DNA of 64,000 nt from Oegoconia quadripuncta (Eukaryota; Arthropoda; Insecta; Lepidoptera; Autostichidae), in assembly GCA_949316235.1 (NCBI GenBank), contig OX438755.1:19491151-19555150 (forward strand). Direction: 5' to 3'. Below the pieces are notes generated by a model. The model made no database searches. It saw nothing but the letters and a program-made list of their open reading frames with translations, and had not been told where the DNA came from. How positions within the stretch are numbered: position 1 is the stretch's first letter; each line of letters opens with the position of its first letter. The translations under genes were made by a program, and so were the position numbers. This document shows, in pieces, positions 1 through 64,000 of the stretch.

Positions 1-1046
1 CGAACAGTCTCTCTCGAACATTGAGAAACCTTGACCTAGGCTAACAAAACTATAACTGGTTATCTAAAAATATACGTAAAACCGGTAGCCAGATAGACTC
101 TCATAAGTCAGCTTCGGTTAGCTATATTTGTTATATTTAGGTTCTTATTTACTCACTAAGTCACTACCTACCTAAACTGAAACAAATTTGTTCCCCACGT
201 TTGGAGAATCGATCCGATCCAAAATGCAACGTTCAACGGCCCTATATCAACAGCAGAGTCAATGTTTTGGTGTAACCTATTTCGGCGCGTCCCAAAGGAC
301 TCGAGTCACGTTTTTCCCGCCTGTTTTGAATTTATAAGCCGGAATACAACAGCTGATCGGCGAAGTTGCCGCTCCGTGCGCCGCCCCCGCCTGCGACGTT
401 GCCGTTACGTGCTAACCCGGCGATGCTGCTAAGAGGAATCGAGCTTAGAGCGCTGGAAAAAGCAGGAAACATTTTCTCTTTATTGACATGGAAAATGTTG
501 TTGGGGTTAGGTAATTTGTTGTTATTTGTTAATGTTGACTTGAAATGTTACTTGTGTTACTTTATTAAATTAGAATAGTACACAAAGTCGTACATTAATA
601 CAAATTGTGTAATATTCGATTGATGTGATAAATGACATAATTAGTTTAGCTCGAAATTGCTACTCAGATTATTTTCTGCTCTACCATAAGAAACCTGCTC
701 TAATTCAGAGACGAAATTAAGCGTGAACTCATGCTCACAACAGTAAACTTTCCACATGATTTGGTATTTGTAAGGTCGAAGTTAAAGTCAGAATTCGTCT
801 CTGATCGTCAACGTAAGTATTAAATTGCTAGAATTCTAAAAAGATTGTCAAACATTGGTCCACGCTTCGCGAGCCGTTAGCTGACCTGTCTTGTCCAGAA
901 GCTGCGCTAACTTTGCTTTATTCAAACACAAACAAAAACGTCTACAAAACAAAATAATCCGTAGATACCACTGTTAATGGAAACTAAAACTTTGGAATAT
1001 ACGTCACCAATTTGCTATTTTCGTACCAAAATATACCTAGTCTAAA
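1..1046. other. Non-coding stretch, weak promoter-like patch
   Basis: No gene can be supported here. A TATAA word at 333-337 is followed by a GC-rich patch at about 360-445, unlike the AT-rich surroundings. Together they could be a core promoter and 5' untranslated exon for the short exon candidate at 1047, but nothing else in the sequence confirms this. The open frame across 366-578 uses AT-rich, unremarkable codons and is not called as a gene. Confidence 0.2.
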
Positions 1047-1134
1047 ATGCTAGATGCAGCATCGCAGCTGCTGAGTTGCAATCACCGGAGCCTGGCTGAG
1101 GCGATCGACCGACCGTCCCCCCTTCCCCCACCAG
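1047..1134 (+). CDS. Candidate first coding exon (ATG to splice donor)
   Basis: The sequence shows an ATG at 1047 preceded by AAA, then 29 codons with GC-rich third positions (MLDAASQLLSCNHRSL..., ending in a Pro-rich run), then CACCAG|GTACGT at 1129-1140, a strong 5' splice donor. The exon would end in phase 1. Base composition changes abruptly from AT-rich flank to about 60% GC within the exon and back again after it. I do not recognise the protein. The next exon is not evident in the window, so this could be the start of a gene with a long first intron. It could also be a chance open frame, since the same bases are open on the minus strand. Confidence 0.35.
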
Positions 1135-1394
1135 GTACGTACATTTCTCCGAGGCTTTCAGAAATAGTTTGTAGCCAGCCTGTACCCTTTCACGCGATTT
1201 GGGAAGGTTTATTATTGGGGTTACTCGGTCGTTGCTTAATGGAACTGTTGTTAGCAAGGCTCAAGAAGTTTGGGTTGCAATAGGTACGCAGTTCTTGTAA
1301 ACATTTTGGTACACCAGCGAAACCTAAGAGGCGATGATTTACCGTTGTAACTGTCAAACGCAAAATAAATAACGACCGATCTCAAATGAAAATG

Positions 1395-1468
1395 GAACTT
1401 CCCATCAGATGAGATTGTGGTCAAACGCGTACCTATCCAGTTAGTAATAATAAAAAAAAAATGTTTTT
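1395..1468 (+). mobile_element. LINE 3' tail fragment (family 'FKSRVNRHLL')
   Basis: The words CCCATCAG.TGAGATTGTGG and TCAAACGCGTA followed by poly(A) match the 3' ends of five other copies in this window (8060, 17040, 18735, 56885 and 61625). Longer copies translate to the end of a LINE reverse-transcriptase protein followed by a short A-rich tail. Only the last 70 bases are kept here. Confidence 0.5.
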
Positions 1469-2734
1469 TTCTGATAGGAAGTCGTAAAATGTCTAGAAGA
1501 TGGATGAAATCATAAATTCACTAAACACACATGCCTCGCCAGAGGTATAAGTTGCCATATCATTTCTCCCTAATCACCGTGCTTGGGTGGTCAGTCGGAA
1601 AGCAAATTAGAAAATTCGTATCACTAACATTAATCAGTGGTTTGGATTGTTATATTGTTAAGTTTTAAACCCATAATGAGCAAATAATCTACTTACATCA
1701 AATAGTGGGCATAATTTTATGTGTACGGATCGGAGCGCATATTTCTGTGAGTTTTTAGAACAGATTTTTTTCAAATCATTCGCGTAAGTCGGTCGGTGGA
1801 TTTCAAATTCTAAGGTTAAAATGGTTTTAGTTTCCAGTTATTATTATAGTATTAATAATATTAAGTAGATATTAGGGCATAGTAAACCAGATCCTATACA
1901 TTGACGTAACTTGGTCCGAACACAAAAATATCACTTTTACAAGAAAGCTCATCTGTGTGTTTGCTCGAAACGAACTGAACTCTACTAGACCCACATGAAA
2001 AGTGGACTTCATTCAGAAAACCCATTAAAGTACGTACTAATGTTGATAAATGATAATATTAGACAATGAAGTTCTACATTAGTTCCACCAAAATCTAGAT
2101 AAAGTCATTTGTTCCGCTCTTCATTCTGGGTAACGTTTTGAATGATGTCATGTTAGGTTCGGTTCCGCATCGTCTCTGCCATGACTGAATAAGCTATAGT
2201 TACTAGTAAATATCTACCTACATACTCGTATTACATTAGAATTTTAGATATGTACTTATCTCGAAATCTATTATCTATTTCATGCAAAAATTAAGGATCC
2301 TCGAACATTGTAGTAAAGTCGACTGCCTTGTTATTCTAGAAAAGGATTCCTCAAACTTATGGCCCCACGCACCCTTGTTAAAGACCACAGCGAACGCCTA
2401 ACTCCATAAGAAAAGAACATCTAGATGTAGAAGAAAATACGGTTTTTATTTTAATAACTTTCATCAAATAAATGTTAACAAATACAATGTCAAAAAGAAC
2501 AATAAGTATTAATGTGAAGATGGCCACCCGCCTTGCTTCACGTCGCAAATTCAGTCAATTTGAGGAGTAATTTTGGACAATTTTAACCTTAATTCTGATC
2601 AGCCCACATTACGTAAATTTTGTCGTGAACCTACCGTGAAATCCCGAATCCCTAAGGATTTGCGTACCACACTTTGAGTAACCCTGTTCTCCAAAATATC
2701 TCGTACATTCGGCGAGACTTTTTTTCACAGCTAA
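1469..2734. other. AT-rich intergenic, nothing recognised
   Basis: No gene, complete repeat or strong signal was recognised in this stretch. Confidence 0.4.
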
Positions 2735-3000
2735 GTTGTCATCAATATTCAAGCATTTATTTCAACGTAGGATACATGACAACATTCATTGAATGTCAAT
2801 TTATATCTGCTGGAAATCTGTCAGTCAGTATTTCCAAAGTACTACCGCGTCGGAAAGGAAAATCATTTGTGGGAAAACAAGCGGCGCAATAAACCCACAG
2901 GATCATTGTTCTCTCTTGTTTTTAGTAAAAATATTTTTTTTTTTCTAACTTTTGGGAGCTGGTACAACCAAGCGTATTGTCATTCATTCTGATAACCTAA
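2735..3000 (-). mobile_element. LINE 3' end (Jockey/CR1-like), truncated
   Basis: The block 'GTGGGAAAACAAGCGGCGCA' through 'CCCACAGGATCATT' and the following 'TTTTGGGAGCTGG' match the better kept minus-strand copy at 28832-29400, whose coding part ends ...YKISDYLNDKNAW. This copy keeps only the 3' untranslated region and is not coding. Confidence 0.55.
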
Positions 3001-3687
3001 TGCCTGCCTGTCTCTTACACTTTTTACTGGAAACAATGTCTAATGTTTTACTGGAAATCTCATAAAACTCGACTTATTGCCTGAGCAAATTTAAATCCAC
3101 CATGCTTAGGAAAAGTTCTGTGTGTTCGGATTGCAGTTTTAAAGTGTTGATATAGAGAAAGAAACCCTACTAAAGCTGGTTCTTTTAATAATTGTTTGAG
3201 ATTCTATTCGACTACTTCTATGAAGATAATTATTAAGGGAAACAGGTGCTAACAGCTATTTCATCCAACGGATTTGGAACTCTATCCAACGGGGTAATGC
3301 TTCAAGCACCTTGGATACTTTGCCTTTCTGCGACGCTCTAAAGAAAATTGATTTATCTTTAATTAATCCCGGAGGAAAAGACGGGTGTTCTGTTTTGAAG
3401 GCGTGTGTGTGTTGTGTGTGTGTTAACAGGTCATCTCAATCTTGAGAACGGTTCATTAATACGGGCCTCAGTCAGTTCTTTGTGTATTTCGATGATCTTT
3501 GACTTTTGAGGGTTTTCTAAATTTTTTTTTGTATAATTATCATTAAACTCGGGGATAGTTAAGGTTCGCAGCCATGTTTGATGTAAATCGTTAAAACGTT
3601 TAGAAGATAATTAGCTGTTACACAGTTGGTTTGGTTTATCTCGATGAAATAATACCTTGTTTTTCAGGGTTTCTAAAAAAAAAAAAA
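3001..3687. other. Mixed repeat debris incl. one MITE end
   Basis: At 3425-3470 the words CTCAATCTTGAGAACG and TTAATACGGGCCT match the right end of the TTA-flanked MITE at 10946-11230, so a solo end of that family lies here. A GT-rich microsatellite lies at 3401-3423. At 3560-3650 there is a stretch similar to 31440-31530 ('GCAGCCATGTTTGATG...'). No gene was recognised. Confidence 0.4.
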
Positions 3688-3860
3688 AAAAAAAATCAAA
3701 AATCGTTTATTTCCTTTACTACAAGTATGGCAATACAAGTTGTAGGATCCTCCTTTTAAGCTTATATTTTTAAATATTCATATCATAGTTATTACTTTTT
3801 GGTGTCACATTTCAATCCGTGCAATACTAACAATGACAAAGCCTTCCGGTTCATCAAGAT
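3688..3860 (-). mobile_element. LINE 3' tail, minus strand
   Basis: A run of A (3677-3695) joined to 'TCAAAAATCGTTTATTTCC' and 'AAGTATGGCAATACAAG' is the reversed form of a LINE tail like the ones at 6220 and 38815, with the poly(A)/TTTTGA end on the left. It is non-coding. Confidence 0.4.
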
Positions 3861-3969
3861 CTGGGACAAATTTATTCATTTATAAATGTGTGTTTTAAGT
3901 TTTTACATGTGTTTACTATTTCGTTTTTGTAAATATGTTACAACATTCTTTGTGTACGTTTTTTTTTTA

Positions 3970-4264
3970 ATATACTTGGACATATACAGACAGCGCCATC
4001 TAGTTCCACACTAAGCAACTAGGCTTGTGTTGTGGATACCAGATGGTTGATATACTACACAAATACATTTTTTTTTTGTAAATAAATACATATATAAATA
4101 AAAACATCCATAACTCGGGTACACATGTCCGTATTCGTCATACAAACATATACCCCTAGCGGGATTCGAACCCGCGACCTTTTGGTATAGCAGCAGAGTT
4201 TCTAACCACTACTTACTTTAGTAACTTATTAGTAATCTGTGCCACTACACCAAACAGGTCGTCG
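3970..4264 (-). mobile_element. tRNA-headed SINE, family E (with 36-bp insertion)
   Basis: On the minus strand the element begins with an A-box-like GGTGTAGTGG, has a B box at 'GGTTCGAATCCCGCTAG' and ends near 'AGATGGCGCTGT', the layout of a tRNA-derived SINE. Other copies lie at 28390 and 61228, with partial copies at 13879-14097 and 46747. This copy is interrupted at 4206-4248 by a 29-bp insert with a 7-bp duplication that the other copies lack (listed separately). Confidence 0.75.
4206..4248. mobile_element. 29-bp micro-insertion with 7-bp duplication, copy 1
   Basis: The insert occupies 4213-4241. It begins TTACTTTAGTAA and ends AGTAATCTGTG. It is bounded by CCACTAC at 4206-4212 and CCACTAC at 4242-4248. 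The family-E SINE copies at 28390 and 61228 read straight through this point with one copy of the heptamer (one base changed at 28390), so the empty site is known. The same 29 bases occur at 53601-53629 in an unrelated repeat with a different 7-bp duplication. The first 12 bases form a small TTACT/AGTAA hairpin, and the ends are not inverted copies of each other. Confidence 0.8.
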
Positions 4265-4330
4265 TTGTATTAATTGTAAATAAATATACATTAGGTAATA
4301 ATGACAAGTTCCTACATAAAGTGTAACCGT

Positions 4331-4490
4331 CCTATTCATAAAAAAATTACAAACGCTTTATAAGCCAGTTTTAGTCATAGTGTGTTTTGTCTATGTCGTT
4401 CCTAAGGAAATGATGTAATGAAAGAAAGTGACAAAACACACTAACTAAAAGAGGCTTATAAAGCGTTTGTAAAATTTTATGAATAACAGG
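4331..4490. mobile_element. Inverted-repeat MITE, about 160 bp
   Basis: The left arm (CCTATTCATAAAAAAATTAC, then AAACGCTTTATAAGCC) and the right arm read in reverse (CCTGTTATTCATAAAATT, then AAACGCTTTATAAGCC) are complementary over about 58 bases, including a shared GTGTGTTTTGTC. The whole unit can fold into one hairpin. It has no coding capacity. The superfamily cannot be assigned because the target duplication is unclear. Confidence 0.7.
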
Positions 4491-5418
4491 GTAAAATTAT
4501 AACAGCACAACTCTTTTCTTTATATTCAATCGTCGTCTGTACTTCACAATCCCTTCACGCAACAAGGATAGCGTTCTCCCAAGTTTCTTACGGTTCAATA
4601 TTGATTTTAATCTAGCCGGCAAGGTGCATTGCCCGTCTGACGTCGATGCATCTGTGCATAGAGCTACTTTCTCGACAGACTACAGAAGCCGCTACAAATC
4701 TGAACGTTATTACATTGGAGTAACGAGTCTTGTTACCCACTGTAAATCTCTACATCTCTATGTGTTAAAACGCAAGATGTAGCTATTGGATCGTTTCACT
4801 TCATAGTATTCGTATAGTCGGTCAGATAGATGCTGTTTGTCCACGATTTGGATCTTATTGGATGAGGCCACGGCTGAGAAGGATGCAAGCGATCGTATTC
4901 AAAAGAATCCCTCGATTATCGGAGGACTGGCTATCTTATGCCAGACAGACAAAATACATAATATAGCACATAAGATATCTAAACGTTATTTTTTTTTATT
5001 TTTTATTTATACTACACTAACTAGAGACTATAATCATTCATTATTATACTAATATAGCGTTCGTACTTTACTGGGTATTTGGGAGTAGTGAAAACCAGCG
5101 CTGTAAGTCGTCGCAGCATAAACTGAGGGCTAACCCATTTGTGTACACCGCAACAAGTAACAGAATTTATAATTTGTATATTTCTTTTTTTAGATATAAC
5201 TTGCGACTCTTTTATTGTTGTAGTTGCGTTCATATTGTCCTTATTTTTTAAATTGCTGACTCAACAAACTCGAGAGTTTATCAAATGATCGAAATTCTTA
5301 TATTTGGAGATGGGCCATTTTCTTGAAGTTTTCTTTTATGTCCGGCGGATTAGCGCTACTACCCGGAATTTCAGTTGTGATTGTGGTAAACAAGAGAATC
5401 TCGATTTAGAGAAGATAA
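4491..5418. other. AT-rich intergenic, nothing firm
   Basis: A short remnant resembling SINE family A (GGAGGACTGGCTATCTTAT at about 4920-4938) is present. Otherwise no gene or repeat was recognised. Confidence 0.35.
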
Positions 5419-5747
5419 CCGCATCCATGGCTCAATATAAACAACATTGGGTTTACGATTCGGAGGTCCCGGGTTCGGTCCCCAGGGGTGTACATGTTTA
5501 AGTACTCGGTTTGGTTGGTGATAGGGCATTTTAAAATGTCCGCGTGGCTAGCTACCACCATCTTATCTAAAGCTGCCGCCAAGCAGCAATGTTAATAGCA
5601 TTGTTGTGTTCCGGTTGTCAGAGATAAGATAGCCAGTCCCCCGAAGTGTAGGGTTTCCGGGTCAGTACGCTTCCACCTTCGACCTCATCTTCACTTAACA
5701 GCAGGTGTGATTGAGGTCAAGTACGAATCCGTAGTGCATAAAAAAAT
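5419..5747 (+). mobile_element. tRNA-headed SINE, family A, near full length
   Basis: The head 'CATGGCTCAATATAAAC' is an A-box-like segment and 'GGGTTCGGTCCCC' is a B box with one change. The body 'GGTTGGTGATAGGGCATTTT' and the tail ending 'GTGCATAAAAAAA' match the copies at 17262 (minus) and 30749 (plus). This is the general structure of a Pol III transcribed SINE mobilised by a LINE. It is non-coding. Confidence 0.75.
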
Positions 5748-6219
5748 TGCAAAAACACTTCTTGGAATCTTTTCCTTATGTGAATAATACACTATATAGT
5801 TCAGGCACTAATATAGTTCAAGCACTAGTGTTACAGTTGCAATTAAGTATTATTATGTAGTTTTTTTTTAATGTAGGTACCATAACAATGAATAAAAATA
5901 TATTTTATGTGTTTCATTGTAAATTCAAACGTCAATGAAAACTACTAACCATTTTCGATAACTTTCCAGACACTTACGGGAATTTACATGGAAATTTATG
6001 TAAACTTTTCCATACGGAACACTGCCGTTCTTGTAGACTGAGCCGAGAAAACGGTTGAAAAAGTCGTGATATAATAAGCCTCCTTCCAAGGCTCCTCGTT
6101 CCTAGAGGCAAAGCCAAGGAAATCAATTACAGCACCGACTGTTGTATACGACCACAATATAGACATGTGTGTCGCAGGCGATCGTAAAATTAGGCAAATC
6201 ATGAAACGCCGGCAATTTA
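5748..6219. other. Intergenic; degraded repeat with 'CGCAGGCGATCGTAAAATT'
   Basis: The words CGCAGGCGATCGTAAAATTA (6174-6193) and GCCTAATTTTACGATTGGCC (7757-7776) look like diverged inverted copies of one interspersed repeat. No gene was recognised. Confidence 0.3.
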
Positions 6220-6390
6220 GGAAATAAAATGAAATGAAATGAAAATCATTTATTCATGTAGGCAATACAATATGCACTTATGAACGTCATTTGTTTTTAA
6301 ACTACCACTAGCTCGGAACGCGACCACTACTGAGAAGAGCTAGCGAGAAACTCAGAGGGTTTGTCTCGTTTCAATCAATCATTTACAATC
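6220..6390 (-). mobile_element. LINE 3' tail, minus strand
   Basis: AAATG repeats followed by 'CATTTATTCATGTAGGCAAT' and 'AGAGCTAGCGAGAAACTC' are the reverse of a LINE tail. The phrase AGAAGA.C.AGC.AGAAACT recurs at 11640 and 38920. It is non-coding. Confidence 0.45.
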
Positions 6391-6721
6391 TAGAAAGGTT
6401 TTTTATCGTTATTTTTATTTATTTATAGAGGGTTTTATCTATAACAGCATATGCCACCCTCATAGGTAATCTAGGCTTAGAATACCTTATCTTCTACTTA
6501 TACCTAGCTTAACAATTTTATATAAAGTTCTGGCTTCCCTTGAATTAGGGAGAGGCAAGATGCTATAATCTAAAAAGGTTACAACAATTTTTATATATCA
6601 TGTAGAGGAGCCGTTTAATACCATGGATTACTACCATTGTGGCTAAGTAACATCAAAATCAGGACATTTACCATTGACCTGGAGTCTTGAAATTTGGCTT
6701 ATAGGAATGTAAAGGAAAACA

Positions 6722-6920
6722 TTTTTTTATGCACAACGGGTTTTCACTTAACCTCCACACCTGATGTTAAGTGAAGATGAGGCCGAATGTGGAAGAACTG
6801 AACCGGAAACCCCATCTTATTAGGGGGACTGGCTGTCTTATCTCTGACAACCGGAACACAACAATGCTATTAACATTGCTATTTTGGCGACAGACTTAGA
6901 TGGGATAGCTACCAAGCTAT
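6722..6920 (-). mobile_element. SINE family A, 5'-truncated
   Basis: It starts with T8 and ATGCACAACGGG (the reversed tail) and continues through 'ACACCTGATGTTAAGTGAAG' and 'TTATCTCTGACAACCGGAAC'. It stops within the body before the tRNA-like head. Confidence 0.7.
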
Positions 6921-7085
6921 TCCATTAATTTCTTATTTTTATGTAGGTAAGAAGAGTATTTACACCGCATGCCATTCCATACAGACTTTCAAATCATAAT
7001 ATTCAAAACTAATTAACCGTTTCTAAAAAAAAGATAGTACCTTTTTGGAAAAATGTTACAGCGATGTTAAATTGAGAGATCAATA

Positions 7086-7409
7086 ATGGTGTCGATTCGG
7101 ATGTACAACGAACTAACTAAATTTAAAGCAGATACATCCTTTTCTAACACTATTAACATGAAAGGGACGACTATAAATTAAGGCCTGTCAAATTAAGTTA
7201 AGAGCTGTCAAAACAAGTCGCTCCATAGTATTTTAATCGTGACGTCGCTAGGTGTACACCTAATATTGATAGAGAAGTGCTTGTTTTGATCCTTTTACTT
7301 AATTTGACAGGACTTAATTATATGTCGTCCTTTTCGTGTATTAGTGGTTAGAAAAGGATACATATAATTTAAATTTAGTTAGTTCGTTGTACATCCGAAT
7401 CGACACCAT
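7086..7409. mobile_element. Long-TIR (foldback) MITE, 324 bp
   Basis: The left arm starts ATGGTGTCGATTCGGATGTA and the right arm is its inverted copy ending ATCCGAATCGACACCAT. Complementarity extends for about 125 bases with mismatches (shared TCCTTTTCTAAC, AGGACGAC, CCTGTCAAATTAAG). A spacer of about 70 bases separates the arms. It is non-coding and probably a non-autonomous DNA element. The flanks show only weak TAA/TAG similarity. Confidence 0.75.
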
Positions 7410-8059
7410 AGTTAATATCTCCGGACCAGTCTCTATAAAAAAGAAAATTGGTATGTTGACTCTACAATATGGAAATAAAGAAGACGACCTGTGTCAGAAT
7501 TTCTTATAATTCTTTCCAAAACGATCAAAATCTTTGAAACAAATCTGTTCGATGGCGATTGTTCTATGAAAAAAATGCTAGATGGCGCCAGCGATATTTT
7601 AAAAGGCGATATAGTGGTTTTCCAAAGTCAAATTATTAATTTTGCTAGAATGTAAGTACGTTGACAATGTTGTTTCAACATTAATAATAGGGTCCATTAC
7701 ATTTTGCCTTTCGAGTTCTTTTCCTTTTGACATCTATTTAGGAACATATGTGATCTGCCTAATTTTACGATTGGCCTGCGACGTGTTCACTTGCGACGTA
7801 TGTATGTATACATAAATGCGATGGTAGATACAGTTAATGGCTTTCTTTAACGATCGCCAACTGAGGACTTCACAAGGCAGTCATTAAACAGACTGCCTCA
7901 ACTGCCAGACACTACGTCAGAGTTATGGTACAATCAGATCCATAAGTGCATGTCCCACTTTAAACGATTATGATTTTTAAAAATCCTTCGTAATTTTAAC
8001 CCCCCACGAGAAACTACGGATGTTATGTGTGTGTGTCCGTCTTTGTCCAGATATATCCG
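7410..8059. other. Intergenic, nothing firm
   Basis: Apart from the diverged repeat word at 7757-7776, nothing was recognised. Confidence 0.35.
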
Positions 8060-8184
8060 GATGTCAAAAGCATAGGCAAAGAATAGGCATCTACTGTGAT
8101 CGCCTGCTTCATTTTCGGCCACATCGTGACTTTGCATCAGGTGAGATTGTGGTCAAAAGCGCATCCAGTTATCATAAAAAAAAG
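8060..8184 (+). mobile_element. LINE 3' tail (family 'FKSRVNRHLL')
   Basis: 'GGCATCTACTGTGATCGCCT', 'TTCGGCCACATCGTGAC' and 'AGGTGAGATTGTGGTC' precede A-rich sequence. The block aligns with the copies at 17040, 18735 and 56885. It is non-coding here. Confidence 0.55.
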
Positions 8185-8840
8185 AAAAAATCTCAATAAT
8201 GCGTGGTCCAATTTGAGCGCGGTTTCTTTTATATTTAAGTTTAAATTCGGGGATACGTTAACCTCGTGGATTTTTTTTTATTAATTAGGTTAGAAGAAAA
8301 TTTTTATAAATTTTCTTTTTTCACTTCTTATCCAGTAATTAGATGTTGTTATAATACTTCCATTAATTGCTTTGTCTTATTACTACTACTTCTATTAGAG
8401 CTATCATCGCAACTTTGTACTGTATAGGTAAATTTATAATTCCAATTCACAGTCCAATAAATTATTCTTATTCTATATGTACAGACAGTATCAAAATTGC
8501 AGTCATAGTACAACTTCAGACACATATATTTTTGTCGAACACTTTTGCTAAAGAAAATTACCTTTAAATCTTGTGCAGTAAATGTACACAAGAATCGTGC
8601 ATCATTTGCCATAAATACAAAAGTTTTCGAGAAAAATTTTGTCGCTTGACCTTGTTTCTGTAATTTTGAATCTGACTGTACGTATAGAATTTACTATAAT
8701 GTATGTTGTCATGTTAGTTACAATGAATAATGTAAACACTATTGCTCAAGTACTCCCGTGAGTAGCGTTTAGTTTGGGAGAGTTGTTGCCGGCAAGTTTT
8801 CGACCGATTTCAAATGGAGGAGGGCTTGGGATTTATAATA
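8185..8840. other. AT-rich intergenic with no recognised feature
   Basis: Overlapping open frames at 8349-8612 (minus) and 8367-8567 (plus) have no recognisable motif or splice context. No gene is called. Confidence 0.35.
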
Positions 8841-8844
8841 TATT

Positions 8845-9330
8845 TGAACAGAGCTCTTTTCATGTGCTTACCATTATCATTTCTTAGATTCGCTGAAACT
8901 TTTATAAAGCGGTTACTTTTAAAAATTAACGCTGCCTATACTTAACTTAATGTTATCCGATAATACGCACAAAGTTTAGCTAAATATAATAATAATAAAT
9001 AATAAATATTTCGGACACTTACACCAATCATATAGTCCCAAACTAAGCAAAGCTTGTGCTATGGATACTAGATAACGGATAAACATACATAAATATTTAT
9101 ATAAACATCCAAGACTCGGGAATAAATGTTCGTATTCATCACACAAACATTTACCCCTCGTGGGATTCCAACCCGCAACCGTTGGTTTCGCTGATAGGGT
9201 CACTATCCACTACACCAATCGGTAGTCAATATGGATTTGCCGTTCCCAAAAAAAAATCAAAAATGTTTGTATGGAAAAAATAGTATTAATGAAATTCTTC
9301 ATACAACACGCCAATTTCATAGGTAAGGAT
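8845..9330 (-). mobile_element. Mariner-ended MITE (family B), split by a SINE
   Basis: Family-B sequence runs from 'GAACAGAGCTCTTTTCATGT' to the terminal 'CCAATTTCATAGGTAAGGA'. The SINE at 8985-9225 splits it inside the AGCTAAAT/TTGGATTTGCC segment that is continuous in other copies, with a probable AATAT duplication. The right end (TGTATGAAGAATTTC-type inverted terminus) is present and the left end is truncated. Confidence 0.75.
8985..9225 (-). mobile_element. tRNA-headed SINE, family D
   Basis: On the minus strand: GATTGGTGTAGTGGATAGTG (A box), then GGTTGCGGGTTGGAATCCCA (B box), then 'ATGTTTGTGTGATGAATACG' and a tail ending CGAAATATTTATTATT. Other copies are at 11361, 15060, 21496, 29935, 55036 and 62440. 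It is nested inside a mariner-ended MITE. Confidence 0.8.
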
Positions 9331-10114
9331 AAAGCGTATCATAATTGATGTATTAACTTCAGTTAGAACATTAATGTAGAGGAGATTACACAAATTATCA
9401 CGATGTTGTCAATATCGAATTGGAGATCATTAAATATTAGTGTTTGCTGGCACAGCCGATATAATCTCGGACGAACAAAGTCGCGTACGTAAGCCATGCG
9501 AAAACCATATAGGTATTTCCTAAATAACCACGTTTCTATACGTTCATTTCATCGCACGAAACTTGAAGGAAACGGCAGCTGTGTGTAGGGTTGCCACACG
9601 AGTCTGTTTTCTCGGTTTTACGGGCATTTCAGGTGAATTTTTTCACTAATCCGGCAAGGTGCCGGATAATGAGATGTCACTGTAATTCTTTAGTTTTTCC
9701 GCAGTTGCTATTGTGACGGGTTGGACCTAAGTTATATATTAGGTGAGTTTGTGTCTGCCATTTTTTTTTTGTAATAACACAATTTTTTATTTATCAATTT
9801 GAATTGGAATAAAATTTGTGATAACGGAAATAATATATTTTAAACAAACTTATTAACCCAAATCACCGAAGACATGGACTTGGAGAAGCTGATTCGTCGA
9901 GAATATCTACACGAGCGACGACCGATCGACGACGATCAGGTTTCGTATCGTCTCTGAACATGCCATTCTGTTCTAGGATCGAGGCTGTAGCTGCAATTTG
10001 GAATGTAATGGATTGGTTTAGTCTCGAAAAGACATAAGTATGTAAAGATGAAATATTCTAATTTAAAATGCACCCGAGGATCTACATTCCCACATTACAA
10101 CCGAAAACCATAAA
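9331..10114. other. Intergenic, nothing recognised
   Basis: No gene or clear repeat was recognised. Confidence 0.35.
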
Positions 10115-10197
10115 ACCAAGCAGAATAACTATGCGGTCGAATATTTTTGTATGTCTTCTGTAATACGCAAATAAACGTTTTATCTATCTATCCTCGA
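10115..10197 (+). mobile_element. LINE 3' tail with (TATC)n end
   Basis: 'ACCAAGCAGAATAACTATG', 'TCGAATATTTTTGTATGTCT' and 'AATAAACGTTTTATCTATCT' match 50700-50792 (plus) and, reversed, 47712 onwards. Ending in a tetranucleotide repeat is typical of some LINE clades. Confidence 0.55.
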
Positions 10198-10942
10198 ATA
10201 TGGGGGCTGCGAACTTTGATGTTTTCTCCATTCTAGATGTGTATTGAATTTTGCTAAGATAGTATCCGATACCACGACCGGTACACCTCAATTATCTTCA
10301 ACTAATAAATGTTGTAAACTAGTATTAAGAGTGATTGGGAGCGAATGTTCTAGCCTCAAAGAACAACAGTCTACAACTTGTCACTTGAGCATGTCTGTTT
10401 TTAAGTGAAGTTTGAAGCCTTTCTCTGTGGCATCATAGCGCCAAAATCGATTTGAAAGAGGGATTTTTCTGCACGAAAGAAAAAATATTTTTTAAAGCCA
10501 CTAGTAGCATGACAGGAACGACAAACTTTTATGTCGCACGAGATAATATTTGTCCTGCTCATATACGCTTGGACGAAATATACAACTATCCCATTCGCGC
10601 GCGAATAAAGATGTCATGCTGCGGGGGCTGACGTTATAAAAAAAATTGTAAAGCTTTGTACAACTCCTTACCGCCCGGTTTCCGGACATAACGTCAAAAT
10701 TCCCAGAAATATCAGGCAAACTCCCATCGTGTGGTAACCCTAGCTGCGTGGAGCATTCCGAGAGTACATATATAACTAGATATACCTATGTGGCATCGAA
10801 TCGATCACTCGTCTCTCTTTACGCATGCCTCATGCTGCCTTGTAATGCAATGTACCAAGTAGGTATATACGCTTCAGAGGTCCCGGTAATAGGACCTGTA
10901 TACTTATATTATGTATAGTAATGTATCAAAACCTTTTTGCAC
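10198..10942. other. Intergenic with Helitron-like scraps
   Basis: 'CATAGCGCCAAAATCGATTT' near 10434 resembles 'GTAGCGCCAAAACAGCTGAA' at 21331, a dispersed repeat whose class I cannot fix. The open frame 10501-10719 has no recognisable motif. Confidence 0.3.
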
Positions 10943-10945
10943 TTA

Positions 10946-11230
10946 GGCCCGTATTAATAGACCAATCTCAATACAAGTCTTGAGGCTGTATCACCCGAGA
11001 TGCGTCTTAAGAAGTTGACGCTATCTCAAGCTCCGTGCTAATTTATAAACCAATCTTGAGGTCTTTCGTTTCGTTTATTAATACGTGAATCTCGGCGCAC
11101 GTATCAAGTGAGTACTGCTTGAGTATGCACCTGCGTTTCAGGTCTCAAGTAAGTTTATTAATCAACACCTTTACTTGAGACCGGTCACAAAACTATTCTC
11201 AATCTTAAGAACGCTTTATTAATACGGGCC
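10946..11230. mobile_element. PIF/Harbinger-type MITE with TTA duplications
   Basis: The element begins GGCCCGTATTAATA and ends with its inverted copy TATTAATACGGGCC. It is flanked directly by TTA at 10943-10945 and 11231-11233. A 3-bp TTA/TWA duplication is the hallmark of PIF/Harbinger elements. Internal words of the type CTCAAG/CTTGAG recur several times and may be binding sites. It is 285 bp and non-coding. Confidence 0.65.
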
Positions 11231-11360
11231 TTAGTCTACGATGCCTGTCTGTCTGTCTGCCAAAAGGGCTCTATCTCAGTATGTGGTCCATCAAAATGAA
11301 AATATTTTTTTATTTCATAGAATAAAATAATCATTTGAAAACGTCACAATTTTTTTTTTT

Positions 11361-11580
11361 TATATTTCGGACACTTACACCAATCATCTAGTTCCAAACT
11401 AAGCAAAGCTTGTGCTATGGACACTAGATAACGGATAAACATACATAAATATTTATATAAACATCCATGACCCGGGAATAAATGTTCGTATTTATCACAC
11501 AAAATATTTACCCCTCATGGGATTCGAACCCGCAACCGTTGGTTTCGCTGACAGGGTCACTATCCACTACACCAACCGTA
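11361..11580 (-). mobile_element. SINE family D
   Basis: The B box is intact (GGTTGCGGGTTCGAATCCCA on the minus strand) and the A box is GGTTGGTGTAGTGGATAG. The tail side ends at a run of T at 11351-11361. It is about 220 bp and near full length. Confidence 0.8.
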
Positions 11581-11589
11581 CCGTAAATT

Positions 11590-11870
11590 TAAATTAATAT
11601 TAAATTTAAATTTACTACTCATTCACAAAGCTGTCTCCCAAGAGAAGAACGAGCAAGAAACTCTAGGGTTGCTCTTTTTAAATACATTATGGGTTACAAT
11701 TTGCCGTTTGACAATTAGAGGAAAATATTTATTAGTCAGCAATATCCATGATTGTCTATCACCTAGCTACCCAGTGATTTTATAATAGCCTTTTGCTAAT
11801 AATTCCTGTTTTAAGATTGTTTTAAATTTATTTAAGGCAAATACTGAATGTTTACCGGTACCTTATTAGG
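11590..11870 (-). mobile_element. LINE 3' tail, minus strand
   Basis: 'AGAAGAACGAGCAAGAAACT' and 'GGGTTGCTCTTTTTAAATAC' are the reverse of the tail 'TTTAAAAAGAGCAACCC' seen after the LINE coding ends at 43590 and 56750, so this is a 3' fragment of that LINE family. Confidence 0.6.
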
Positions 11871-11967
11871 TATAAAAATACATTGCTCTTTGAAGGATTT
11901 ACTAAGTTTGTGAAGTCCTAGAAGATAGTGTACAATCCTAAATACAGAACCATAGAGAACGAACATA

Positions 11968-12018
11968 CAGGGTGAAATTTAATTTATGTAATTCCTGTTT
12001 TCTGGTGACTCCACTCCC
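11968..12018. mobile_element. End fragment of inverted-terminal element family F
   Basis: 'ACAGGGTGAAATTTAATTTA' and 'CTGGTGACTCCACTCC' equal the terminus of the element at 47167-48190. It runs directly into 'CCCCAAATGTGTTGGGG', a piece of SINE family A, making a chimeric junction. Confidence 0.5.
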
Positions 12019-12119
12019 CCAAATGTGTTGGGGTATCAGTTAAGCCGTTTCGAAGATATTTAACTTTTAACACAGTTGTTTAGTGTATTTGGATGGTTTT
12101 CAATTTTCAATTTATAGTT

Positions 12120-12300
12120 AACTAGCTTTCCGTCAGCGACTTCGTCCGCGTGGCAGATTTCATCAAAATCGATTCAGCAAAAAAATTTTCCTAAATGTTA
12201 ATCCAGGTCCTAATCCGTCTACCCACCAAATTTCATCCAAATCCGTCCACACACACACACACAAACGTTCGCATTTATAATATTTCCAACAATTTTCGGA
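12120..12300. mobile_element. Lep1/Helitron-like repeat
   Basis: 'ACTAGCTTTCCGTCAGCGAC', 'TTTCATCAAAATCGATTCAG', 'AATCCAGGTCCTAATCCG' and 'CGCATTTATAATATTTCC' mark a repeat of the kind widespread in moth and butterfly introns. It includes an (AC)n microsatellite at 12251-12263. Relatives are at 16718, 18375, 28655, 38570, 39835 and 52340-52892. The Helitron assignment is from memory of that family, not from a seen rolling-circle terminus. Confidence 0.55.
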
Positions 12301-12334
12301 TGAATTCCTAGTGGAAAGTTTATTCAGGAGTGGT

Positions 12335-12444
12335 CTTTTTTTTTTATGCACGACGGATTCGTACTTGACCTCAATCACACCTGATGTTAAGTGAAGATGA
12401 GGTCGAAGGTGTAAGCGTACTGACCCGGAAACCCCAACACATTT
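12335..12444 (-). mobile_element. SINE family A, truncated
   Basis: The reversed tail T11 ATGCACGACGG and 'CACACCTGATGTTAAGTGAA' through 'CCGGAAACCCCAACACATTT' are present, then the copy breaks off beside a LINE fragment. Confidence 0.7.
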
Positions 12445-12445
12445 A

Positions 12446-12730
12446 TTGCCATTCCGAACAAAAAGGATCTTGACGCAAGGACAGATAAGAAAGAATTTGC
12501 AATTGTTTAGGAAAAATAATGAAATTCAAAATGTAAATACAAGATACAAATATATACTTGCTATTCAAATCAGTTGCTTACACAAACTCACAAAGTCATT
12601 CAAGGGACAATGTGTATGCTTTTATAATAAGGTTCCGGTAGACATACAAAATTTGCGTTTACATAAATCTAAAACCACCATTAAACGGAAACTATGTGCT
12701 GGTTATTATAATATTTCTATCTAAATGATA
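12446..12730 (+). pseudogene. LINE ORF2 C-terminus fragment
   Basis: Translation gives ...RKNLQLFRKNNEIQNVNTRY... and ...KSFKGQCVCFYNKVPVDIQN..., clearly the same protein end as at 43226-43501 and 56346-56651 (LFRKNCEIHNVNTRYK; KSFKGQCIRFYNKVPV). This is the part after the reverse transcriptase in a Jockey/CR1-like LINE. It is more diverged than the other two copies and has lost the final YYKISDYLDDKNAW, so it is an older insertion. No catalytic residues are kept. Confidence 0.7.
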
Positions 12731-12939
12731 GTAATATATGGACACGAACCGCTCAGCGATATCGACTCTATAATTTTTTTTTATTTTAAGTCAGGCTTAC
12801 GTATTTAGACCTTTACTACTTTTGGTGTTATGACCATAGGACCGTGGGGGCCAGAAGCGCACCGATTGGTTAAAAACCTCTCGGCCCGTTTAGTAGAAAT
12901 TTCTGGATTTAATAGATAACATTTTTATTATATCACTGA

Positions 12940-13395
12940 CAGATACTCTATCCGGTATCCTTCAGTTTGGCAAAATATTTTCCGTCAAATTTTACTTCCC
13001 AAAAAACTTATCGCACTAGTTTCATTTCCCTAAAAGAATCTCTAGCAAATTTATATTTCGCATTTTAATCACTTGGGTCAAATATTAATTTGGCAACTTT
13101 TTACTTGCTCATGTTTTATTAAGTCAAATATACATAGCGGCCGGCGAAGCGCCGATATTGATTTGTATAATAACAATATAATTTTTGGTAGAGCATGTTA
13201 AGCCAAACCATATTTGACTACATAATACTTGGTAAAATGAAACATTGCCATGTAATTATTTTTTAAACAAAAAAATTGCCGAAAATAGTATTGCTAACTG
13301 TAAAATTGCGAAAAGTTGTTTTGCCAAATGAAAATTTGGGGAACATACTTTGGCATGTGATACTTTGGGAAATATTTTTTGCTCAAAAATTAGTA
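12940..13395. repeat. Degenerate reiteration of 'TTTGGCAAAAT'-type words
   Basis: Words such as TTTGGCAAAATATTTT, GTCAAATTTTACTT, AATTTGGCAACTTTTTAC, TTGGTAAAATGAAAC, ATTGCCGAAAAT, GTTTTGCCAAATG and ATACTTTGGCATGTG recur about every 20-25 bases. The centre at 13137-13155 has 'GCGGCCGGCGAAGCGCCG'. GGCAA-type words prevail on the left and TTGCC-type on the right, so the block is loosely inverted about that centre. It has no coding potential. Confidence 0.45.
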
Positions 13396-13424
13396 ATCCA
13401 CTCTATCCAAGTGCAAAATATCAC

Positions 13425-13517
13425 GGCCTTTAAGATTGTGTTCTATTGTTATCATCAAAAATTATTGTAAATTATTTAGCGCAATAAAGAGTTATTGTAT
13501 TGTATTGTATTGTATTA
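13425..13517 (+). mobile_element. LINE 3' tail with (TATTG)n end
   Basis: 'GTGTTCTATTGTTATCATCA', 'AATTATTGTAAATTATTT', 'GCGCAATAAAGAG' and then TATTG repeats are nearly identical to 50973-51052. AATAAA here would be a polyadenylation signal. Confidence 0.6.
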
Positions 13518-13878
13518 TAGGTAGTTAAAAGTGTAGCCTTACCGGAATTAAGAGGGAATATTGTTATTATTCTTACACGTTTACATGCACACGTATGTTC
13601 CAAGTTTCCTAAGCGGATCAAAGCATTTGAATCTAATGTCAGATAGAATCGAGACTACTTTCCACTAACAATGGCCTGCGAGAGGATAGACAGTGAGATC
13701 TGCATACAAAGGTGGAAACAAAGGTACCTATTTTACATATATTCAATAACATGTTGGTAAAAATGGGACATGTTTGTTTGGGATTTAAGTAGGTAAAAAT
13801 AGGACAACAAAGCCGATATCTACGGCCTATTTTAACATGGTTATATTAACTGCAATAGAACGGATGGACTGATTTAAC
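13518..13878. other. Intergenic, nothing recognised
   Basis: No gene or clear repeat was recognised. Confidence 0.3.
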
Positions 13879-14097
13879 GACCTGTGTAGTGGTTCTGGAC
13901 TGTCTGAGTGAGTGAGTGGACTGACTGGTATACTAACAGGTCGCGGGTTGGAATCCTACTAGGGGCATAATATTTGTCTGATAATAATAATAATAATAAA
14001 TATCCTTGACATACACACAGCGCCATCTAGTTCTTAAGCAACTATAGGCTTGCGTTGTGGATACCAGATGGTTGATATAATACATAAATACATTACG
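13879..14097. mobile_element. Two SINE-E pieces, opposite orientations
   Basis: 13879-13975 reads as the tRNA-like head in plus orientation (GACCTGTGTAGTGGTT; GGTCGCGGGTTGGAATCC). After an (ATA)n stretch, 13996-14097 reads as the family-E body in minus orientation (AGCGCCATCTAGTTC; GTGGATACCAGATGGTTGAT). Two truncated copies, or one rearranged copy, lie side by side. Confidence 0.6.
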
Positions 14098-14184
14098 TCA
14101 TTTTGTGTTCTGCGGGCGTCATGTTGGATTTTTAGTTTTCGAACAACACCTTGCACTTAATCAGTCCAGTCGGTTAAGCTACCG

Positions 14185-14600
14185 GAGGTGACTCCATTCC
14201 TGATTATGAACATTTCTCCACTAGGTAGCCGAATCCATTTGAAAATTGTTGGATTTCCATAATAAAGGTAGTTTTAGAATGGTTGACTTATTTAGAACTT
14301 TCATGGACATAACCAGCCCGTTCGCATAACCAAGCTATTTCACAATTAATAATGATATATTATAATATAAAATAATAATTACTAATTTTGTAATATAAAA
14401 ACCTTTTTTTTTTAATAGCAATCTCTCCAGTTTCTTGCTTGTTCTTCTCAGGGGAAAAATTGCGTTTTGAACAAGCAGTACCTTTAAAAATGTAAAGCAT
14501 TTTTGATTTGATATGGGTAGCCGAAAATTTTTGATCGAATTCGACTATGGTTCCTATTGGAAAGTTGTTCGTAATCAGGCGTGGAGTTACCAGGAATTAC
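14185..14600. mobile_element. Inverted-repeat element family F with LINE tail inside
   Basis: The left part 'GGTGACTCCATTCCTGATTA' and the right part 'GTTCGTAATCAGGCGTGGAG' are inverted copies, as in the 47.2 kb and 53.5 kb elements. Between them, 14395-14510 is a LINE tail (CAGTTTCTTGCTTGTTCTTC...), which explains the increased size. Non-coding. Confidence 0.5.
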
Positions 14601-15059
14601 ACCAATTAATTTCCCTATGTATAAATAAAGGATATGCTCGTAATTTATGCGACATGAAATGTACATAGTCAAAATGGCCGAGATGGAGTTTTTGAATTTG
14701 GTTAAAGAGAAAAAAACGTCCCGAGGTCCATTAGGTGGAGGGTGCAATTGAGTCACTAAAATCGTGCATGTTCTACTGGATATCCCGTGTCCGAACCTTT
14801 TAAAGTATTCGTCGCTCGTCCATTAGTGATGCGTCCAACTTTTAATGCAATTTTTTTGCAGGAAATTTTAAAGGGCTTTCAGAGCTGCGCAAAATGTATT
14901 ACCAAAAAAAGATTTAACCCCTTTTCCGACTATATGAAGCCCGTCGTAATGTAATAAAGTCGAGGTTCGTTATTATCAATTTAAAAATCCGCGATGGATG
15001 ACATTATCATGCACCGTCATGGATGTACCGTCTTTAGTAGCTTCTTTTGGGAGCCCATT
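14601..15059. other. Intergenic, nothing recognised
   Basis: No gene or repeat was recognised. Confidence 0.3.
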
Positions 15060-15182
15060 TAATAATAATATAATAAATAAATGTTCGTATTCATCACACA
15101 AACATTTAGCTCTCACAGGTTCGAACCCGCAACCGTTGGATTCGTTGACAGGGTCACTATCCACTACACCAATCCGTCGTCA
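15060..15182 (-). mobile_element. SINE family D, tail-truncated
   Basis: Only the tRNA-like head is kept: 'GGTTGCGGGTTCGAACCTG' and 'GGATTGGTGTAGTGGATAG' on the minus strand, then ATGTTTGTGTGATGAATACG. Confidence 0.7.
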
Positions 15183-16717
15183 ATTTTTCAGTGAGCGGCG
15201 AGTCACTGCGCGTTTTTTTTTTTCAGTTTGGGACTGTTATCTAGCAGTAGTCCTAGCGACAACTGCACAATAGGCAAATGTATCGACGACACACTAACAC
15301 TCCAACACAATAGCCCAACCTTGTCACATAAACTTTTATTTTCGCAATGGTTTTGGCACCGACGGACAGGGCCTGCGTGTGAGCGTATTCGTTTATTCAG
15401 AGAGGGGTCCGCTAGACATACCAACCGGGACATCCCGTTTCTGGGACCCTAGGAGATACGTCCTGCTCATGATGCATGCGGGACGTGTAACCCCGTTTGA
15501 TATTCAGGCACACGCACGATAACTGCAAAATGTAGTAATTTAGAAAAATTATTTGGGAGAAAGGTCGTGACGTTATGCGTGTATGCAAAAAAATATTTCC
15601 TTGAAATATATGTAATTGTTACGTATTTTAATTCTAAATACAGTATTTTATCAAAACTAATTTGCAAAGAAAATATTTTGCGCTTTCATATTTCGTACAA
15701 TTTCTTAAACCCATGTCCCGCCTTTGAAATGATTTCCCGTGTTCCCGTGATTCGTATTTTAAGGTTGGCACATGCACCTAGTCCCGGCTGCGGCGGGTGG
15801 CACCTCAAGGATTTCTACGTGTTGCATCAGCCATCAAGTTTGAATTTCATTTGACTGGTACTGGTATATAGATACTGTAGTACAGCTAGGACAGCACTAG
15901 TTAGGGAATAAAATACAATAAATGGTGTGGAAAAATTAGTAGTGTGACTAACAAGAAAAAGAATCCTGCTTGTAACACTGGTGTGATAACTTGGTGTGAC
16001 TATGAGTCGGTAAGGTGAATTTGGAATGAGTTTCTGTTCACGGATTCACATTCAAAATTTTAAAAGACATCAGCATTTTTGGGCCGGTGTTTTGTCACCT
16101 AATAAAAGGTACACCTAAAAAAAGCCAGTACTAAAGACTATCAACTTAGCTATTCAAAAGAATTTTTGGAACCTTAGTATAGTTATAAGAAATATTTGAA
16201 AATATCGCTCTCAGAAAACATTTTGGCTCACAAACTATACCAAAACTAAATTCTTTCCAAAAAAAAAAAAAAAAATAGACAAGTGACAACTGACATTTTT
16301 GACTGTGAGGTTCACTTCACTTCACTTTTTGGAGGTTTTATGGCTCCATACAGTATAATTTAAGTAGGCATAACAGCAACAGACGACTCTGAAAAGAAAA
16401 AACAATTTTTCTTTAGCCTAGCATCTAGTTTCCATGCGTGAGAATGCATGTGGTTAATGTTGCCAGTATATAATTTCAAAGTTCCCCAAACCATATTTCA
16501 AACCTCTTTTGTTCTTTTCTAAAGTCCTTTAAAAATATATGTGTTAGGTTTTTAGCACGTCTGGTACTAAGAGTTCAAGACTATATTTATTAATTGAGGT
16601 GACAACAAACTGGCCCAAAGATGTATGGATCTGTGCTGTTGTCCTTTGACGATTCACACTGTTTGATATAGGTAATACAATTTGGGAAAGACCACATTCT
16701 TCCTCATATATTGTAGA
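15183..16717. other. Intergenic, 1.5 kb without a recognised gene
   Basis: The stretch 15330-15480 is GC-richer than average and open in several frames, but no domain or splice pattern is recognisable. A run of A lies at 16259-16275. Open frames at 15203-15854 overlap one another on both strands and are not called. Confidence 0.3.
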
Positions 16718-16900
16718 CTAGCTTCACCTGCGTGGAATAAATTAATCGCGGAAATTTATTTATCCCGCGGGAACCACCCACTTTAACGGGATAAAAAATG
16801 TCCTATGTCATAATCCGGGGTATATTCTACCTATATATAAAATTTCATCCAAATCCGTTCATACGTTTCACCGTGATTAAGCAACAAACAATTTCCTCAT
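16718..16900. mobile_element. Lep1/Helitron-like repeat
   Basis: 'TATTTATCCCGCGGGAACCA', 'ACGGGATAAAAAATGTCCTA' and 'AATTTCATCCAAATCCGTTC' match 18375-18575 and 52665-52892. The frame 16798-17028 lies mostly in this repeat and is not a gene. Confidence 0.55.
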
Positions 16901-17039
16901 ACTTTCAGATGTACTTAAAAATTTGGAAATTACTTGTGCTAACCCACTTAGTTACTTGTATTGAATTCCGCGATGATAGGTTTGTATGGAAGAGGTCGCT
17001 ATCAGCGACAAGGCCGCCTAATTTGTAGTTTCTATAAGA

Positions 17040-17215
17040 TATTTAAATGTACCTTCCTTATTTAAATTGAATTTCCTGAATCCTACAACTTTCGTCTTCA
17101 TGTTCAAGAGTAGAGTGATAGGCATTTAATGAGATCGCGTGCTTCATCTTCGACCACATCGTCAGTTCAGGTGAGATTGTGGTCAAACGCGTATCCAGTC
17201 AATCATAAAAAATGA
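17040..17215 (+). mobile_element. LINE 3' end (family 'FKSRVNRHLL')
   Basis: 'CTTCATGTTCAAGAGTAGAG', 'ATAGGCATTTAATGAGATCG' and 'AGGTGAGATTGTGGTCAAAC' end in an A run. Readable as (F)KSRV..HL followed by the LINE 3' tail. Degenerate. Confidence 0.55.
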
Positions 17216-17261
17216 CAGTTATCCAAACTTTCGCATTATAATATTAGTTACACTAGTCAGA

Positions 17262-17570
17262 TTTTTTTTTATGCACAACGGGTTGGTACTTGACCTCAAC
17301 CACACCTGATGTTAAGTGAAGATGAGGTCGAAAGTGGAAGCGTACTGACCCGGAAACCCCAACACATTTGGGGGACTGGCTCCCTTATCTCTGACATTAA
17401 CATCGCTGTTTGGCGGCAGATTTAGATATGGTGGTAGCTAGCCAGGCGATCATTTAAAATGTCCTACCACCAACCAAACAGAGTACTTAAACATGTACCC
17501 CGCTGGGGATCGAACCCGCAACCTCGGAATCGTAAGCCCAATGTTGTTTACATTGAGCCACGGAGGCGGC
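17262..17570 (-). mobile_element. SINE family A, full length
   Basis: It has both ends: the reversed tail (T9 ATGCACAACGGG) at 17262 and the tRNA-like head at 17500-17570. On the minus strand the head reads GCCTCCGTGGCTCAATGTAA (A box) and GGTTGCGGGTTCGATCCCCA (B box). This is the best reference copy of the family in the window. Confidence 0.8.
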
Positions 17571-18374
17571 TAGATTAGGTATATACCACGTATTTTTTCA
17601 GTCAAATGAAAACAGGTCACAATGTTACTCAAATTCACGGCGTTTTGCGAAGGAGAAGCCTTAATACAGCTAAGTCATCCGTCTCCAGTCACCAAACACG
17701 TAATCCGTCGAAGTTATCACGTTCCTATGTAACCCAAATAAATTATGTAAGTAAAGAGGTGAACGCCCTCAGTTGCCTGCTCGAATTGAACCGGTGACCT
17801 TTAATTCACGGGTCGATAATCACGACTTCTAAATAATGCATGGACAAACGCAACTTGGTAACAAAAAAAACACAACGCATTGTTTGGTTATGTCGTGAAC
17901 TCTATGAAGACGGTGAAGTATGGAACTTTTTTTTATTAACTTAGGACAATATAAACATTTTACTATTTCATTTTATTTTTTTATTAAATAGGTTTACAGA
18001 CGCTTGTTACGTCGCTTAGAGTAATGAAGCCTTAAGTATATTAGTTATTAGCAAAATGTACGAACAATTATATGTAAACACCGCATGCATCAGATAGATT
18101 ACATAAAAATCATTGAATTCAAAAACAAGTTATTTAACTTAGCGAGAAAAAAGTGTACCCATTTACCCTAAATAAAAGTTGATCATTCAAATAGAAGAGA
18201 AGCCCAGCTTACATACATAGTATTTTATTAGCTTACATACATATTAGTTATAGTTGATATAAGGAAAAAATAGGGCATATTATTGGCATAGGTAGTTTAA
18301 TTGTATTTTTTTCAAAACCATTATCGAATTAAATCTTTAATTGTGTCATTTCACCGTCGCATTTGTAGCCTATT
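17571..18374. other. Intergenic, nothing recognised
   Basis: No gene or firm repeat was recognised. Confidence 0.3.
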
Positions 18375-18575
18375 ATTGGAGTAACTTTATCGCGGAAATT
18401 TGTTTATCGCGTGGGAACTACTCATTTTAACGGGATAAAAAATATCCTATGTCATAATCCAGGGTATATTCTACCTATACACCAAATTTCATCAAAATCG
18501 GTTCATCCGTTTCGCCGTGGTTGAGCAACAAACAAACATCTAAACTTTCGCATTTGTAATGTTAGTTAGATCTTG
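18375..18575. mobile_element. Lep1/Helitron-like repeat
   Basis: 'AACTTTATCGCGGAAATTTG', 'AATCCAGGGTATATTCTACC', 'CATCAAAATCGGTTCATCCG' and 'CTTTCGCATTTGTAATGTTA' give a near-complete copy of this family, with the usual order of blocks. Confidence 0.6.
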
Positions 18576-18734
18576 TCCAGACGACCAATAACAGTTAAAA
18601 AAATCCGATTTCATCCCATAGTATAAGTAATCATATTAATGAGTACTTTCACCCCCTGAAGTTTTCGGAAGCGGTTTTCGAATGGGTCAAAAGAACACTG
18701 GCATCTAAATATTACGAAAACTTAATGTAGGTAC

Positions 18735-18905
18735 GTTAGAAAGACTCCCTTTCGGCTTCAGTCTTTCCTGAATCCAACAAACTTGGGATCTTCAAGAGCA
18801 GGGTGAATAGGCATCTACTGAGATCGCGTGCTTCATCTTCGGCCACATCGTCACTTCCCATCAGGTGAGATTGTGGTCAAACGTGTATCCAGTAACGATA
18901 AAAAA
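18735..18905 (+). mobile_element. LINE 3' end (family 'FKSRVNRHLL')
   Basis: 'GATCTTCAAGAGCAGGGTGA', 'GGCATCTACTGAGATCGCGT', 'CGGCCACATCGTCACTTCCC' and 'AGGTGAGATTGTGGTCAAAC' are followed by A9. In one frame it reads IFKSRVNRHLLRSRASSSAT, the C-terminus of a LINE reverse-transcriptase protein, then a stop. Confidence 0.65.
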
Positions 18906-19010
18906 AAATAAGAATCTGCAATTGTTCAGGAAACATAGTGGAACGCATAATGTAAATACAAGACATGAAAATAAAATTCCTGTGCATATCAGTCGCTTAC
19001 ACTACTAATA
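18906..19010 (+). mobile_element. LINE fragment (family 'NVNTRYK')
   Basis: 'GAATCTGCAATTGTTCAGGA', 'AATGTAAATACAAGACATG' and 'CAGTCGCTTACAC' match the coding end of the LINE at 56395-56475. It is short and degraded. Confidence 0.5.
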
Positions 19011-19689
19011 AACGAACGAAAAGATAATAAACTTACACTAAATATATTACATATACCTACTGCGAATTATATACATAACATAATATACATTATAAACCTA
19101 CATACACAAAATAATATCACGAAAGATGGGAGAGTTATGCTCTGTTAGCCTTTTCTTAAATACTGCAATTGAAGGGCTGTCTTGAATTAATTTTGGCCGT
19201 GGCACATGATGGCTGCCTACCTACTCCCGTTAGTAAACATACCACAATAACTAAAGTAACATAAAATTGTACGAAATTCCCGTCTGGTCCGTAAAGGTCA
19301 GAGCTACACGCAATACCAACCCGGCAATCCTACCAATAAAATCAATGCAGCTTACCCTTGCTGCCCTGGGCATGCAGCCACGACAGGGAGAAAGCTATAA
19401 CTTTCACTGCCGATAGAGAGGGACGGGTAACGTAACGTAACGTAAGTTTATTGTTTCATGTATAGGATACGAGCGCAGTTTTAATTAGAATTTATGTAAG
19501 TACATTAATTAATTTATAGATTGTAAATATGCGTTATTGAAGTGAATAACGTGGACTTTCGCTGTTGCTCGTTACTGTGACGTTATCACGGAAGATTACT
19601 GTCGAGGACTGACTGACATCCTACAGTAAGACAGCCAAAGTTTAAATAGTATATGACAATTTAGTAAGTCAAGGGTCTAAATCAATGAG
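19011..19689. other. Intergenic, nothing recognised
   Basis: No gene or repeat was recognised. Confidence 0.3.
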
Positions 19690-19797
19690 CAAGTATGAGG
19701 CTGAATGAAGCAAAAGAGCTTTGTCAGGATCGTACCAAGTGGAAGTCTGTGGTCTCTGCCTACCCCTACGGGAAACAGGCGTGACTTTATGTATGTA
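19690..19797 (+). mobile_element. RTE-like LINE 3' end
   Basis: 'CCAAGTGGAAGTCTGTGGTC', 'TCTGCCTACCCCTACGGG', 'AACAGGCGTGACTTTATGTA' and then T-rich sequence read as KWKSVVSAYPYGKQA, the conserved final residues of RTE-type proteins in Lepidoptera. The inverted relative is at 63155-63420. Confidence 0.55.
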
Positions 19798-19862
19798 TTT
19801 TTTTTATGCATAACAGGTTAGCACTTCACCTCTCACACCTGATGTTAAGTAAAGATGAGGCC
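19798..19862 (-). mobile_element. SINE family A tail fragment
   Basis: 'TTTTTTTATGCATAACAGG' to 'CCTGATGTTAAGTAAAGATG' is present. The rest is lost. Confidence 0.55.
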
Positions 19863-20113
19863 TATCTATCTTCGTTAAAATTCCATTCTCTATCTCCTGA
19901 TTGCTTCATCAGAATGATGATCAAGGCGAATCTAACAACATCATGCACTTAGAATAGAAGAAAAATGGAACGTACTGATGGCAATGTTTCAACGCCCACG
20001 TCCTACAAAAAATCGGTCACAATATCGCTGATAAAAGTATTGAGAAAAAAATCGACCCGAAATAGGGTATATTAGGCAAACCCTCATCGATAAATCTACA
20101 TATAAATATATAT

Positions 20114-20583
20114 ACAGAGTGAAATCTAAATCATTCGACAAACTTTGACGGTTGAATCTACCCATTGTCGTAATAAAAAAAATTATTACGACATTGCGTA
20201 TCAATATAGCACTGAAGAATTATGTTTATTATTGAATGTATTTTTTAGATGTTTTATAGAATAAAGAATGTTTACATGCCGATTTGGTAGAATATAGAAA
20301 AACACCTGTACCTACATTACTATATTCTTATGGAAATAAATGACTGATTACTGATTACTGATTACATTAATCCGAACAATTTTTTCTATGGGACCAACTG
20401 TCCTATTCCAAAAAATTAATCAGCTGTTCCAAAAAAAATACAATAGGTACCTACTCGACCAAAATGTGTGGGTCAGTTGATTTTTCATGTCGAGTAAGAA
20501 AGTTGGTCCCTTAGAAAAAGTTGTTCCTATTAATGGGTAGATTCATCCCTCAAAGTTTGTCGAATGATTTCAATTTCACTCTA
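20114..20583. mobile_element. Inverted-terminal element, about 470 bp
   Basis: The left end ACAGAGTGAAATCTAAATCA, then TTCGACAAACTTTGA and GAATCTACCCATT, is inverted at the right end (AATGGGTAGATTC; TCAAAGTTTGTCGAATGA; TTTCAATTTCACTCT). TIRs are about 55 bp. The middle is AT-rich and non-coding. The outer bases resemble those of family F (ACAGGGTGAA). Confidence 0.6.
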
Positions 20584-21077
20584 TAATATATTGTCTATCA
20601 AATGATATACACTATACACCGATCAAGATGTAAAGGAAAATATGACAAAATCCAGCCAAGACTCTCAAAACAATATCATAAACGTTAAGCCTGCTACCTT
20701 AATTATGTTACCGACTATACCATGTAAGCGCCATAGAAAATTTAGAAAATTTTCGAGAAACTGTGATAAGATATTATCATCCACACACAACCAATTGATT
20801 TTCGAACCAATTTCCATCAAACTCAAAACCGTATTCAAATCGATCTAGCCGTTCTGACCCTACAATGCCGCAGAAAGGTAGATACTTCAAACTAAAGCTC
20901 TTTTGCAATGGGCTAAAAATCCTGTTTTATGAAAAAATAGCAAGGTTCCACCATATTTCAGGCTTAATTGTATTGCTTGAAAAATAACAGCAACTGAAAA
21001 ATCCAATAAAATACCAGTAAGCCAATTATTTTGCTTTCAACGTTTGCGCTGCAAATAAAATATAAAACTGATTAAAT
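20584..21077. other. Intergenic, nothing recognised
   Basis: The frame 20642-20848 has no recognisable motif and is not called. Confidence 0.3.
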
Positions 21078-21211
21078 AACCAATCAGACGCCGGATTAAA
21101 TCTTCACCGACCAATGAGTACGGGAGCGGGTGACATCATGCAGCCAATCAGGGCGGAAGAAGCCGGTGACGTCATCTGCTCGGATTACCCCGCAATGAAG
21201 GTAAGATGGCG
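21078..21211 (+). promoter_or_regulatory. CCAAT/CRE/YY1-like cluster, candidate promoter
   Basis: Within 134 bases there are three CCAAT boxes in one orientation (21080-21084, 21111-21115 and 21144-21148), spaced 31 and 33 bp. There is a TGACATCA word (21131-21138), a consensus CRE TGACGTCA (21167-21174) and AAGATGGCG (21203-21211), which is like YY1/Pho. The AT content drops locally. CCAAT boxes at about 32-bp spacing are typical of NF-Y-controlled promoters in animals (known from that family). GCAATGAAG|GTAAGA at 21193-21206 could be a start codon followed by a splice donor. No transcript can be confirmed, and no further exon was found. Confidence 0.45.
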
Positions 21212-21495
21212 ATATTGAAAAGAAATATACGAAGAGCGTTTAATTTTAGTTGAAAGAGCTTTGTCCATTTATAAATCTGATCAGTGATTGAAAATCTGAG
21301 CTAATAGAGTGTGTGTCTGTATTTGGCGTTGTAGCGCCAAAACAGCTGAACGGGTTTGAAAATGGTTTTTTTGTTTTCAAAGCTGTTTGTTGCGAGGTTG
21401 CTTCGTCATTTTTGGTGGTTTTCGGTTCAGCCGTTTCAATGATATTTTAAATTTAAATAACACAGTTCTTTCGTATGATATTAATATTGACCAAG

Positions 21496-21722
21496 GACCG
21501 ATTCGTGTAGTGGTATGGTGATGTAGTGGAGTGACTGTTGCGGGTACGAATCCCGCTAGAGGAAAATGTTTGTGTGATGTATACGAACATTTATTCCCGA
21601 GTCATGGATGTTACATAAATATTTATGTATCCGTTATCTAGTATCCATAGTACAAGCTTTGCTTAGTTTCGGAGGTCGTTTGGGACAAGATGGTTGGTTA
21701 AGTGTCCAATATTTATTTATTT
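21496..21722 (+). mobile_element. SINE family D, plus strand
   Basis: 'ACCGATTCGTGTAGTGG' (A-box region), 'TTGCGGGTACGAATCCCGCT' (B box with one change), 'ATGTTTGTGTGATG' and a tail ending at 'GTCCAATATTTATTTAT'. A short duplication lies in the head (GTAGTGG twice). Confidence 0.75.
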
Positions 21723-21801
21723 TGCACGTTTCTTAAATTTACAATTTGTTATGTTAGATGCATTTCCCAAACGTATTACGTTATATATTTAAAGCATTAT
21801 A

Positions 21802-22204
21802 TTAGGTCCTTACCTATGAAATTGGCGTTTTGTATGAAGAATTTTATTAAGACTGTTTTCTCCATACAAACATTTTTGTTTTTTTTTTGGGAACGGCAAA
21901 TCCAAATTTAGCTAAACTTTATGTGTATTATCGGATAACATAAAGTAAAGTATAGGCAGCGTTAATTTTTAAAAGTAACCGCTTTATAAATTTTTCAGCG
22001 AATCTAAGAAATTATTATGGGAAGCAAATGAAAAGAGCTCTGTTAATTTTTTTTTTTAATGTGATTTAGCCCAGAAATTTAAAAATATTTCATGTGAAAC
22101 CTTGAAATAAAAAAACAAATTTTGATATAGCTTTGAAAATCGCAGGAATTGGTACATTATGATTAACGAAGAAAAAAACTCCAATTTCATAGATAAATAC
22201 CCAA
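21802..22204 (+). mobile_element. Mariner-ended MITE, family B, complete
   Basis: It starts TTAGGTCCTTACCTATGAAA and its right end is the inverted relative (TTTCATAGATAAATACCCAA). It is flanked by TA on both sides, as for Tc1/mariner elements. It is 403 bp with no open frame. The terminus resembles the 3' terminus of the mariner copy at 43.7-44.88 kb, whose transposase type could have mobilised it. Confidence 0.75.
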
Positions 22205-22917
22205 TATTTAAAATAATTTCAAAACTGTCCGCTAGGGGCGCTGCACGTTTCTTCATATAAATCACGTAATCACGATACCTATAATTTTAAATCGTAACAA
22301 AACTCACACTTCGCATACAATTGTAATAGGTATCATTATGACCAATCAAACGTTTATATTTCCTTTGATTATTTATTTTTCATATGACGATGGATTACTG
22401 TAATAGCTGAAGTGTATTTCCCGAGGACAGTCGGAACGACAAGTGTTTTTTTGGACTACCAAAGAAGATAGAGCTAGAAAGATCTTTATTATGTAGTTTA
22501 AAAAATTAAAAACACGCGCTACATTTCCACCATCCATCTCCTGGCTCCATCATCAGATCGTCGACACCAAGTGTTTTTTTTTTTTTTTTTTTTTTATGCA
22601 CAACGGGTTTGTACTTGACCTCAATCCCTGTGTAATATATTAGACTCGTCAAAACGAAAATTCGACCACATCCTGGCTCCATCATTAGACCAGCTCCAAG
22701 ATACCAAATTATAGTTTTGTTATCCGAACTACATCTACATACAAAGTTTCATATCGATACGACAATTAGAAGTAAGTTTAAATTAACTTACAAGATTTGA
22801 TTACATTGTTAGTTACTAGTAAATCAGTGTCGGTCCAAGGAAGGAGGGTAATAAACTTGTATGTATGTAGATCGCTTTTGCCATACCTACTATTGTCACT
22901 TATACCGACGGTAGGCT
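22205..22917. other. Intergenic with small repeat scraps
   Basis: SINE-A tail scrap at 22573-22627 (T-run, ATGCACAACGGG, TTGTACTTGACCTCAATC). 'CTCCTGGCTCCATCATCAGA' at 22538-22557 and 'ATCCTGGCTCCATCATTAGA' at 22669-22688 are two copies of a dispersed repeat of unknown class. Confidence 0.4.
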
Positions 22918-23160
22918 TCTTTTTCTTTTCGTGTCGAGGCAAGTTTCAAATTTTATATGACTAAAACTTATTGGCCTTCTGCTACCCGACCATCAACGCT
23001 CACTGCGATCTGGCGCTGTCTGTGGTGTGTATTAAATGGAGTCCAGCTTCACTTGGCTCATTTTCGCATCACATTAGCTACACTCCCATTTTCTGGGAAG
23101 AAAGTAGGACTTTCCTTCTTTCATACTTTTTCACCCTTAAATTATTTATTTAATTAGTCT
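22918..23160 (-). mobile_element. LINE 3' fragment, minus strand
   Basis: 'TTTTCGTGTCGAGGCAAGTT' followed by 'TCAAATTTTA' is shared with the minus-strand LINE end at 50043, including a downstream CTGTCTGTGGTGT. The open frames here are not host genes. Confidence 0.45.
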
Positions 23161-24019
23161 GGACTAGACTAGCAATAGAGTCACGCAGTATAACACTCAG
23201 CCAAGAATCTACCAGTCTGGTAGACACTTTTATAATGGACGAGGATGTTTGGAAAGACATGGTAAAACATCCTTTATTCATAGAATATACTCAACAAATA
23301 GTTATTATTAATAAAAGAGGTGTCGGACTTGCTAATCCTAGCGTCAGGTGACCTCGGCGGGCGCCTTCTTTGCACAAATACTAAGCCTGGCGGTGCAGCG
23401 GGGACACGCGGACAATGCTCGAGGCGCTACACTTTTAATAATTATGTAAATATAATAATTTTTATTTATTTTTGTTGAGTGATAAAACAGCCGCATTACT
23501 TTCAAAACCAGCGCCTTAAGACAGTTTGCTTCGACTGTACACGGTCATAATAACTGCATAATATCGATCTGTCAATTGCCATGTAGCTAGCTATTGACAC
23601 AGAAATAGACACAAGACGTCCATTTCCCATGACAGATAATCTTTTATTTACATAGTAACTAATGGCATAGTACAGTCTATACCTAATAAATATTAAATTA
23701 GATTGGAAAGAGTCCATTTGCTGTAAGTGTTCGTTCTCGAAAGAATATCTAGGCTACAAAAAACGAAGTTTCAGTTTTAATGTATTTGGCGCTTCATTTG
23801 ATAAATGATCTTACCAGTACGAGGATATCCAAGGAGATTACATGTAGGGTTCGAGACGATGGGTCCCTGTGGCTCTGAGGCAAAACGCCTATGGGCCTGC
23901 AGTCTCGACATAGATAGCGATCGTTATGTTATCGAATTCGGTCGTTAAGTCCTGACAATGTTATTTTAATTGGAGAATTAGAGTCTTTAGTATCAAAATA
24001 TCGGTTTCCATTGAAACTA
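23161..24019. other. Intergenic, unclassified GC-richer patches
   Basis: Patches at 23340-23435 and 23845-23905 (…GGTCCCTGTGGCTCTGAGG…) are GC-richer and look like repeat or old coding fragments, but I cannot name them. Confidence 0.25.
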
Positions 24020-24180
24020 CGATTCAATGGAAACTGGGGGCTGGTCCAAGACCTGTGGGCGCGTCTCATCGAGGCTTCTGGTTACGGCAGAGCAGGCGAC
24101 TTCCTATACAGAGAATAAGTGTCGCTATTCACCGCGGGAACCTGCTTGCCTATTGGGCACTAATGCCGCCTCGAAGATGC
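24020..24180 (+). pseudogene. Possible R1-type LINE protein fragment
   Basis: One frame reads LVQDLWARLIEASGYGRAGD and, after a stop, another continues with Leu/Ala-rich sequence. The pattern 'L..RL.EA.G..RAG..L' resembles the C-terminal part of R1-group LINE proteins. This is a resemblance only. It is broken by stops and short. Confidence 0.3.
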
Positions 24181-24224
24181 ACTTTTTTTATCTATTTATA
24201 GTAAAACAAATAATTAAATAACTA

Positions 24225-24733
24225 TTAGGTTATTACCTATGAAATTAGCGTTTTGTATGAAGAATTTCATTAAGACTGTTTTCTCCATTTTTTTTTTTTT
24301 TTTTTTTATGCATAACGGGTTGGTACTTGACCTCAATCACACCTGATGTTAAGTGAAGATTAAGTGAAGATACAAACATTTTTGATTTTTTTTGGGAACA
24401 GCAAATCCAAATTTAGCTAAACTTTATGTGTAATATCGGATAACATTAAGTTAAGTATAGGCAGCGTTAATTTTTAAAAGTAACCGCTTTATAAAAGTTT
24501 CAGCGAATCTAAGAAATGATTAAGAGAGAAGCACAAGAGCTCTGTTCAAATTTTTTTTATTATGTGATTTAGCCCAGAAATTAAAAAATATAACATGTGA
24601 AACCTTGAAATAATATTCCACTTTCCAAATAAAAAACAAATTTGGATATAGCTTTCAAAATCGCTGGAATTGGTACATTAACTGGTATGATTAACGAAGA
24701 AAAAAAACTCCAATTTCATAGGTAAAGACCCAA
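24225..24733 (+). mobile_element. Mariner-ended MITE, family B, split by SINE A
   Basis: Starts TTAGGTTATTACCTATGAAA, ends TTTCATAGGTAAAGACCCAA, with TA on both flanks. The body is interrupted after 'GTTTTCTCCAT' by the SINE tail at 24289-24370 and then resumes with 'ACAAACATTTTTGATTTT'. Confidence 0.75.
24289..24370 (-). mobile_element. SINE family A tail, nested in a MITE
   Basis: T-run, ATGCATAACGGG, TTGGTACTTGACCTCAATCA, then CCTGATGTTAAGTGAAG with 'TTAAGTGAAGA' duplicated. It inserted after the mariner-ended MITE did, which gives a relative age order. Confidence 0.65.
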
Positions 24734-26870
24734 TATGTTCGATATCAAATTAGAATGTCACAAACATCATTATGATGTGAACACTGGCCCTTCCACTTGG
24801 TAATCGACTAAAATGTAGGTATCAGTCCGTCTCCTTCCCCACATAAACGTCGCAATTACTTCTAAATAATTATTTAATTTCAACAATTGCACATTATTGT
24901 GAGAAACAAGCATATGCGATACTTATTTCAACGAATTATAGAACTGTACCAGGATTATTACAAGGAATTACAGCGACGTCGCAATCTAAATTTTCAACTA
25001 TGAGTCAACTAATGATGGAGCTGGGTACGTATTGAATAGCAAGGTGTTGACCTACATTCAGCTCTGTAATTTGCACTCATTAAGTTTGAATTCGAACGTG
25101 TTGTTTTCCTCCTTATCTCTTACCCATTATGACATTTTTCAATCTACTATATAGATGAAGACAAATACGAAAGACAAGGCTGTATGGTCTTTTGATCCTT
25201 GCCTGCCAATAAGTGGCGAATTTAACAACAACTACTATATAGTTTAGGACAGTATACATACTCGTACATACACATAATAACAAGTGAAATCCATCATCAT
25301 TTTCACGGCTCTGGATACTAGGCTAGAGACAGTGTGGACAGATTTTTTTTCGACCTTAAAAGACTAAAGCTCCAAATAATATGGCCAGTAAAAATATTGC
25401 CGCGGATATAACCTTACAGAATCGATAGCCAGTAGGTAAAAAAATCCTACATAGCTTCTTAAAATAGATAAACCGAATAAAAAGATTTCGGATCTTAGAT
25501 CTATATTTATTATTGAGACAATGTACTAAGAATCACTTGCACGATTGGCCAACAAACTATTGGTTGTTCTCCTAATAATTAGGAAGACATTGCCTAGACT
25601 TACGCCATTATAATGCTGAGAAACAGGGGTCGGTAATTTCCCCATAACTTTTCAATTTGGCGATCAGAAAGCGGTATATCCACTGCTCTCAGTAAAACAT
25701 AATTGTATGAAAATTCATTACTTCATACTTATTTTTCTTATTTCAAGTAACTGACCAAGGAAGCCATTTAAAAAAGTTTGATTACAAAACTTGTAGGCAC
25801 TCGTCTAAAGTAGATTCAAATTAAGAACAATCCTGGTTGCACGCCGCGACTGCGATAGCCTTTTTCTACATTTGAATTTAAAAAAAAACGTTGAAATAAT
25901 TTTATTTGCCGCGCGTGATCGCGCAAAAGTATGGCGGATTTCAGTGAAAAGGGAATGAAAATTGCATTTTAAAAAAGCTTTTTCGTTGTAGTTGGAACAC
26001 AAACAGAGTATGGATTCCGTATTACATGTTTTATAAATCACTTTCGCACGGTCCGAAACTAGTATTTATTTTATTTATTTACTTTTTGAAAGATTTACAG
26101 ATTCATTAACGGTATAAAAAATCTATCACTAAAACTATGCTTATTGGAGGGTTTTGGGCTAACCACAGACCTATAAAGGTCTGTGGGCTAAACTAACGAA
26201 ACTATTCAAATCAGACCGCCAACCGAACCTCACCAGTTGCCTCACACGCCCCCTGACTGCGCTCTCTCAGAATACAACCCGGCCGGGTGAAAAATAATGG
26301 AATAGTCCCCTCGCAATCATGAATTAGCCCAGGGAAAATACGATAACAAATTAGCTTAGTTAGACATAATTCAGAACCGACTTATATAATATATAGAGGT
26401 ATAATAGAGACGTAATTTTGAAGAAAAAAAACGGGCGCTTAGTCTAGATTTTTTTTTAAAACCCTATTTTTAATTTGTATCTTAATAACAATAAATACTA
26501 ACTGATATTCAATTAGGTAGACTTTTGTTAAACACAGTTAACTTATTGATGGATAAAAAACTAAGCATATTATAGTAGGCATGCATGTGTTTTAGCTAAA
26601 AGTGTCGTCGAGCTGCATTGCCTAAGAAATAAAAATGAGAAAGCTACTATTTTGTAACGATAATTTCCCTAAATGTTTTGAATTTAAAGAAATACCCATC
26701 AATTGAGCATTTTTTTTAAGAAACAAATTTTTCAACTTTAGCTTATTTAGTTAGGTACTTAAGTTACTTAATACTTGTGTTTCTTACAAATGGTTAATTA
26801 TTAGCAATTGTTACTACATTTACAACACCTTATTAAATGTTTCAAGAAAATCGCGGTTATTCGTTGTAGT
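24734..26870. other. 2.1 kb intergenic, nothing recognised
   Basis: No gene or repeat family could be supported. The minus-strand frame 25805-26041 has no known motif. Confidence 0.3.
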
Positions 26871-26921
26871 AAACAAACTATTTAGCCAAATATTTTGTAT
26901 ATTTGGCTAAATAGTTTGTTT
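26871..26921. repeat. Perfect 23-bp hairpin
   Basis: Arms at 26871-26893 and 26899-26921 are exact inverted copies (left arm begins AAACAAACTATTTAGCC) separated by a 5-base loop. No transposon end is recognised around it. The neighbouring AAGCTTAAGCTTTAAGCT is also self-complementary. Confidence 0.85.
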
Positions 26922-27332
26922 AAGCTTAAGCTTTAAGCTCGTCTACTTATAAAAAATACAAAAATAAAAGACAGTATTATTAGGCCCGTGCAGAAAATGT
27001 CTACCTACCACAGGCTATTCAATACATAACCATCGCAATTTAAAAAAAAAACTGTTATCGCACGGCACCCTATCAAAAAAGTCATCAACAGAAGTTAATA
27101 GGAACCATACAAACTTATTTAATCCTAACTTTTTTTGTCCGGTTCGGACCTCCAACATTTCTACCTTTTACAGTCATCGAGAGTACCTAGAGGGCATGTT
27201 TGGGTCGTTTCCGTTTTCTTTTTTAATTTCATTTTTTTCTGTTTACTCCGTGTTTTAATTTACTCTTTTTTTTTTCAATAAATGTAATTGTGAAACCCTA
27301 ATATTTTATTAAATAAAAGAAGCATATATCTA
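26922..27332. other. AT-rich intergenic, nothing recognised
   Basis: No gene or repeat was recognised. Confidence 0.3.
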
Positions 27333-27745
27333 CAAATTGGAGTTTCTTTCTTCGTTAATCATATGTAGCAATTCCTGCGATTTTCAAAGCTATATCCAAA
27401 TTTGTTTTTTATTTGGAAAATGAAATATTATTTCAAGATTTCCCATGAAATATTTATTTTATTTTTGGGCTAAATCACATAATAAAAAAAATTGGAACAG
27501 AGCTCTTTTCATGTGCTTCCCATAATCATTTCTTAGATTCGCTGAAACTTTTATAGAGCGGTTACTTTTAAAAATTAACGCTGCCTATACTTAACTTAAT
27601 GTTATCCGATAATACACACAAACTTTAGCTAAATTTGGATTTGCCGTATTTGCCGTTCCCAAAAAAAATCAAAAATGTTTGTATGGAGAAAACAGTCTAA
27701 TGAAATTTTTCATACAAAACGCCAATTTCATAGGTAAGGACCTTA
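27333..27745 (-). mobile_element. Mariner-ended MITE, family B
   Basis: Minus-strand copy. The 5' end is at the right (reverse of ...AATTTCATAGGTAAGGACCTTAA). The outermost bases of the left end are degraded ('CTACAAATTGGAGTTTC'). It contains the usual 'AACAGAGCTCTTTTCATGTG' and 'TTAACGCTGCCTATACTTAA' blocks. 'GCCGTATTTGCCGTTCCC' shows a small internal duplication. Confidence 0.75.
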
Positions 27746-28389
27746 ATATTTATACCTGTTCGGCTCTACTCTAAGTTTGAACGATAACGAAAAATGGATC
27801 GAAACGGCCGCTTTTCTAGATTATGAATTTTGACCTTTTATGTTACCAAAAGGTTACAATTTATTTAATTACCAATTGTATGTCAGCCCTACATAGCTAT
27901 AACAAACAAACATCATTCGAAGTATTTTCATTCCAATAATAAATCTATTGTTAAGCCGTCCGTCCATATCTCGTTCCATTTAGACTGGGGATCGATTGTT
28001 CAAATCTAGCACAGACTACCTCGTTTGAGTCTACATACCTATTACTTTATGTTACAAAAATAAACAATACCTAAAAGAGTGACATGGTTATTTTGAATAA
28101 CAAAACGCGCGACACAATGGTTGGCAAACATATCTTGCGAACGTCACTAGAAGACCAAAGTTCGATTTTTTATGTGATGCCAAGTCTATACGCTGGGTCC
28201 TCATTACAGAATGAATCAAGTCTATGTATTATTGATTTTCCGACGTATAAAAATATGAATCTATCTGTCCTTTCCAATTGGTTTTAAATAGGGATAATGA
28301 TATAAATTTGTTCTGTACTAAATAATATGTTAAGATAACTTAAGAAACGTTACAGTGAAATGCAGTGAAGTGGCCACGCTAAACAAGGA
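27746..28389. other. Intergenic, nothing recognised
   Basis: The frame 28084-28287 has no recognisable motif. Confidence 0.3.
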
Positions 28390-28647
28390 AATATCCGTGA
28401 GCATACACACAGCGCCATTTAGTTCCACACTAAGCAACTAGGCTTGTATTATGGATACCAGATGGTTGATAAACTACACAAATACATTGTGTTTTTGTAA
28501 ATAAATACATATATGAATGAAAAACATTCATAACTCGGGTACACATGTCCGTATTCATCATACAAACATATGCCCCTTGTGGGATTCGAACCCGCGACCT
28601 CATGGTACAGCAGTCATAGTTTCTAACCACAACACCAAACAGGTCGT
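28390..28647 (-). mobile_element. SINE family E
   Basis: B box 'GGTCGCGGGTTCGAATCCCA' on the minus strand, body 'AACTCGGGTACACATGTCCG', end 'AGCGCCATTTAGTTCCAC'. Here the head reads 'TAACCACAACACCAAACAGG' with no insert, so it serves as the empty-site reference for the 29-bp insertion at 4206-4248. Confidence 0.8.
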
Positions 28648-28654
28648 TAAATTA

Positions 28655-28831
28655 ACTATAATAGTCATATAGGTATTCAAATGGGAAAGTTTGTGTGTGT
28701 ATGTATGTTTGTTACCTCTTCACATCTAAACGTCTGTACTGATTTGGATGAAATTTGGTTCGTAGACAGGTTAGGATCAGGAAACTCTTGTTGAACCAAT
28801 TTTGATGAAATGTCGCAGGCAACAGCGAGTC
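28655..28831 (-). mobile_element. Lep1/Helitron-like repeat, minus strand
   Basis: 'GGGAAAGTTTGTGTGTGTAT', 'GTTACCTCTTCACATCTAAA' and 'GATTTGGATGAAATTTGGTT' are the reverse of the blocks seen at 39835 and 52498. It abuts the LINE tail on the right. Confidence 0.6.
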
Positions 28832-29400
28832 TCAAACTCAAACTCAAAGCATTTTATTTCAACGTAAGATACATGATATCATTTGTTGAATGTCAATTTA
28901 AATCTATTGGAAATAAAAATAGGGCTAAGCATTTTTCGGTCAGTCAGTATGTCCAAGCTACCACCGCTTCGGAAAGGGAAATCATCTGTGGGAAAAGAAG
29001 CGGCGCAAGAAACCCACAGGATCATTTTCTTTTCTTTTCTTTTTTTTTATATATAAAAGTATACAACTAATACAATTTTATATTTTTTGGGAGCTGGGCG
29101 AAGTATACCAAGCGTTTTTGTCATTTAGGTAGTCACTAATTTTGTAATAACCTTTTTTTGTTAATGTTGTTTTGACATGGTTTTTAAATTGTTTTTCATT
29201 TAGATTAATGATATTTTCAGGTATAAGGTTATAAAAGCGTATACAGTGTCCCATAAATGATGTATTAACTTTGCTCAGTCTGAACATAGGGGTGGCTAAT
29301 TTGTCCTTATGTCTCAAATTTAAGTTATGCTTATCGCAATTTTTTGGGAATGCAGGGAATGCATGGGAGTTATTCATAAGTCCCAAAACCTCTTAAAACT
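28832..29400 (-). mobile_element. LINE 3' end with coding C-terminus
   Basis: On the minus strand a LINE protein end (29078-29386) reads ...NLNLRHKDKLATPMFRLSKV..., ...MGHCIRFYNLIPENI... and ...GYYKISDYLNDKNAW. It is followed by a 3' region and a (TTTGAG)n tail at 28832-28850. It is related to the family of 43226 and 56346 (IRFYNKVP; YYKISDYLDDKNAW) but a different subfamily. The reverse-transcriptase part is missing, as expected for 5'-truncated LINE insertions. Confidence 0.75.
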
Positions 29401-29934
29401 AAAGGCACTTACTGCATTATGGTCGATTCAATTAAATTGATAATCTTAACCATTCCATATCGGTACTATGAGATGGTGTGCATAATATGCATGTGACGTG
29501 TACAATCACAGAATAATTAATAGATACAATTCCCCATGCGGATAGTTACCTAGGCTATCGACTATCGACCGATACCAAGAATAGAAAACTGTGTTCGCAA
29601 ATTATAGTTCATCGATCGTCCAATGCAACTCAGTTGCACGGCCTGACCTAATAAATAAATGTAACGATCGAGTTTCTGGCAATAATTACTCAATGCAAAG
29701 GAAATTTCTCGTACATAATTTTAATTGGTGACATACTAGCTGTAGAAAAGTGAAAATTTCATTAAAATCGGTATAGTAGTTCGAGTTACTAACTAGTTTC
29801 TAAACTCAGAAATGTAGGACGACCTTTGTGTAACATTACATTAGTAATGAATTTATTTGTAATAGTTCCGATAAAAAGGCAAAGCTGATCATTCCTCAGT
29901 GAGATAAACTGTATTAAACGATTGAACTTTTTGA
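29401..29934. other. Intergenic, nothing recognised
   Basis: No gene or repeat was recognised. Confidence 0.3.
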
Positions 29935-30130
29935 ACCGGTTGGTGTAGTGGATGGTGGTTGGTGTAAATGTTTGTGTGATGAATACGAACATTTATTCCC
30001 GAGTCATGGATGTTTATACAAATATTTATGTAGGTATGTTTATCCGTTATCTAGTATCCATAGCACAAGCTTTGCTTAGTTTGGGACTAGATGATTGGTG
30101 TAAGTGTCCGAAATATTTATTTATTTATAA
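29935..30130 (+). mobile_element. SINE family D with deleted B box
   Basis: The head 'ACCGGTTGGTGTAGTGGATG' passes directly into 'GTAAATGTTTGTGTGATGAA', so the B-box segment present in other copies is gone. The tail is complete (GTCCGAAATATTTATTTATT then A-run). Confidence 0.7.
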
Positions 30131-30748
30131 AAAAAAAAAGAACTCCAGCTGGGTTCTCCAAATGTGAGCCATTGTGATTATCATTTACAGATCCTCGTGA
30201 TAATGAATACACACTATGGATTCAAGCCGCCAACATTTGCAAAGCAGATTATGTGTTACAAAAGATGTTGGTGACATTTGCTTGTCTGTATTGTGTGCTA
30301 CAAAAACCATATTGTACTATTTTGTTTCTTATCAATACGAAGTTATCAGTTTGCAAAGGTTATGTTTACATCACATGGGGTTGACACTTGAATAGTTTAA
30401 CATAAACCGGTAAGATGACGTATCTTATACCGGATGCATTTGCTGATTTCTATATTTTATTACATTCCGTGGCTATTACCCGGTTGCGGCTTGTACGGGG
30501 TATTTCGTTACACGCTGTATAAACTATATTTTTATGACATATATTGTGTAGATATGTGGGTATGTACTTCATTAACGTATGTATTTATTTAAGTAATTTA
30601 TTTTATTGAAATTAGTTTTATCGTATACGCTACCTACCTATTACATAACGCTTCCTAACCCAAAGGTTGTATGGAAGAAATTGCTTTTAGTGATAAAATT
30701 GTATTGTATTGTTTTGTTGTTGTTTGTTATTTAAAGGAAGTTTTAACC
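30131..30748. other. Intergenic with a weak LINE tail
   Basis: 'GGTTGTATGGAAGAAATTGC' and 'TTTTAGTGATAAAATTGTAT' near 30663-30705 resemble the 50.94 kb LINE tail. Otherwise nothing was recognised. Confidence 0.3.
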
Positions 30749-31075
30749 ACCTCCGTGGCTCAATGTAAACAACATTAGATTTACGATTCGGAGGTCGCGG
30801 GTTCGATCCCCAGCGGGGTACATGTTTAAGTACTCGGTTTGGTTGGTGGTAGGGCATTTTAGATGTCCGCCTGGCTAGCTACCACCATCTTATTTAAATC
30901 TGCCGCCAAGCAGCAATGTTAATAGCATTGTTGTGTTTCGGTTGTCAGAGATAAGATAGCTAGTCCCCCAAATGTGTTGGGGTTTCCGGGTCCGTACGCT
31001 TCCACCGTCGACCTCATCTTCACTTAACATCACGTTTGATTGAGGTCAAGTAACAACCCGTTGTGCATAAAAAAA
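30749..31075 (+). mobile_element. SINE family A, full length
   Basis: Head 'CACCTCCGTGGCTCAATGTA' and 'GGTCGCGGGTTCGATCCCCA', body 'GGTTGGTGGTAGGGCATTTT' and 'GTTGTCAGAGATAAGATAGC', tail 'CCGTTGTGCATAAAAAA'. About 327 bp with both Pol III boxes intact, so it could still be transcribed. Confidence 0.8.
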
Positions 31076-31690
31076 TAATAATAAGGAAACTCGTCTGAGG
31101 ATCAATCTTGATCAAAATAATTTGTGTCCACTTGACCAATAGTGTTATTAGGCAATTCGCCCGAAGACGTACAAGGACGAGTAGTCGATTCGACGAACTA
31201 CAAATATTTTTTTTCTTAAGTACATCATAAATGTTACGTTAAACAGATAACGTAATCTGACAGATGATTAAACGGATATAACCCGTTATTAGATATATTT
31301 TAACCCTTGACGAACGGGTGTTTTGTGTGCCGTCAAGCATTGTTTGTGTGTGACCTGTCTATGTCCGGACGTATCTCAGTAATGAATGAGTGATCCGATT
31401 TGAATGCGTTTTTATTTGAAAGATTAATCGAAAGGGGACAGGCAGGTTCATAGCCATGTTTGATGGAAATCGGTCAAGCCGTTTCGAAGATTTAACTTTT
31501 AGCATAGTTGGTTTCGTCTAACAAGATGATGTAATCATTCGTTCTAAATTTTCAATTTATAAGTAATTATTATGGATCATGTTGCCTGAAATATTAATGA
31601 TTGTTAACATTCGGTAGTCTGCAATAGTCAAACTACATGTAAGAAAAAAATCATAGAATTGTGAATCGGTTTAAAAAAATTGGTACCTAT
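31076..31690. other. Intergenic with Helitron-like repeat scraps
   Basis: 'GCCATGTTTGATGGAAATCG' (31455) and 'AAGCCGTTTCGAAGATTTAA' (31477) recur in weaker form at 3570 and 12040. The class is unknown. Confidence 0.35.
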
Positions 31691-32517
31691 ACAGGGCGTC
31701 CCAAAGTTATGGGACATGAAGGGGAAGTACCTTAAATATTGTAGATAGTGAATTTTGCTCAAAGAAGACTTTATGTTATTTTTAAAAGTTAGTAATTCTG
31801 CATTCATAGATTTTCTAAAAATTACTTGCTTCGGCTGGGAATCGAACCGACTTAAATGTGAAAAAAAAAACACCCTACTTTTATGATGCCAATCGAAAGA
31901 ATAGCTAAAAAATAATAACTCTGCCTAAGTAACATAGTATTTTAAAAGAAAGGAACAACATAAAATGATTGAGTCAAATTTCAAGAAAGTTATTTATTGC
32001 CGACGACGTTCGAAAAGTAGCGATATTATCATTCCAAAGATAGCATTGATTATTCGTAAATAAGTACCCACTTCATAAAATAGGTACTAACATAGTTTTC
32101 CTTATTATAAGTGCACGTGTAGATGAAATGATAACAAGAGGGATCACATTTTGAGCATTTAATTAATTAATTTACAAAAAAATACCTACTTAATTGACTA
32201 CGGCAGTTTCATGTATGTTTTTTATTTGATTAAAATGATTAATTTCACGTTGTTCCTTTCTTTTAAAATACTATGTTACTTAGGCAGAGTTATTATTTTT
32301 TAGCTATTCTTTCGATTGGCATCATAAAAGTAGGGTGTTTTTTTTTTCACATTTGAGTCGGTTCGATTCCCAGCCGAAGCAAATAATTTTTAGAAAATCT
32401 ATGAATGCAGAATTACTAACTTTTAAAAATAACATAAAGTCTTCTTTGAGCAAAATTCACTATCTACGATATTTAAGGTACTTCCCCTTCATGTCCCATA
32501 ACTTTGGGACGCCCTGT
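31691..32517. mobile_element. Large near-perfect inverted repeat (foldback), 827 bp
   Basis: The left arm 31691-31959 begins ACAGGGCGTCCCAAAGTTAT. The right arm 32249-32517 is its inverted copy ending ATAACTTTGGGACGCCCTGT. By eye I count only a handful of differences over 269 bp. The spacer is 289 bp. TA on both sides fits a TA target duplication (CTA|TACAGGG, CCCTGTA|TA). Each arm contains TCGGTTCGATTCCCAGCC, which looks like a Pol III B box. The two short mirror-image open frames (31628-31873 minus, 32335-32586 plus) are by-products of the symmetry, not genes. Confidence 0.8.
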
Positions 32518-32826
32518 ATAGTATTTTCTGTTAGCGTGATAAATGTCTGTCACGAAATTAATAAATATTGTGGAGTCTGCAACTAGTAGAGAGTTTACGA
32601 AGTGTAATGGTGATTAATGCAGTTTTATTTTTATTAGATGTTTATGATATTTTACAAGATTTAACAACGCAATGATAAACGATTTTCCTTTGTAAATATT
32701 GTCCAATTCGATTCAATTAAGAAACCTGAAGCAATACCATACTTTCGAACACGTTAAAACTTATCATGATTTGTAGAAATACAACGTAACCATATAAAGG
32801 AAATGTTTAAGATGGTCTAATAAGAG

Positions 32827-32836
32827 ACTTACTTGC
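32827..32836 (-). other. Splice donor overlapping the stop codon
   Basis: On the minus strand the sequence is GCAAGTAAGT. GTAAGT matches the insect donor consensus at all six intron positions. The in-frame TAA that closes the 1291-codon frame is made of the donor's own bases, so the visible stop is probably intronic. Confidence 0.6.
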
Positions 32837-35800
32837 CAAATAACGGATGCCACAAGTGGTACGACGAGGGGTCGTGCGGATTTGGTGGCAGATGTGGCGG
32901 GACCTCTCCTAGCGGTGTGGTGCTGCCGACCTCTGGCTCCTCACGGCGTCGACCCATCGCAGCGGGCACATTGGACGCCCGCCGCATTCCCGAGGCCGCC
33001 GCCGCAGGTGTTGGCTCCAGTAGATTCTGCAGCGACTTCACAGTAATCCTCGGCCTGGGAGACTCCTGTGAACTCGCACTGCTACTCCTCTGGTAACCCT
33101 GACCCTCCGGCTGCTTCACAGACTGCAGATAGTTATTATTCGGATAGTACGGTGACGTTGGACTCTTCTGCTGTCCTGACATTGGAGATCTCTGACTTCC
33201 CACCATGTTAGGATTGAAATACGGTATTTGAAGGCCGGACAATGGCAAGTTCGGGCGGACGTTCGGATTCATTCCGGGGTACATGTTTTGTAAAAACGGA
33301 TTTTGGTTCATTCGTTGGTTGCTGTTGTAATTGTGTGTAAGAGGGCTTGTCCGTGCTGATGAGTGTGACTTGTTCTGATGATTTTTCGTGGAGTGAACAT
33401 ACGGGTTCTGAACGTCGCTGGTTTTCGACGTCATTTCCTTCATTTGAGCTTCTAATGAATTAGGTTTTGGTCGCTGTGAGGCTGTTGCGTTGGCGTGATT
33501 CATCGCTTCTTGCCACATAGCGAATTGTATCCGATTATCGTAATCTGTCGGAGGCATCGTAGGGAATCCACCTTGGCCCACGAAACGAGATGACGGGTTA
33601 AACATTTGTGATAGGTCGGGATAATTTGGTCCGTTGTAGCCTGAAGAATTTAGGGCTTTTATGAAGTCCATGTTTTGGGAACACGCAGCCATAGCTTCCA
33701 GTTGGCTGATATAAGGCAGCCACAACATCTGATTGAGAGCGGCTGAAGTCGCGGCATCGATATCGCCCGCTAGCGCGTCCATTGATGGTATAGGTTTGGG
33801 TTGACTCGTCTGATCAGTCTGCGTTGTAGGCATTTGTTCCGTACTTAACGAACTCTTCGTCCCCTCTGATGTACTTTCATTAGAATTCGATGACTCTGAC
33901 TTTTTGTTGGAATCAATTTCTAAAATATTCTCTAATTGGGCCAATGAAATGAGAAATACATCTGGATCTTCTAATAGACCAGGAACCGCAAAGGCTGCAG
34001 GTAGTCTTAGTTCCGGTCTCTGTATCAGTAATGCAGGTATTTCCCGGGCGGGAGCAGCGAGGATATGATTTAATTTGTCTTTTGGGACTAGTAATGGATC
34101 GGGGATGTTGAAATCCGGACTTGTCTTTAAAACTTGTAGTTGTTTTAAAGCCAGTCTGGCTTCCTCACACGATTTGTGGGTGCCGCTGCCTTTTTTTTTC
34201 TTTATCAATTCCGATATTAGATCGTCACTACACTTATTGAATAACTTACTAAGTTTAGCGAAATTTTCATTGGCTTCGCCTCTTATTCGTTTCTCCTGTG
34301 GCTCTCCGTATTCTTTATTCATCTTTTTCATTTCATCTGAACAACTAGTGACTGTAGGACTCGCAGACTTCCTATGTTTACCTAAACTTATCGAATCGCA
34401 GTGCTGTTTCGTGATTGTTACTTCTGACGTATACATTTTTGGGGACGGCGATGACAGTAGAGATTCTAAGAACAATGTTTGTTTACTTTTAGTTGGTGGC
34501 ACAGTGAATATTTCCGGCGACGATGGCACAGCTGGGATGCCGCTCGGTTGTGGTGATTGCATCGCATCGGATTCCCTCGAGGGCGCTCGCGGTATGTCTA
34601 TTCGTCTCGGCGAGGCATGCGGAGTAGGTAAGTTTCTATGCACACTTAAATCTTTAGGTTGTTCATCGCTCTTCTCCGATAAATTATCTTCGGTAGCGTT
34701 TGTCGTCTCAGCAACACTGGCTCTAGCTGCGCGAGTCCTGGGTTTCTTCATGCTTTTTGCGCTTAAATCAGTGGCCACTAATTCTACGCCGTTCGAGTCA
34801 TCAAGATCTGGGCTGGCAACACGTGTTTCATCCATATTATCGGACATATCCTCAATTTTAATATCTATGTCAGGACTAATCTCACTAATGGATGTTTCAC
34901 TAGGAACTGTGGGTTCCCTTTGTTCTGGTAATGACTGCTGCTGATCTTCAAATATTTTTTCCACGTAAATGCCAGTATTAGTATCAGGTACAGATTCAGT
35001 ATACATTGCGTTTGTAGCTTCGACGCCGTTTTCTATCCTCTTTTGGGCGTCCGTATCATAATCTACGTGGTTAACATTATTGATTTCCGATTGAGAGTTC
35101 AATGCTTGCAACGGACATTCCATCGAGTCCTGGGGCGCAAATACTTCATCACTCATATAAGTCTGTTCCACTGTCTGTTGATGTTCCGGGGGAGGAAGGT
35201 GCTCGCCTAATTGATGTAAATGGAGAAGGCCCTGGGCGGCGGTCATACTGCTCCGGCCCGGGGACTCCAATGACTGTTCCAGGCTGTCAATAATATCAGT
35301 GACCGGCGCACTGTCCAGCAGCATGTCGTTCTCCTCCTGAGCGCATTGGACCCGATTTTCCACGCAGCCCTTTTCAACGAGAGATTCGATCAGACTCTCA
35401 TCGTCATTCCCGGCCGACTCATTCAGGTAGTGCACTTCCTCGATCGTATCGAAGAGATTTTCATGTACAGACAGGTCGTTCTGATAGACTTCCTCCGGTT
35501 GCTCGACGGCCACGCCATGCAACTTCCGTTCGAAGAATATGCCGTTGTCCTTGGGCTCGCCGAGGTCGAAGGACATGACGTCCCGAGCGACCTCCTCCTC
35601 CGGCAGGAACGCGTACTGCTCGCCGCTAGGTTCCAGCTCGAGGAGGTCCGAGCCGCGTTGTTGGTTGAACTCGAGCTCGGCGACCGCGAGCAAGTTGTCC
35701 AGCGGCGTCGGCTCCGCGGGCGCTGGTAGGTTGGGCGGCGCCAGCTCCGTGAGCGCCGGCAAGTTGGGCGGCGTCGGCTCCGTGAGCGCCGGCAGGATGG

Positions 35801-36704
35801 GCAGCGTCGGCTCCTCGGGCGCCGGTGGGTTGGGTGACGTCGGCTCCACGGGCGCCGGTGGGTTGGGTGGCGTCGGCTCCACGGGCAACGGTGGGTTGGG
35901 TGGCGTAGGCTCCGCGGGCGTCGGTGGATTGGGCGGCGTCGGCTCCGCGGGCGCCAGCGGGCTGGGCGGCGTCGGCGGGGGCGACAGCGGCGGTGACGGC
36001 GGCGGCGTCGGCTGCGCCGAGCGCGGCAGCGCGATCGTGTGAGAAGGAATGTGGGACTCCAGGTCGGGCGCCGGCCACGTAGGCTTGCGCCTGCGCCGCT
36101 CGTTTTCCTCCAGAAGAGGTGTCTCGGACGCAGGCGGCTCGGGCGCGGCAGGCTTGGGCGTGGCCGGCTCGAGCACGGGCAGCTCGGGCACTGGCGGCTC
36201 GAGCGCGAGTTGCTCGGACGCGGTCGGTTCGAGCACGAGCGCGGGAGGCTCGGGCCAGAGCGGCTCGAGCACGGGCTCGAGTTGCTGGGACGCGAGCAGT
36301 TCGGGCACGAGCACGGATGGTTCAGAAGCGGGAGGGTCGGGCGCAGGCGCAGGCTCCGAAGGCCGGTGCAAGCGAATAGAATTGTAGATCTCGGTGCGCG
36401 GGATCACACGCCAACCGTGGAGGGTGCGCGCTATACGTATTCGATTGCGTGAGTCGTAGTCCTCGCAGCGAACCTCCTGCACGGTGCCGTCGCGCTGTCG
36501 CGCCCAAAGGAAAACGGGGCGCAGGCGCGGGCGCGGGAGGCGCGGCACTCGTGGCAGGCTGCGCGCGCGATGAGAGGGACCTGAAGACGCGGGACGGGCA
36601 GGCGCGCTGGTGGCTCGAGCATGGGCGCGGGGGCGGGACGGGCGGGCGGCGCGAGGCTCGCCGCCGCCGCCTGGCGCCCGCGGACACACTGCGGCGCGCC
36701 GCAC
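32829..36704 (-). CDS. Large exon of a Pro-rich nuclear co-regulator-like protein
   Basis: Open for up to 1291 codons, by far the longest frame. I do not recognise the protein and see no enzymatic domain. Order: a short basic segment with RDGTVQEVRC and EDYDSRNRIRIARTLHGWRV (residues 71-100); Pro/Glu-rich sequence (115-340) with 11-residue EPTPPNPP repeats; an acidic middle; DLS motifs at about 642 (ATDLS) and 681 (PKDLS), the CtBP-binding type, with a basic KKPRTRAARA between; LxxLL at about 745 (LESLL) and 1225 (LQNLL); a Leu/Pro-rich segment before 950; and an Asn/Pro/Ser-rich end. The TAA stop lies inside GCAA|GTAAGT (32827-32836), so the exon probably splices at 32833 and the protein continues. 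The N-terminus is uncertain: TTTTCCTTTGGGCGCGACAG ends at 36495 and looks like a splice acceptor, so the first 70 codons may not be coding. LxxLL plus DLS motifs suggest a transcription co-regulator (inference). Confidence 0.8.
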   Translation of the reverse strand: MRRAAVCPRAPGGGGEPRAARPSRPRAHARATSAPARPASSGPSHRARSLPRVPRLPRPRLRPVFLWARQRDGTVQEVRCEDYDSRNRIRIARTLHGWRVIPRTEIYNSIRLHRPSEPAPAPDPPASEPSVLVPELLASQQLEPVLEPLWPEPPALVLEPTASEQLALEPPVPELPVLEPATPKPAAPEPPASETPLLEENERRRRKPTWPAPDLESHIPSHTIALPRSAQPTPPPSPPLSPPPTPPSPLAPAEPTPPNPPTPAEPTPPNPPLPVEPTPPNPPAPVEPTSPNPPAPEEPTLPILPALTEPTPPNLPALTELAPPNLPAPAEPTPLDNLLAVAELEFNQQRGSDLLELEPSGEQYAFLPEEEVARDVMSFDLGEPKDNGIFFERKLHGVAVEQPEEVYQNDLSVHENLFDTIEEVHYLNESAGNDDESLIESLVEKGCVENRVQCAQEENDMLLDSAPVTDIIDSLEQSLESPGRSSMTAAQGLLHLHQLGEHLPPPEHQQTVEQTYMSDEVFAPQDSMECPLQALNSQSEINNVNHVDYDTDAQKRIENGVEATNAMYTESVPDTNTGIYVEKIFEDQQQSLPEQREPTVPSETSISEISPDIDIKIEDMSDNMDETRVASPDLDDSNGVELVATDLSAKSMKKPRTRAARASVAETTNATEDNLSEKSDEQPKDLSVHRNLPTPHASPRRIDIPRAPSRESDAMQSPQPSGIPAVPSSPEIFTVPPTKSKQTLFLESLLSSPSPKMYTSEVTITKQHCDSISLGKHRKSASPTVTSCSDEMKKMNKEYGEPQEKRIRGEANENFAKLSKLFNKCSDDLISELIKKKKGSGTHKSCEEARLALKQLQVLKTSPDFNIPDPLLVPKDKLNHILAAPAREIPALLIQRPELRLPAAFAVPGLLEDPDVFLISLAQLENILEIDSNKKSESSNSNESTSEGTKSSLSTEQMPTTQTDQTSQPKPIPSMDALAGDIDAATSAALNQMLWLPYISQLEAMAACSQNMDFIKALNSSGYNGPNYPDLSQMFNPSSRFVGQGGFPTMPPTDYDNRIQFAMWQEAMNHANATASQRPKPNSLEAQMKEMTSKTSDVQNPYVHSTKNHQNKSHSSARTSPLTHNYNSNQRMNQNPFLQNMYPGMNPNVRPNLPLSGLQIPYFNPNMVGSQRSPMSGQQKSPTSPYYPNNNYLQSVKQPEGQGYQRSSSASSQESPRPRITVKSLQNLLEPTPAAAASGMRRASNVPAAMGRRREEPEVGSTTPLGEVPPHLPPNPHDPSSYHLWHPLFGK
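35705..35970 (-). repeat. 33-bp coding minisatellite, about 8 units
   Basis: The word GGCTCC recurs at 35710, 35776, 35809, 35842, 35875, 35908 and 35941, i.e. every 33 bases (the unit at 35743 reads CAGCTCC). It encodes 11-residue units of the form EPTPPNPPxPx. The right-hand units (35820-35960) are more alike than the left-hand ones. The GC-rich repeat keeps other frames open on both strands, producing the Ala/Gly-rich overlapping frames that I do not call. Confidence 0.8.
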
Positions 36705-36930
36705 ACCGGCACTGCGACGACCGCGCGGACGCGGCCCCGAGGATCACTGCCGGCGAGCGTTGCCGCGCCGCGCTCCGCCCCGCCCCGCCCCACGATCGAT
36801 ACCCGCCCCGCCCCCCCGCGCCCGCACCCGCATGTAAACACCCCGCCCTCCGCGGGCCCCGGCTCCCAGCGCCGCTTACGGGCCCGGTGTTGCCGGCGCG
36901 AGGGAAAACTCGTAGCCCCGTAGAGCCACG
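36450..36930. promoter_or_regulatory. GC-rich, CpG-dense block upstream of the large exon
   Basis: Composition rises to well over 70% GC with many CG dinucleotides and short G/C runs (e.g. GCGGGGGCGGGACGGGCGGG), in a window otherwise around 35% GC. It lies at the 5' side of the minus-strand exon. It may be its promoter and 5' untranslated region, or an upstream GC-rich exon and intron end. No TATA box or defined initiator is evident. Confidence 0.4.
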
Positions 36931-37275
36931 AATTTTCCGGAACATGTATGTAGGTTTGAATATTCGCAGTTTGATAATTTCTCATATCCAAATTAGCTAA
37001 CTATAGATTAGGTTGAATACATGTTTTAGATAGGTAGAAGCCAACATAGTTACAAAATTTAATTACAAATGTACAATTACAAATACATACAAAAATATTA
37101 TTTCAGTGTTTCGAAGTTGTAATTTTATGTTATTGTAGACTATAATAAAATAACGTGATCCCAAAATATTCCGGGACACAGAATTTCCTATTTGGTTTGA
37201 TATTTCCACCGTGATCCATATTAAACCAATAAATAAAACTCGTCCATGTTTCTACAGACTTCAAGGATGTTAATG
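36931..37275. other. AT-rich flank, nothing recognised
   Basis: Composition falls back to AT-rich immediately after the GC block. No gene or repeat was recognised. Confidence 0.3.
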
Positions 37276-37692
37276 TTAGGTCTTTACCTATGAAATTGGA
37301 GATTTTTTCTTCGTTAATCATAATGTACCAACTCCTACGATTATAGTAATAAATTGTTAAGACGTTATTCCTCTAAATTGTGACCTTAATGAACCAGAAA
37401 ATTAATTTAATCAAGAAGGACATGCTATACTATTTGTATAAATTGATTTGTATTTTTATTGTTTAGTGAAGGACAGGCTAATTTTAATTTAGGTGATACA
37501 ATTTATGCTATTTTACCAACTAATTTACTTACCCTAATCATTGCAAATAAATGTATTCTATTGTATTCTATTCCATTCTATTTTATATAGCTATTTCCAA
37601 ATTCGTTTTTTATTTGGAATATTCATATTCTATATTTTCATGGTTTCACATGAAATATTTTTTAATGTCTGAGCTAAATCACACAATATTAA
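37276..37692 (-). mobile_element. Mariner-ended MITE, family B, broken in two
   Basis: 'TTAGGTCTTTACCTATGAAA' to 'CCTACGATTATAG' (37276-37342) is one end. 'TTTCCAAATTCGTTTTTTAT' to 'GAGCTAAATCACACAAT' (37588-37692) is the following body. About 245 bp of unrelated AT-rich sequence with an (ATTCT)n tail, probably a LINE fragment, splits them. The other end is missing. Confidence 0.55.
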
Positions 37693-38184
37693 CACAAATG
37701 ATCTCTTTTGTTTATTGTTTCCATATTCAAATTGTCTTACTATACTTGTAAATGCTATTTATTAAGAAAACTAATTTAAAAAAATACATGGCTTCTTAGT
37801 CCACTGACTTTTTTCCCGAAGTATAAACATCGATTGACTAATGTGTTACTTACATAATTTTTAATAGAACTGAATGTACCTACATCTATATATGTCTAAG
37901 GAATGTAAAGATCATCTTTTTATTTAACATAACATAAAACATATTTATAGTGCACAAAAATATTACATTTCGATGGAGTCGGCTCCTGACCTGTGAGAGA
38001 CAGGTCTTAATGTCAGCAGACAGTTCCTCTCCACACAGAGTAGACAATTAAATTGTGCTAATGCCTTTAGAGTATTAACTTGTACAAAAGAAATTACAAA
38101 TTAAAGTCTTCCAACAGGTTAGGTTATTTTGTAATAATCCATATGACGTTGACGTAACAATGGTTACATACTTATACTTTATTA
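37693..38184. other. Intergenic, nothing recognised
   Basis: No gene or repeat was recognised. Confidence 0.3.
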
Positions 38185-38321
38185 TTTTTTTTTTTTTATG
38201 CACAACGGATTGGTACTTGACTTCAATCACACCTGATGTTAAGTGAAGATGAGGGCGAAGGTGCAAGCGTACTGACCAGGAAACCCCAACACATTTGGGG
38301 GACTGGCTATCTTATCTCTGA
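38185..38321 (-). mobile_element. SINE family A, 5'-truncated
   Basis: T-run, ATGCACAACGGATTGG, TCACACCTGATGTTAAGTGA and CCCCAACACATTTGGGGGAC, ending TATCTCTGA. The tRNA-like head is absent. Confidence 0.7.
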
Positions 38322-38569
38322 AATTAATTTTGACATACATATAATAATATGCAGATGTTTAATTTCTATCTTACTTTGTTCATTTTGTGACTTAACAATA
38401 TTTTAACATTATATTTATATTAAATAATCTAGTAATTCTACAAATCTTTAAGATGTATGTGTATAGTTATTGTTTTATGTTTGACAATCACTTTTATTTT
38501 AGAAATCATAAATTTACGGAACTGTATGTATGACTTGATATTGTAAAAGTGAACTAAATAAATCTAATC

Positions 38570-38810
38570 TAATCATACTAATCCCAACTAATATCATAAA
38601 TGCGAAAGTTTGTGTGTGTATGTCTGTATGTATGTTTGTTTGTTACCTCTTCACGCCTATACAGCTGGACGGATTTGGATGACATTTGGTGGGTAGACAG
38701 ATTAGGACCTGGATTAACATATAGGCTAATTTTTTTGCTAAACCGATTTTGATGAATTCTTCCACGCGGACGAAGTCGCGGGCGGACATACTTGTAATAA
38801 TATAATAAAT
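38570..38810 (-). mobile_element. Lep1/Helitron-like repeat, minus strand
   Basis: 'AATGCGAAAGTTTGTGTGTG', 'GTTACCTCTTCACGCCTATA', 'GACGGATTTGGATGACATTT' and 'GCGGACGAAGTCGCGGGCGG' give a nearly complete copy with a (TATG)n stretch. The minus-strand frame 38578-38859 is this repeat read through, not a gene. Confidence 0.65.
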
Positions 38811-38814
38811 TTGT

Positions 38815-39060
38815 ACTCAAAATCAAAAATGCTTTATTTTTTAGGTACACAGGGTACACTTAAAATAGTCAGATTTTACATTTTTTAAGCTACTGCTTGT
38901 TCAAAAGGCAATTTTCCCCTGAGAAGAACAAGCAAGAAACTAGAGAGGTTGCTTTTATATGACAAAATTGTTAATTATTATTTTATATTATAATATTTCA
39001 TTATTAATTGTGAAATAGCCTGGTTATGCGAACGGGCTGTTTATGTCCATGAATGTTTAT
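38815..39060 (-). mobile_element. LINE 3' tail, minus strand
   Basis: 'TCAAAATCAAAAATGCTTTA' (reversed TTTTGA repeats) then 'CCCTGAGAAGAACAAGCAAG' is the same 3' region as at 14395-14510 in the opposite orientation, including the TATTTCA..ATTAATTGTGAAATAGC hairpin beyond. Confidence 0.55.
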
Positions 39061-39268
39061 CATCTAAATAATCTGATATTTTATAATATGCTTTCTTAAT
39101 AAGTGTCTGTTTTATAGTATCTTTAAATTTATATATACTATATAATAATACTTGTATTTATCTTTATTTCTTTGTGTAAACTCATATTCAAGATCGAGAT
39201 CTTCTGACACAAGTGTTTACACACTTACTACAAGGAGATCTCAACAATATAACATTTATAATAATATT
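39061..39268. other. AT-rich, nothing recognised
   Basis: No gene or repeat was recognised. Confidence 0.3.
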
Positions 39269-39310
39269 TAACAATAATGAAGTTGTGAATTCACAACTTC
39301 ATTATTGTTA
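39269..39310. repeat. Perfect 42-bp palindrome
   Basis: The 42 bases equal their own reverse complement with no spacer. The centre is GTTGTGAATTCACAAC and the ends are TAACAATAAT / ATTATTGTTA. No known transposon end flanks it. Confidence 0.9.
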
Positions 39311-39397
39311 CGTAATTCATAAAATTATCCAAACTCCAGACGAGAAATTTTTCGTACTCATCTTACACACGGCCTGTTTGTTTAATACTTACTAAAT

Positions 39398-39447
39398 ATA
39401 TAAATAAATTAAATTAACTTATTTAATTTATTTATTTATATATACGA
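39398..39447. repeat. Second AT-rich inverted repeat
   Basis: TATATAAATAAATTAAAT and ATTTAATTTATTTATTTATA face each other across TAACTT with one 4-base slip. It lies about 90 bp from the 42-bp palindrome. Confidence 0.7.
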
Positions 39448-39834
39448 GTACTTACTTGATTTGACATTATAATGTCTTATATCTTTACATTTCCGTTTCA
39501 AGTAGAAGGTTTGAATGAAGTATAAGTACTTACGTAGTACGATTCACACACATTTAGAAACAGAAAACTCTTGTTAAAATCTCGACCCCTAAAATCTGTC
39601 AAAGGGTTTGGTAACTCAAGGCGAGAAACATTAATTTTACGATTTTTCAGAAATCACAAAAAAATACATCGATGTCAAAATTCTTTATTTCTTGAGTAGG
39701 TACACAAAGTTACAGTAACAGTAAAAGAATAAACAGTTATAAAAAGAACAATTTATTATTGTTAACACTTATTATTGCATATAAGTTTTCCTATACATGT
39801 ACTTTGAACAAACATATACACATACAATAGGCGA
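39448..39834. other. Intergenic, nothing recognised
   Basis: No gene was recognised. 'GTCAAAATTCTTTATTTCTT' near 39674 may be a reversed LINE tail. Confidence 0.3.
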
Positions 39835-40025
39835 GCTTATCTCTATGAAAATTTCATCAAAATCCGTTTAGTAAAAAAATTAGCCTATATGTTAATCCAG
39901 GTCCTAATCTGTCTACCAATCAAATTTCATCCAAATCCGTCCAGCCGTTTGGGCGTGAAGAGGTAAGAAACATACACACAAACTTTCGCGTTTATAATAA
40001 GTACTAGTAGGGATTAGTAGGGATT
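39835..40025 (+). mobile_element. Lep1/Helitron-like repeat
   Basis: 'TTTCATCAAAATCCGTTTAG', 'GTTAATCCAGGTCCTAATCT', 'CAAATTTCATCCAAATCCGT', 'GCGTGAAGAGGTAAGAAACA' and 'AACTTTCGCGTTTATAATAA' occur in the normal order. Confidence 0.65.
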
Positions 40026-40062
40026 TATTTCATTATTCTTAATAACATCAGCCACTGCTTTA

Positions 40063-40356
40063 TTAACCAACTTCAAAAAGGGGGGTTTCAGTTCGGTTGT
40101 ATTTTTTTTTAATTTCTTTTTTACGTTTGTTACCTCAGAACTCAGTCATTTATGAACCGGTTTGGAAAATTCTTTTTTTATTTAATAGGACATACTTCCA
40201 GGGTGGTGCCATGTCCATCAAAATACTGTTCTGATGATGGAATCTTTGAGAAATTGAGGGAATCCTCACATATAGGCTACTTATAGCGATTTTGATATTT
40301 ACGCCAACGAGTCAGGAAGTGGAATCTGATTGAAATAGGTTGCTTTGCCAATTTTT
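40063..40356. repeat. Dispersed insect repeat 'AACTTCAAAAAGG...'
   Basis: 'CCAACTTCAAAAAGGGGGGT', 'CAGTCATTTATGAACCGGTT' and 'TGGAAAATTCTTTTTTTATT' belong to a repeat I have seen described in insect introns, but its class is not certain. No other copy was found here. It has no coding capacity. Confidence 0.35.
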
Positions 40357-40580
40357 GACGGTTAAAATCATCATCTCAGCTCGTAAACATCCCACTGCAG
40401 TGATATAGGCCTTCCCTCGTATAATGAGGGAGTATGGGCGTTAGTCCACCACGCCCCGGCCCAATCCTAATTAAATCAAATTTAAACACTTATTAGTACA
40501 TGGCCTGCCTGGGAAGCGAACCTGGACCTCCTAAATTGGGAGGTTAAGCCGCTTAATCGCTGAGCCTCCGACGCTAAAGC
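40357..40580 (-). mobile_element. tRNA-headed SINE of another family
   Basis: On the minus strand it reads GGAGGCTCAGCGATTAAGCG (A-box region), then GGTCCAGGTTCGCTTCCCAG (B box), then 'GGGCCGGGGCGTGGTGGACT' and 'ACGCCCATACTCCCTCATTA', ending 'CTGAGATGATGATTTTAACC'. This layout is typical of insect tRNA-derived SINEs and is distinct from families A, D and E. A distant relative of its tail may lie at 46200-46340. Confidence 0.6.
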
Positions 40581-40613
40581 ACATGAACGAGCTTTACGCT
40601 TATCATGCAAATA

Positions 40614-41013
40614 TTGGGTCTTTACCTACGAAGTTGGAGTTTTTTTTCTGCGTTAATCATATGTACCAATTCCTGCGATTTTCATAGCTATATCCAAATT
40701 TGTTTTTTATTTGGAAAGGTTTCACATTAAATATTTTTTAATTTCTGGGCTAAATCACATAATAAGAAAAATTTAAACATAGCTCTTTTCATGTGCTTCC
40801 CATAATCATTTCTTAGATTCGCTGAAACTTTTATAAAGCGGTTACTTTTAAAAATTAACGCTGCCTATACTTAACTTAATGTTAGCCGATAATACACACA
40901 AAGTTTAGCTAAATTTGGATTTGCCGTTCCCAAAAAAAAAAAAAATGTTTGTATGGAGAAAACAGTCTTAATGAAATTCTTCATACAAAACGCCAATTTC
41001 ATAGGTAAGGTAC
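40614..41013 (-). mobile_element. Mariner-ended MITE, family B
   Basis: Left end TTGGGTCTTTACCTACGAAG, right end ATTTCATAGGTAAGGTACTT, with all internal blocks. The final bases of the right terminus are altered (GGTAC instead of GGACC). 400 bp, no open frame. Confidence 0.75.
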
Positions 41014-41555
41014 TTTAACAATAACCACCGAATCAACAAATTTATGACCCGAGTATGTAAAAATTCAACTAAAAGATGGAAATGCCTCTTTGATTTAGAA
41101 GCTCTCCACACGTCTGCTGCATAGTAGGTATGTGTCGTATATTATATTTTCAGAACCTCATGATCAGCCCTTTCCAATGATACCCATTCAGTATTCAGTA
41201 TGTTTATTGCAGTATCACAAATATAAAGTACATGCTTACGAGTAAAACAAGGTCTTAAATAAATATTTGTGACACCCCGCTGGGGCATGGCAATATTATC
41301 TTACATTAGGCGAATGCCTGACAGTTTATTATTTTCTATACTTAACTATAGTTATTATCACAGTAATCTTATATATAAATTTTACATATATATTTCTTAA
41401 AGCAGGCCTTTCTTTCTTAAACAGCGGAGGGAATGCTTAGTACATAATTATAATCACAGGCTTAGCCCTGAAAAGTTCAAAATATTATATTACATTCAGC
41501 AAAGAAGTGATGACAAGCACATACTTACTCTTCTTCTTCTTATTTTTGAGGATGG
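41014..41555. other. Intergenic, nothing recognised
   Basis: No gene or repeat was recognised. Confidence 0.3.
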
Positions 41556-41935
41556 CAACCAGTCAACCTCACTCTCGAGGGACATTACTGCCAGTTTCGA
41601 GTGAAAAATTTTATTTCTCTTATTTCTTCAGTTTATAAGTCAGTCTCAGTCAAAACAAGTAATTCGTCGTATACTTGGCGTATACAGAGTCTAGTCACGG
41701 TCAAGTCATTCTTCAGTAAAGTGGCAGAATGCTTTTGGCGGCTTCTTGTGGGAACCCGAAAGCTCCGTTACGCACTTTAATTTACACTTCCTTTCACCTG
41801 TACACCAACACTAACGTTTGCTGCACAATATTCTGCTATTATTAGGCTTCAAAAGTTGGAATGCACAAATTATAAGAATTATAAAGAAAAATGCAACTTC
41901 AATCGCTGAGATTCCTCCAAAAAGCCCATCTACTA
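41556..41935 (-). mobile_element. Repeat T copy 1 (possible THAP-protein remnant)
   Basis: 41615-41935 is a near-direct duplicate of 61755-62080 (same order: 'GTCAGTCTCAGTCAAAACA', 'CGTATACTTGGCGTATACAG', 'GGCGGCTTCTTGTGGGAACC', 'CACTTTAATTTACACTTCC'). An inverted relative is at 45225-45440. On the minus strand fragments such as FPQEAAKSI and an upstream YCAA-type segment recall the start of a THAP zinc finger (C..C, then FPxD), but frames are broken. The class is not proven. Confidence 0.45.
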
Positions 41936-41984
41936 CTCTTAAATCTTTGCGTTGGAAGGCCTAGATAAGTGCGATCAAAAACTA

Positions 41985-42176
41985 TATCCAAATATTTACA
42001 TAGGTATTGCTACAAATTTTGACAACCCTGCAGGAGACTGAAAAACTATTTGCGCAACACAAAAATGAAAACAGACTCGGTTTGGCTCTCATGAATATTC
42101 ACTATGGGGTAGAAAATGAAGCGAATGAAGTAGTGGATATATTTAAAAAGAAAAGCAGAAGATTAATTCTCTAATG
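41985..42176 (+). pseudogene. hAT transposase C-terminal remnant
   Basis: One frame reads YPNIYIGIATNFDNPA, the next RRLKNYLRNTKMK, and the third ENRLGLALMNIHYGVENEAN then EVVDIFKKKSRRLIL and a stop. Together these match, in order, the hAT dimerisation region (P.....LR.LL..P; LK.YLR..M; RL..LAL..IH; VID.F..K..R). It is split by frameshifts and lacks the catalytic part. hAT transposases use this C-terminal region to multimerise (known). An unusual two-step hairpin follows the stop region. Confidence 0.6.
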
Positions 42177-43095
42177 CTGTATTAGAGAACCAAATCGATC
42201 TTCTGTTTTTTTTTCACAAGTTTATTTTTTTTTTCACTTTAATAATAATGTCATTTCATTCAAGCGTTTCTTTGTTGTTTTATTTTCTTGAAGCCACCGA
42301 ACCTAAAACCTGGCTACGCCCATAATATCAAATCAAGGCTACAAACAGATATACTTATTTATATTGTTTAGGTTATTAACATAAACGCAGCCAAAGTCAT
42401 TAAAATAACACTTTTTTAAATTGATACATAATTGGAAGCTAATTAATTCAATTCATTCTCTGTTACTGTTATTGTTTAGTTGACATAATTATTTTGCTGT
42501 TTATTAAATTTTACTATTATTTTAACATGACCACCATATTTGTATGCCAATTTGGCTGATCACAGAGATCATATTTATAAGATCTGTACACCTGCGTATC
42601 ATAAATGAATATATGATTGATTGATTGATATACTTATTATGGCTTGTGAAACAGGTCGGTAACAATGAAATTGGTGCCGCCAAATGTGAACTCAGCCACA
42701 CTTCTCGTTCACGAACTGTCATTGCATCAAATGCCGGTTGTGTGGTGAAAAACTACACCAAATATGACAGAGAAGCGTCAGAAAGAAACACGGTATATCT
42801 TTCTAAGTAATAATAAACATCGATGTTCATATCTATAGCATAAATCTATGGCTATTTTACAGCATTGAGCATGTCTCAGATTCAGAGTACGTTATGTCAG
42901 AGTGCACGACCTAGGGCACGTTGGCCGCCGCCAGAGCGACAGTAGCTCGTTTACTAGGTCAATTGCAGTGATGCCTGTTGAAAACACGTGCGGGAGACAC
43001 GAACACGTTATAGTATGAGGGAAGCGTCTCTTATAAATTGATTATATGTGTTCCAAGGTAGCAACAGTGTTACGTGGGGCACCGTCCATCTTTAG
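42177..43095. other. Intergenic, exon-like patch uncertain
   Basis: A patch at 42652-42795 has less AT, is open in frame (GAAKCELSHTSRSRTVIASN) and is bounded by AAACAG|G and ACG|GTATAT. I cannot name it and there is no partner exon, so it is not called. The rest shows nothing. Confidence 0.25.
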
Positions 43096-43665
43096 TAGGT
43101 AAATTATATTTTTGTTCTGCAGAAGCGAGCGGTTTGTGCGAGTTGCAAGTCGAGTATCTCTGAGGAATAAATTTCAGGAAATCAATATATTAACTTAGGC
43201 ATCGAGTTATTTTTACGAAAACTTAATGTACGTAAGAAAGAATCTGCATTTGTTTAGGAAAAATTGTGAAATACACAATGTTAATACAAGATATAAACAT
43301 AAACTTGCTGTCCATAGCAGTCGCTTACACAAAGTCACTAAGTCATTCAAGGGACAATGTATACGCTTTTACAATAAGGTTCCGGTAAACATTCAAAATT
43401 TGCCGTTAAATAAATTTAAAACAACCATTAAACGGAAACTATGTGCCAAAGGCTATTATAAAATTTCGGACTATCTGGATGATAAGAATGCGTGGACATG
43501 AACCGCTCGGCAATATCCAGATATTTTATTCTTATTTTTCTTTGTCGAATCATATATTTTACAATTATTTCAAATTGTATTTGTATTGACTTATTTAAAA
43601 AGAGCAACCCCGGTATTTCTTGCTCGTTCTTCTCTGGGGAGACTGCCTGGTGAATGAGCGATAAC
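43096..43665 (+). pseudogene. LINE 3' end (same family as 55.5 kb)
   Basis: It aligns with 56244-56820 over its full length. Nucleotide words such as 'TTTTTGTTCTGCAGAAGCGA' are identical. It encodes RKNLHLFRKNCEIHNVNTRY, then KSFKGQCIRFYNKVPVNIQN and GYYKISDYLDDKNAW. It is 5'-truncated and lacks the reverse transcriptase. The 3' tail 'CTGGGGAGACTGCC' to 'GATAACTGTATGT' is present, then the sequence switches abruptly to mariner. Confidence 0.75.
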
Positions 43666-44884
43666 TGTATGTTAGAATTCTAATTTCAAAATTAATTTTA
43701 TTTTAATGGAATTCTTTTTCCAAAAGTAGTCATTTGTTTATTGATTAGTGTTACATTTTCATCGCATTTCAATCTTTTTCGTCATCATGGATACGTTAAA
43801 AATTCGAGTAATTATGGAATATGAGTACCGTCGTGGCAGCAACGCGGCACAAGCGGCACGCAACATCAACGACGTTTACGGAGCTAATACTACAAACCAA
43901 CGCACCACCTGTTATTGGTTTGCTCGCTTCCGTTCTGGGATTTTCGACCTGAAAAATGAACCTCGCGGTCGTTCGAAGACTTTGGTCGACAATGACGCAT
44001 TAAAGGCGATTGTGGAAGCTGATGATACACAATCTACAGCTGAATTAGCAGCAGCTTTCGACGTTAGCGTCAAAACAATATTAGTCCATTTGCGTCAAAT
44101 TGGCAAGGTAAAAAAGCTTGACAAATGGGTGCCCCACGAACTCAATGATCGCCAGCGCAAAGTACGCGTCGAGACGTGCCTTGCACTGCTCAACAGACAC
44201 ACAAATGAAGGAATTTTGAACCGCATTGTTACCTGCGATGAAAAATGGATTCTGTTTGATAACCGCAAGCGCTCAGCAAGTTGGTTGGATCCTGGTTCAG
44301 CAACTAAACAATGCCCTAAACGAAAACTTACCCCTAGAAAAGTGATGGCCACTGTTTGGTGGTATAGCGCCGGTGTGATTCATCACAGCTTCTTACCAAA
44401 CGGGATGAGCATTACTGCAGATGTGTACTGTGAAGAACTGAACACAATGATGGAGAAGCTGGCACATCTCCAACCAGCATTGGTCAATCGCTCCTCTCCG
44501 CTGCTCCTGCACGACAACGCGCGACCTCATACTGCACAGCAGACGGTCTCCAAGTTGCAAGAATGGGGGTTGGAAGCTCTCCGTCATCCGCCCTATACTC
44601 ACCAGACCTTGCGCCTACAGACTACTACTTTTTCCAGAATTTGGATAACTTCTTGGCAGGAAAAAAATTCAATACCCGAGAGGCAGTACAAAATGCGTTT
44701 GAAGAATTTGTTGCCTCCCGTCCAGCTGATTTCTTTAAGGAGGGCATCAATAAACTGCCACTGCGTTGGCAAAGATGCATTGATTGCATGGGTGATTACT
44801 TCGATTAATACAAATAAAAAAACATGAAAAAAATTCGTTTAAATTATTTCATACAGAACCGCAATTTCATAGGTAAAGACCTAA
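43666..44884 (+). mobile_element. Mariner element, 5' end missing
   Basis: A mariner transposase frame with 3' end 'GCAATTTCATAGGTAAAGAC' plus CTAA and TA. The matching 5' inverted end (expected TTAGGTCTTTACC...) is not found. Instead the LINE tail ends at about 43665 and the element's 5' leader starts. The kept 3' terminus is clearly related to both ends of the family-B MITEs of this window. Without the left end the copy should be immobile. Confidence 0.75.
43787..44808 (+). pseudogene. Mariner transposase with one frameshift
   Basis: The upstream frame opens at 43748, but the family's usual start is probably the Met at 43787 (MDTLKIRVIMEYEYRRGSNA). Counting from 43748: HTH region 18-70, linker with the basic GRSK, second HTH about 95-115, WVPHEL at 127-132. 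First catalytic Asp in CDEKW (164), second in LLHDNARPH (256). At about 44594-44597 an apparent 2-base TA duplication shifts the frame. The third Asp (SPDLAPTD) is read in the other frame and closes at GDYFD. The spacing of 34 between the last two Asp residues is the DD34D signature of mariner. Apart from this shift the coding sequence is well kept, so inactivation seems recent. Confidence 0.85.
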
Positions 44885-45224
44885 TATAATAATAACCTTT
44901 ATTGTTTCAGACACAAGGTAAATAGTAAGAAAATATCTAAATATCAGCATTATTACAAAATTCAGGCCCAAATATACTACTTCACTTGTGAGATGTCAGT
45001 CACATCTGAACTAGGAAAATAAACCTGTTTTTCAGATTGCCAGGCTCTCCCCCTAGGTGTCGCAGGCAGTAACAATATTATTATATCGATGCATAACAAT
45101 ATAGCAAATATAATTTAAAAGTGGAAACAGTATAACATAGTTCAGAAAAGAATAGACGAGAAAAAAATGTAAGTGTGTGAGTGTGTTTAAACCATGTTTA
45201 AACTTGCTTTTTTGTTTATATTTC
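44885..45224. other. Intergenic, nothing recognised
   Basis: 'AATAATAACCTTTATTGTTT' right after the mariner resembles a reversed LINE tail. No gene. Confidence 0.3.
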
Positions 45225-45440
45225 TTAAAATTTCAGCACTCAGCTTAATAATGAGAGAATATTGTGCAGTAAAAGTCAGTGATGGTGTGCAAGTGAAGGG
45301 AAGTGTAAATTACAGTGCTTAACAAAGCTTTTGGGTTCCCACAAGAAGCCGAAAAACTTCCGTAAAGCATTCCGCCACTTTACTGAAGAATTATTACAGA
45401 ATGTTTTCGTGTTTAGGCTGATGAAAAAGAACAAACATTT
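45225..45440 (+). mobile_element. Repeat T copy 2, inverted relative
   Basis: 'GAATATTGTGCAG', 'AAGGGAAGTGTAAATTA' and 'GGGTTCCCACAAGAAGCC' match repeat T at 41.6 kb and 61.75 kb in the opposite orientation. In plus reading, MREYCAVKVSDG and then, in another frame, GFPQEAEKLP can be seen. Confidence 0.4.
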
Positions 45441-46195
45441 TTTAGTTGTCATGTCTATAAATGCTCTTTCAAAAACCTTAATTTTATTTTATTTAACAAA
45501 CAGTCATTACATAATATAGGTACGGCTTATAACTGGGTCACCTAAATAGACATAGTTTCCTGTCTTAATAATTTAGATTCTACAAAGTTAAATACAAACT
45601 GAAAATGAGATATATGAATCCTTTTTTTAAGAACTCGTATATATTTGTCAATGTAAACAGGCGCGACCGATAAAACTTTACCTTAAAACTATGTTTTCAT
45701 GTTACTGTTACAAATTAACAATAAACCGATCATTGTAAATAATTTGCGTCTAATTATCTACCATCCCCAAATCCTCACACGCCTGAGATTTTAAAATATA
45801 TTATTAATTTAACTTGAAATTTGAAATTAATGAAAGAGTAAAAATGACATTCTCTGTAATTTGACATATCAACATTGACATTTCTATATTCCCTTGTATT
45901 ATTTTGATGATTAATTGTTATTAATTCTACCACTAGCTGAATTACGTATTGGTATGTTTTCTAACTTGATTTGTAACTTTCAAAAGGTACCTACTTACTA
46001 GTTCTTTTCCACAAAAATTTTGTTTAGCACAAAAGCGATTAATTGTTATATATGCTGATTCTTTGTATGAAACTTTAATATTGTCCAATATTTGCACGTC
46101 ATTGTAATGACTGAATTAGGCCGATCTTATTGTAATAACACCAAATCCAATGTCTCTACCCTATTCAAGAAAAAAATAAATCATAATTCTATTCT
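45441..46195. other. AT-rich intergenic, nothing recognised
   Basis: No gene or repeat was recognised. Confidence 0.3.
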
Positions 46196-46345
46196 ATTTT
46201 ACTGACCCGGCATGATCACATCAGCTACAGGACGTTCACTGCTGAAGATAGGCCTACCCCATAGAATTCCAGATGTGAAGTAGCCTGCATCCAGCGATTT
46301 CCTGCTACCTTTACCAGGTGCTGTCCACTTAACTTACTATTCTAC
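46196..46345. mobile_element. Insect repeat 'GGACGTTCACTGCTGAAGATA'-type
   Basis: 'ACAGGACGTTCACTGCTGAA' and 'GATAGGCCTACCCCATAGAA' with 'TTCCAGATGTGAAGTAGCC' belong to a widely dispersed insect repeat tail associated with SINEs or LINEs. Single diverged copy, non-coding. Confidence 0.4.
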
Positions 46346-46354
46346 AAAAACTTT

Positions 46355-46700
46355 ATTGTTATTATCGCAGCAACGTGCAGTCGGATTCCCTATTCGTTTT
46401 CAATTAGCGAAGTTAAGCAATGTCTGGTGCCATCATTCCCTTTATGGGTGACCACTAGTGGTATCTTAATACAAATGTTTCAATGCTTCAGAGGGCACAT
46501 TAAATAATCGGTCCCAGTTGTTTTAATCAACCGGTGGCCTCAGGGGTGACTTGAAATCACTGAGTGGTTTTAAAAATACTAACTATCAGATGACCACTAG
46601 TCTGACTTTCCAGCTGTACTGGGCCTGCGCGGTTGGTTATGACCAAGGCCCAACCATCTCCCAGTAGTGGAGAAATGTAAGGATGATGTTTTAGTAGCCG
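46355..46700 (+). mobile_element. SINE with 5S rRNA-derived head
   Basis: 'AGCGAAGTTAAGCAATGTC' and 'CCCTTTATGGGTGACCAC' correspond in order and spacing to the second half of animal 5S rRNA (CGAAGTTAAGC...GGATGGGTGACC), which carries the internal Pol III promoter. The downstream body 'GAGGGCACATTAAATAATCG' and 'GGCCTGCGCGGTTGGTTATG' is unlike 5S. It is diverged and the tail is uncertain. This is the SINE3-type layout. Confidence 0.55.
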
Positions 46701-46746
46701 AGCAGCGGGTTACTGATGTGCCAAATCCAAGGTTTATCTATAGTTA

Positions 46747-46842
46747 AAACATACCACCTGATATCCAAAATACAAGCTTAGTTGTTCAGTGTGGAGCTAG
46801 ATGGCGCTGTGTAAATGTCCAAGGATATTTATCTATTTATTC
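46747..46842 (+). mobile_element. SINE family E fragment
   Basis: 'ACCACCTGATATCC', 'TTGTTCAGTGTGGAGCTAGA' and 'TGGCGCTGTGTAAATGTCC' are the plus-strand tail part of family E. The tRNA-like head is absent. Confidence 0.55.
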
Positions 46843-47166
46843 TCAGGGCAGTTGGTTCCATATGCTTGCAACTCTGGTATTGATCATATGAAGGCCATTC
46901 CTGTTAGCTTTCAACGGGACGTTTCCTGTCATCTTTTTGTCAGGCAAGTTAGGAGTGACTAGATTGAAATTGTCCGGCATGTGAGAGCAATTGCAACTGA
47001 GGGGCAGGTCTTTGTATGGCTAAATTGGATCTCCTCTTGTCCAACAATACCTCAATTGTCGAAGTGGAGCGATTGGACTCTTTGCTCGTGTGACTTTTGC
47101 AGTGATGAATTGATATTACTGTGGGGTACTTCTGGTCAATTTTCAGGTCAAAACCCAGGGTGAAAT
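46843..47166. other. Intergenic, nothing recognised
   Basis: 'TTTTTGTCAGGCAAGTTAGG' and neighbours may be an old repeat. No gene can be supported. The frame 46981-47163 has no motif. Confidence 0.3.
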
Positions 47167-48190
47167 ACAGGGTGAACTTTAATTCGTGTACTTCCTGTTC
47201 ACTGGTGACTTCACTCCTGATTACGAATGACTTTCAACGATTGGATCAAAAATTGTTCGATTAATCATACCAAGCAAACCATTCGGAAATCATCTTTTGT
47301 ATGGAAGTCCAACAATTTACGTCTGAATTCGGCGATGGTTCTTAGTGGAAAGTTGTTTATAATTAGGAGTGGAGTCATCACTAAATAAATTGTTGGACTT
47401 CGGTTTCAGAATGGTTTACTTTGTATGGGTAATGGAAAATTTTTTGATCGTATTCGACTATGGTTCCATGGAGAAAGTTATTCGTAATCAGCAATATTAA
47501 TACAGTCACTGTGTAGATGTGGCTAACGTAAATAATTAGGAATCAAATTACGATAAAGTTGCTAATTAAGTGCTTCCATACTTACTAAAATAACTGACTT
47601 GCCTTGACGTGAGATCTCATAACTTTTTTCGGTGGAAGTATTGCGGTGTGAAACTTGTCATTTTGTACATTTTATGTTTTTGATGGGATAGGAATTACAC
47701 GAATTCAAATGATAGATAGATAGATCGTTTATTTGTATCTCCAGTCACACACATACCATAAGTTCCAAAGCAATTGGATAAACATATTTTATAACAATTC
47801 ATAAAAGTAACATCAGGATACACTAGAGTATGTGTGTGCTACAGCCGTACATATGGGTCATAGCTCAGTGTGTATAAGTGCCCAGAGAGCAAAACACTGA
47901 TTTTCAGCTATTACCCACTTCAAATTCACCTTATATTACTGTGACATTTTGAATTCCCTTAATTCTTTTGATTATTGTCGTTGTTATCGAATACCTACTT
48001 ACGTACTCACGAGTAGTGTGTACCGTATACGTAAATAATTGTCGAATATGAAATACTATTAAAACTCTTTAATCGAATACTAATCTATCTGAGAGCTATG
48101 TAGGAAATATGGTTCCTTGAGGACAGTTGTTCGTAATCCGGAGTGGCATCACCAGTTAATGGGAATTACACGCATTCACATTCACCCTGT
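47167..48190. mobile_element. Inverted-terminal element, family F, about 1 kb
   Basis: The left end ACAGGGTGAACTTTAATTCG with 'CTGGTGACTTCACTCCTGAT' is inverted at the right end ('ATCCGGAGTGGCATCACCAG' ... 'CACATTCACCCTGT'). TIRs are about 70 bp. Interior copies of the GATTACGAA/TTCGTAATC arms at 47216-47500 suggest a nested or composite structure. A minus-strand LINE tail at 47712-47930 is inserted within. No transposase frame was found, so it is non-autonomous. Confidence 0.6.
47712..47930 (-). mobile_element. LINE 3' tail with (TAGA)n end, minus strand
   Basis: 'GATAGATAGATAGATCGTTT' and 'ATTTGTATCTCCAGTCACAC' to 'AACACTGATTTTCAGCTATT' are the reverse of 50535-50792. It sits inside the family-F element. 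Confidence 0.55.
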
Positions 48191-48499
48191 ATATCTTCAG
48201 ATTGGCTTAACCGATTTCCATTTAAGAACCTATTCCGTTTTTTATCATCTTTATTTTTATAAGGGCTTCAATCACTCAACTCATAAAATAATAATAATTA
48301 TAAATCATTTATTTTCAGACAACAAAGGCCCATAGATACATGTAATTATCTTATTTTAATAATTTGGCACGGATTTTGAATTCTTCCACGAAGCCGCCGG
48401 AAAACGAGCGACGCCTTTCGGTCAGAAGTCATATGCCAGCCCTATTATAATAAAATAAAAATAGCCTTTATTATTGAAGCCAATAGTCCAATTATACAT
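48191..48499. other. Intergenic, nothing recognised
   Basis: No gene or repeat was recognised. Confidence 0.3.
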
Positions 48500-48800
48500 T
48501 ATTAATTTACATCGACAACTTCAAATTGTCTTCGCGACATAAGCCGCTTCCAAAGCCTTCCACTTATCACTGTCTCTTGCAGTTTGCATCCATGGCCCCT
48601 CCACAGACTTTTTTAAAGTCATCTGTCCATCTCATATATTTGGTCGGCCTCTTTTTCTTTTCCTTCTCTGGGCTACCATTCTATAACGTCCTTGTCCATT
48701 TATTGATGGGTTGCCTCATCATATTCTGACCTGTCCAGCGCTATTTTTGTTCTTTTATAGTGTTATTTATTGCTTTTGTCTTTGATTTGGCCTTGATTAT
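48500..48800 (-). mobile_element. RTE-like LINE C-terminus, degraded
   Basis: Read on the minus strand, fragments such as RPTKYMRWTDDFKK, a W in the following AxDxxxW-like segment, and upstream NQNMMRQPINKWTRTL match in order the C-terminal end of RTE-type proteins (GRP..RW.DD.KK..G..W...A.DR..W). Frames are broken. Confidence 0.5.
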
Positions 48801-49004
48801 TGATTTTTTTATTTTGTCTTTGTATTTAATGTTTAGGATGCTTCTTTCCATATTATTTTGGCATACTTACCTCGAACTTTTGGTCATGCTTTATTGTGAG
48901 TGCCCTATTATACCTTAACTAAAGTAACTATCATTTCTTAAGACTATGAAAAATTAATAAGTAATTTTTAAAATTGTAATGTACCTAAATCTAAAAATAA
49001 AAGT

Positions 49005-49110
49005 TTCCTTTCTGCAGCATTACGGGTACATTTCAAAAGAATATGGTACACATCTTCAGGTGTAGGTTCCTATTGCAAGTTTCACAATTCGGAGAAGATT
49101 TCCTTCATTA
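49005..49110 (-). mobile_element. LINE zinc-knuckle fragment
   Basis: On the minus strand NCETCN and, in an adjacent frame, EPTPEDVYHILLKC resemble the C..C....E...HIL..C motif at the C-terminus of many Jockey/R1-type proteins. It is very short. Confidence 0.35.
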
Positions 49111-50042
49111 TTATGCGAACTTATTCAATGGCATGGAATCATTGCCCCACCTAGATTGACTTCGCTAAACTAATACGAGGAGGCTCACTGACAAATTGTT
49201 CTATAGGTACCACATTCCTTTCTCCCTAGATTGGGCATCGAAAGACTCCTTTCACTTATTCTGAATTATTTATTACTTAGACAGGATTTCCGAATAATCA
49301 GGTTTCACAAAACCTTCATCACCATCGATGTACTTTATTGTATTTGAAGTATTATTATTATAGTCTTTTGATTTTAAGTTGATTATTTTCACATTTTTCT
49401 CAGTGCACGTATGTATGTCTATCCTATCGAACCTGTTTTCCTTCACATTTGCAGGGTCTTGCTGAAAGAAATCTCTTTTCAGAGATAAGCTAGTAAGGCA
49501 CTAGCTTACTTAGTTTTGCTAGTTTTGTTTAAACAATTTTTTTTTAGGTAATTTTTTTTAAACAAGGTTAGATTCTGTTCCCCGATTTTTAAAATAGAAC
49601 TTCTAGAAATTCTCTCACTTTCTCGAAGGAAAAACATGAAACCACTGACTTGCAACCAATATTGATGATTTGACCTTATCTAGCAATGCAATGTACACAA
49701 TTTCAAGCTAATTCATTTAAATTTATATACATATATACTCTGTTATTTATTTATTTTTTAATTTATTGATAACATACAATTGTAATTCCTCTATTTTTCC
49801 TATGAGCACAACTGATAGCAAATTTTGTTTACTAATGACTCGGATAGGTGGGTTGTGAATTACATTACGGTTTTCTTTGTCTAATGGAGCGAGTTTTCTC
49901 TATCTAATGTATGAATGACGATATTGACCATGTAAAGCTAGTGTCTTTCTCACGTTGACTGCCTGAAATGAAATCGGTTATGTATGTATGCTATGTATAT
50001 ATTATTATTTTATCTACTCATTATTTACTGATATTAACTTCT
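49111..50042. other. Intergenic, nothing recognised
   Basis: No gene or repeat family could be supported. Confidence 0.3.
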
Positions 50043-50430
50043 TCTTCTTTTCGTGTCGAGGCAAGTTTCAAATTTTATTGAACCAAAACTTAGCCACTCT
50101 AACAGCACTGTCTGTGGTGTTAAGGAGGTCGTCAAAGGTGCAGCTGTCAGGACACGCGGGGCAAGACAATACGTGATCTATTGTCTGTGGGGAGACTCCG
50201 CACTCGCATCGATCACTCCTTCCCCCACCTGCACAGATAATCTTTGCTGCGGCCAACCTGAGTTTGAAGCCGATTTAATGATTTCCATGTTGGCCATGGC
50301 AAATCGTGTCCAGGAGGAAGATACTCGTTGAGCGGGAGGAACGACCCAAGAGAGTATATTTGCCGCCACAGGCTGCAGCGAGCATCCGAAGCCACACCTT
50401 GTACGGGAGCAACGCACTTCAAAAAGCTAT
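50043..50430 (-). mobile_element. LINE 3' end with Cys-rich motif
   Basis: On the minus strand the frame 50068-50256 gives MAAAKIICAGGG..., CECGVSPQTIDHVLSCPACP and FDDLLNTTDSAVRVAKFW. C.CG....TIDHVLSCP.CP is the zinc-knuckle-like end typical of LINE proteins lying after the reverse transcriptase or RNase H. The 3' region 'AACTTGCCTCGACACGAAAA' then GAAGAAG follows. 5'-truncated. A related scrap is at 22918. Confidence 0.65.
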
Positions 50431-50459
50431 TACGACTCTGATATTATGATCCATACAAT

Positions 50460-50792
50460 TACTATACACCACCGTACAAAATGATCTTTATTGAAAATTT
50501 TTGCACTAGTACCCTACCCTCGCTTCCTCTCGCAGGGCACTAGCTGAAAATCAGTGTCTTACCGCTATAGGTGAGGATCCACACTGAGCGATGGCCAATT
50601 TGTGGTACAGATACACATACAACTCTATTATAAGTTGTAACAGTTGTATTTAATTTTAGTTTTTATTTTTATTACTGTGAAATAAGGCTACATTGTGTAA
50701 GAATAACACCAAGCAGAATTATTGTTGCGTCGAATATTTTTGTATCTGTTTCTGTAATATACAAATAAACGCTTTATCTATCTATCTATCAT
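50460..50792 (+). mobile_element. LINE 3' tail with (TATC)n end
   Basis: 'GGGCACTAGCTGAAAATCAG', 'ACCAAGCAGAATTATTGTTG' and 'AATAAACGCTTTATCTATCT' lead to TATC repeats. It matches 10115 and, reversed, 47712. Confidence 0.6.
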
Positions 50793-50924
50793 ATACTGTT
50801 TCTATAACATGTAGGTTTGTTATATTTATTTATTTATTTATATAATTAAGTCAATTAATATGATATTATTATTATATTTATGCATGCACCCTACCTGTTT
50901 TTCTACCTACCTACAAATATCCCA

Positions 50925-51052
50925 TAGCTGTGGGTTGTCTGGAAGAGATCGCTTTTAGTGATAAGACCGCCTAATTGTGTTCTATTGTTATCATCAAAAA
51001 TTATTGTAAATTATTTTGCGCAATAAAGAGTATTTGCATTGTATTGTATTGT
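50925..51052 (+). mobile_element. LINE 3' tail with (TATTG)n end
   Basis: 'TGTGGGTTGTCTGGAAGAGA', 'TCGCTTTTAGTGATAAGACC' and 'GCGCAATAAAGAG' then TATTG repeats. This ending is one of the commonest LINE tails in moth genomes. Confidence 0.65.
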
Positions 51053-51269
51053 TTGTTTATATAATAGGGTGTATTATTGTTAAAGAGATCATTTTATTAT
51101 TGAGAGAAAGAAAGAGATTTTATTAAAGATATACATATACACGTATGTATCCTCTCATCGCATCTTGCTGATTACTCCTATTAATTGTAATTGTCATTTG
51201 TATGTACATTTGTTGACGAGTGTCCGTGCGTCATTTGGAGGCTCCACTGAAAACCAGCATTGTAGTGAA

Positions 51270-51575
51270 CGGCTACAACCCATGCTGAGTTGGAGACCTC
51301 TTTGACTCCACATCAGCTGGATGAGTGGAAGTCTACCACTGTACGTTTCTCAAGAAACTTCTTACCACGTACAACCACCCTGTGGAACGGACTTCCGGCA
51401 GCGTTATTGCCGAACGAGTACGACATTGGAACCTTCAAGAAACGAGCCTACACCTTCCTCAAAGGCCGGCAACGCATCTGTGACCCTTTTGGTGTTGCGG
51501 GTGTCCATGGGCGGCGGTGATTGCGTTCCATCAGGTGACCCGCATGCTCGTTTGCAAAAAAAAAAACCCTTGCGA
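51270..51575 (+). pseudogene. LINE ORF2 C-terminus (CR1/Jockey-like)
   Basis: The frame from 51290 reads ...[40 protein letters not shown] and LKGRQ, the conserved end W..LP....P...d...FK.r...fL of CR1/Jockey-type LINE proteins. It is followed by a stop and the tail 'CATCAGGTGACCCGCATGCT' with A11. It is 5'-truncated and stands alone. Confidence 0.7.
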
Positions 51576-51909
51576 CACCGACAATTAGGTGGCAAACACA
51601 ATGTTATTTTTTGCATGTGTCTCGACTGTGTAATATTTGTACCGGATTGTTTGTGTCATGAGATGGGTTTAAATAAACTATTCTTTATATCTTTCTTTCA
51701 ACACAGCTATACAAAGCAGACGGAAGATAAGCATTAATTTGCGCGGTAAGTTTCCTCTCGTATACATATAAAAGAAGTGCTACATTTACATTGACGTATG
51801 AGGAAACGTCTAAAAATGGGTCATATTATCTGGCTAATCAGATCAACTAAAGCAGGGGCAGGCGTCGCCTTTTGCGTATGTAAGTAGATACTATCTGTTA
51901 CCCGCGATT
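51576..51909. other. Intergenic, nothing recognised
   Basis: No gene or repeat was recognised. Confidence 0.3.
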
Positions 51910-52275
51910 TCGTAAAATGCCTTTCAATCTTCTATCGGATATATTTCGGAGAGTGTGCTGAAGTACTGCATGAGTTGATCCCGCCATCCCCGTTCTTACA
52001 TCGAAATTCAAGACGTACCGCAGGATATCACCCGCACTTAGTTGACGTGCCATTTATAAGGACCAAGCGTTTTAGGTCTTCGTTTCTCATGCGCACGGCT
52101 AAGGAGTGGAATGCATTGCCTCCGTCTGTGTTTCCAATCGCATATAACCCGCAGCTCTTTAAAGTCAGGTTAAATAAGCATCTTCTGGGAAAGCTCGTTC
52201 CATCGTAGACCTTATCTCGACATTAGTTCAGATTAAGGTCAAGAGCGATCCCATTCTAATTAAAAAAAAAAAAAA
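51910..52275 (+). pseudogene. LINE ORF2 C-terminus (another subfamily)
   Basis: The frame 51975-52208 reads NSRRTAGYHPHLVDVPFIRT, KRFRSSFLMRTAKEWNALPP and ...LFKVRLNKHLLGK, with the same W..LP and F+.RLN+HLL layout as other LINE ends here. The tail ends in A14 at about 52262-52275. The end of the 55.4 kb fragment (FDSSFTIRITKAWNALP) is similar. Confidence 0.7.
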
Positions 52276-52339
52276 ATCATTCTTCTACCAAATGCGTCAC
52301 TCCATGACTCAAAAGCAATCTCACTAATAATACCTATCC

Positions 52340-52892
52340 TACAGGAACCAGTCACTTTTCCGGGATGAAAAGTAGCCTATATGTTAATCGAGGTCCTCGT
52401 CTGTCAACAAACCATATTTCAACCAAATCTGTTCGGTCGTTTAGGCGTGAAGAGGTAACAAACATAGATACATACAAACATTCACATGTATAATATTACT
52501 AGCTTACCGCCCGCGTGGAAGATTTTATCAAAATCGGTTCAGCAAATAAATTTGCCTATCAGTTCCTAATCTGTCTACCAACCAAAGTTCATCCAAATCC
52601 GTCCAGCCGTAAAGGCGTGAAGAGGTAACAAACATACATACAGACATACAGACTTTCGCATATATATAGCTTTCCGTTCACAGTCGCGAACTTCCGCGTC
52701 GAAGAACTTTATCGCGGAAGTTTGTTTATCCCGCGGGAACTAGTTACTTTATCGGAATAAAAAATATCCTATGTTTTAATCCAGGGTATGTTCTACCTAT
52801 ATACTAAATTTCATCTAAATCCGTTTATCCGTTTCGCTGTGACTGAGCAACAAAGAAATATCCAAACTTTCGCTTTTATAATAGTAGTTAGA
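52340..52892 (+). mobile_element. Three consecutive Lep1/Helitron-like copies
   Basis: Copy 1 about 52340-52500 (…TAATCGAGGTCCTCGTCTGT…TAATATTACTAGCTT), copy 2 about 52498-52675 (…TCAAAATCGGTTCAGC…CATATATATAGCTTTCCG), copy 3 about 52665-52892 (…TTATCCCGCGGGAACTAG…TTTATAATAGTAGTTAGA). Copies are joined tail to head at AGCTT words. Copies 1 and 2 share the 'GGCGTGAAGAGGTAACAAAC' block. Copy 3 belongs to the variant with the CCGCGGGAAC block. Head-to-tail arrays are common in rolling-circle Helitrons (known). Confidence 0.6.
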
Positions 52893-53090
52893 TTTCTTCT
52901 TCAATTTAAGAGCTATGCTCTTGTCGGTGGAGTAACGACCATGTCTCTCTACTTTCCGACCTCGTTTTAACCTCTTGGTACGTACGACACGACATTCACC
53001 TTTTCTTTCACTTGGTCAAAGTAATTACGCCTAGGTCTTCCCCTCCCTCTCTTTGCTTCAATCTTTCCCTCAATTATTATTAGTTAGATT
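52893..53090 (-). mobile_element. RTE-like LINE C-terminus, minus strand
   Basis: The minus strand reads IEAKRGRGRPRRNYFDQVKE, then KVNVVSYVPRG and R..VVT, matching the K.GRGRPR..Y.DQ.KE end of RTE-type proteins with little decay. 5'-truncated. Confidence 0.55.
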
Positions 53091-53246
53091 AGATAGTTAA
53101 AATTTAAATACAAAGTAGATACCTACACCTTATCTTGGTAGAAGAAATATTGCAATTTATGAATAGAACAACGTTCACTGAGCCCCTAGATAATAGATGA
53201 TTTTTACATAACTTAGCAAGCCTGCTCTTTCTTTTCTCGTTTCTGA

Positions 53247-53490
53247 TTTTTTTTTATGCACAACGGGTTAGCACTTGACCTCAACCACACCTGATGTTAA
53301 GTGAAGATGAGGCCGAAGGTAGAAGCGTACTGACCCGGAAACCCAAATATTTGGGGAACTGGCTATATTATCTCTGACAGAACACAACAATGATATTAAC
53401 ATTGCTGCGTGGCGGCAGATTTAGATAAGATTGTGGTAGCGAAATGCCCTACCACCAACCAAACCAAGTACTTAAACATGTACCCCGCTG
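53247..53490 (-). mobile_element. SINE family A, fused to family F
   Basis: Reversed tail T9 ATGCACAACGGG, body complete to 'TTAAACATGTACCCCGCTGG', then at 53488-53492 it passes without break into 'TGATTCCACTCCTGATTACG' of family F. The tRNA-like head is replaced. Confidence 0.65.
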
Positions 53491-53700
53491 GTGATTCCAC
53501 TCCTGATTACGAACAACTATCCACTGGGAACCATAACCAATATAAGCCGAAATTGGTATACTTTGTAATCGAAAATTTTTTGTTCCAATTGGGCTATGGG
53601 TTACTTTAGTAACTTATTAGTAATCTGTGCTATGGGTCCTAGGGAAAAGTTGTTCGTAAGCATGAGTGGAGTCATCAGGAAACAGGAACTAACATAATAG
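53491..53700. mobile_element. Family-F inverted-repeat element
   Basis: Left arm 'ATTCCACTCCTGATTACGAA', right arm 'GTTGTTCGTAAGCATGAGTG' with GAGTCATCAGG. Related copies at 14.2 kb and 47.2 kb give the expected spacing of the central 'CTATGG.TCCTA' region, which here is interrupted by the 29-bp insert at 53594-53636. Confidence 0.55.
53594..53636. mobile_element. 29-bp micro-insertion with 7-bp duplication, copy 2
   Basis: The insert is at 53601-53629, identical to 4213-4241, flanked by CTATGGG at 53594-53600 and 53630-53636. The empty site is visible in family-F relatives ('GACTATGGTTCCTATTGG' at 14546 and 'GACTATGGTTCCATGG' at 47456). Because a C precedes both duplications, the unit can also be read as 30 bp with 6-bp duplications. 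The length is the same at both loci either way. Confidence 0.8.
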
Positions 53701-53770
53701 AGACTACTTTTACTACGTTAAGGTGACGGATTTTTTGTAGTAGAAAAATGGAACGTATACTGATACTCAC

Positions 53771-54020
53771 TTTTTTTTTTTTTTTATGCACAACGGTTGG
53801 TACTTGACCTCAATCACACCTGATGTTAAGTGAAGATGAGGTCGAAGGTGGAAGCGTTCTGACCCAACACATTTAGGGGACTGGCTATCTTATCTCTGAC
53901 AACCGGAACACATCAATGCTATTAACATTGCTGTTTGGCGGCAGATTTAGATAAGATGGTGGTAGCTAGCCAGGCGGACATTTAAAATGCCCTACCACCA
54001 ACCAAACCGAGTACTTAAAA
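53771..54020 (-). mobile_element. SINE family A, nearly full body
   Basis: T15 ATGCACAACGG, 'TCACACCTGATGTTAAGTGA', 'ATTGCTGTTTGGCGGCAGAT' and 'GGTGGTAGCTAGCCAGGCGG' to 'CAAACCGAGTACTTAAAA'. The tRNA-like head is missing. Confidence 0.75.
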
Positions 54021-55035
54021 CATCCTACTAAAAGTCGGTCACAATATCGGTGATAAAAGTATTGACGAACGCCAGGCAGCCTTATGCTGTAACTATTTCC
54101 ACACACGTCTATTTATCCGTTACATTTGCCACTGTTCTCGCTGTTTATGCGCTGGCAACACCGAACGTTTCCTCGTTAATCTTCAATCCATATCTGCACG
54201 CGGTGGTTGCCCTGTCACAGTGCCGGCACGCCTCCGCTCGCTTCCTCTTCCTTCCCGGGCCCGGCTCACCTTGAAAACGCACTGGCTGACGTGACCTTTG
54301 CAAAATGTCTGCAAAGGCTAGACTGGAAACTTTGAACTTGAGTTGACACTGTTGTATATTTAAACAGTATCCAAAAATTGAGAGTGAGACTCAATCTCAA
54401 CCTTAAGATCGCTTTGAATCTATTTAACGTGAACATAGGAATACATAGTTGATATAATGTGCAACTAATACATGTAAACCAATAATAGATTTATAATTGT
54501 TATTCAATTACTGATGGGTATTCTATTATTCTATAAAAAAATCGGGAATTTTAAGATTATATGAAAGTTAAAAATTACGTAATGGACTATGCAGGTCTTT
54601 CTCACTTTGACTGCGCGAAATTAAAATAGGTCAGTAGGTGTATATGTTATGTAATATACATATTACTTTAATCTACTCATTATTTACTGTTCTTTAACAT
54701 GTAGCTTTGTACTTTTTTTTCCGTGAGGAAAAAATAGGGCATATTAGGTATTTTTTTTTTTTTTTTTTTTGGCTTGGTTACTAGACCATTAAGCCATGTC
54801 TTTATTTCAATACACTATGTTTTTTATACACTATATTTTTCCCACACTGTTTTTAATAAATTTAAAAATTGGGATAAAACATTTCACATGTTTTAATAAG
54901 GTGAAATAGAAGGTGTTGCCATAGGTAGTTTAATTTTTTTTTTCAAAACCATCATCGAATAAACCTTTAATTATGTTATTTTGACCGTCGCGTTTGTGGC
55001 CTATTCCACATAATTATATAATTAAATTAAATAAG
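54021..55035. other. Intergenic with one GC-richer island
   Basis: 54060-54310 is GC-richer and open in one frame (74 codons, hydrophobic stretches), ending near a CCTTTGC...GCAAAGG hairpin at 54296-54318. I do not recognise it. It may be an old coding or promoter fragment. The remainder is AT-rich with T-runs. Confidence 0.25.
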
Positions 55036-55233
55036 TAATAATAATAAATATTTCGGACACTTACACCGATCATCTAGTCCCAAACTAATCAAAGCTTGTG
55101 CTATGGATACTAGATAACGGATAAACATATACATAAATATTTATATAAACATCCAAGACACGGGAATAAATGTTCGTATTCATCACACAAATAATAAATG
55201 ATAGGTTGACTATCCACTACACCAATCGGTCGT
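55036..55233 (-). mobile_element. SINE family D with deleted B box
   Basis: Minus strand: 'CGACCGATTGGTGTAGTGGA' then an abrupt shift to 'ATTTGTGTGATGAATACGAA', so the B-box part is replaced by a few AT bases. The tail is complete. Confidence 0.65.
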
Positions 55234-55329
55234 CAAAAGTAAAGAAAACTTGCGAGAAAATATGAGATGAAAATAAATTTCGCAGGATAGGAACCCAACG
55301 AATCACGCCAGTCAATCAATCACCAAAAA

Positions 55330-55397
55330 TTGATCGTAATCAGGAGTGACGTCACCAATTCATGGCAATTACACAATTTCAAATTTACCCTGTATAG
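55330..55397. mobile_element. End fragment of family F
   Basis: 'TCGTAATCAGGAGTGACGTC' and 'ACCAATTCATGGCAATTACA' to 'AAATTTACCCTGTAT' is a right end as at 48.12-48.19 kb. No left end was found. Confidence 0.5.
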
Positions 55398-55507
55398 CTA
55401 CTTTACTATACCGAACATTTGTACAAAGAAGTTCGACTCTTCATTCACAATCCGGATAACCAAGGCATGGAACGCCCTTCCGGCGTGTCTTACAACCTTG
55501 CATGGCA
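55398..55507 (+). pseudogene. LINE protein C-terminus fragment
   Basis: The sequence reads FDSSFTIRITKAWNALPACL, like SSFLMRTAKEWNALP at 52.1 kb. It is cut off on the right where a different LINE begins. Confidence 0.5.
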
Positions 55508-56651
55508 TGGCAGGCATGGGAAGATTCGCAGGATGCGATAGGTATTTTCTGTGATCTATCCAAGGCCTTTGACTGCGTTCATCATGATGGTCTGGTCAGG
55601 AAATTACGCTACTATGGCATTATAGGCCGTGCCCTCAACCTTTTGGAATCGTACTTGTGTAATCGAGTTCAAAGGGTTGATGTCAATGGTAAGAGGTCGT
55701 CAGGGTCTCCAGTTTGCATAGGTGTTCCACAGGGCTCAATTCTCGGGCCATTCTTATTTCTTGTATATATTAATGATCTACCCAATTGTATAAACGGAAA
55801 CCATGAGATAACAATATTTGCTGATGACACCTCCTTGCTCTTCAAAGTTAGGAGACGACAGAAAACTCTTGACGACGTGAATAGTGCTATCTCTAAGGTG
55901 GTTGAATGGTTTACGTCAAATAACCTACTTCTTAATGAAAAAAAAACCAAATGCATAAAATTTTCACTACCTAATGTCAAACAGGTAGCTAGTACTATTT
56001 CAATAAAAAACGAGGAGTTGGAGCTTGTGGACACTACTCTATTTCTAGGCATTATGTTAGATAAAGGACTACAATGGGGTTCACATATCGAAAGGTTGTC
56101 GAAACGTCTCAGTTCTGCAGTGTTCGCTATTAAAAAAATCCGCTATTTAACCGACGTGGACACCGCGAGGCTGGTATACTTCAGCTATTTCCATAGCATA
56201 ATGGCTTATGGCATTCTGTTATGGGGAAATGCCGCGGACATAAATTGTATTTTTGTTCTGCAGAAGCGAGCGGTTCGTGCGATCTACAAGTTAGGCTCCC
56301 GAGTATCTCTGAGGAATAAATTTCAAGAATATCAATATATTAACTTTGGCATCGCAATATATTTACGAAAACTTAATGTACGTAAGAAAGAATCTGTATT
56401 TGTTTAGGAAAAATTGTGAAATACACAATGTTAATACAAGATATAAAAATAAACTTGCTGTCCATAGCAGTCGCTTACACAAAGTCACTAAGTCATTCAA
56501 GGGACAATGTATACGCTTTTACAATAAGGTTCCGGTAGACATTCAAAATTTGCCTTTAAATAAATTTAAAACAACCATTAAACGAAAACTATGTGCCAAA
56601 GGCTATTATAAAATTTCTGACTATCTGGATGATAAGAATGCGTGGACATGA
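55508..56651 (+). pseudogene. Reverse transcriptase of the LINE, frameshifted
   Basis: It enters the RT domain at IGIFCDLSKAFDCVHHDGLV (motif with the first catalytic Asp), then GVPQGSILGPFLFLVYINDL, then TIFADDTSLL with the catalytic DD pair, then NNLLLNEKKTKC and FLGIMLD, and the W..H thumb region. The RT frame closes at 56407. The natural C-terminus continues in the overlapping frame from 56346 (ENLMYVRKNLYLFRKN ... YYKISDYLDDKNAW), so one indel lies near 56345-56350. These motifs are of the Jockey/CR1 type. The N-terminal endonuclease is absent. It would have reverse-transcribed its own RNA (known for the family) but is dead here. Confidence 0.85.
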
Positions 56652-56890
56652 ACCGCTCGCCATTATCCAGTATATTTTATTCTTATTTTCTTTGTCGAAT
56701 CATAAATTTTACAATTAGGTATCTCAAATTGTATTTGTATTGACTTATTTAAAAAGAGCAACCCTGGAGTTTCTTGCTCGTTCTTCTCTGGGGAGACTGC
56801 CTAGTGAATGAGCGATAACTGTATGTCATGACGATTTCAAATGTTATTCTTATAACTTACGAAATAAAAACATTTTTGATTTTGATTTTG
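55508..56890 (+). mobile_element. Jockey/CR1-like LINE, 5'-truncated
   Basis: Contains the reverse-transcriptase half of ORF2, its C-terminal extension in a second frame, a 3' region ('CTGGGGAGACTGCCTAGTGA', 'GATAACTGTATGT') and a (TTTTGA)n tail at about 56874-56890. The ORF1 and endonuclease parts are missing. A shorter copy of the same family is at 43096-43665. Confidence 0.8.
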
Positions 56891-57020
56891 ATCTTGTTGC
56901 GATCTTCAAGAGCAAAGTGAATAGGCATTTACTGGGATCGTGTGCTTCATCTTCGACCACATCGTCACTTTCCATCACGTGAGATTGTGGACAAACGCGT
57001 ATCCAGTTAAACATAAAAAA
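56891..57020 (+). mobile_element. LINE 3' tail (family 'FKSRVNRHLL')
   Basis: 'GCGATCTTCAAGAGCAAAGT', 'GAATAGGCATTTACTGGGAT' and 'TCGACCACATCGTCACTTTC' to poly(A). It directly follows the tail of the previous LINE, so one inserted into or beside the other's A/T-rich end. Confidence 0.6.
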
Positions 57021-57730
57021 AATTCTGGTGTTTGATTTCATGCAACAGGTAAGCCAAAACCATATTAATTTCTTATACAAATTGGTTTAAACTCCACAAA
57101 TAGGTAGTTAAGAGATTTTAATTCCGAGTTGCCTTGCTGTGGTTTGTACCTATACCATCGCATTTAGGGAAGGCTAATATGCACGCCCACAAAAAGAAAC
57201 AAAATACAATTACACTCTCTAGGGTGCAATGATCATCCATCACAAATGAAGGACTTTTACAGTTAGTTTTGGCTAACATTCTAGAATTAATGCAACGCCA
57301 CTCAAATCATATACAGGGTGTCCCAGATCAATGGCACATGAAATGAAATTTACGTCTGGACATTAGCAAGTTTTACTAATTTTATAATATGGAATCTTTT
57401 TTAAGACACTAATCGTTTTTTTTTTATTTATTTATCCACAGAATATTATTTTAACAAAATGGTTTAGACTGTCTAATTTGGGCATTATTAAATTTGATAT
57501 CAGCCACTTTCCATTATAATTTTAAATTCTCAAAAATGGCAGGTATCAATGATATTGATGAAGTTTTAGGCTGGGAATATACATCAGTTTCCGATTGTCT
57601 GACCACACTATCTGATTGTATTCACTCGATGCACGTCCGATTCTTCCTTCACACTACATAAGATACATAAGATGATATGCGAAAGCAAGTAGATAGGTTT
57701 ATTATTAACATTATACATACATTCAGTGTA

Positions 57731-59027
57731 CTAAGTATCGGGAATTTGTCAATAAAACAAAAAAATACAAATTATTCATCTAAATTTATTTTATCGCCTT
57801 CAAAGTAGGCCCCATCGCTTGCAATACAACATCTCCACCGCTTCACCCAGTCTTCCATACATTTTTCATAGGCTATTTGCGGTATGGCCTTTAGCTCATT
57901 CAGCGAATTTTCTTTTATGGCTTCTATCGACTCAAAACGTTTTCCTCGAAGTGGTAATTTTAACTTGGGAAATAAAAAAAAGTCAGACGGAGCCATATCA
58001 GGTGAATACGGTGCTTGGTCGAGAACTTTTGTTGAATTTTTCGCTAAAAACTCTTTCACTATAATGGCTGTGTGTGATGGTGCATTATCATGGTGCAGCA
58101 TCCATGAGTTGTGTTGCCACAAATCTGGACGTTTTCGGCGGATACTCTCACGCAAACGCTTCATGACGCCTAAATAATATTCTTTATTCACTGTTTCTCC
58201 CTCTGGAAGGAATTCGGAGTGAACCACACCACGGTAGTCAAAAAAAACTGTCAGCATCACCTTGATTTTGGAGCGACTTTGCCGCGGTTTTTTGGGTTTC
58301 GGCTCGTTTTCGAGACGCCATTCTGAAGACTGTTGGCTTGTTTGCATGTCGTACTCATAAACCCATGTCTCGTCGCCAGTTATTATACGTTTCATAAAGG
58401 TCGGATCCGTAGAAGCTCGGGAAACCATGTCTTCAGCGACATGCTTTCGCTGCGCTTTTTGAACAAAATTGAGCTCTTTTGGAACTAGTCGAGCGGCGAC
58501 GCGTTTCATGCCTAAAATGTCAATGAGAATGTTGTGGACGGACTTAAAAGATATGTTCACCTCACTAGCCAACTCTCTCAGACTCATACGTCGATTTTCG
58601 AGCACTAGCTTCTTGATTCTGTCGATGTTTTCTTTGGTCGTAGCGGTTGAAGGTCTACCAGAACGAGGCAAGTCTACTACTACTTCTCGGCCTTCTTTAA
58701 AAGCCTTATACCATTCATAAGCCCTTGTTTTCGATATACACGATTCGCCGTAGGTATTTCGCAACATTTTTAGTGATTCACCACATGAAATATCATTTGA
58801 AACACAAAATTTAAGGCACACTCTTTGTTCAACAATATTTTCCATTGTAAAAATCGCCGAGGACTCAAAACTATGACCAACAAAAAGTGTAGTTTAAAAC
58901 AAATTAAATTACAGATCCCGCTCAAATTTTGCGCGCTAAATCAGTACAGTGCTACCAACATGCAGTAAAAAAATTAGAACGACCTCTTTTACGCGGGTCT
59001 TTTTATTGACATATTCCCGATACTTTT
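57731..59027 (-). mobile_element. Mariner element, apparently complete
   Basis: The left end CTAAGTATCGGGAATTTGTC and the right end read inverted (AAAAGTATCGGGAATATGTC, then AATAAAA) match at 24 of 28 positions. TA stands on both flanks (57729-57730 and 59028-59029). Total 1297 bp, the standard size of mariners. It holds one uninterrupted transposase frame on the minus strand. Everything expected for an autonomous element is present. Confidence 0.9.
57772..58845 (-). CDS. Mariner transposase, 357 aa, intact frame
   Basis: It would bind the element's inverted ends and perform cut-and-paste transposition into TA in the nucleus (known for mariners). Visible order: first HTH about residues 20-53 (ESLKMLRNTYGESCISKTRA, then YEWYKAFKEGR), a GRPST minor-groove linker (64-68), second HTH about 88-107 (LRELASEVNISFKSVHNIL), and VPKEL (121-125) in place of the usual WVPHEL. 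Catalytic Asp residues are D158 (GDETWVYEY), D253 (HHDNAPSHT) and D288 (YSPDMAPSD), with 34 residues between the last two (DD34D). Length 357 is slightly above the usual 340-350. The start at 58845 is the first Met and fits MENIVEQ.. beginnings of the family. The 5' leader lies between it and the right terminus. Confidence 0.9.
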   Translation of the reverse strand: MENIVEQRVCLKFCVSNDISCGESLKMLRNTYGESCISKTRAYEWYKAFKEGREVVVDLPRSGRPSTATTKENIDRIKKLVLENRRMSLRELASEVNISFKSVHNILIDILGMKRVAARLVPKELNFVQKAQRKHVAEDMVSRASTDPTFMKRIITGDETWVYEYDMQTSQQSSEWRLENEPKPKKPRQSRSKIKVMLTVFFDYRGVVHSEFLPEGETVNKEYYLGVMKRLRESIRRKRPDLWQHNSWMLHHDNAPSHTAIIVKEFLAKNSTKVLDQAPYSPDMAPSDFFLFPKLKLPLRGKRFESIEAIKENSLNELKAIPQIAYEKCMEDWVKRWRCCIASDGAYFEGDKINLDE

Positions 59028-59261
59028 TACACAGAGTAGTACATGTGATAATTTGTAGGATTACAGGATTATTTAATATAATTCTAATCTTAAAATATTG
59101 TGGAAACCAAATATGAAATAAAGGAACCGATCAACTATATTATTAGGTATGTCATTACCTACACACTAAAAAAATATTCATTGTATAGGGGTCATCATAA
59201 AAACAGATATAAAAATCGATAATATACATATATGTTTAATGCTACTAAAGAATTACTAATA

Positions 59262-60982
59262 GGGTAGACCGAGGCGAATCGGATCAATTTTTGTTTGAGG
59301 TTCAATAAATACAACTTCTTAAAAAGGTCCACTATTTTTTAATGCTGAACTAGATACATCAGTTATCGCTAAACAAAATTCAATGGTCAAAGTAAAAATC
59401 AACTTAAAATTTGAACTTTGAGAGTTAAAAAACAAAAAGATTCACAAAATCCGATTCGCCCCATTTTCATGGGTGAATCGGATCAATAAAAACTTAGGCA
59501 CAACACTGTTATTTTGAATTAATAATAAAATTAAGAATATAATTAAGAATAAACTAAATCATATATTTGAGATCCTCTACCACTGGTGTCATTAGAGTAG
59601 CATCTATGTGATATTTTCACAACTTGTCTACAACCAGCGTTCGATGTCATCATTGTTTAACAATTAACAACATAAATATCAATCTTCTAATTACATATTT
59701 TTCTTAATAATTAATACAACATAATATTAGCCTCTTGAAGACAACATTCAATAACCAAAACTAAAATTAAACTAAAATGTCAACTTTGACAAACAAAAAA
59801 TCTAAACCTCTAAATATCCGATTCGCCCCATATGCAAAGGGCAAATCGGTTCAAAGAAATAAATAAAATATTTGTGTCAAAATAAACTTTAAATTAATTT
59901 TAAACATATTTAGCGTTCCATTAATGAGACCACTAATCACAGGCATTGCAGAGATCACATTTGTATGTCCCTTTTAGACCCTCAAGTTTTCGTACAGTTA
60001 AATGCGAATTCCTTTTGAGGAATCGATGAAACTAGTCTTGCCCTGCCATTTTAGCTTTTTTATTAAATTTATGTGGTAATTTCTGGCGCTCAACAAATTC
60101 AAAAGCGTACTTACGTATAGATTCAAATCAAATCAAAAAAATATTTATTTCGTAGGATAAAAATTATCATTTGAAATCCGCTTTTTAGGCTTTATAGGAA
60201 GGCGATTTAGGTGTGAGCCCAAATCCACGGGTTGCTAAATGCACTAACCGCTCAGCAAGTATCTTCTCCGCTTCCTCGTTCAAAGCTGGCTGTCCACCTC
60301 GACGTTTTATTGTGCCACGGGAGAGTGTGACTCTTCTCTGTAAGCTTGTAAACGGGACATTGTATAACTCGGCAGCCCCGACGTATTGACAGATGTTTAG
60401 TCAGTACTTTGTTAGCAGCTTCAACCATGTTTTGTGAGATCCACTCACCTTGACTAGTCTTCCTCTTATATGTGCGAACCATGTATAACATATAAACACA
60501 GTATATTATAAGTATAAATATATAAAAAGCTTGTTCAAAATTGTGATCCCATTCACCCCCAATCTGGTGATCCGAATAGCCTCATATCACCGGTTTAGAA
60601 TATTTATGTCTAACGTAAACATACCTTTAAATAAAGTTTAAATTAAATCAAATTATACAACAATACTCCCTTTTAGCAATATCTAGTAATAAGTACTTAC
60701 CTTCACCCAAGTACTTTCTATTTAAACACAAAAAGTATAAACACGTTTTTTAGATCAGAGGCAAAATCACAACACACCCGCACGAACGACTCTTCGGGAA
60801 CCGTCGCCGAGAATGGCGCATGAGATTTATCCAATGGCTGTCATTGTTGCGGCACTCGGGGAGACCAAAGCCAACACGAGACGCCAATTGGCTACCAGTA
60901 CCTAGCCGCGAACTTTTAAATTTAATAGTTATGCTTATTTTGATCCGATTCACCCACCGATCCGAATCGCCTCGGTCTACCC
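59262..60982 (-). mobile_element. Pogo-like element, decayed, with internal palindromes
   Basis: Ends GGGTAGACCGAGGCGAATCG (left) and its inverted relative CGAATCGCCTCGGTCTACCC (right), with TA on both sides (59260-59261; 60983-60984). 1721 bp. The words ATCCGATTCGCCCC and GGGTGAATCGGAT recur as small palindromes at about 59449-59486, 59817-59853, 60543-60582 and in the right terminus. Transposase remnants lie on the minus strand. No intact catalytic part is present, so it is dead or internally deleted. Confidence 0.7.
59935..60482 (-). pseudogene. Pogo/CENP-B-type transposase N-terminal remnant
   Basis: The start MVRTYKRKTSQGEW, then NMVEAANKVLTKHLSIR, is the psq-type HTH of pogo/Tigger/jerky transposases. 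Further fragments in shifting frames are TLSRGTIKRRGGQPAL-like sequence, EKILAERLVHLATRGFGLT, then RKYAFEFVERQKLPHKFNKK and AKMAGQD-stop-FHRFLKRN. The last is the CENP-B-type second HTH (...N.....KAG..W...FLKR) with its Trp codon turned to TAG. The DDE catalytic domain is not found. The order and spacing make homology safe despite the decay. Confidence 0.7.
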
Positions 60983-61032
60983 TACTAAAGAATTGTAACC
61001 ATTGTTACGTCTGTGTTAAACATGAGAAAAAC

Positions 61033-61143
61033 AGTTGTCAGAGATTAAGATAGCCAGTTCCCCAAATACTTAATTGGGTTTCCGGGTCAGTACGCTTCCA
61101 CCTTCGGCCTCATCTTCACTTAACATCAGGTGTGATTGAGGTT
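61033..61143 (+). mobile_element. SINE family A, tail half
   Basis: 'GTTGTCAGAGATTAAGATAG', 'GGGTTTCCGGGTCAGTACGC', 'ACTTAACATCAGGTGTGATT' and then a break before the poly(A) tail. Confidence 0.65.
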
Positions 61144-61227
61144 AGGCCGTTGTTACCGTTACCAATCAGTCGTCAAAGATAAATACTAGAATTTTCTTCA
61201 TGTGCTATTGATCTGGGACGTCCTGTA

Positions 61228-61490
61228 AATAATAAATATCCTTAGACATACCTACACACGGCGCCATCTAGTTCCACAGTAAGCAACTATAGGCTTGTGT
61301 TGTGGATGGTCGATATACTACATAAATACATTTTTTTTTGTAAATAAATACTTATTACAAATGAAAACATCCATAACTCGGGTACACATGTCCGTATTCA
61401 TCACACAAACATATGCCCCTATCGGGATTCGAACCCGCAACCTTTTGGTATAGTGGTCAGAGTTGCTAACCACTACACCAAACGGTTGCG
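61228..61490 (-). mobile_element. SINE family E
   Basis: Minus strand: 'GTTTGGTGTAGTGGTTAGCA' (A box), 'GGTTGCGGGTTCGAATCCCG' (B box), 'CATATGTTTGTGTGATGAAT' and the end 'AGATGGCGCCGTGTG'. It begins just after the right end of the compound element. The intact 'GCTAACCACTACACC' here is a second empty-site reference for the 29-bp insertion. Confidence 0.8.
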
Positions 61491-61624
61491 GTCCTGTATA
61501 ACAATAAAAGCGTGCTATATATAGAACCATGTAACCCATACCTAATTTTTGATACGCACTCGTAGGTATAGGGAACGGGCGATGGAAATGACAGGGACAG
61601 GTTCAATCTATCATTATTATTTAT

Positions 61625-61682
61625 TTTCCATCAGGTGAGATTGTGGCCAAACGCGAAACCAGTTTTTAATTAAAAAAAAAAT
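61625..61682 (+). mobile_element. LINE 3' tail scrap (family 'FKSRVNRHLL')
   Basis: 'TTCCATCAGGTGAGATTGTG' and 'GCCAAACGCG' then an A-run. Only the last 55 bases are kept. Confidence 0.5.
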
Positions 61683-61734
61683 GTTTTTTCCTTTAATTCT
61701 CTCCTCTAGGAGAAGGCAAAGGGATCAAGCCCAT

Positions 61735-62090
61735 AACAGCCATGTCTTATTTTTCTTATTTCTTCAGTTTATAAGTCAGTCTCAGTCAAAACATGTAATT
61801 CGTCGTATACTTGGCGTATACAGAGTCTAGTTACGGTCAAGTCATTCTTCAGTAAAGAGGCAGAATGCTTTACAAAAGATTTTGGCGGCTTCTTGTGGGA
61901 ACCCGAAAGCTCCGTTACGCACTTTAATTTACACTTCCCTTCACCTGTACACCATCACTAACGTTTGCTGCACAATATTCAGCCATTATTAAGCTTCAAA
62001 AGTTAGAATGCACAAATTATAAGAATTATAAAGAAAAATGCAATTTCACTCGCAGAGATCCCGCCAAAAAGCCCTCAATCCATTATTACC
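61735..62090 (-). mobile_element. Repeat T copy 3
   Basis: Nearly collinear with 41615-41935: 'TTCAGTTTATAAGTCAGTCT', 'GTCGTATACTTGGCGTATAC', 'GGCGGCTTCTTGTGGGAACC' and 'GAATGCACAAATTATAAGAA'. This copy has an extra 'TACAAAAGA' before TTTTGGCGGC. The class is uncertain (see the 41.6 kb copy). Confidence 0.5.
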
Positions 62091-62439
62091 TTGCATCCAT
62101 AGTTTCAGTGTAAACAATATAGAGGTACACATAGGCAACCTAGACGAGCGTAATTGATGCAGGACACGGCAGGGGTTCCGGCGGTGGTTTTAGGGGATTT
62201 AATGAAGCCGCTGTCCGTCAAAGGTTTGATGTATGTATCAATCGATATACATGCACAAATTAATTGGGACTGCAGACATTTTCAGAGTAATTGGTATTGA
62301 CGTAAATACATGGTCACCCCTCTGTAAGCCGGCGACTGTAATCACGGCGACCGTATTCGACGGTAATGGTGCATGGTAGTAGGTACATTTACGACAACCT
62401 TAGCAAAGTCATGATTTGTATTGTATTATTATTTTTTTA
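62091..62439. other. Intergenic, nothing recognised
   Basis: No gene or repeat was recognised. Confidence 0.3.
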
Positions 62440-62672
62440 ATATTTCGGATACTTACCTACTCTAATCATCTAGTTCCAAACTAAGCAAAGCTTGTACTAT
62501 GGTTACTATTGATAACGGATAAACATAGCATAAATATTTATAAAGATCCATGGCTCGGGAATAAATGTTCGTATTCATCACACAAACATTTAACCATCGC
62601 GGGATTCGAACCCGCAACCGTTGGTTTTTTTCGCTGACAGTGTCGCTATCCACTAGGCACACCTATCGGTCG
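62440..62672 (-). mobile_element. SINE family D
   Basis: Minus strand: 'GACCGATAGGTGTGCCTAGT' (damaged A box), 'GGTTGCGGGTTCGAATCCCG' (intact B box), 'AAATGTTTGTGTGATGAATA' and the tail to TATTAAAAAAAT. The frame 62462-62662 is this SINE read through. Confidence 0.75.
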
Positions 62673-62800
62673 TGTTCTAAGTTCAAACTACAGAATAATA
62701 AAAACAGGCCGTTGTCCAAATCGGAGCCAACTCAAGGTCTTTGTTGGGTCGGCTTCGGATGTCGTTCGTCGCCATTTCTTTCCAGCGAACAGTTGTGTTC

Positions 62801-62950
62801 CAGGACCCCAATTCTCGCGCATTCGACATTTCTCTGTCGATAGACATCCATAGATCTGTCGCTTTTGCACATGCATGTAAGTGTGAAAGAGATAGACATA
62901 CCAATGTCTATCGGCAGTGATATGTCGAACGCGCGAGAATCGGGGCCCTG
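62801..62950. mobile_element. Whole-length hairpin MITE, 150 bp
   Basis: Left half CAGGACCCCAATTCTCGCGC, TTCGACATTTCTCTG, CGATAGACAT pairs with the right half (...ATGTCTATCGGCAGTGATAT, GTCGAAC, GCGCGAGAATCGGGGCCCTG). The two halves are roughly 80% complementary to the centre (GTCGCTTTTGCACATGCATG). No coding capacity. Confidence 0.7.
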
Positions 62951-63098
62951 CGCAGTGATTGTCACTCGTTCGAGATTACAATGCCAATAGACATCAATAG
63001 GTTTGCCACTTTTATACTCGCATATAAATGTGAAAGAAATAGACCTGCCAATGACTATCCTCAGTGAAAGGACGAGTGCGCGAGGATCGGGGCCCTGA
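62951..63098. mobile_element. Second, diverged copy of the hairpin MITE
   Basis: 'AATAGACATCAATAGG', 'AATGTGAAAGAAATAGACCT' and the end 'GCGCGAGGATCGGGGCCCTG' repeat the right half of the 62.8 kb element in the same orientation, immediately next to it. The left half is degraded. Confidence 0.55.
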
Positions 63099-63154
63099 AC
63101 ATGTTAAAGAATTGTCCCGATACTTATCCGTAATCTACAGGAGCTCGGCGGTTG

Positions 63155-63420
63155 ATAAACACTACTGTCAGTTGGCAACTACGTATACATAAAGTCACGC
63201 CTGTTTCCCGTAGTAGTAGTAGGCAGAGACCACAGACTTCCACTTGCTTCACTTCACTCATAACGTTGTTCATATGCTCGTCGTTTAGGACTTGGCGTTT
63301 CGACGTCTCCGATTTGATCATGGTACATTCGCCGTGGTCATCCCCTACCAACACTATCATTATTCGTTTTGTATATCTCTTGCGATAGTCTTCTTTCATT
63401 CATCCTCTCCACATGACAAA
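63155..63420 (-). mobile_element. RTE-like LINE 3' end, minus strand
   Basis: 'TACATAAAGTCACGCCTGTT', 'TCCCGTAGTAGTAGTAGGCA' and 'GAGACCACAGACTTCCACTT' are the reverse of the KWKSVVSAYPYGKQA end seen at 19.7 kb, with a TAG/TAC triplet expansion in the Tyr-rich part. Further left the frames are broken. Confidence 0.5.
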
Positions 63421-63500
63421 ACCATTGCAGCATGCCTTTTTCACTCCATAATTTACACTAGATAATCCTGATTCTATCTCTCAAGGTCACCCCACTCATA

Positions 63501-63912
63501 TTATTCCTTACCTATGAAATTGGCGTTTTGTATGAAGAATTTCATTAAGACAAACATTTTTGATTTTTTTTTGGGAACGGCAAGTCCATATTTAGCTAAA
63601 CTTTGTGTGTATTATCGGATAACATTAAGTTAAGTATAGGCAGCGTTAATTTTTAAAAGTAACCGCTTTATAAAAGTTTCAGCGAATCTACTAAGAAATG
63701 ATTATGGGAAGCACATGAAAAGAGCTCTGTTCAAATTTTTTTTTATTATGTGATTTAGCCCAGAAATTAAAAAATATTTCATGTGAAACCTTGAAATAAT
63801 ATTCCATTTTCCAAATAAAAAACAAATTTGGATATAGCTTTGAAAATCGCAGGAATTGGTACATATGATTAACGAAGAAAAAAAAACTCCAATTTCATAG
63901 GTAAAGACCCAA
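63501..63912 (+). mobile_element. Mariner-ended MITE, family B, complete
   Basis: Starts TTATTCCTTACCTATGAAAT, ends TTTCATAGGTAAAGACCCAA, TA on both flanks, all internal blocks present. It lacks the 'CTGTTTTCTCCAT' piece after AATTTCATTAAGAC that the other copies have. 412 bp. Confidence 0.75.
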
Positions 63913-64000
63913 TATTTCTGAACTAAGTTAGCAACTAGTATACCTCAAATCCCCTATTCGCACATTACGACCCATCCAGCACTCGTATTCTAAATCGGTA

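What the first reader, a model, noticed from the sequence alone, without database searches (positions are those of the whole stretch)
4206..4248. Identical 29-bp insert with its own 7-bp duplication at two unrelated loci
The sequence directly shows the same 29 bases (from TTACTTTAGTAA to AGTAATCTGTG) at 4213-4241 and 53601-53629. The first is flanked by CCACTAC on both sides, the second by CTATGGG on both sides. Both lie inside repeats for which this window also has uninterrupted relatives, so the empty sites are visible. Two independent targets, a constant duplication length and an identical insert are the marks of transposition or of an integrase-like reaction. No transposable element I know is so short, and the ends are not inverted repeats. 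It could be a minimal substrate of a trans-acting enzyme, the residue left by imprecise excision of a larger element with 6-7-bp target duplications, or a very short reverse-transcribed RNA.
Basis: seen in the sequence. Interest (0 to 1): 0.88.

Follow-up and report, generated by a model that had tools for sequence, protein, structure and literature searches.

The report
Thousand-copy 29-base mobile DNA insert
A sequence only 29 bases long occurs more than a thousand times in this genome, and in most of the copies read it sits between two clean 7-base repeats of its target, which makes it a mobile piece of DNA far shorter than usual and raises the question of what enzyme moves it.

Summary
The 29-mer lies at 4213-4241 and 53601-53629 between 7-bp duplications, and uninterrupted paralogues show the empty sites. 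In the window's own 622.6-Mb assembly the pattern (six free inner bases) has 1066 matches, its reversed control 0. Of 91 distinct copies read, 81 have a perfect 7-bp duplication and 3 have one mismatch. Two further patterns give 152 and 102 matches with the same right end and other left ends; of 40 read, 21 are 22-mers with a perfect duplication. Duplications follow a two-fold symmetric rule (pyrimidine at 2, purine at 6), as a transposase-like enzyme with a 7-bp stagger would leave. The right end matches that of an older, longer repeat family whose right flanks follow the same rule. So the insert looks like the outermost 22-29 bp of a DNA transposon. Whether the stub is moved as a unit, left by excision or retro-copied is not settled. 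No young long parent was recognised; the transposase search did not complete.

The parts
4206..4212 (+). left 7-bp target-site duplication CCACTAC, inside a minus-strand repeat that looks like a tRNA-derived SINE (by eye)
4213..4241 (+). 29-bp insert, copy 1
   Evidence: uninterrupted paralogues; 1066 matches
4242..4248 (+). right 7-bp target-site duplication CCACTAC
53594..53600 (+). left 7-bp target-site duplication CTATGGG
53601..53629 (+). 29-bp insert, copy 2
   Evidence: uninterrupted paralogues
53630..53636 (+). right 7-bp target-site duplication CTATGGG
28432..28647 (+). uninterrupted paralogue of locus 1
61281..61483 (+). uninterrupted paralogue of locus 1
14522..14596 (+). uninterrupted paralogue of locus 2
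47429..47490 (+). uninterrupted paralogue of locus 2

Best explanation
The insert belongs to a family of ultra-short mobile DNA units, mostly 29 or 22 bp, that consist only of the outermost right end of a DNA transposon. SHOWN: 1,320 genome matches to three non-overlapping patterns with one constant right end (...AGTAATCTGTG); in the copies read, lengths concentrated at 29 and 22 bp; a perfect 7-bp duplication in most; a target rule symmetric under reverse complement (pyrimidine at 2, purine at 6, usually G/C at 1 and 7); both orientations at one and the same repeat site; a longer, older repeat family that ends in nearly the same sequence and whose right flanks follow the same rule. INFERRED: a DDE-type transposase acting in trans recognises the right end (read inward CACAGATTACT...), joins its 3' end to a target cut with a 7-bp stagger, and the short unit's left end is joined to the other side more or less passively, gap filling giving the duplication. 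The preferred lengths, with different bases at the left edge of the 22-mers, suggest a cut at a fixed distance from the right end. The transposase was not identified.
For: 1066 matches against 0 for the reversed pattern. 91 distinct copies read (89 of the 100 listed places, all but the last eleven of contig C1, plus the 2 in the window): 81 perfect 7-bp duplications, 3 with one mismatch. The other 7: in L050 the duplication ACCATGG encloses a later LINE fragment, L023 has one extra base, L021 and L058 are partial, L062 has 2 mismatches, L002 and L054 have none. Target rule: of 83 inserts of 29 bp with a perfect duplication (point variants included) 83 have a pyrimidine at 2 and 82 a purine at 6; 23 of 23 for both in 22-mers; 31 of 32 for each in all other lengths. 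Variant classes: 152 matches, 20 read, 16 with a perfect duplication round a short insert; 102 matches, 20 read, 13 perfect within 30 bp. One site in the SINE-like repeat is hit in 12 clear cases of 91, 5 on the repeat's strand and 7 on the other (a 13th, L009, is a weak match), so these are repeated insertions, not one insertion carried along. In the 9 copies nearest the long family's tail the right flank has a pyrimidine at 2 in 9 and a purine at 6 in 8 (the cut at 9 was made by eye on the score).
Against: No transposase was identified (search not answered) and no young long element with both ends was recognised. Ten of the 131 copies read have no clear duplication nearby (L002, L054, L178, L186, L189, L193-L196, L208). 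A 22-29-bp duplex is too short to loop between two active sites of an ordinary transpososome (general knowledge). The left end differs between classes yet is the same within a class, which a passively joined end does not by itself explain. Within single sites the two halves are often unlike (C..A 22 and T..G 21 against T..A 13 and C..G 6 of 62), which a simple palindromic preference does not explain.
Confidence: 0.45

Rival explanations
1. Excision footprints. A transposon with 7-bp duplications once sat at each site and left by a P-like reaction that cuts one strand far inside the element (17 nt in P). One 3' overhang was trimmed back to the duplication and the other was kept and filled in, leaving 22 or 29 nt of one end between two intact duplications.
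For: P transposase leaves 17-nt 3' extensions (PMC7776569, passages), so end remnants of about this size are conceivable. Fixed length 22 with different inner bases (CA 12, AG 8, TT 2) and single products 24 = CA+22, 23 = C+22, 20 look like repair products of one cut. Galileo, of the P superfamily, has 7-bp duplications with consensus GTANTAC (PMC4168063, passages), and GTA is a common half-site here.
Against: 1,320 matches and no young long element recognised among 131 copies read (ten of these remain unclear) would need almost complete excision. One repair product would dominate: 1066 matches against at most 254. Two long-family copies show no CACAGAT in about 5.4 kb to the left of the right end; of 15 loci scanned for CACAGATTACTAA with up to 2 mismatches only L141 (1466 bp to the left) and L133 (to the right) had one.
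Confidence: 0.3
2. Retro-insertion: the right end is the 3' end of an RNA (a LINE or SINE tail, or a 22-29-nt small RNA) copied at a nick, and the left end is a 5' truncation.
For: Constant right end, several left ends, and an older longer family that shares the right end and appears cut at different points on the left.
Against: Fixed 7-bp duplication and equal, symmetric target preference at both ends are unlike target-primed reverse transcription as I know it. No poly-A or tandem-repeat tail. Left ends are dominated by a few classes. The 29-mer as RNA folds no better than shuffles.
Confidence: 0.15
3. Assembly or library artefact (an adapter-like sequence placed in the genome).
For: The same short sequence at many places.
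Against: A different, rule-obeying 7-bp duplication at each site; uninterrupted paralogues; base variants; other length classes; a copy later split by a LINE fragment.
Confidence: 0.02

Closest known systems
P superfamily of DNA transposons (P, 1360, Galileo)
   Same: 7-bp (Galileo) or 8-bp (P) duplications and a GTA half-site in Galileo's target (passages); element end reading CA inward, as in the zebrafish P-like element (passages); P's long staggered cut could give end stubs of about this size
   Different: no terminal inverted repeats in the unit, 22-29 bp in all, no transposase identified, single target sites often GTANNGG or CCNNTAC rather than GTANTAC
Dada DNA transposons
   Same: 6-7-bp duplications, no terminal inverted repeats but short sub-terminal ones, some families in the tRNA A box (passages)
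   Different: Dada families are inserted in specific small-RNA genes and encode a transposase; here 12 of 91 copies clearly lie in the tRNA-like repeat site and the rest elsewhere
MITEs
   Same: non-autonomous, high copy number, fixed duplication length
   Different: MITEs have paired terminal inverted repeats and are usually some hundred bp (recalled); this is 22-29 bp with one conserved end
Transposon excision footprints
   Same: short remnant of an end between two duplications
   Different: 1,320 matches that are mostly one form, and no young parent recognised at the places read

Membership tests
P superfamily transposon | 7-8-bp target-site duplication | tested here: met
   81 of 91 perfect 7-bp
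P superfamily transposon | terminal inverted repeats | tested here: not met
   ends of the 29-mer and 22-mers differ; no CACAGAT within about 5.4 kb left of two long copies
P superfamily transposon | palindromic target motif GTANTAC | tested here: inconclusive
   symmetric as a set, with GTA half-sites, but single sites are often GTANNGG or CCNNTAC
P superfamily transposon | P-type transposase in the genome | not tested
   PF12017 search did not complete
Dada | 6-7-bp duplication and no terminal inverted repeat | tested here: met
Dada | strict targeting of multicopy small-RNA genes | tested here: not met
   12 of 91 clearly in the SINE-like site, the rest elsewhere
Dada | Dada transposase | not tested
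   no query made
MITE | paired terminal inverted repeats | tested here: not met
LINE/SINE retro-insertion | duplication of varying length | tested here: not met
   7 bp in most copies read
LINE/SINE retro-insertion | constant 3' end with 5' truncation | tested here: inconclusive
   right end constant, left end in a few classes; longer old relatives vary on the left
Excision footprint | intact element elsewhere with the same ends and duplication rule | tested here: inconclusive
   older long family shares the right end and right-flank rule; its left end and left duplication were not found

The most novel reading that the evidence does not exclude
A self-contained mobile unit of 22-29 bp with a single recognised end, moved in trans as a short (perhaps single-stranded) DNA by a two-fold symmetric enzyme with a 7-bp stagger: an 'end-only' transposon class moved by a one-ended reaction, smaller than the transposons known to me.
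Probability: 0.35. Interest if true: 0.93.

Novelty: new variant of a known kind. Interest (0 to 1): 0.82.

Why it matters
If such short pieces are moved as units, the lower size limit of transposable elements falls to two or three turns of the DNA helix, and repeat finders built for longer elements would pass over them. They would add more than a thousand small insertions with 7-bp duplications to this genome alone. If they are footprints, they are a large natural record of how the gaps left by a transposon with a long staggered cut are repaired. Either way the sites give a ready map of an enzyme's target rule.

Tried and rejected
Parent with the same left end: pattern TTACTTTAGTAACV gave 83 places against 112 for the reversed control. 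30 loci were read; apart from diverged copies of the insert (L070, L074), the recurrent matches were interior parts of repeats with conserved sequence on the left too, not element ends.

Longer element in L050: first taken for a parent; one search shows a LINE-like fragment with a poly-A tail inside a 29-mer copy. Apparent 261-bp element with inverted ends in L042: rejected, because each end has its own duplication (GCTATGT, 7 bp, perfect; CTATAG, 6 bp), i.e. separate short inserts.

Reading frames to the left of two long-family copies: none above 160 codons, not searched further. Left duplication of the long copies: none found. Rfam on the window at gathering scores: no family. 29-mer in viral contigs: 0. 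Papers holding parts of the 29-mer: one, an unrelated Haemophilus paper in the listing. Papers on shortest transposons: none relevant in the listing; other listings. Window-only scans for other short inserts (one search failed on its parameters) gave nothing decisive. Hairpin structure: the insert folds no better than shuffles.

Full report
The window and its two inserts. The 29-mer TTACTTTAGTAACTTATTAGTAATCTGTG is present exactly at 4213-4241 and 53601-53629, on the same strand, with CCACTAC and CTATGGG repeated on either side. No third copy with up to three mismatches exists in the window, and 100 shuffles give none. Joining the flanks without the insert finds uninterrupted, diverged paralogues for both: for locus 1 a repeat that looks by eye like a tRNA-derived SINE (Rfam gave no family at gathering scores), for locus 2 a partly palindromic repeat. 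So both are true insertions with 7-bp duplications.

Abundance. The window is part of an unnamed assembly of 622,649,726 bases in 45 contigs. The pattern with six free inner bases gives 553 + 513 = 1066 matches; read backwards it gives 0. The output lists the first 100 places. I read 89 of them (all but the last eleven on contig C1) plus the two in the window: 91 distinct copies. Eighty-one have a perfect 7-bp duplication and three have one mismatch. Of the other seven, L050 has its outer duplication but was later split by a LINE-like fragment, L023 has one extra base, L021 and L058 are partial, L062 has two mismatches, and L002 and L054 have none. Among the 100 listed, 5 differ in the six free positions, about 0.8% per site, so the family is young; other positions were fixed by the pattern and say nothing about age.

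Target rule. Number the duplication 1 to 7 in the insert's orientation. Among 83 inserts of 29 bp with a perfect duplication (point variants included), 83 have a pyrimidine at 2, 82 a purine at 6, and 73 each a G or C at 1 and at 7. Information content is alike at both ends. Such two-fold symmetry is what a dimeric strand-transfer or cutting enzyme with a 7-bp stagger leaves. Within single sites, unlike halves (C..A 22, T..G 21) outnumber like ones (T..A 13, C..G 6) among 62 sites; I cannot explain that. The same site in the SINE-like repeat is hit in 12 clear cases of 91, 5 in one orientation and 7 in the other; a 13th, L009, matches only weakly.

Other lengths. HTAACTTATTAGTAATCTGTG gives 152 matches and VAGTAACTTATTAGTAATCTGTG 102, with controls of 0; by construction the two do not overlap with each other or with the exact 29-mer. 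Of 20 read from the first set (18 in listing order, 2 picked for a preceding C) 16 have a perfect duplication round a short insert, one has a single mismatch (L175), and L178, L186 and L189 have none. Of 20 read from the second set (8 with a preceding A, 6 C, 6 G) 13 are perfect within 30 bp, two have one mismatch (L197, L209), and L193-L196 and L208 have none. Twenty-one of the 40 are 22-mers with a perfect duplication. Over everything held, perfect 22-mers number 23: CA 12, AG 8, TT 2 and one CA form of the older sequence type. Two 18-mers and single cases of 20, 24, 27 and 30, plus two of 23, also occur (the 14 in that output is an artefact of L050). All 23 perfect 22-mers have pyrimidine 2 and purine 6. 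The main lengths, 29 and 22, differ by 7, the duplication length.

A longer relative. BTTAGTAATCTGTG gives 236 places (control 13). I read 50 of them (46 after removing near-identical flanks). Many belong to a repeat that carries the motif inside it. Others end a family of at least about 450 bp, mostly 82-87% alike, whose last bases are ...GTTACGAAGTAACTATTTAGTAATCTGTG followed by unrelated flanks. In the nine nearest to that tail, the right flank has a pyrimidine at 2 in nine and a purine at 6 in eight. Short inserts of this older sequence type with 7-bp duplications exist too (L137 perfect, L135 with one mismatch). I infer that the short inserts are the terminal 22-29 bp of this kind of element. 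Its left end and left duplication were not found; about 5.4 kb to the left of two copies hold no CACAGAT, and the 4-kb stretches further left hold no reading frame above 160 codons.

Mechanism. Three models fit parts of the data. First, the end stub is moved in trans by a DDE-type transposase that needs only the right end; this fits the constant right end, the symmetric 7-bp rule and the lack of recognised parents. Second, footprints: P transposase cuts 17 nt inside the element (PMC7776569, passages), so stubs of about this length could be left; this fits the fixed 22 with varied inner bases and the minor products, but needs almost total excision. Third, retro-insertion, against which the fixed duplication and the symmetric target speak. 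I put 0.45, 0.30 and 0.15 on them. Ten of the 131 copies read have no clear duplication nearby, and a parent among them cannot be excluded.

Comparison. Galileo, of the P superfamily, makes 7-bp duplications with consensus GTANTAC (PMC4168063, passages); GTA half-sites are common here, but the unit has no terminal inverted repeats. Dada makes 6-7-bp duplications, lacks terminal inverted repeats and in some families sits in the tRNA A box (PMC3706591, passages), but is inserted in specific small-RNA genes. Zebrafish P-like elements have 8-bp duplications and ends starting CA (PMC10983969, passages). A 62-bp RTE copy with a 7-bp duplication in Helicoverpa zea shows that short retro-insertions also occur in moths (PMC1852546, passages). 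I found no report of mobile units this short; the searches were made, of an open-licence library, seen as listings.

Limits. The genome search answered five times; the 3-mismatch count, the long-family search and the transposase search did not complete. No sister species or reads were available.

Noticed in passing
L009 (G000:C1:18711800-18712800): two 29-mers head to head, sharing one 7-bp duplication (GTAGTGG three times): repeated insertion at one target
   Followed up: partly
L030 (G000:C1:14071328-14072156): two copies in tandem, 27 and 29 bp, separated and flanked by GTCTTGT
   Followed up: partly
L042 (G000:C1:21942974-21943802): three short inserts of the family within about 330 bp, in two orientations, with different duplications
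   Followed up: partly
L123, L127-L129, L131, L134, L136, L139, L140, L143 and others: a repeat family with TTTAGTAATCTGTG followed by a conserved GCTAATGGTGCTGG; it may carry an old fixed insert of the same kind
   Followed up: no
window 4333-4485: palindromic (foldback) repeat just beside locus 1, seen as a self-inverted match
   Followed up: no
window 43745-44827 (+) and 57772-58893 (-): long reading frames that look like mariner-type transposases (by eye, not searched)
   Followed up: no
window 55460-56407 (+): reading frame that looks like a LINE reverse transcriptase fragment (by eye, not searched)
   Followed up: no
window 32829-36743 (-): 1304-codon open frame with a 33-bp tandem repeat at 35702-35976; perhaps a host gene exon, not searched
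   Followed up: no
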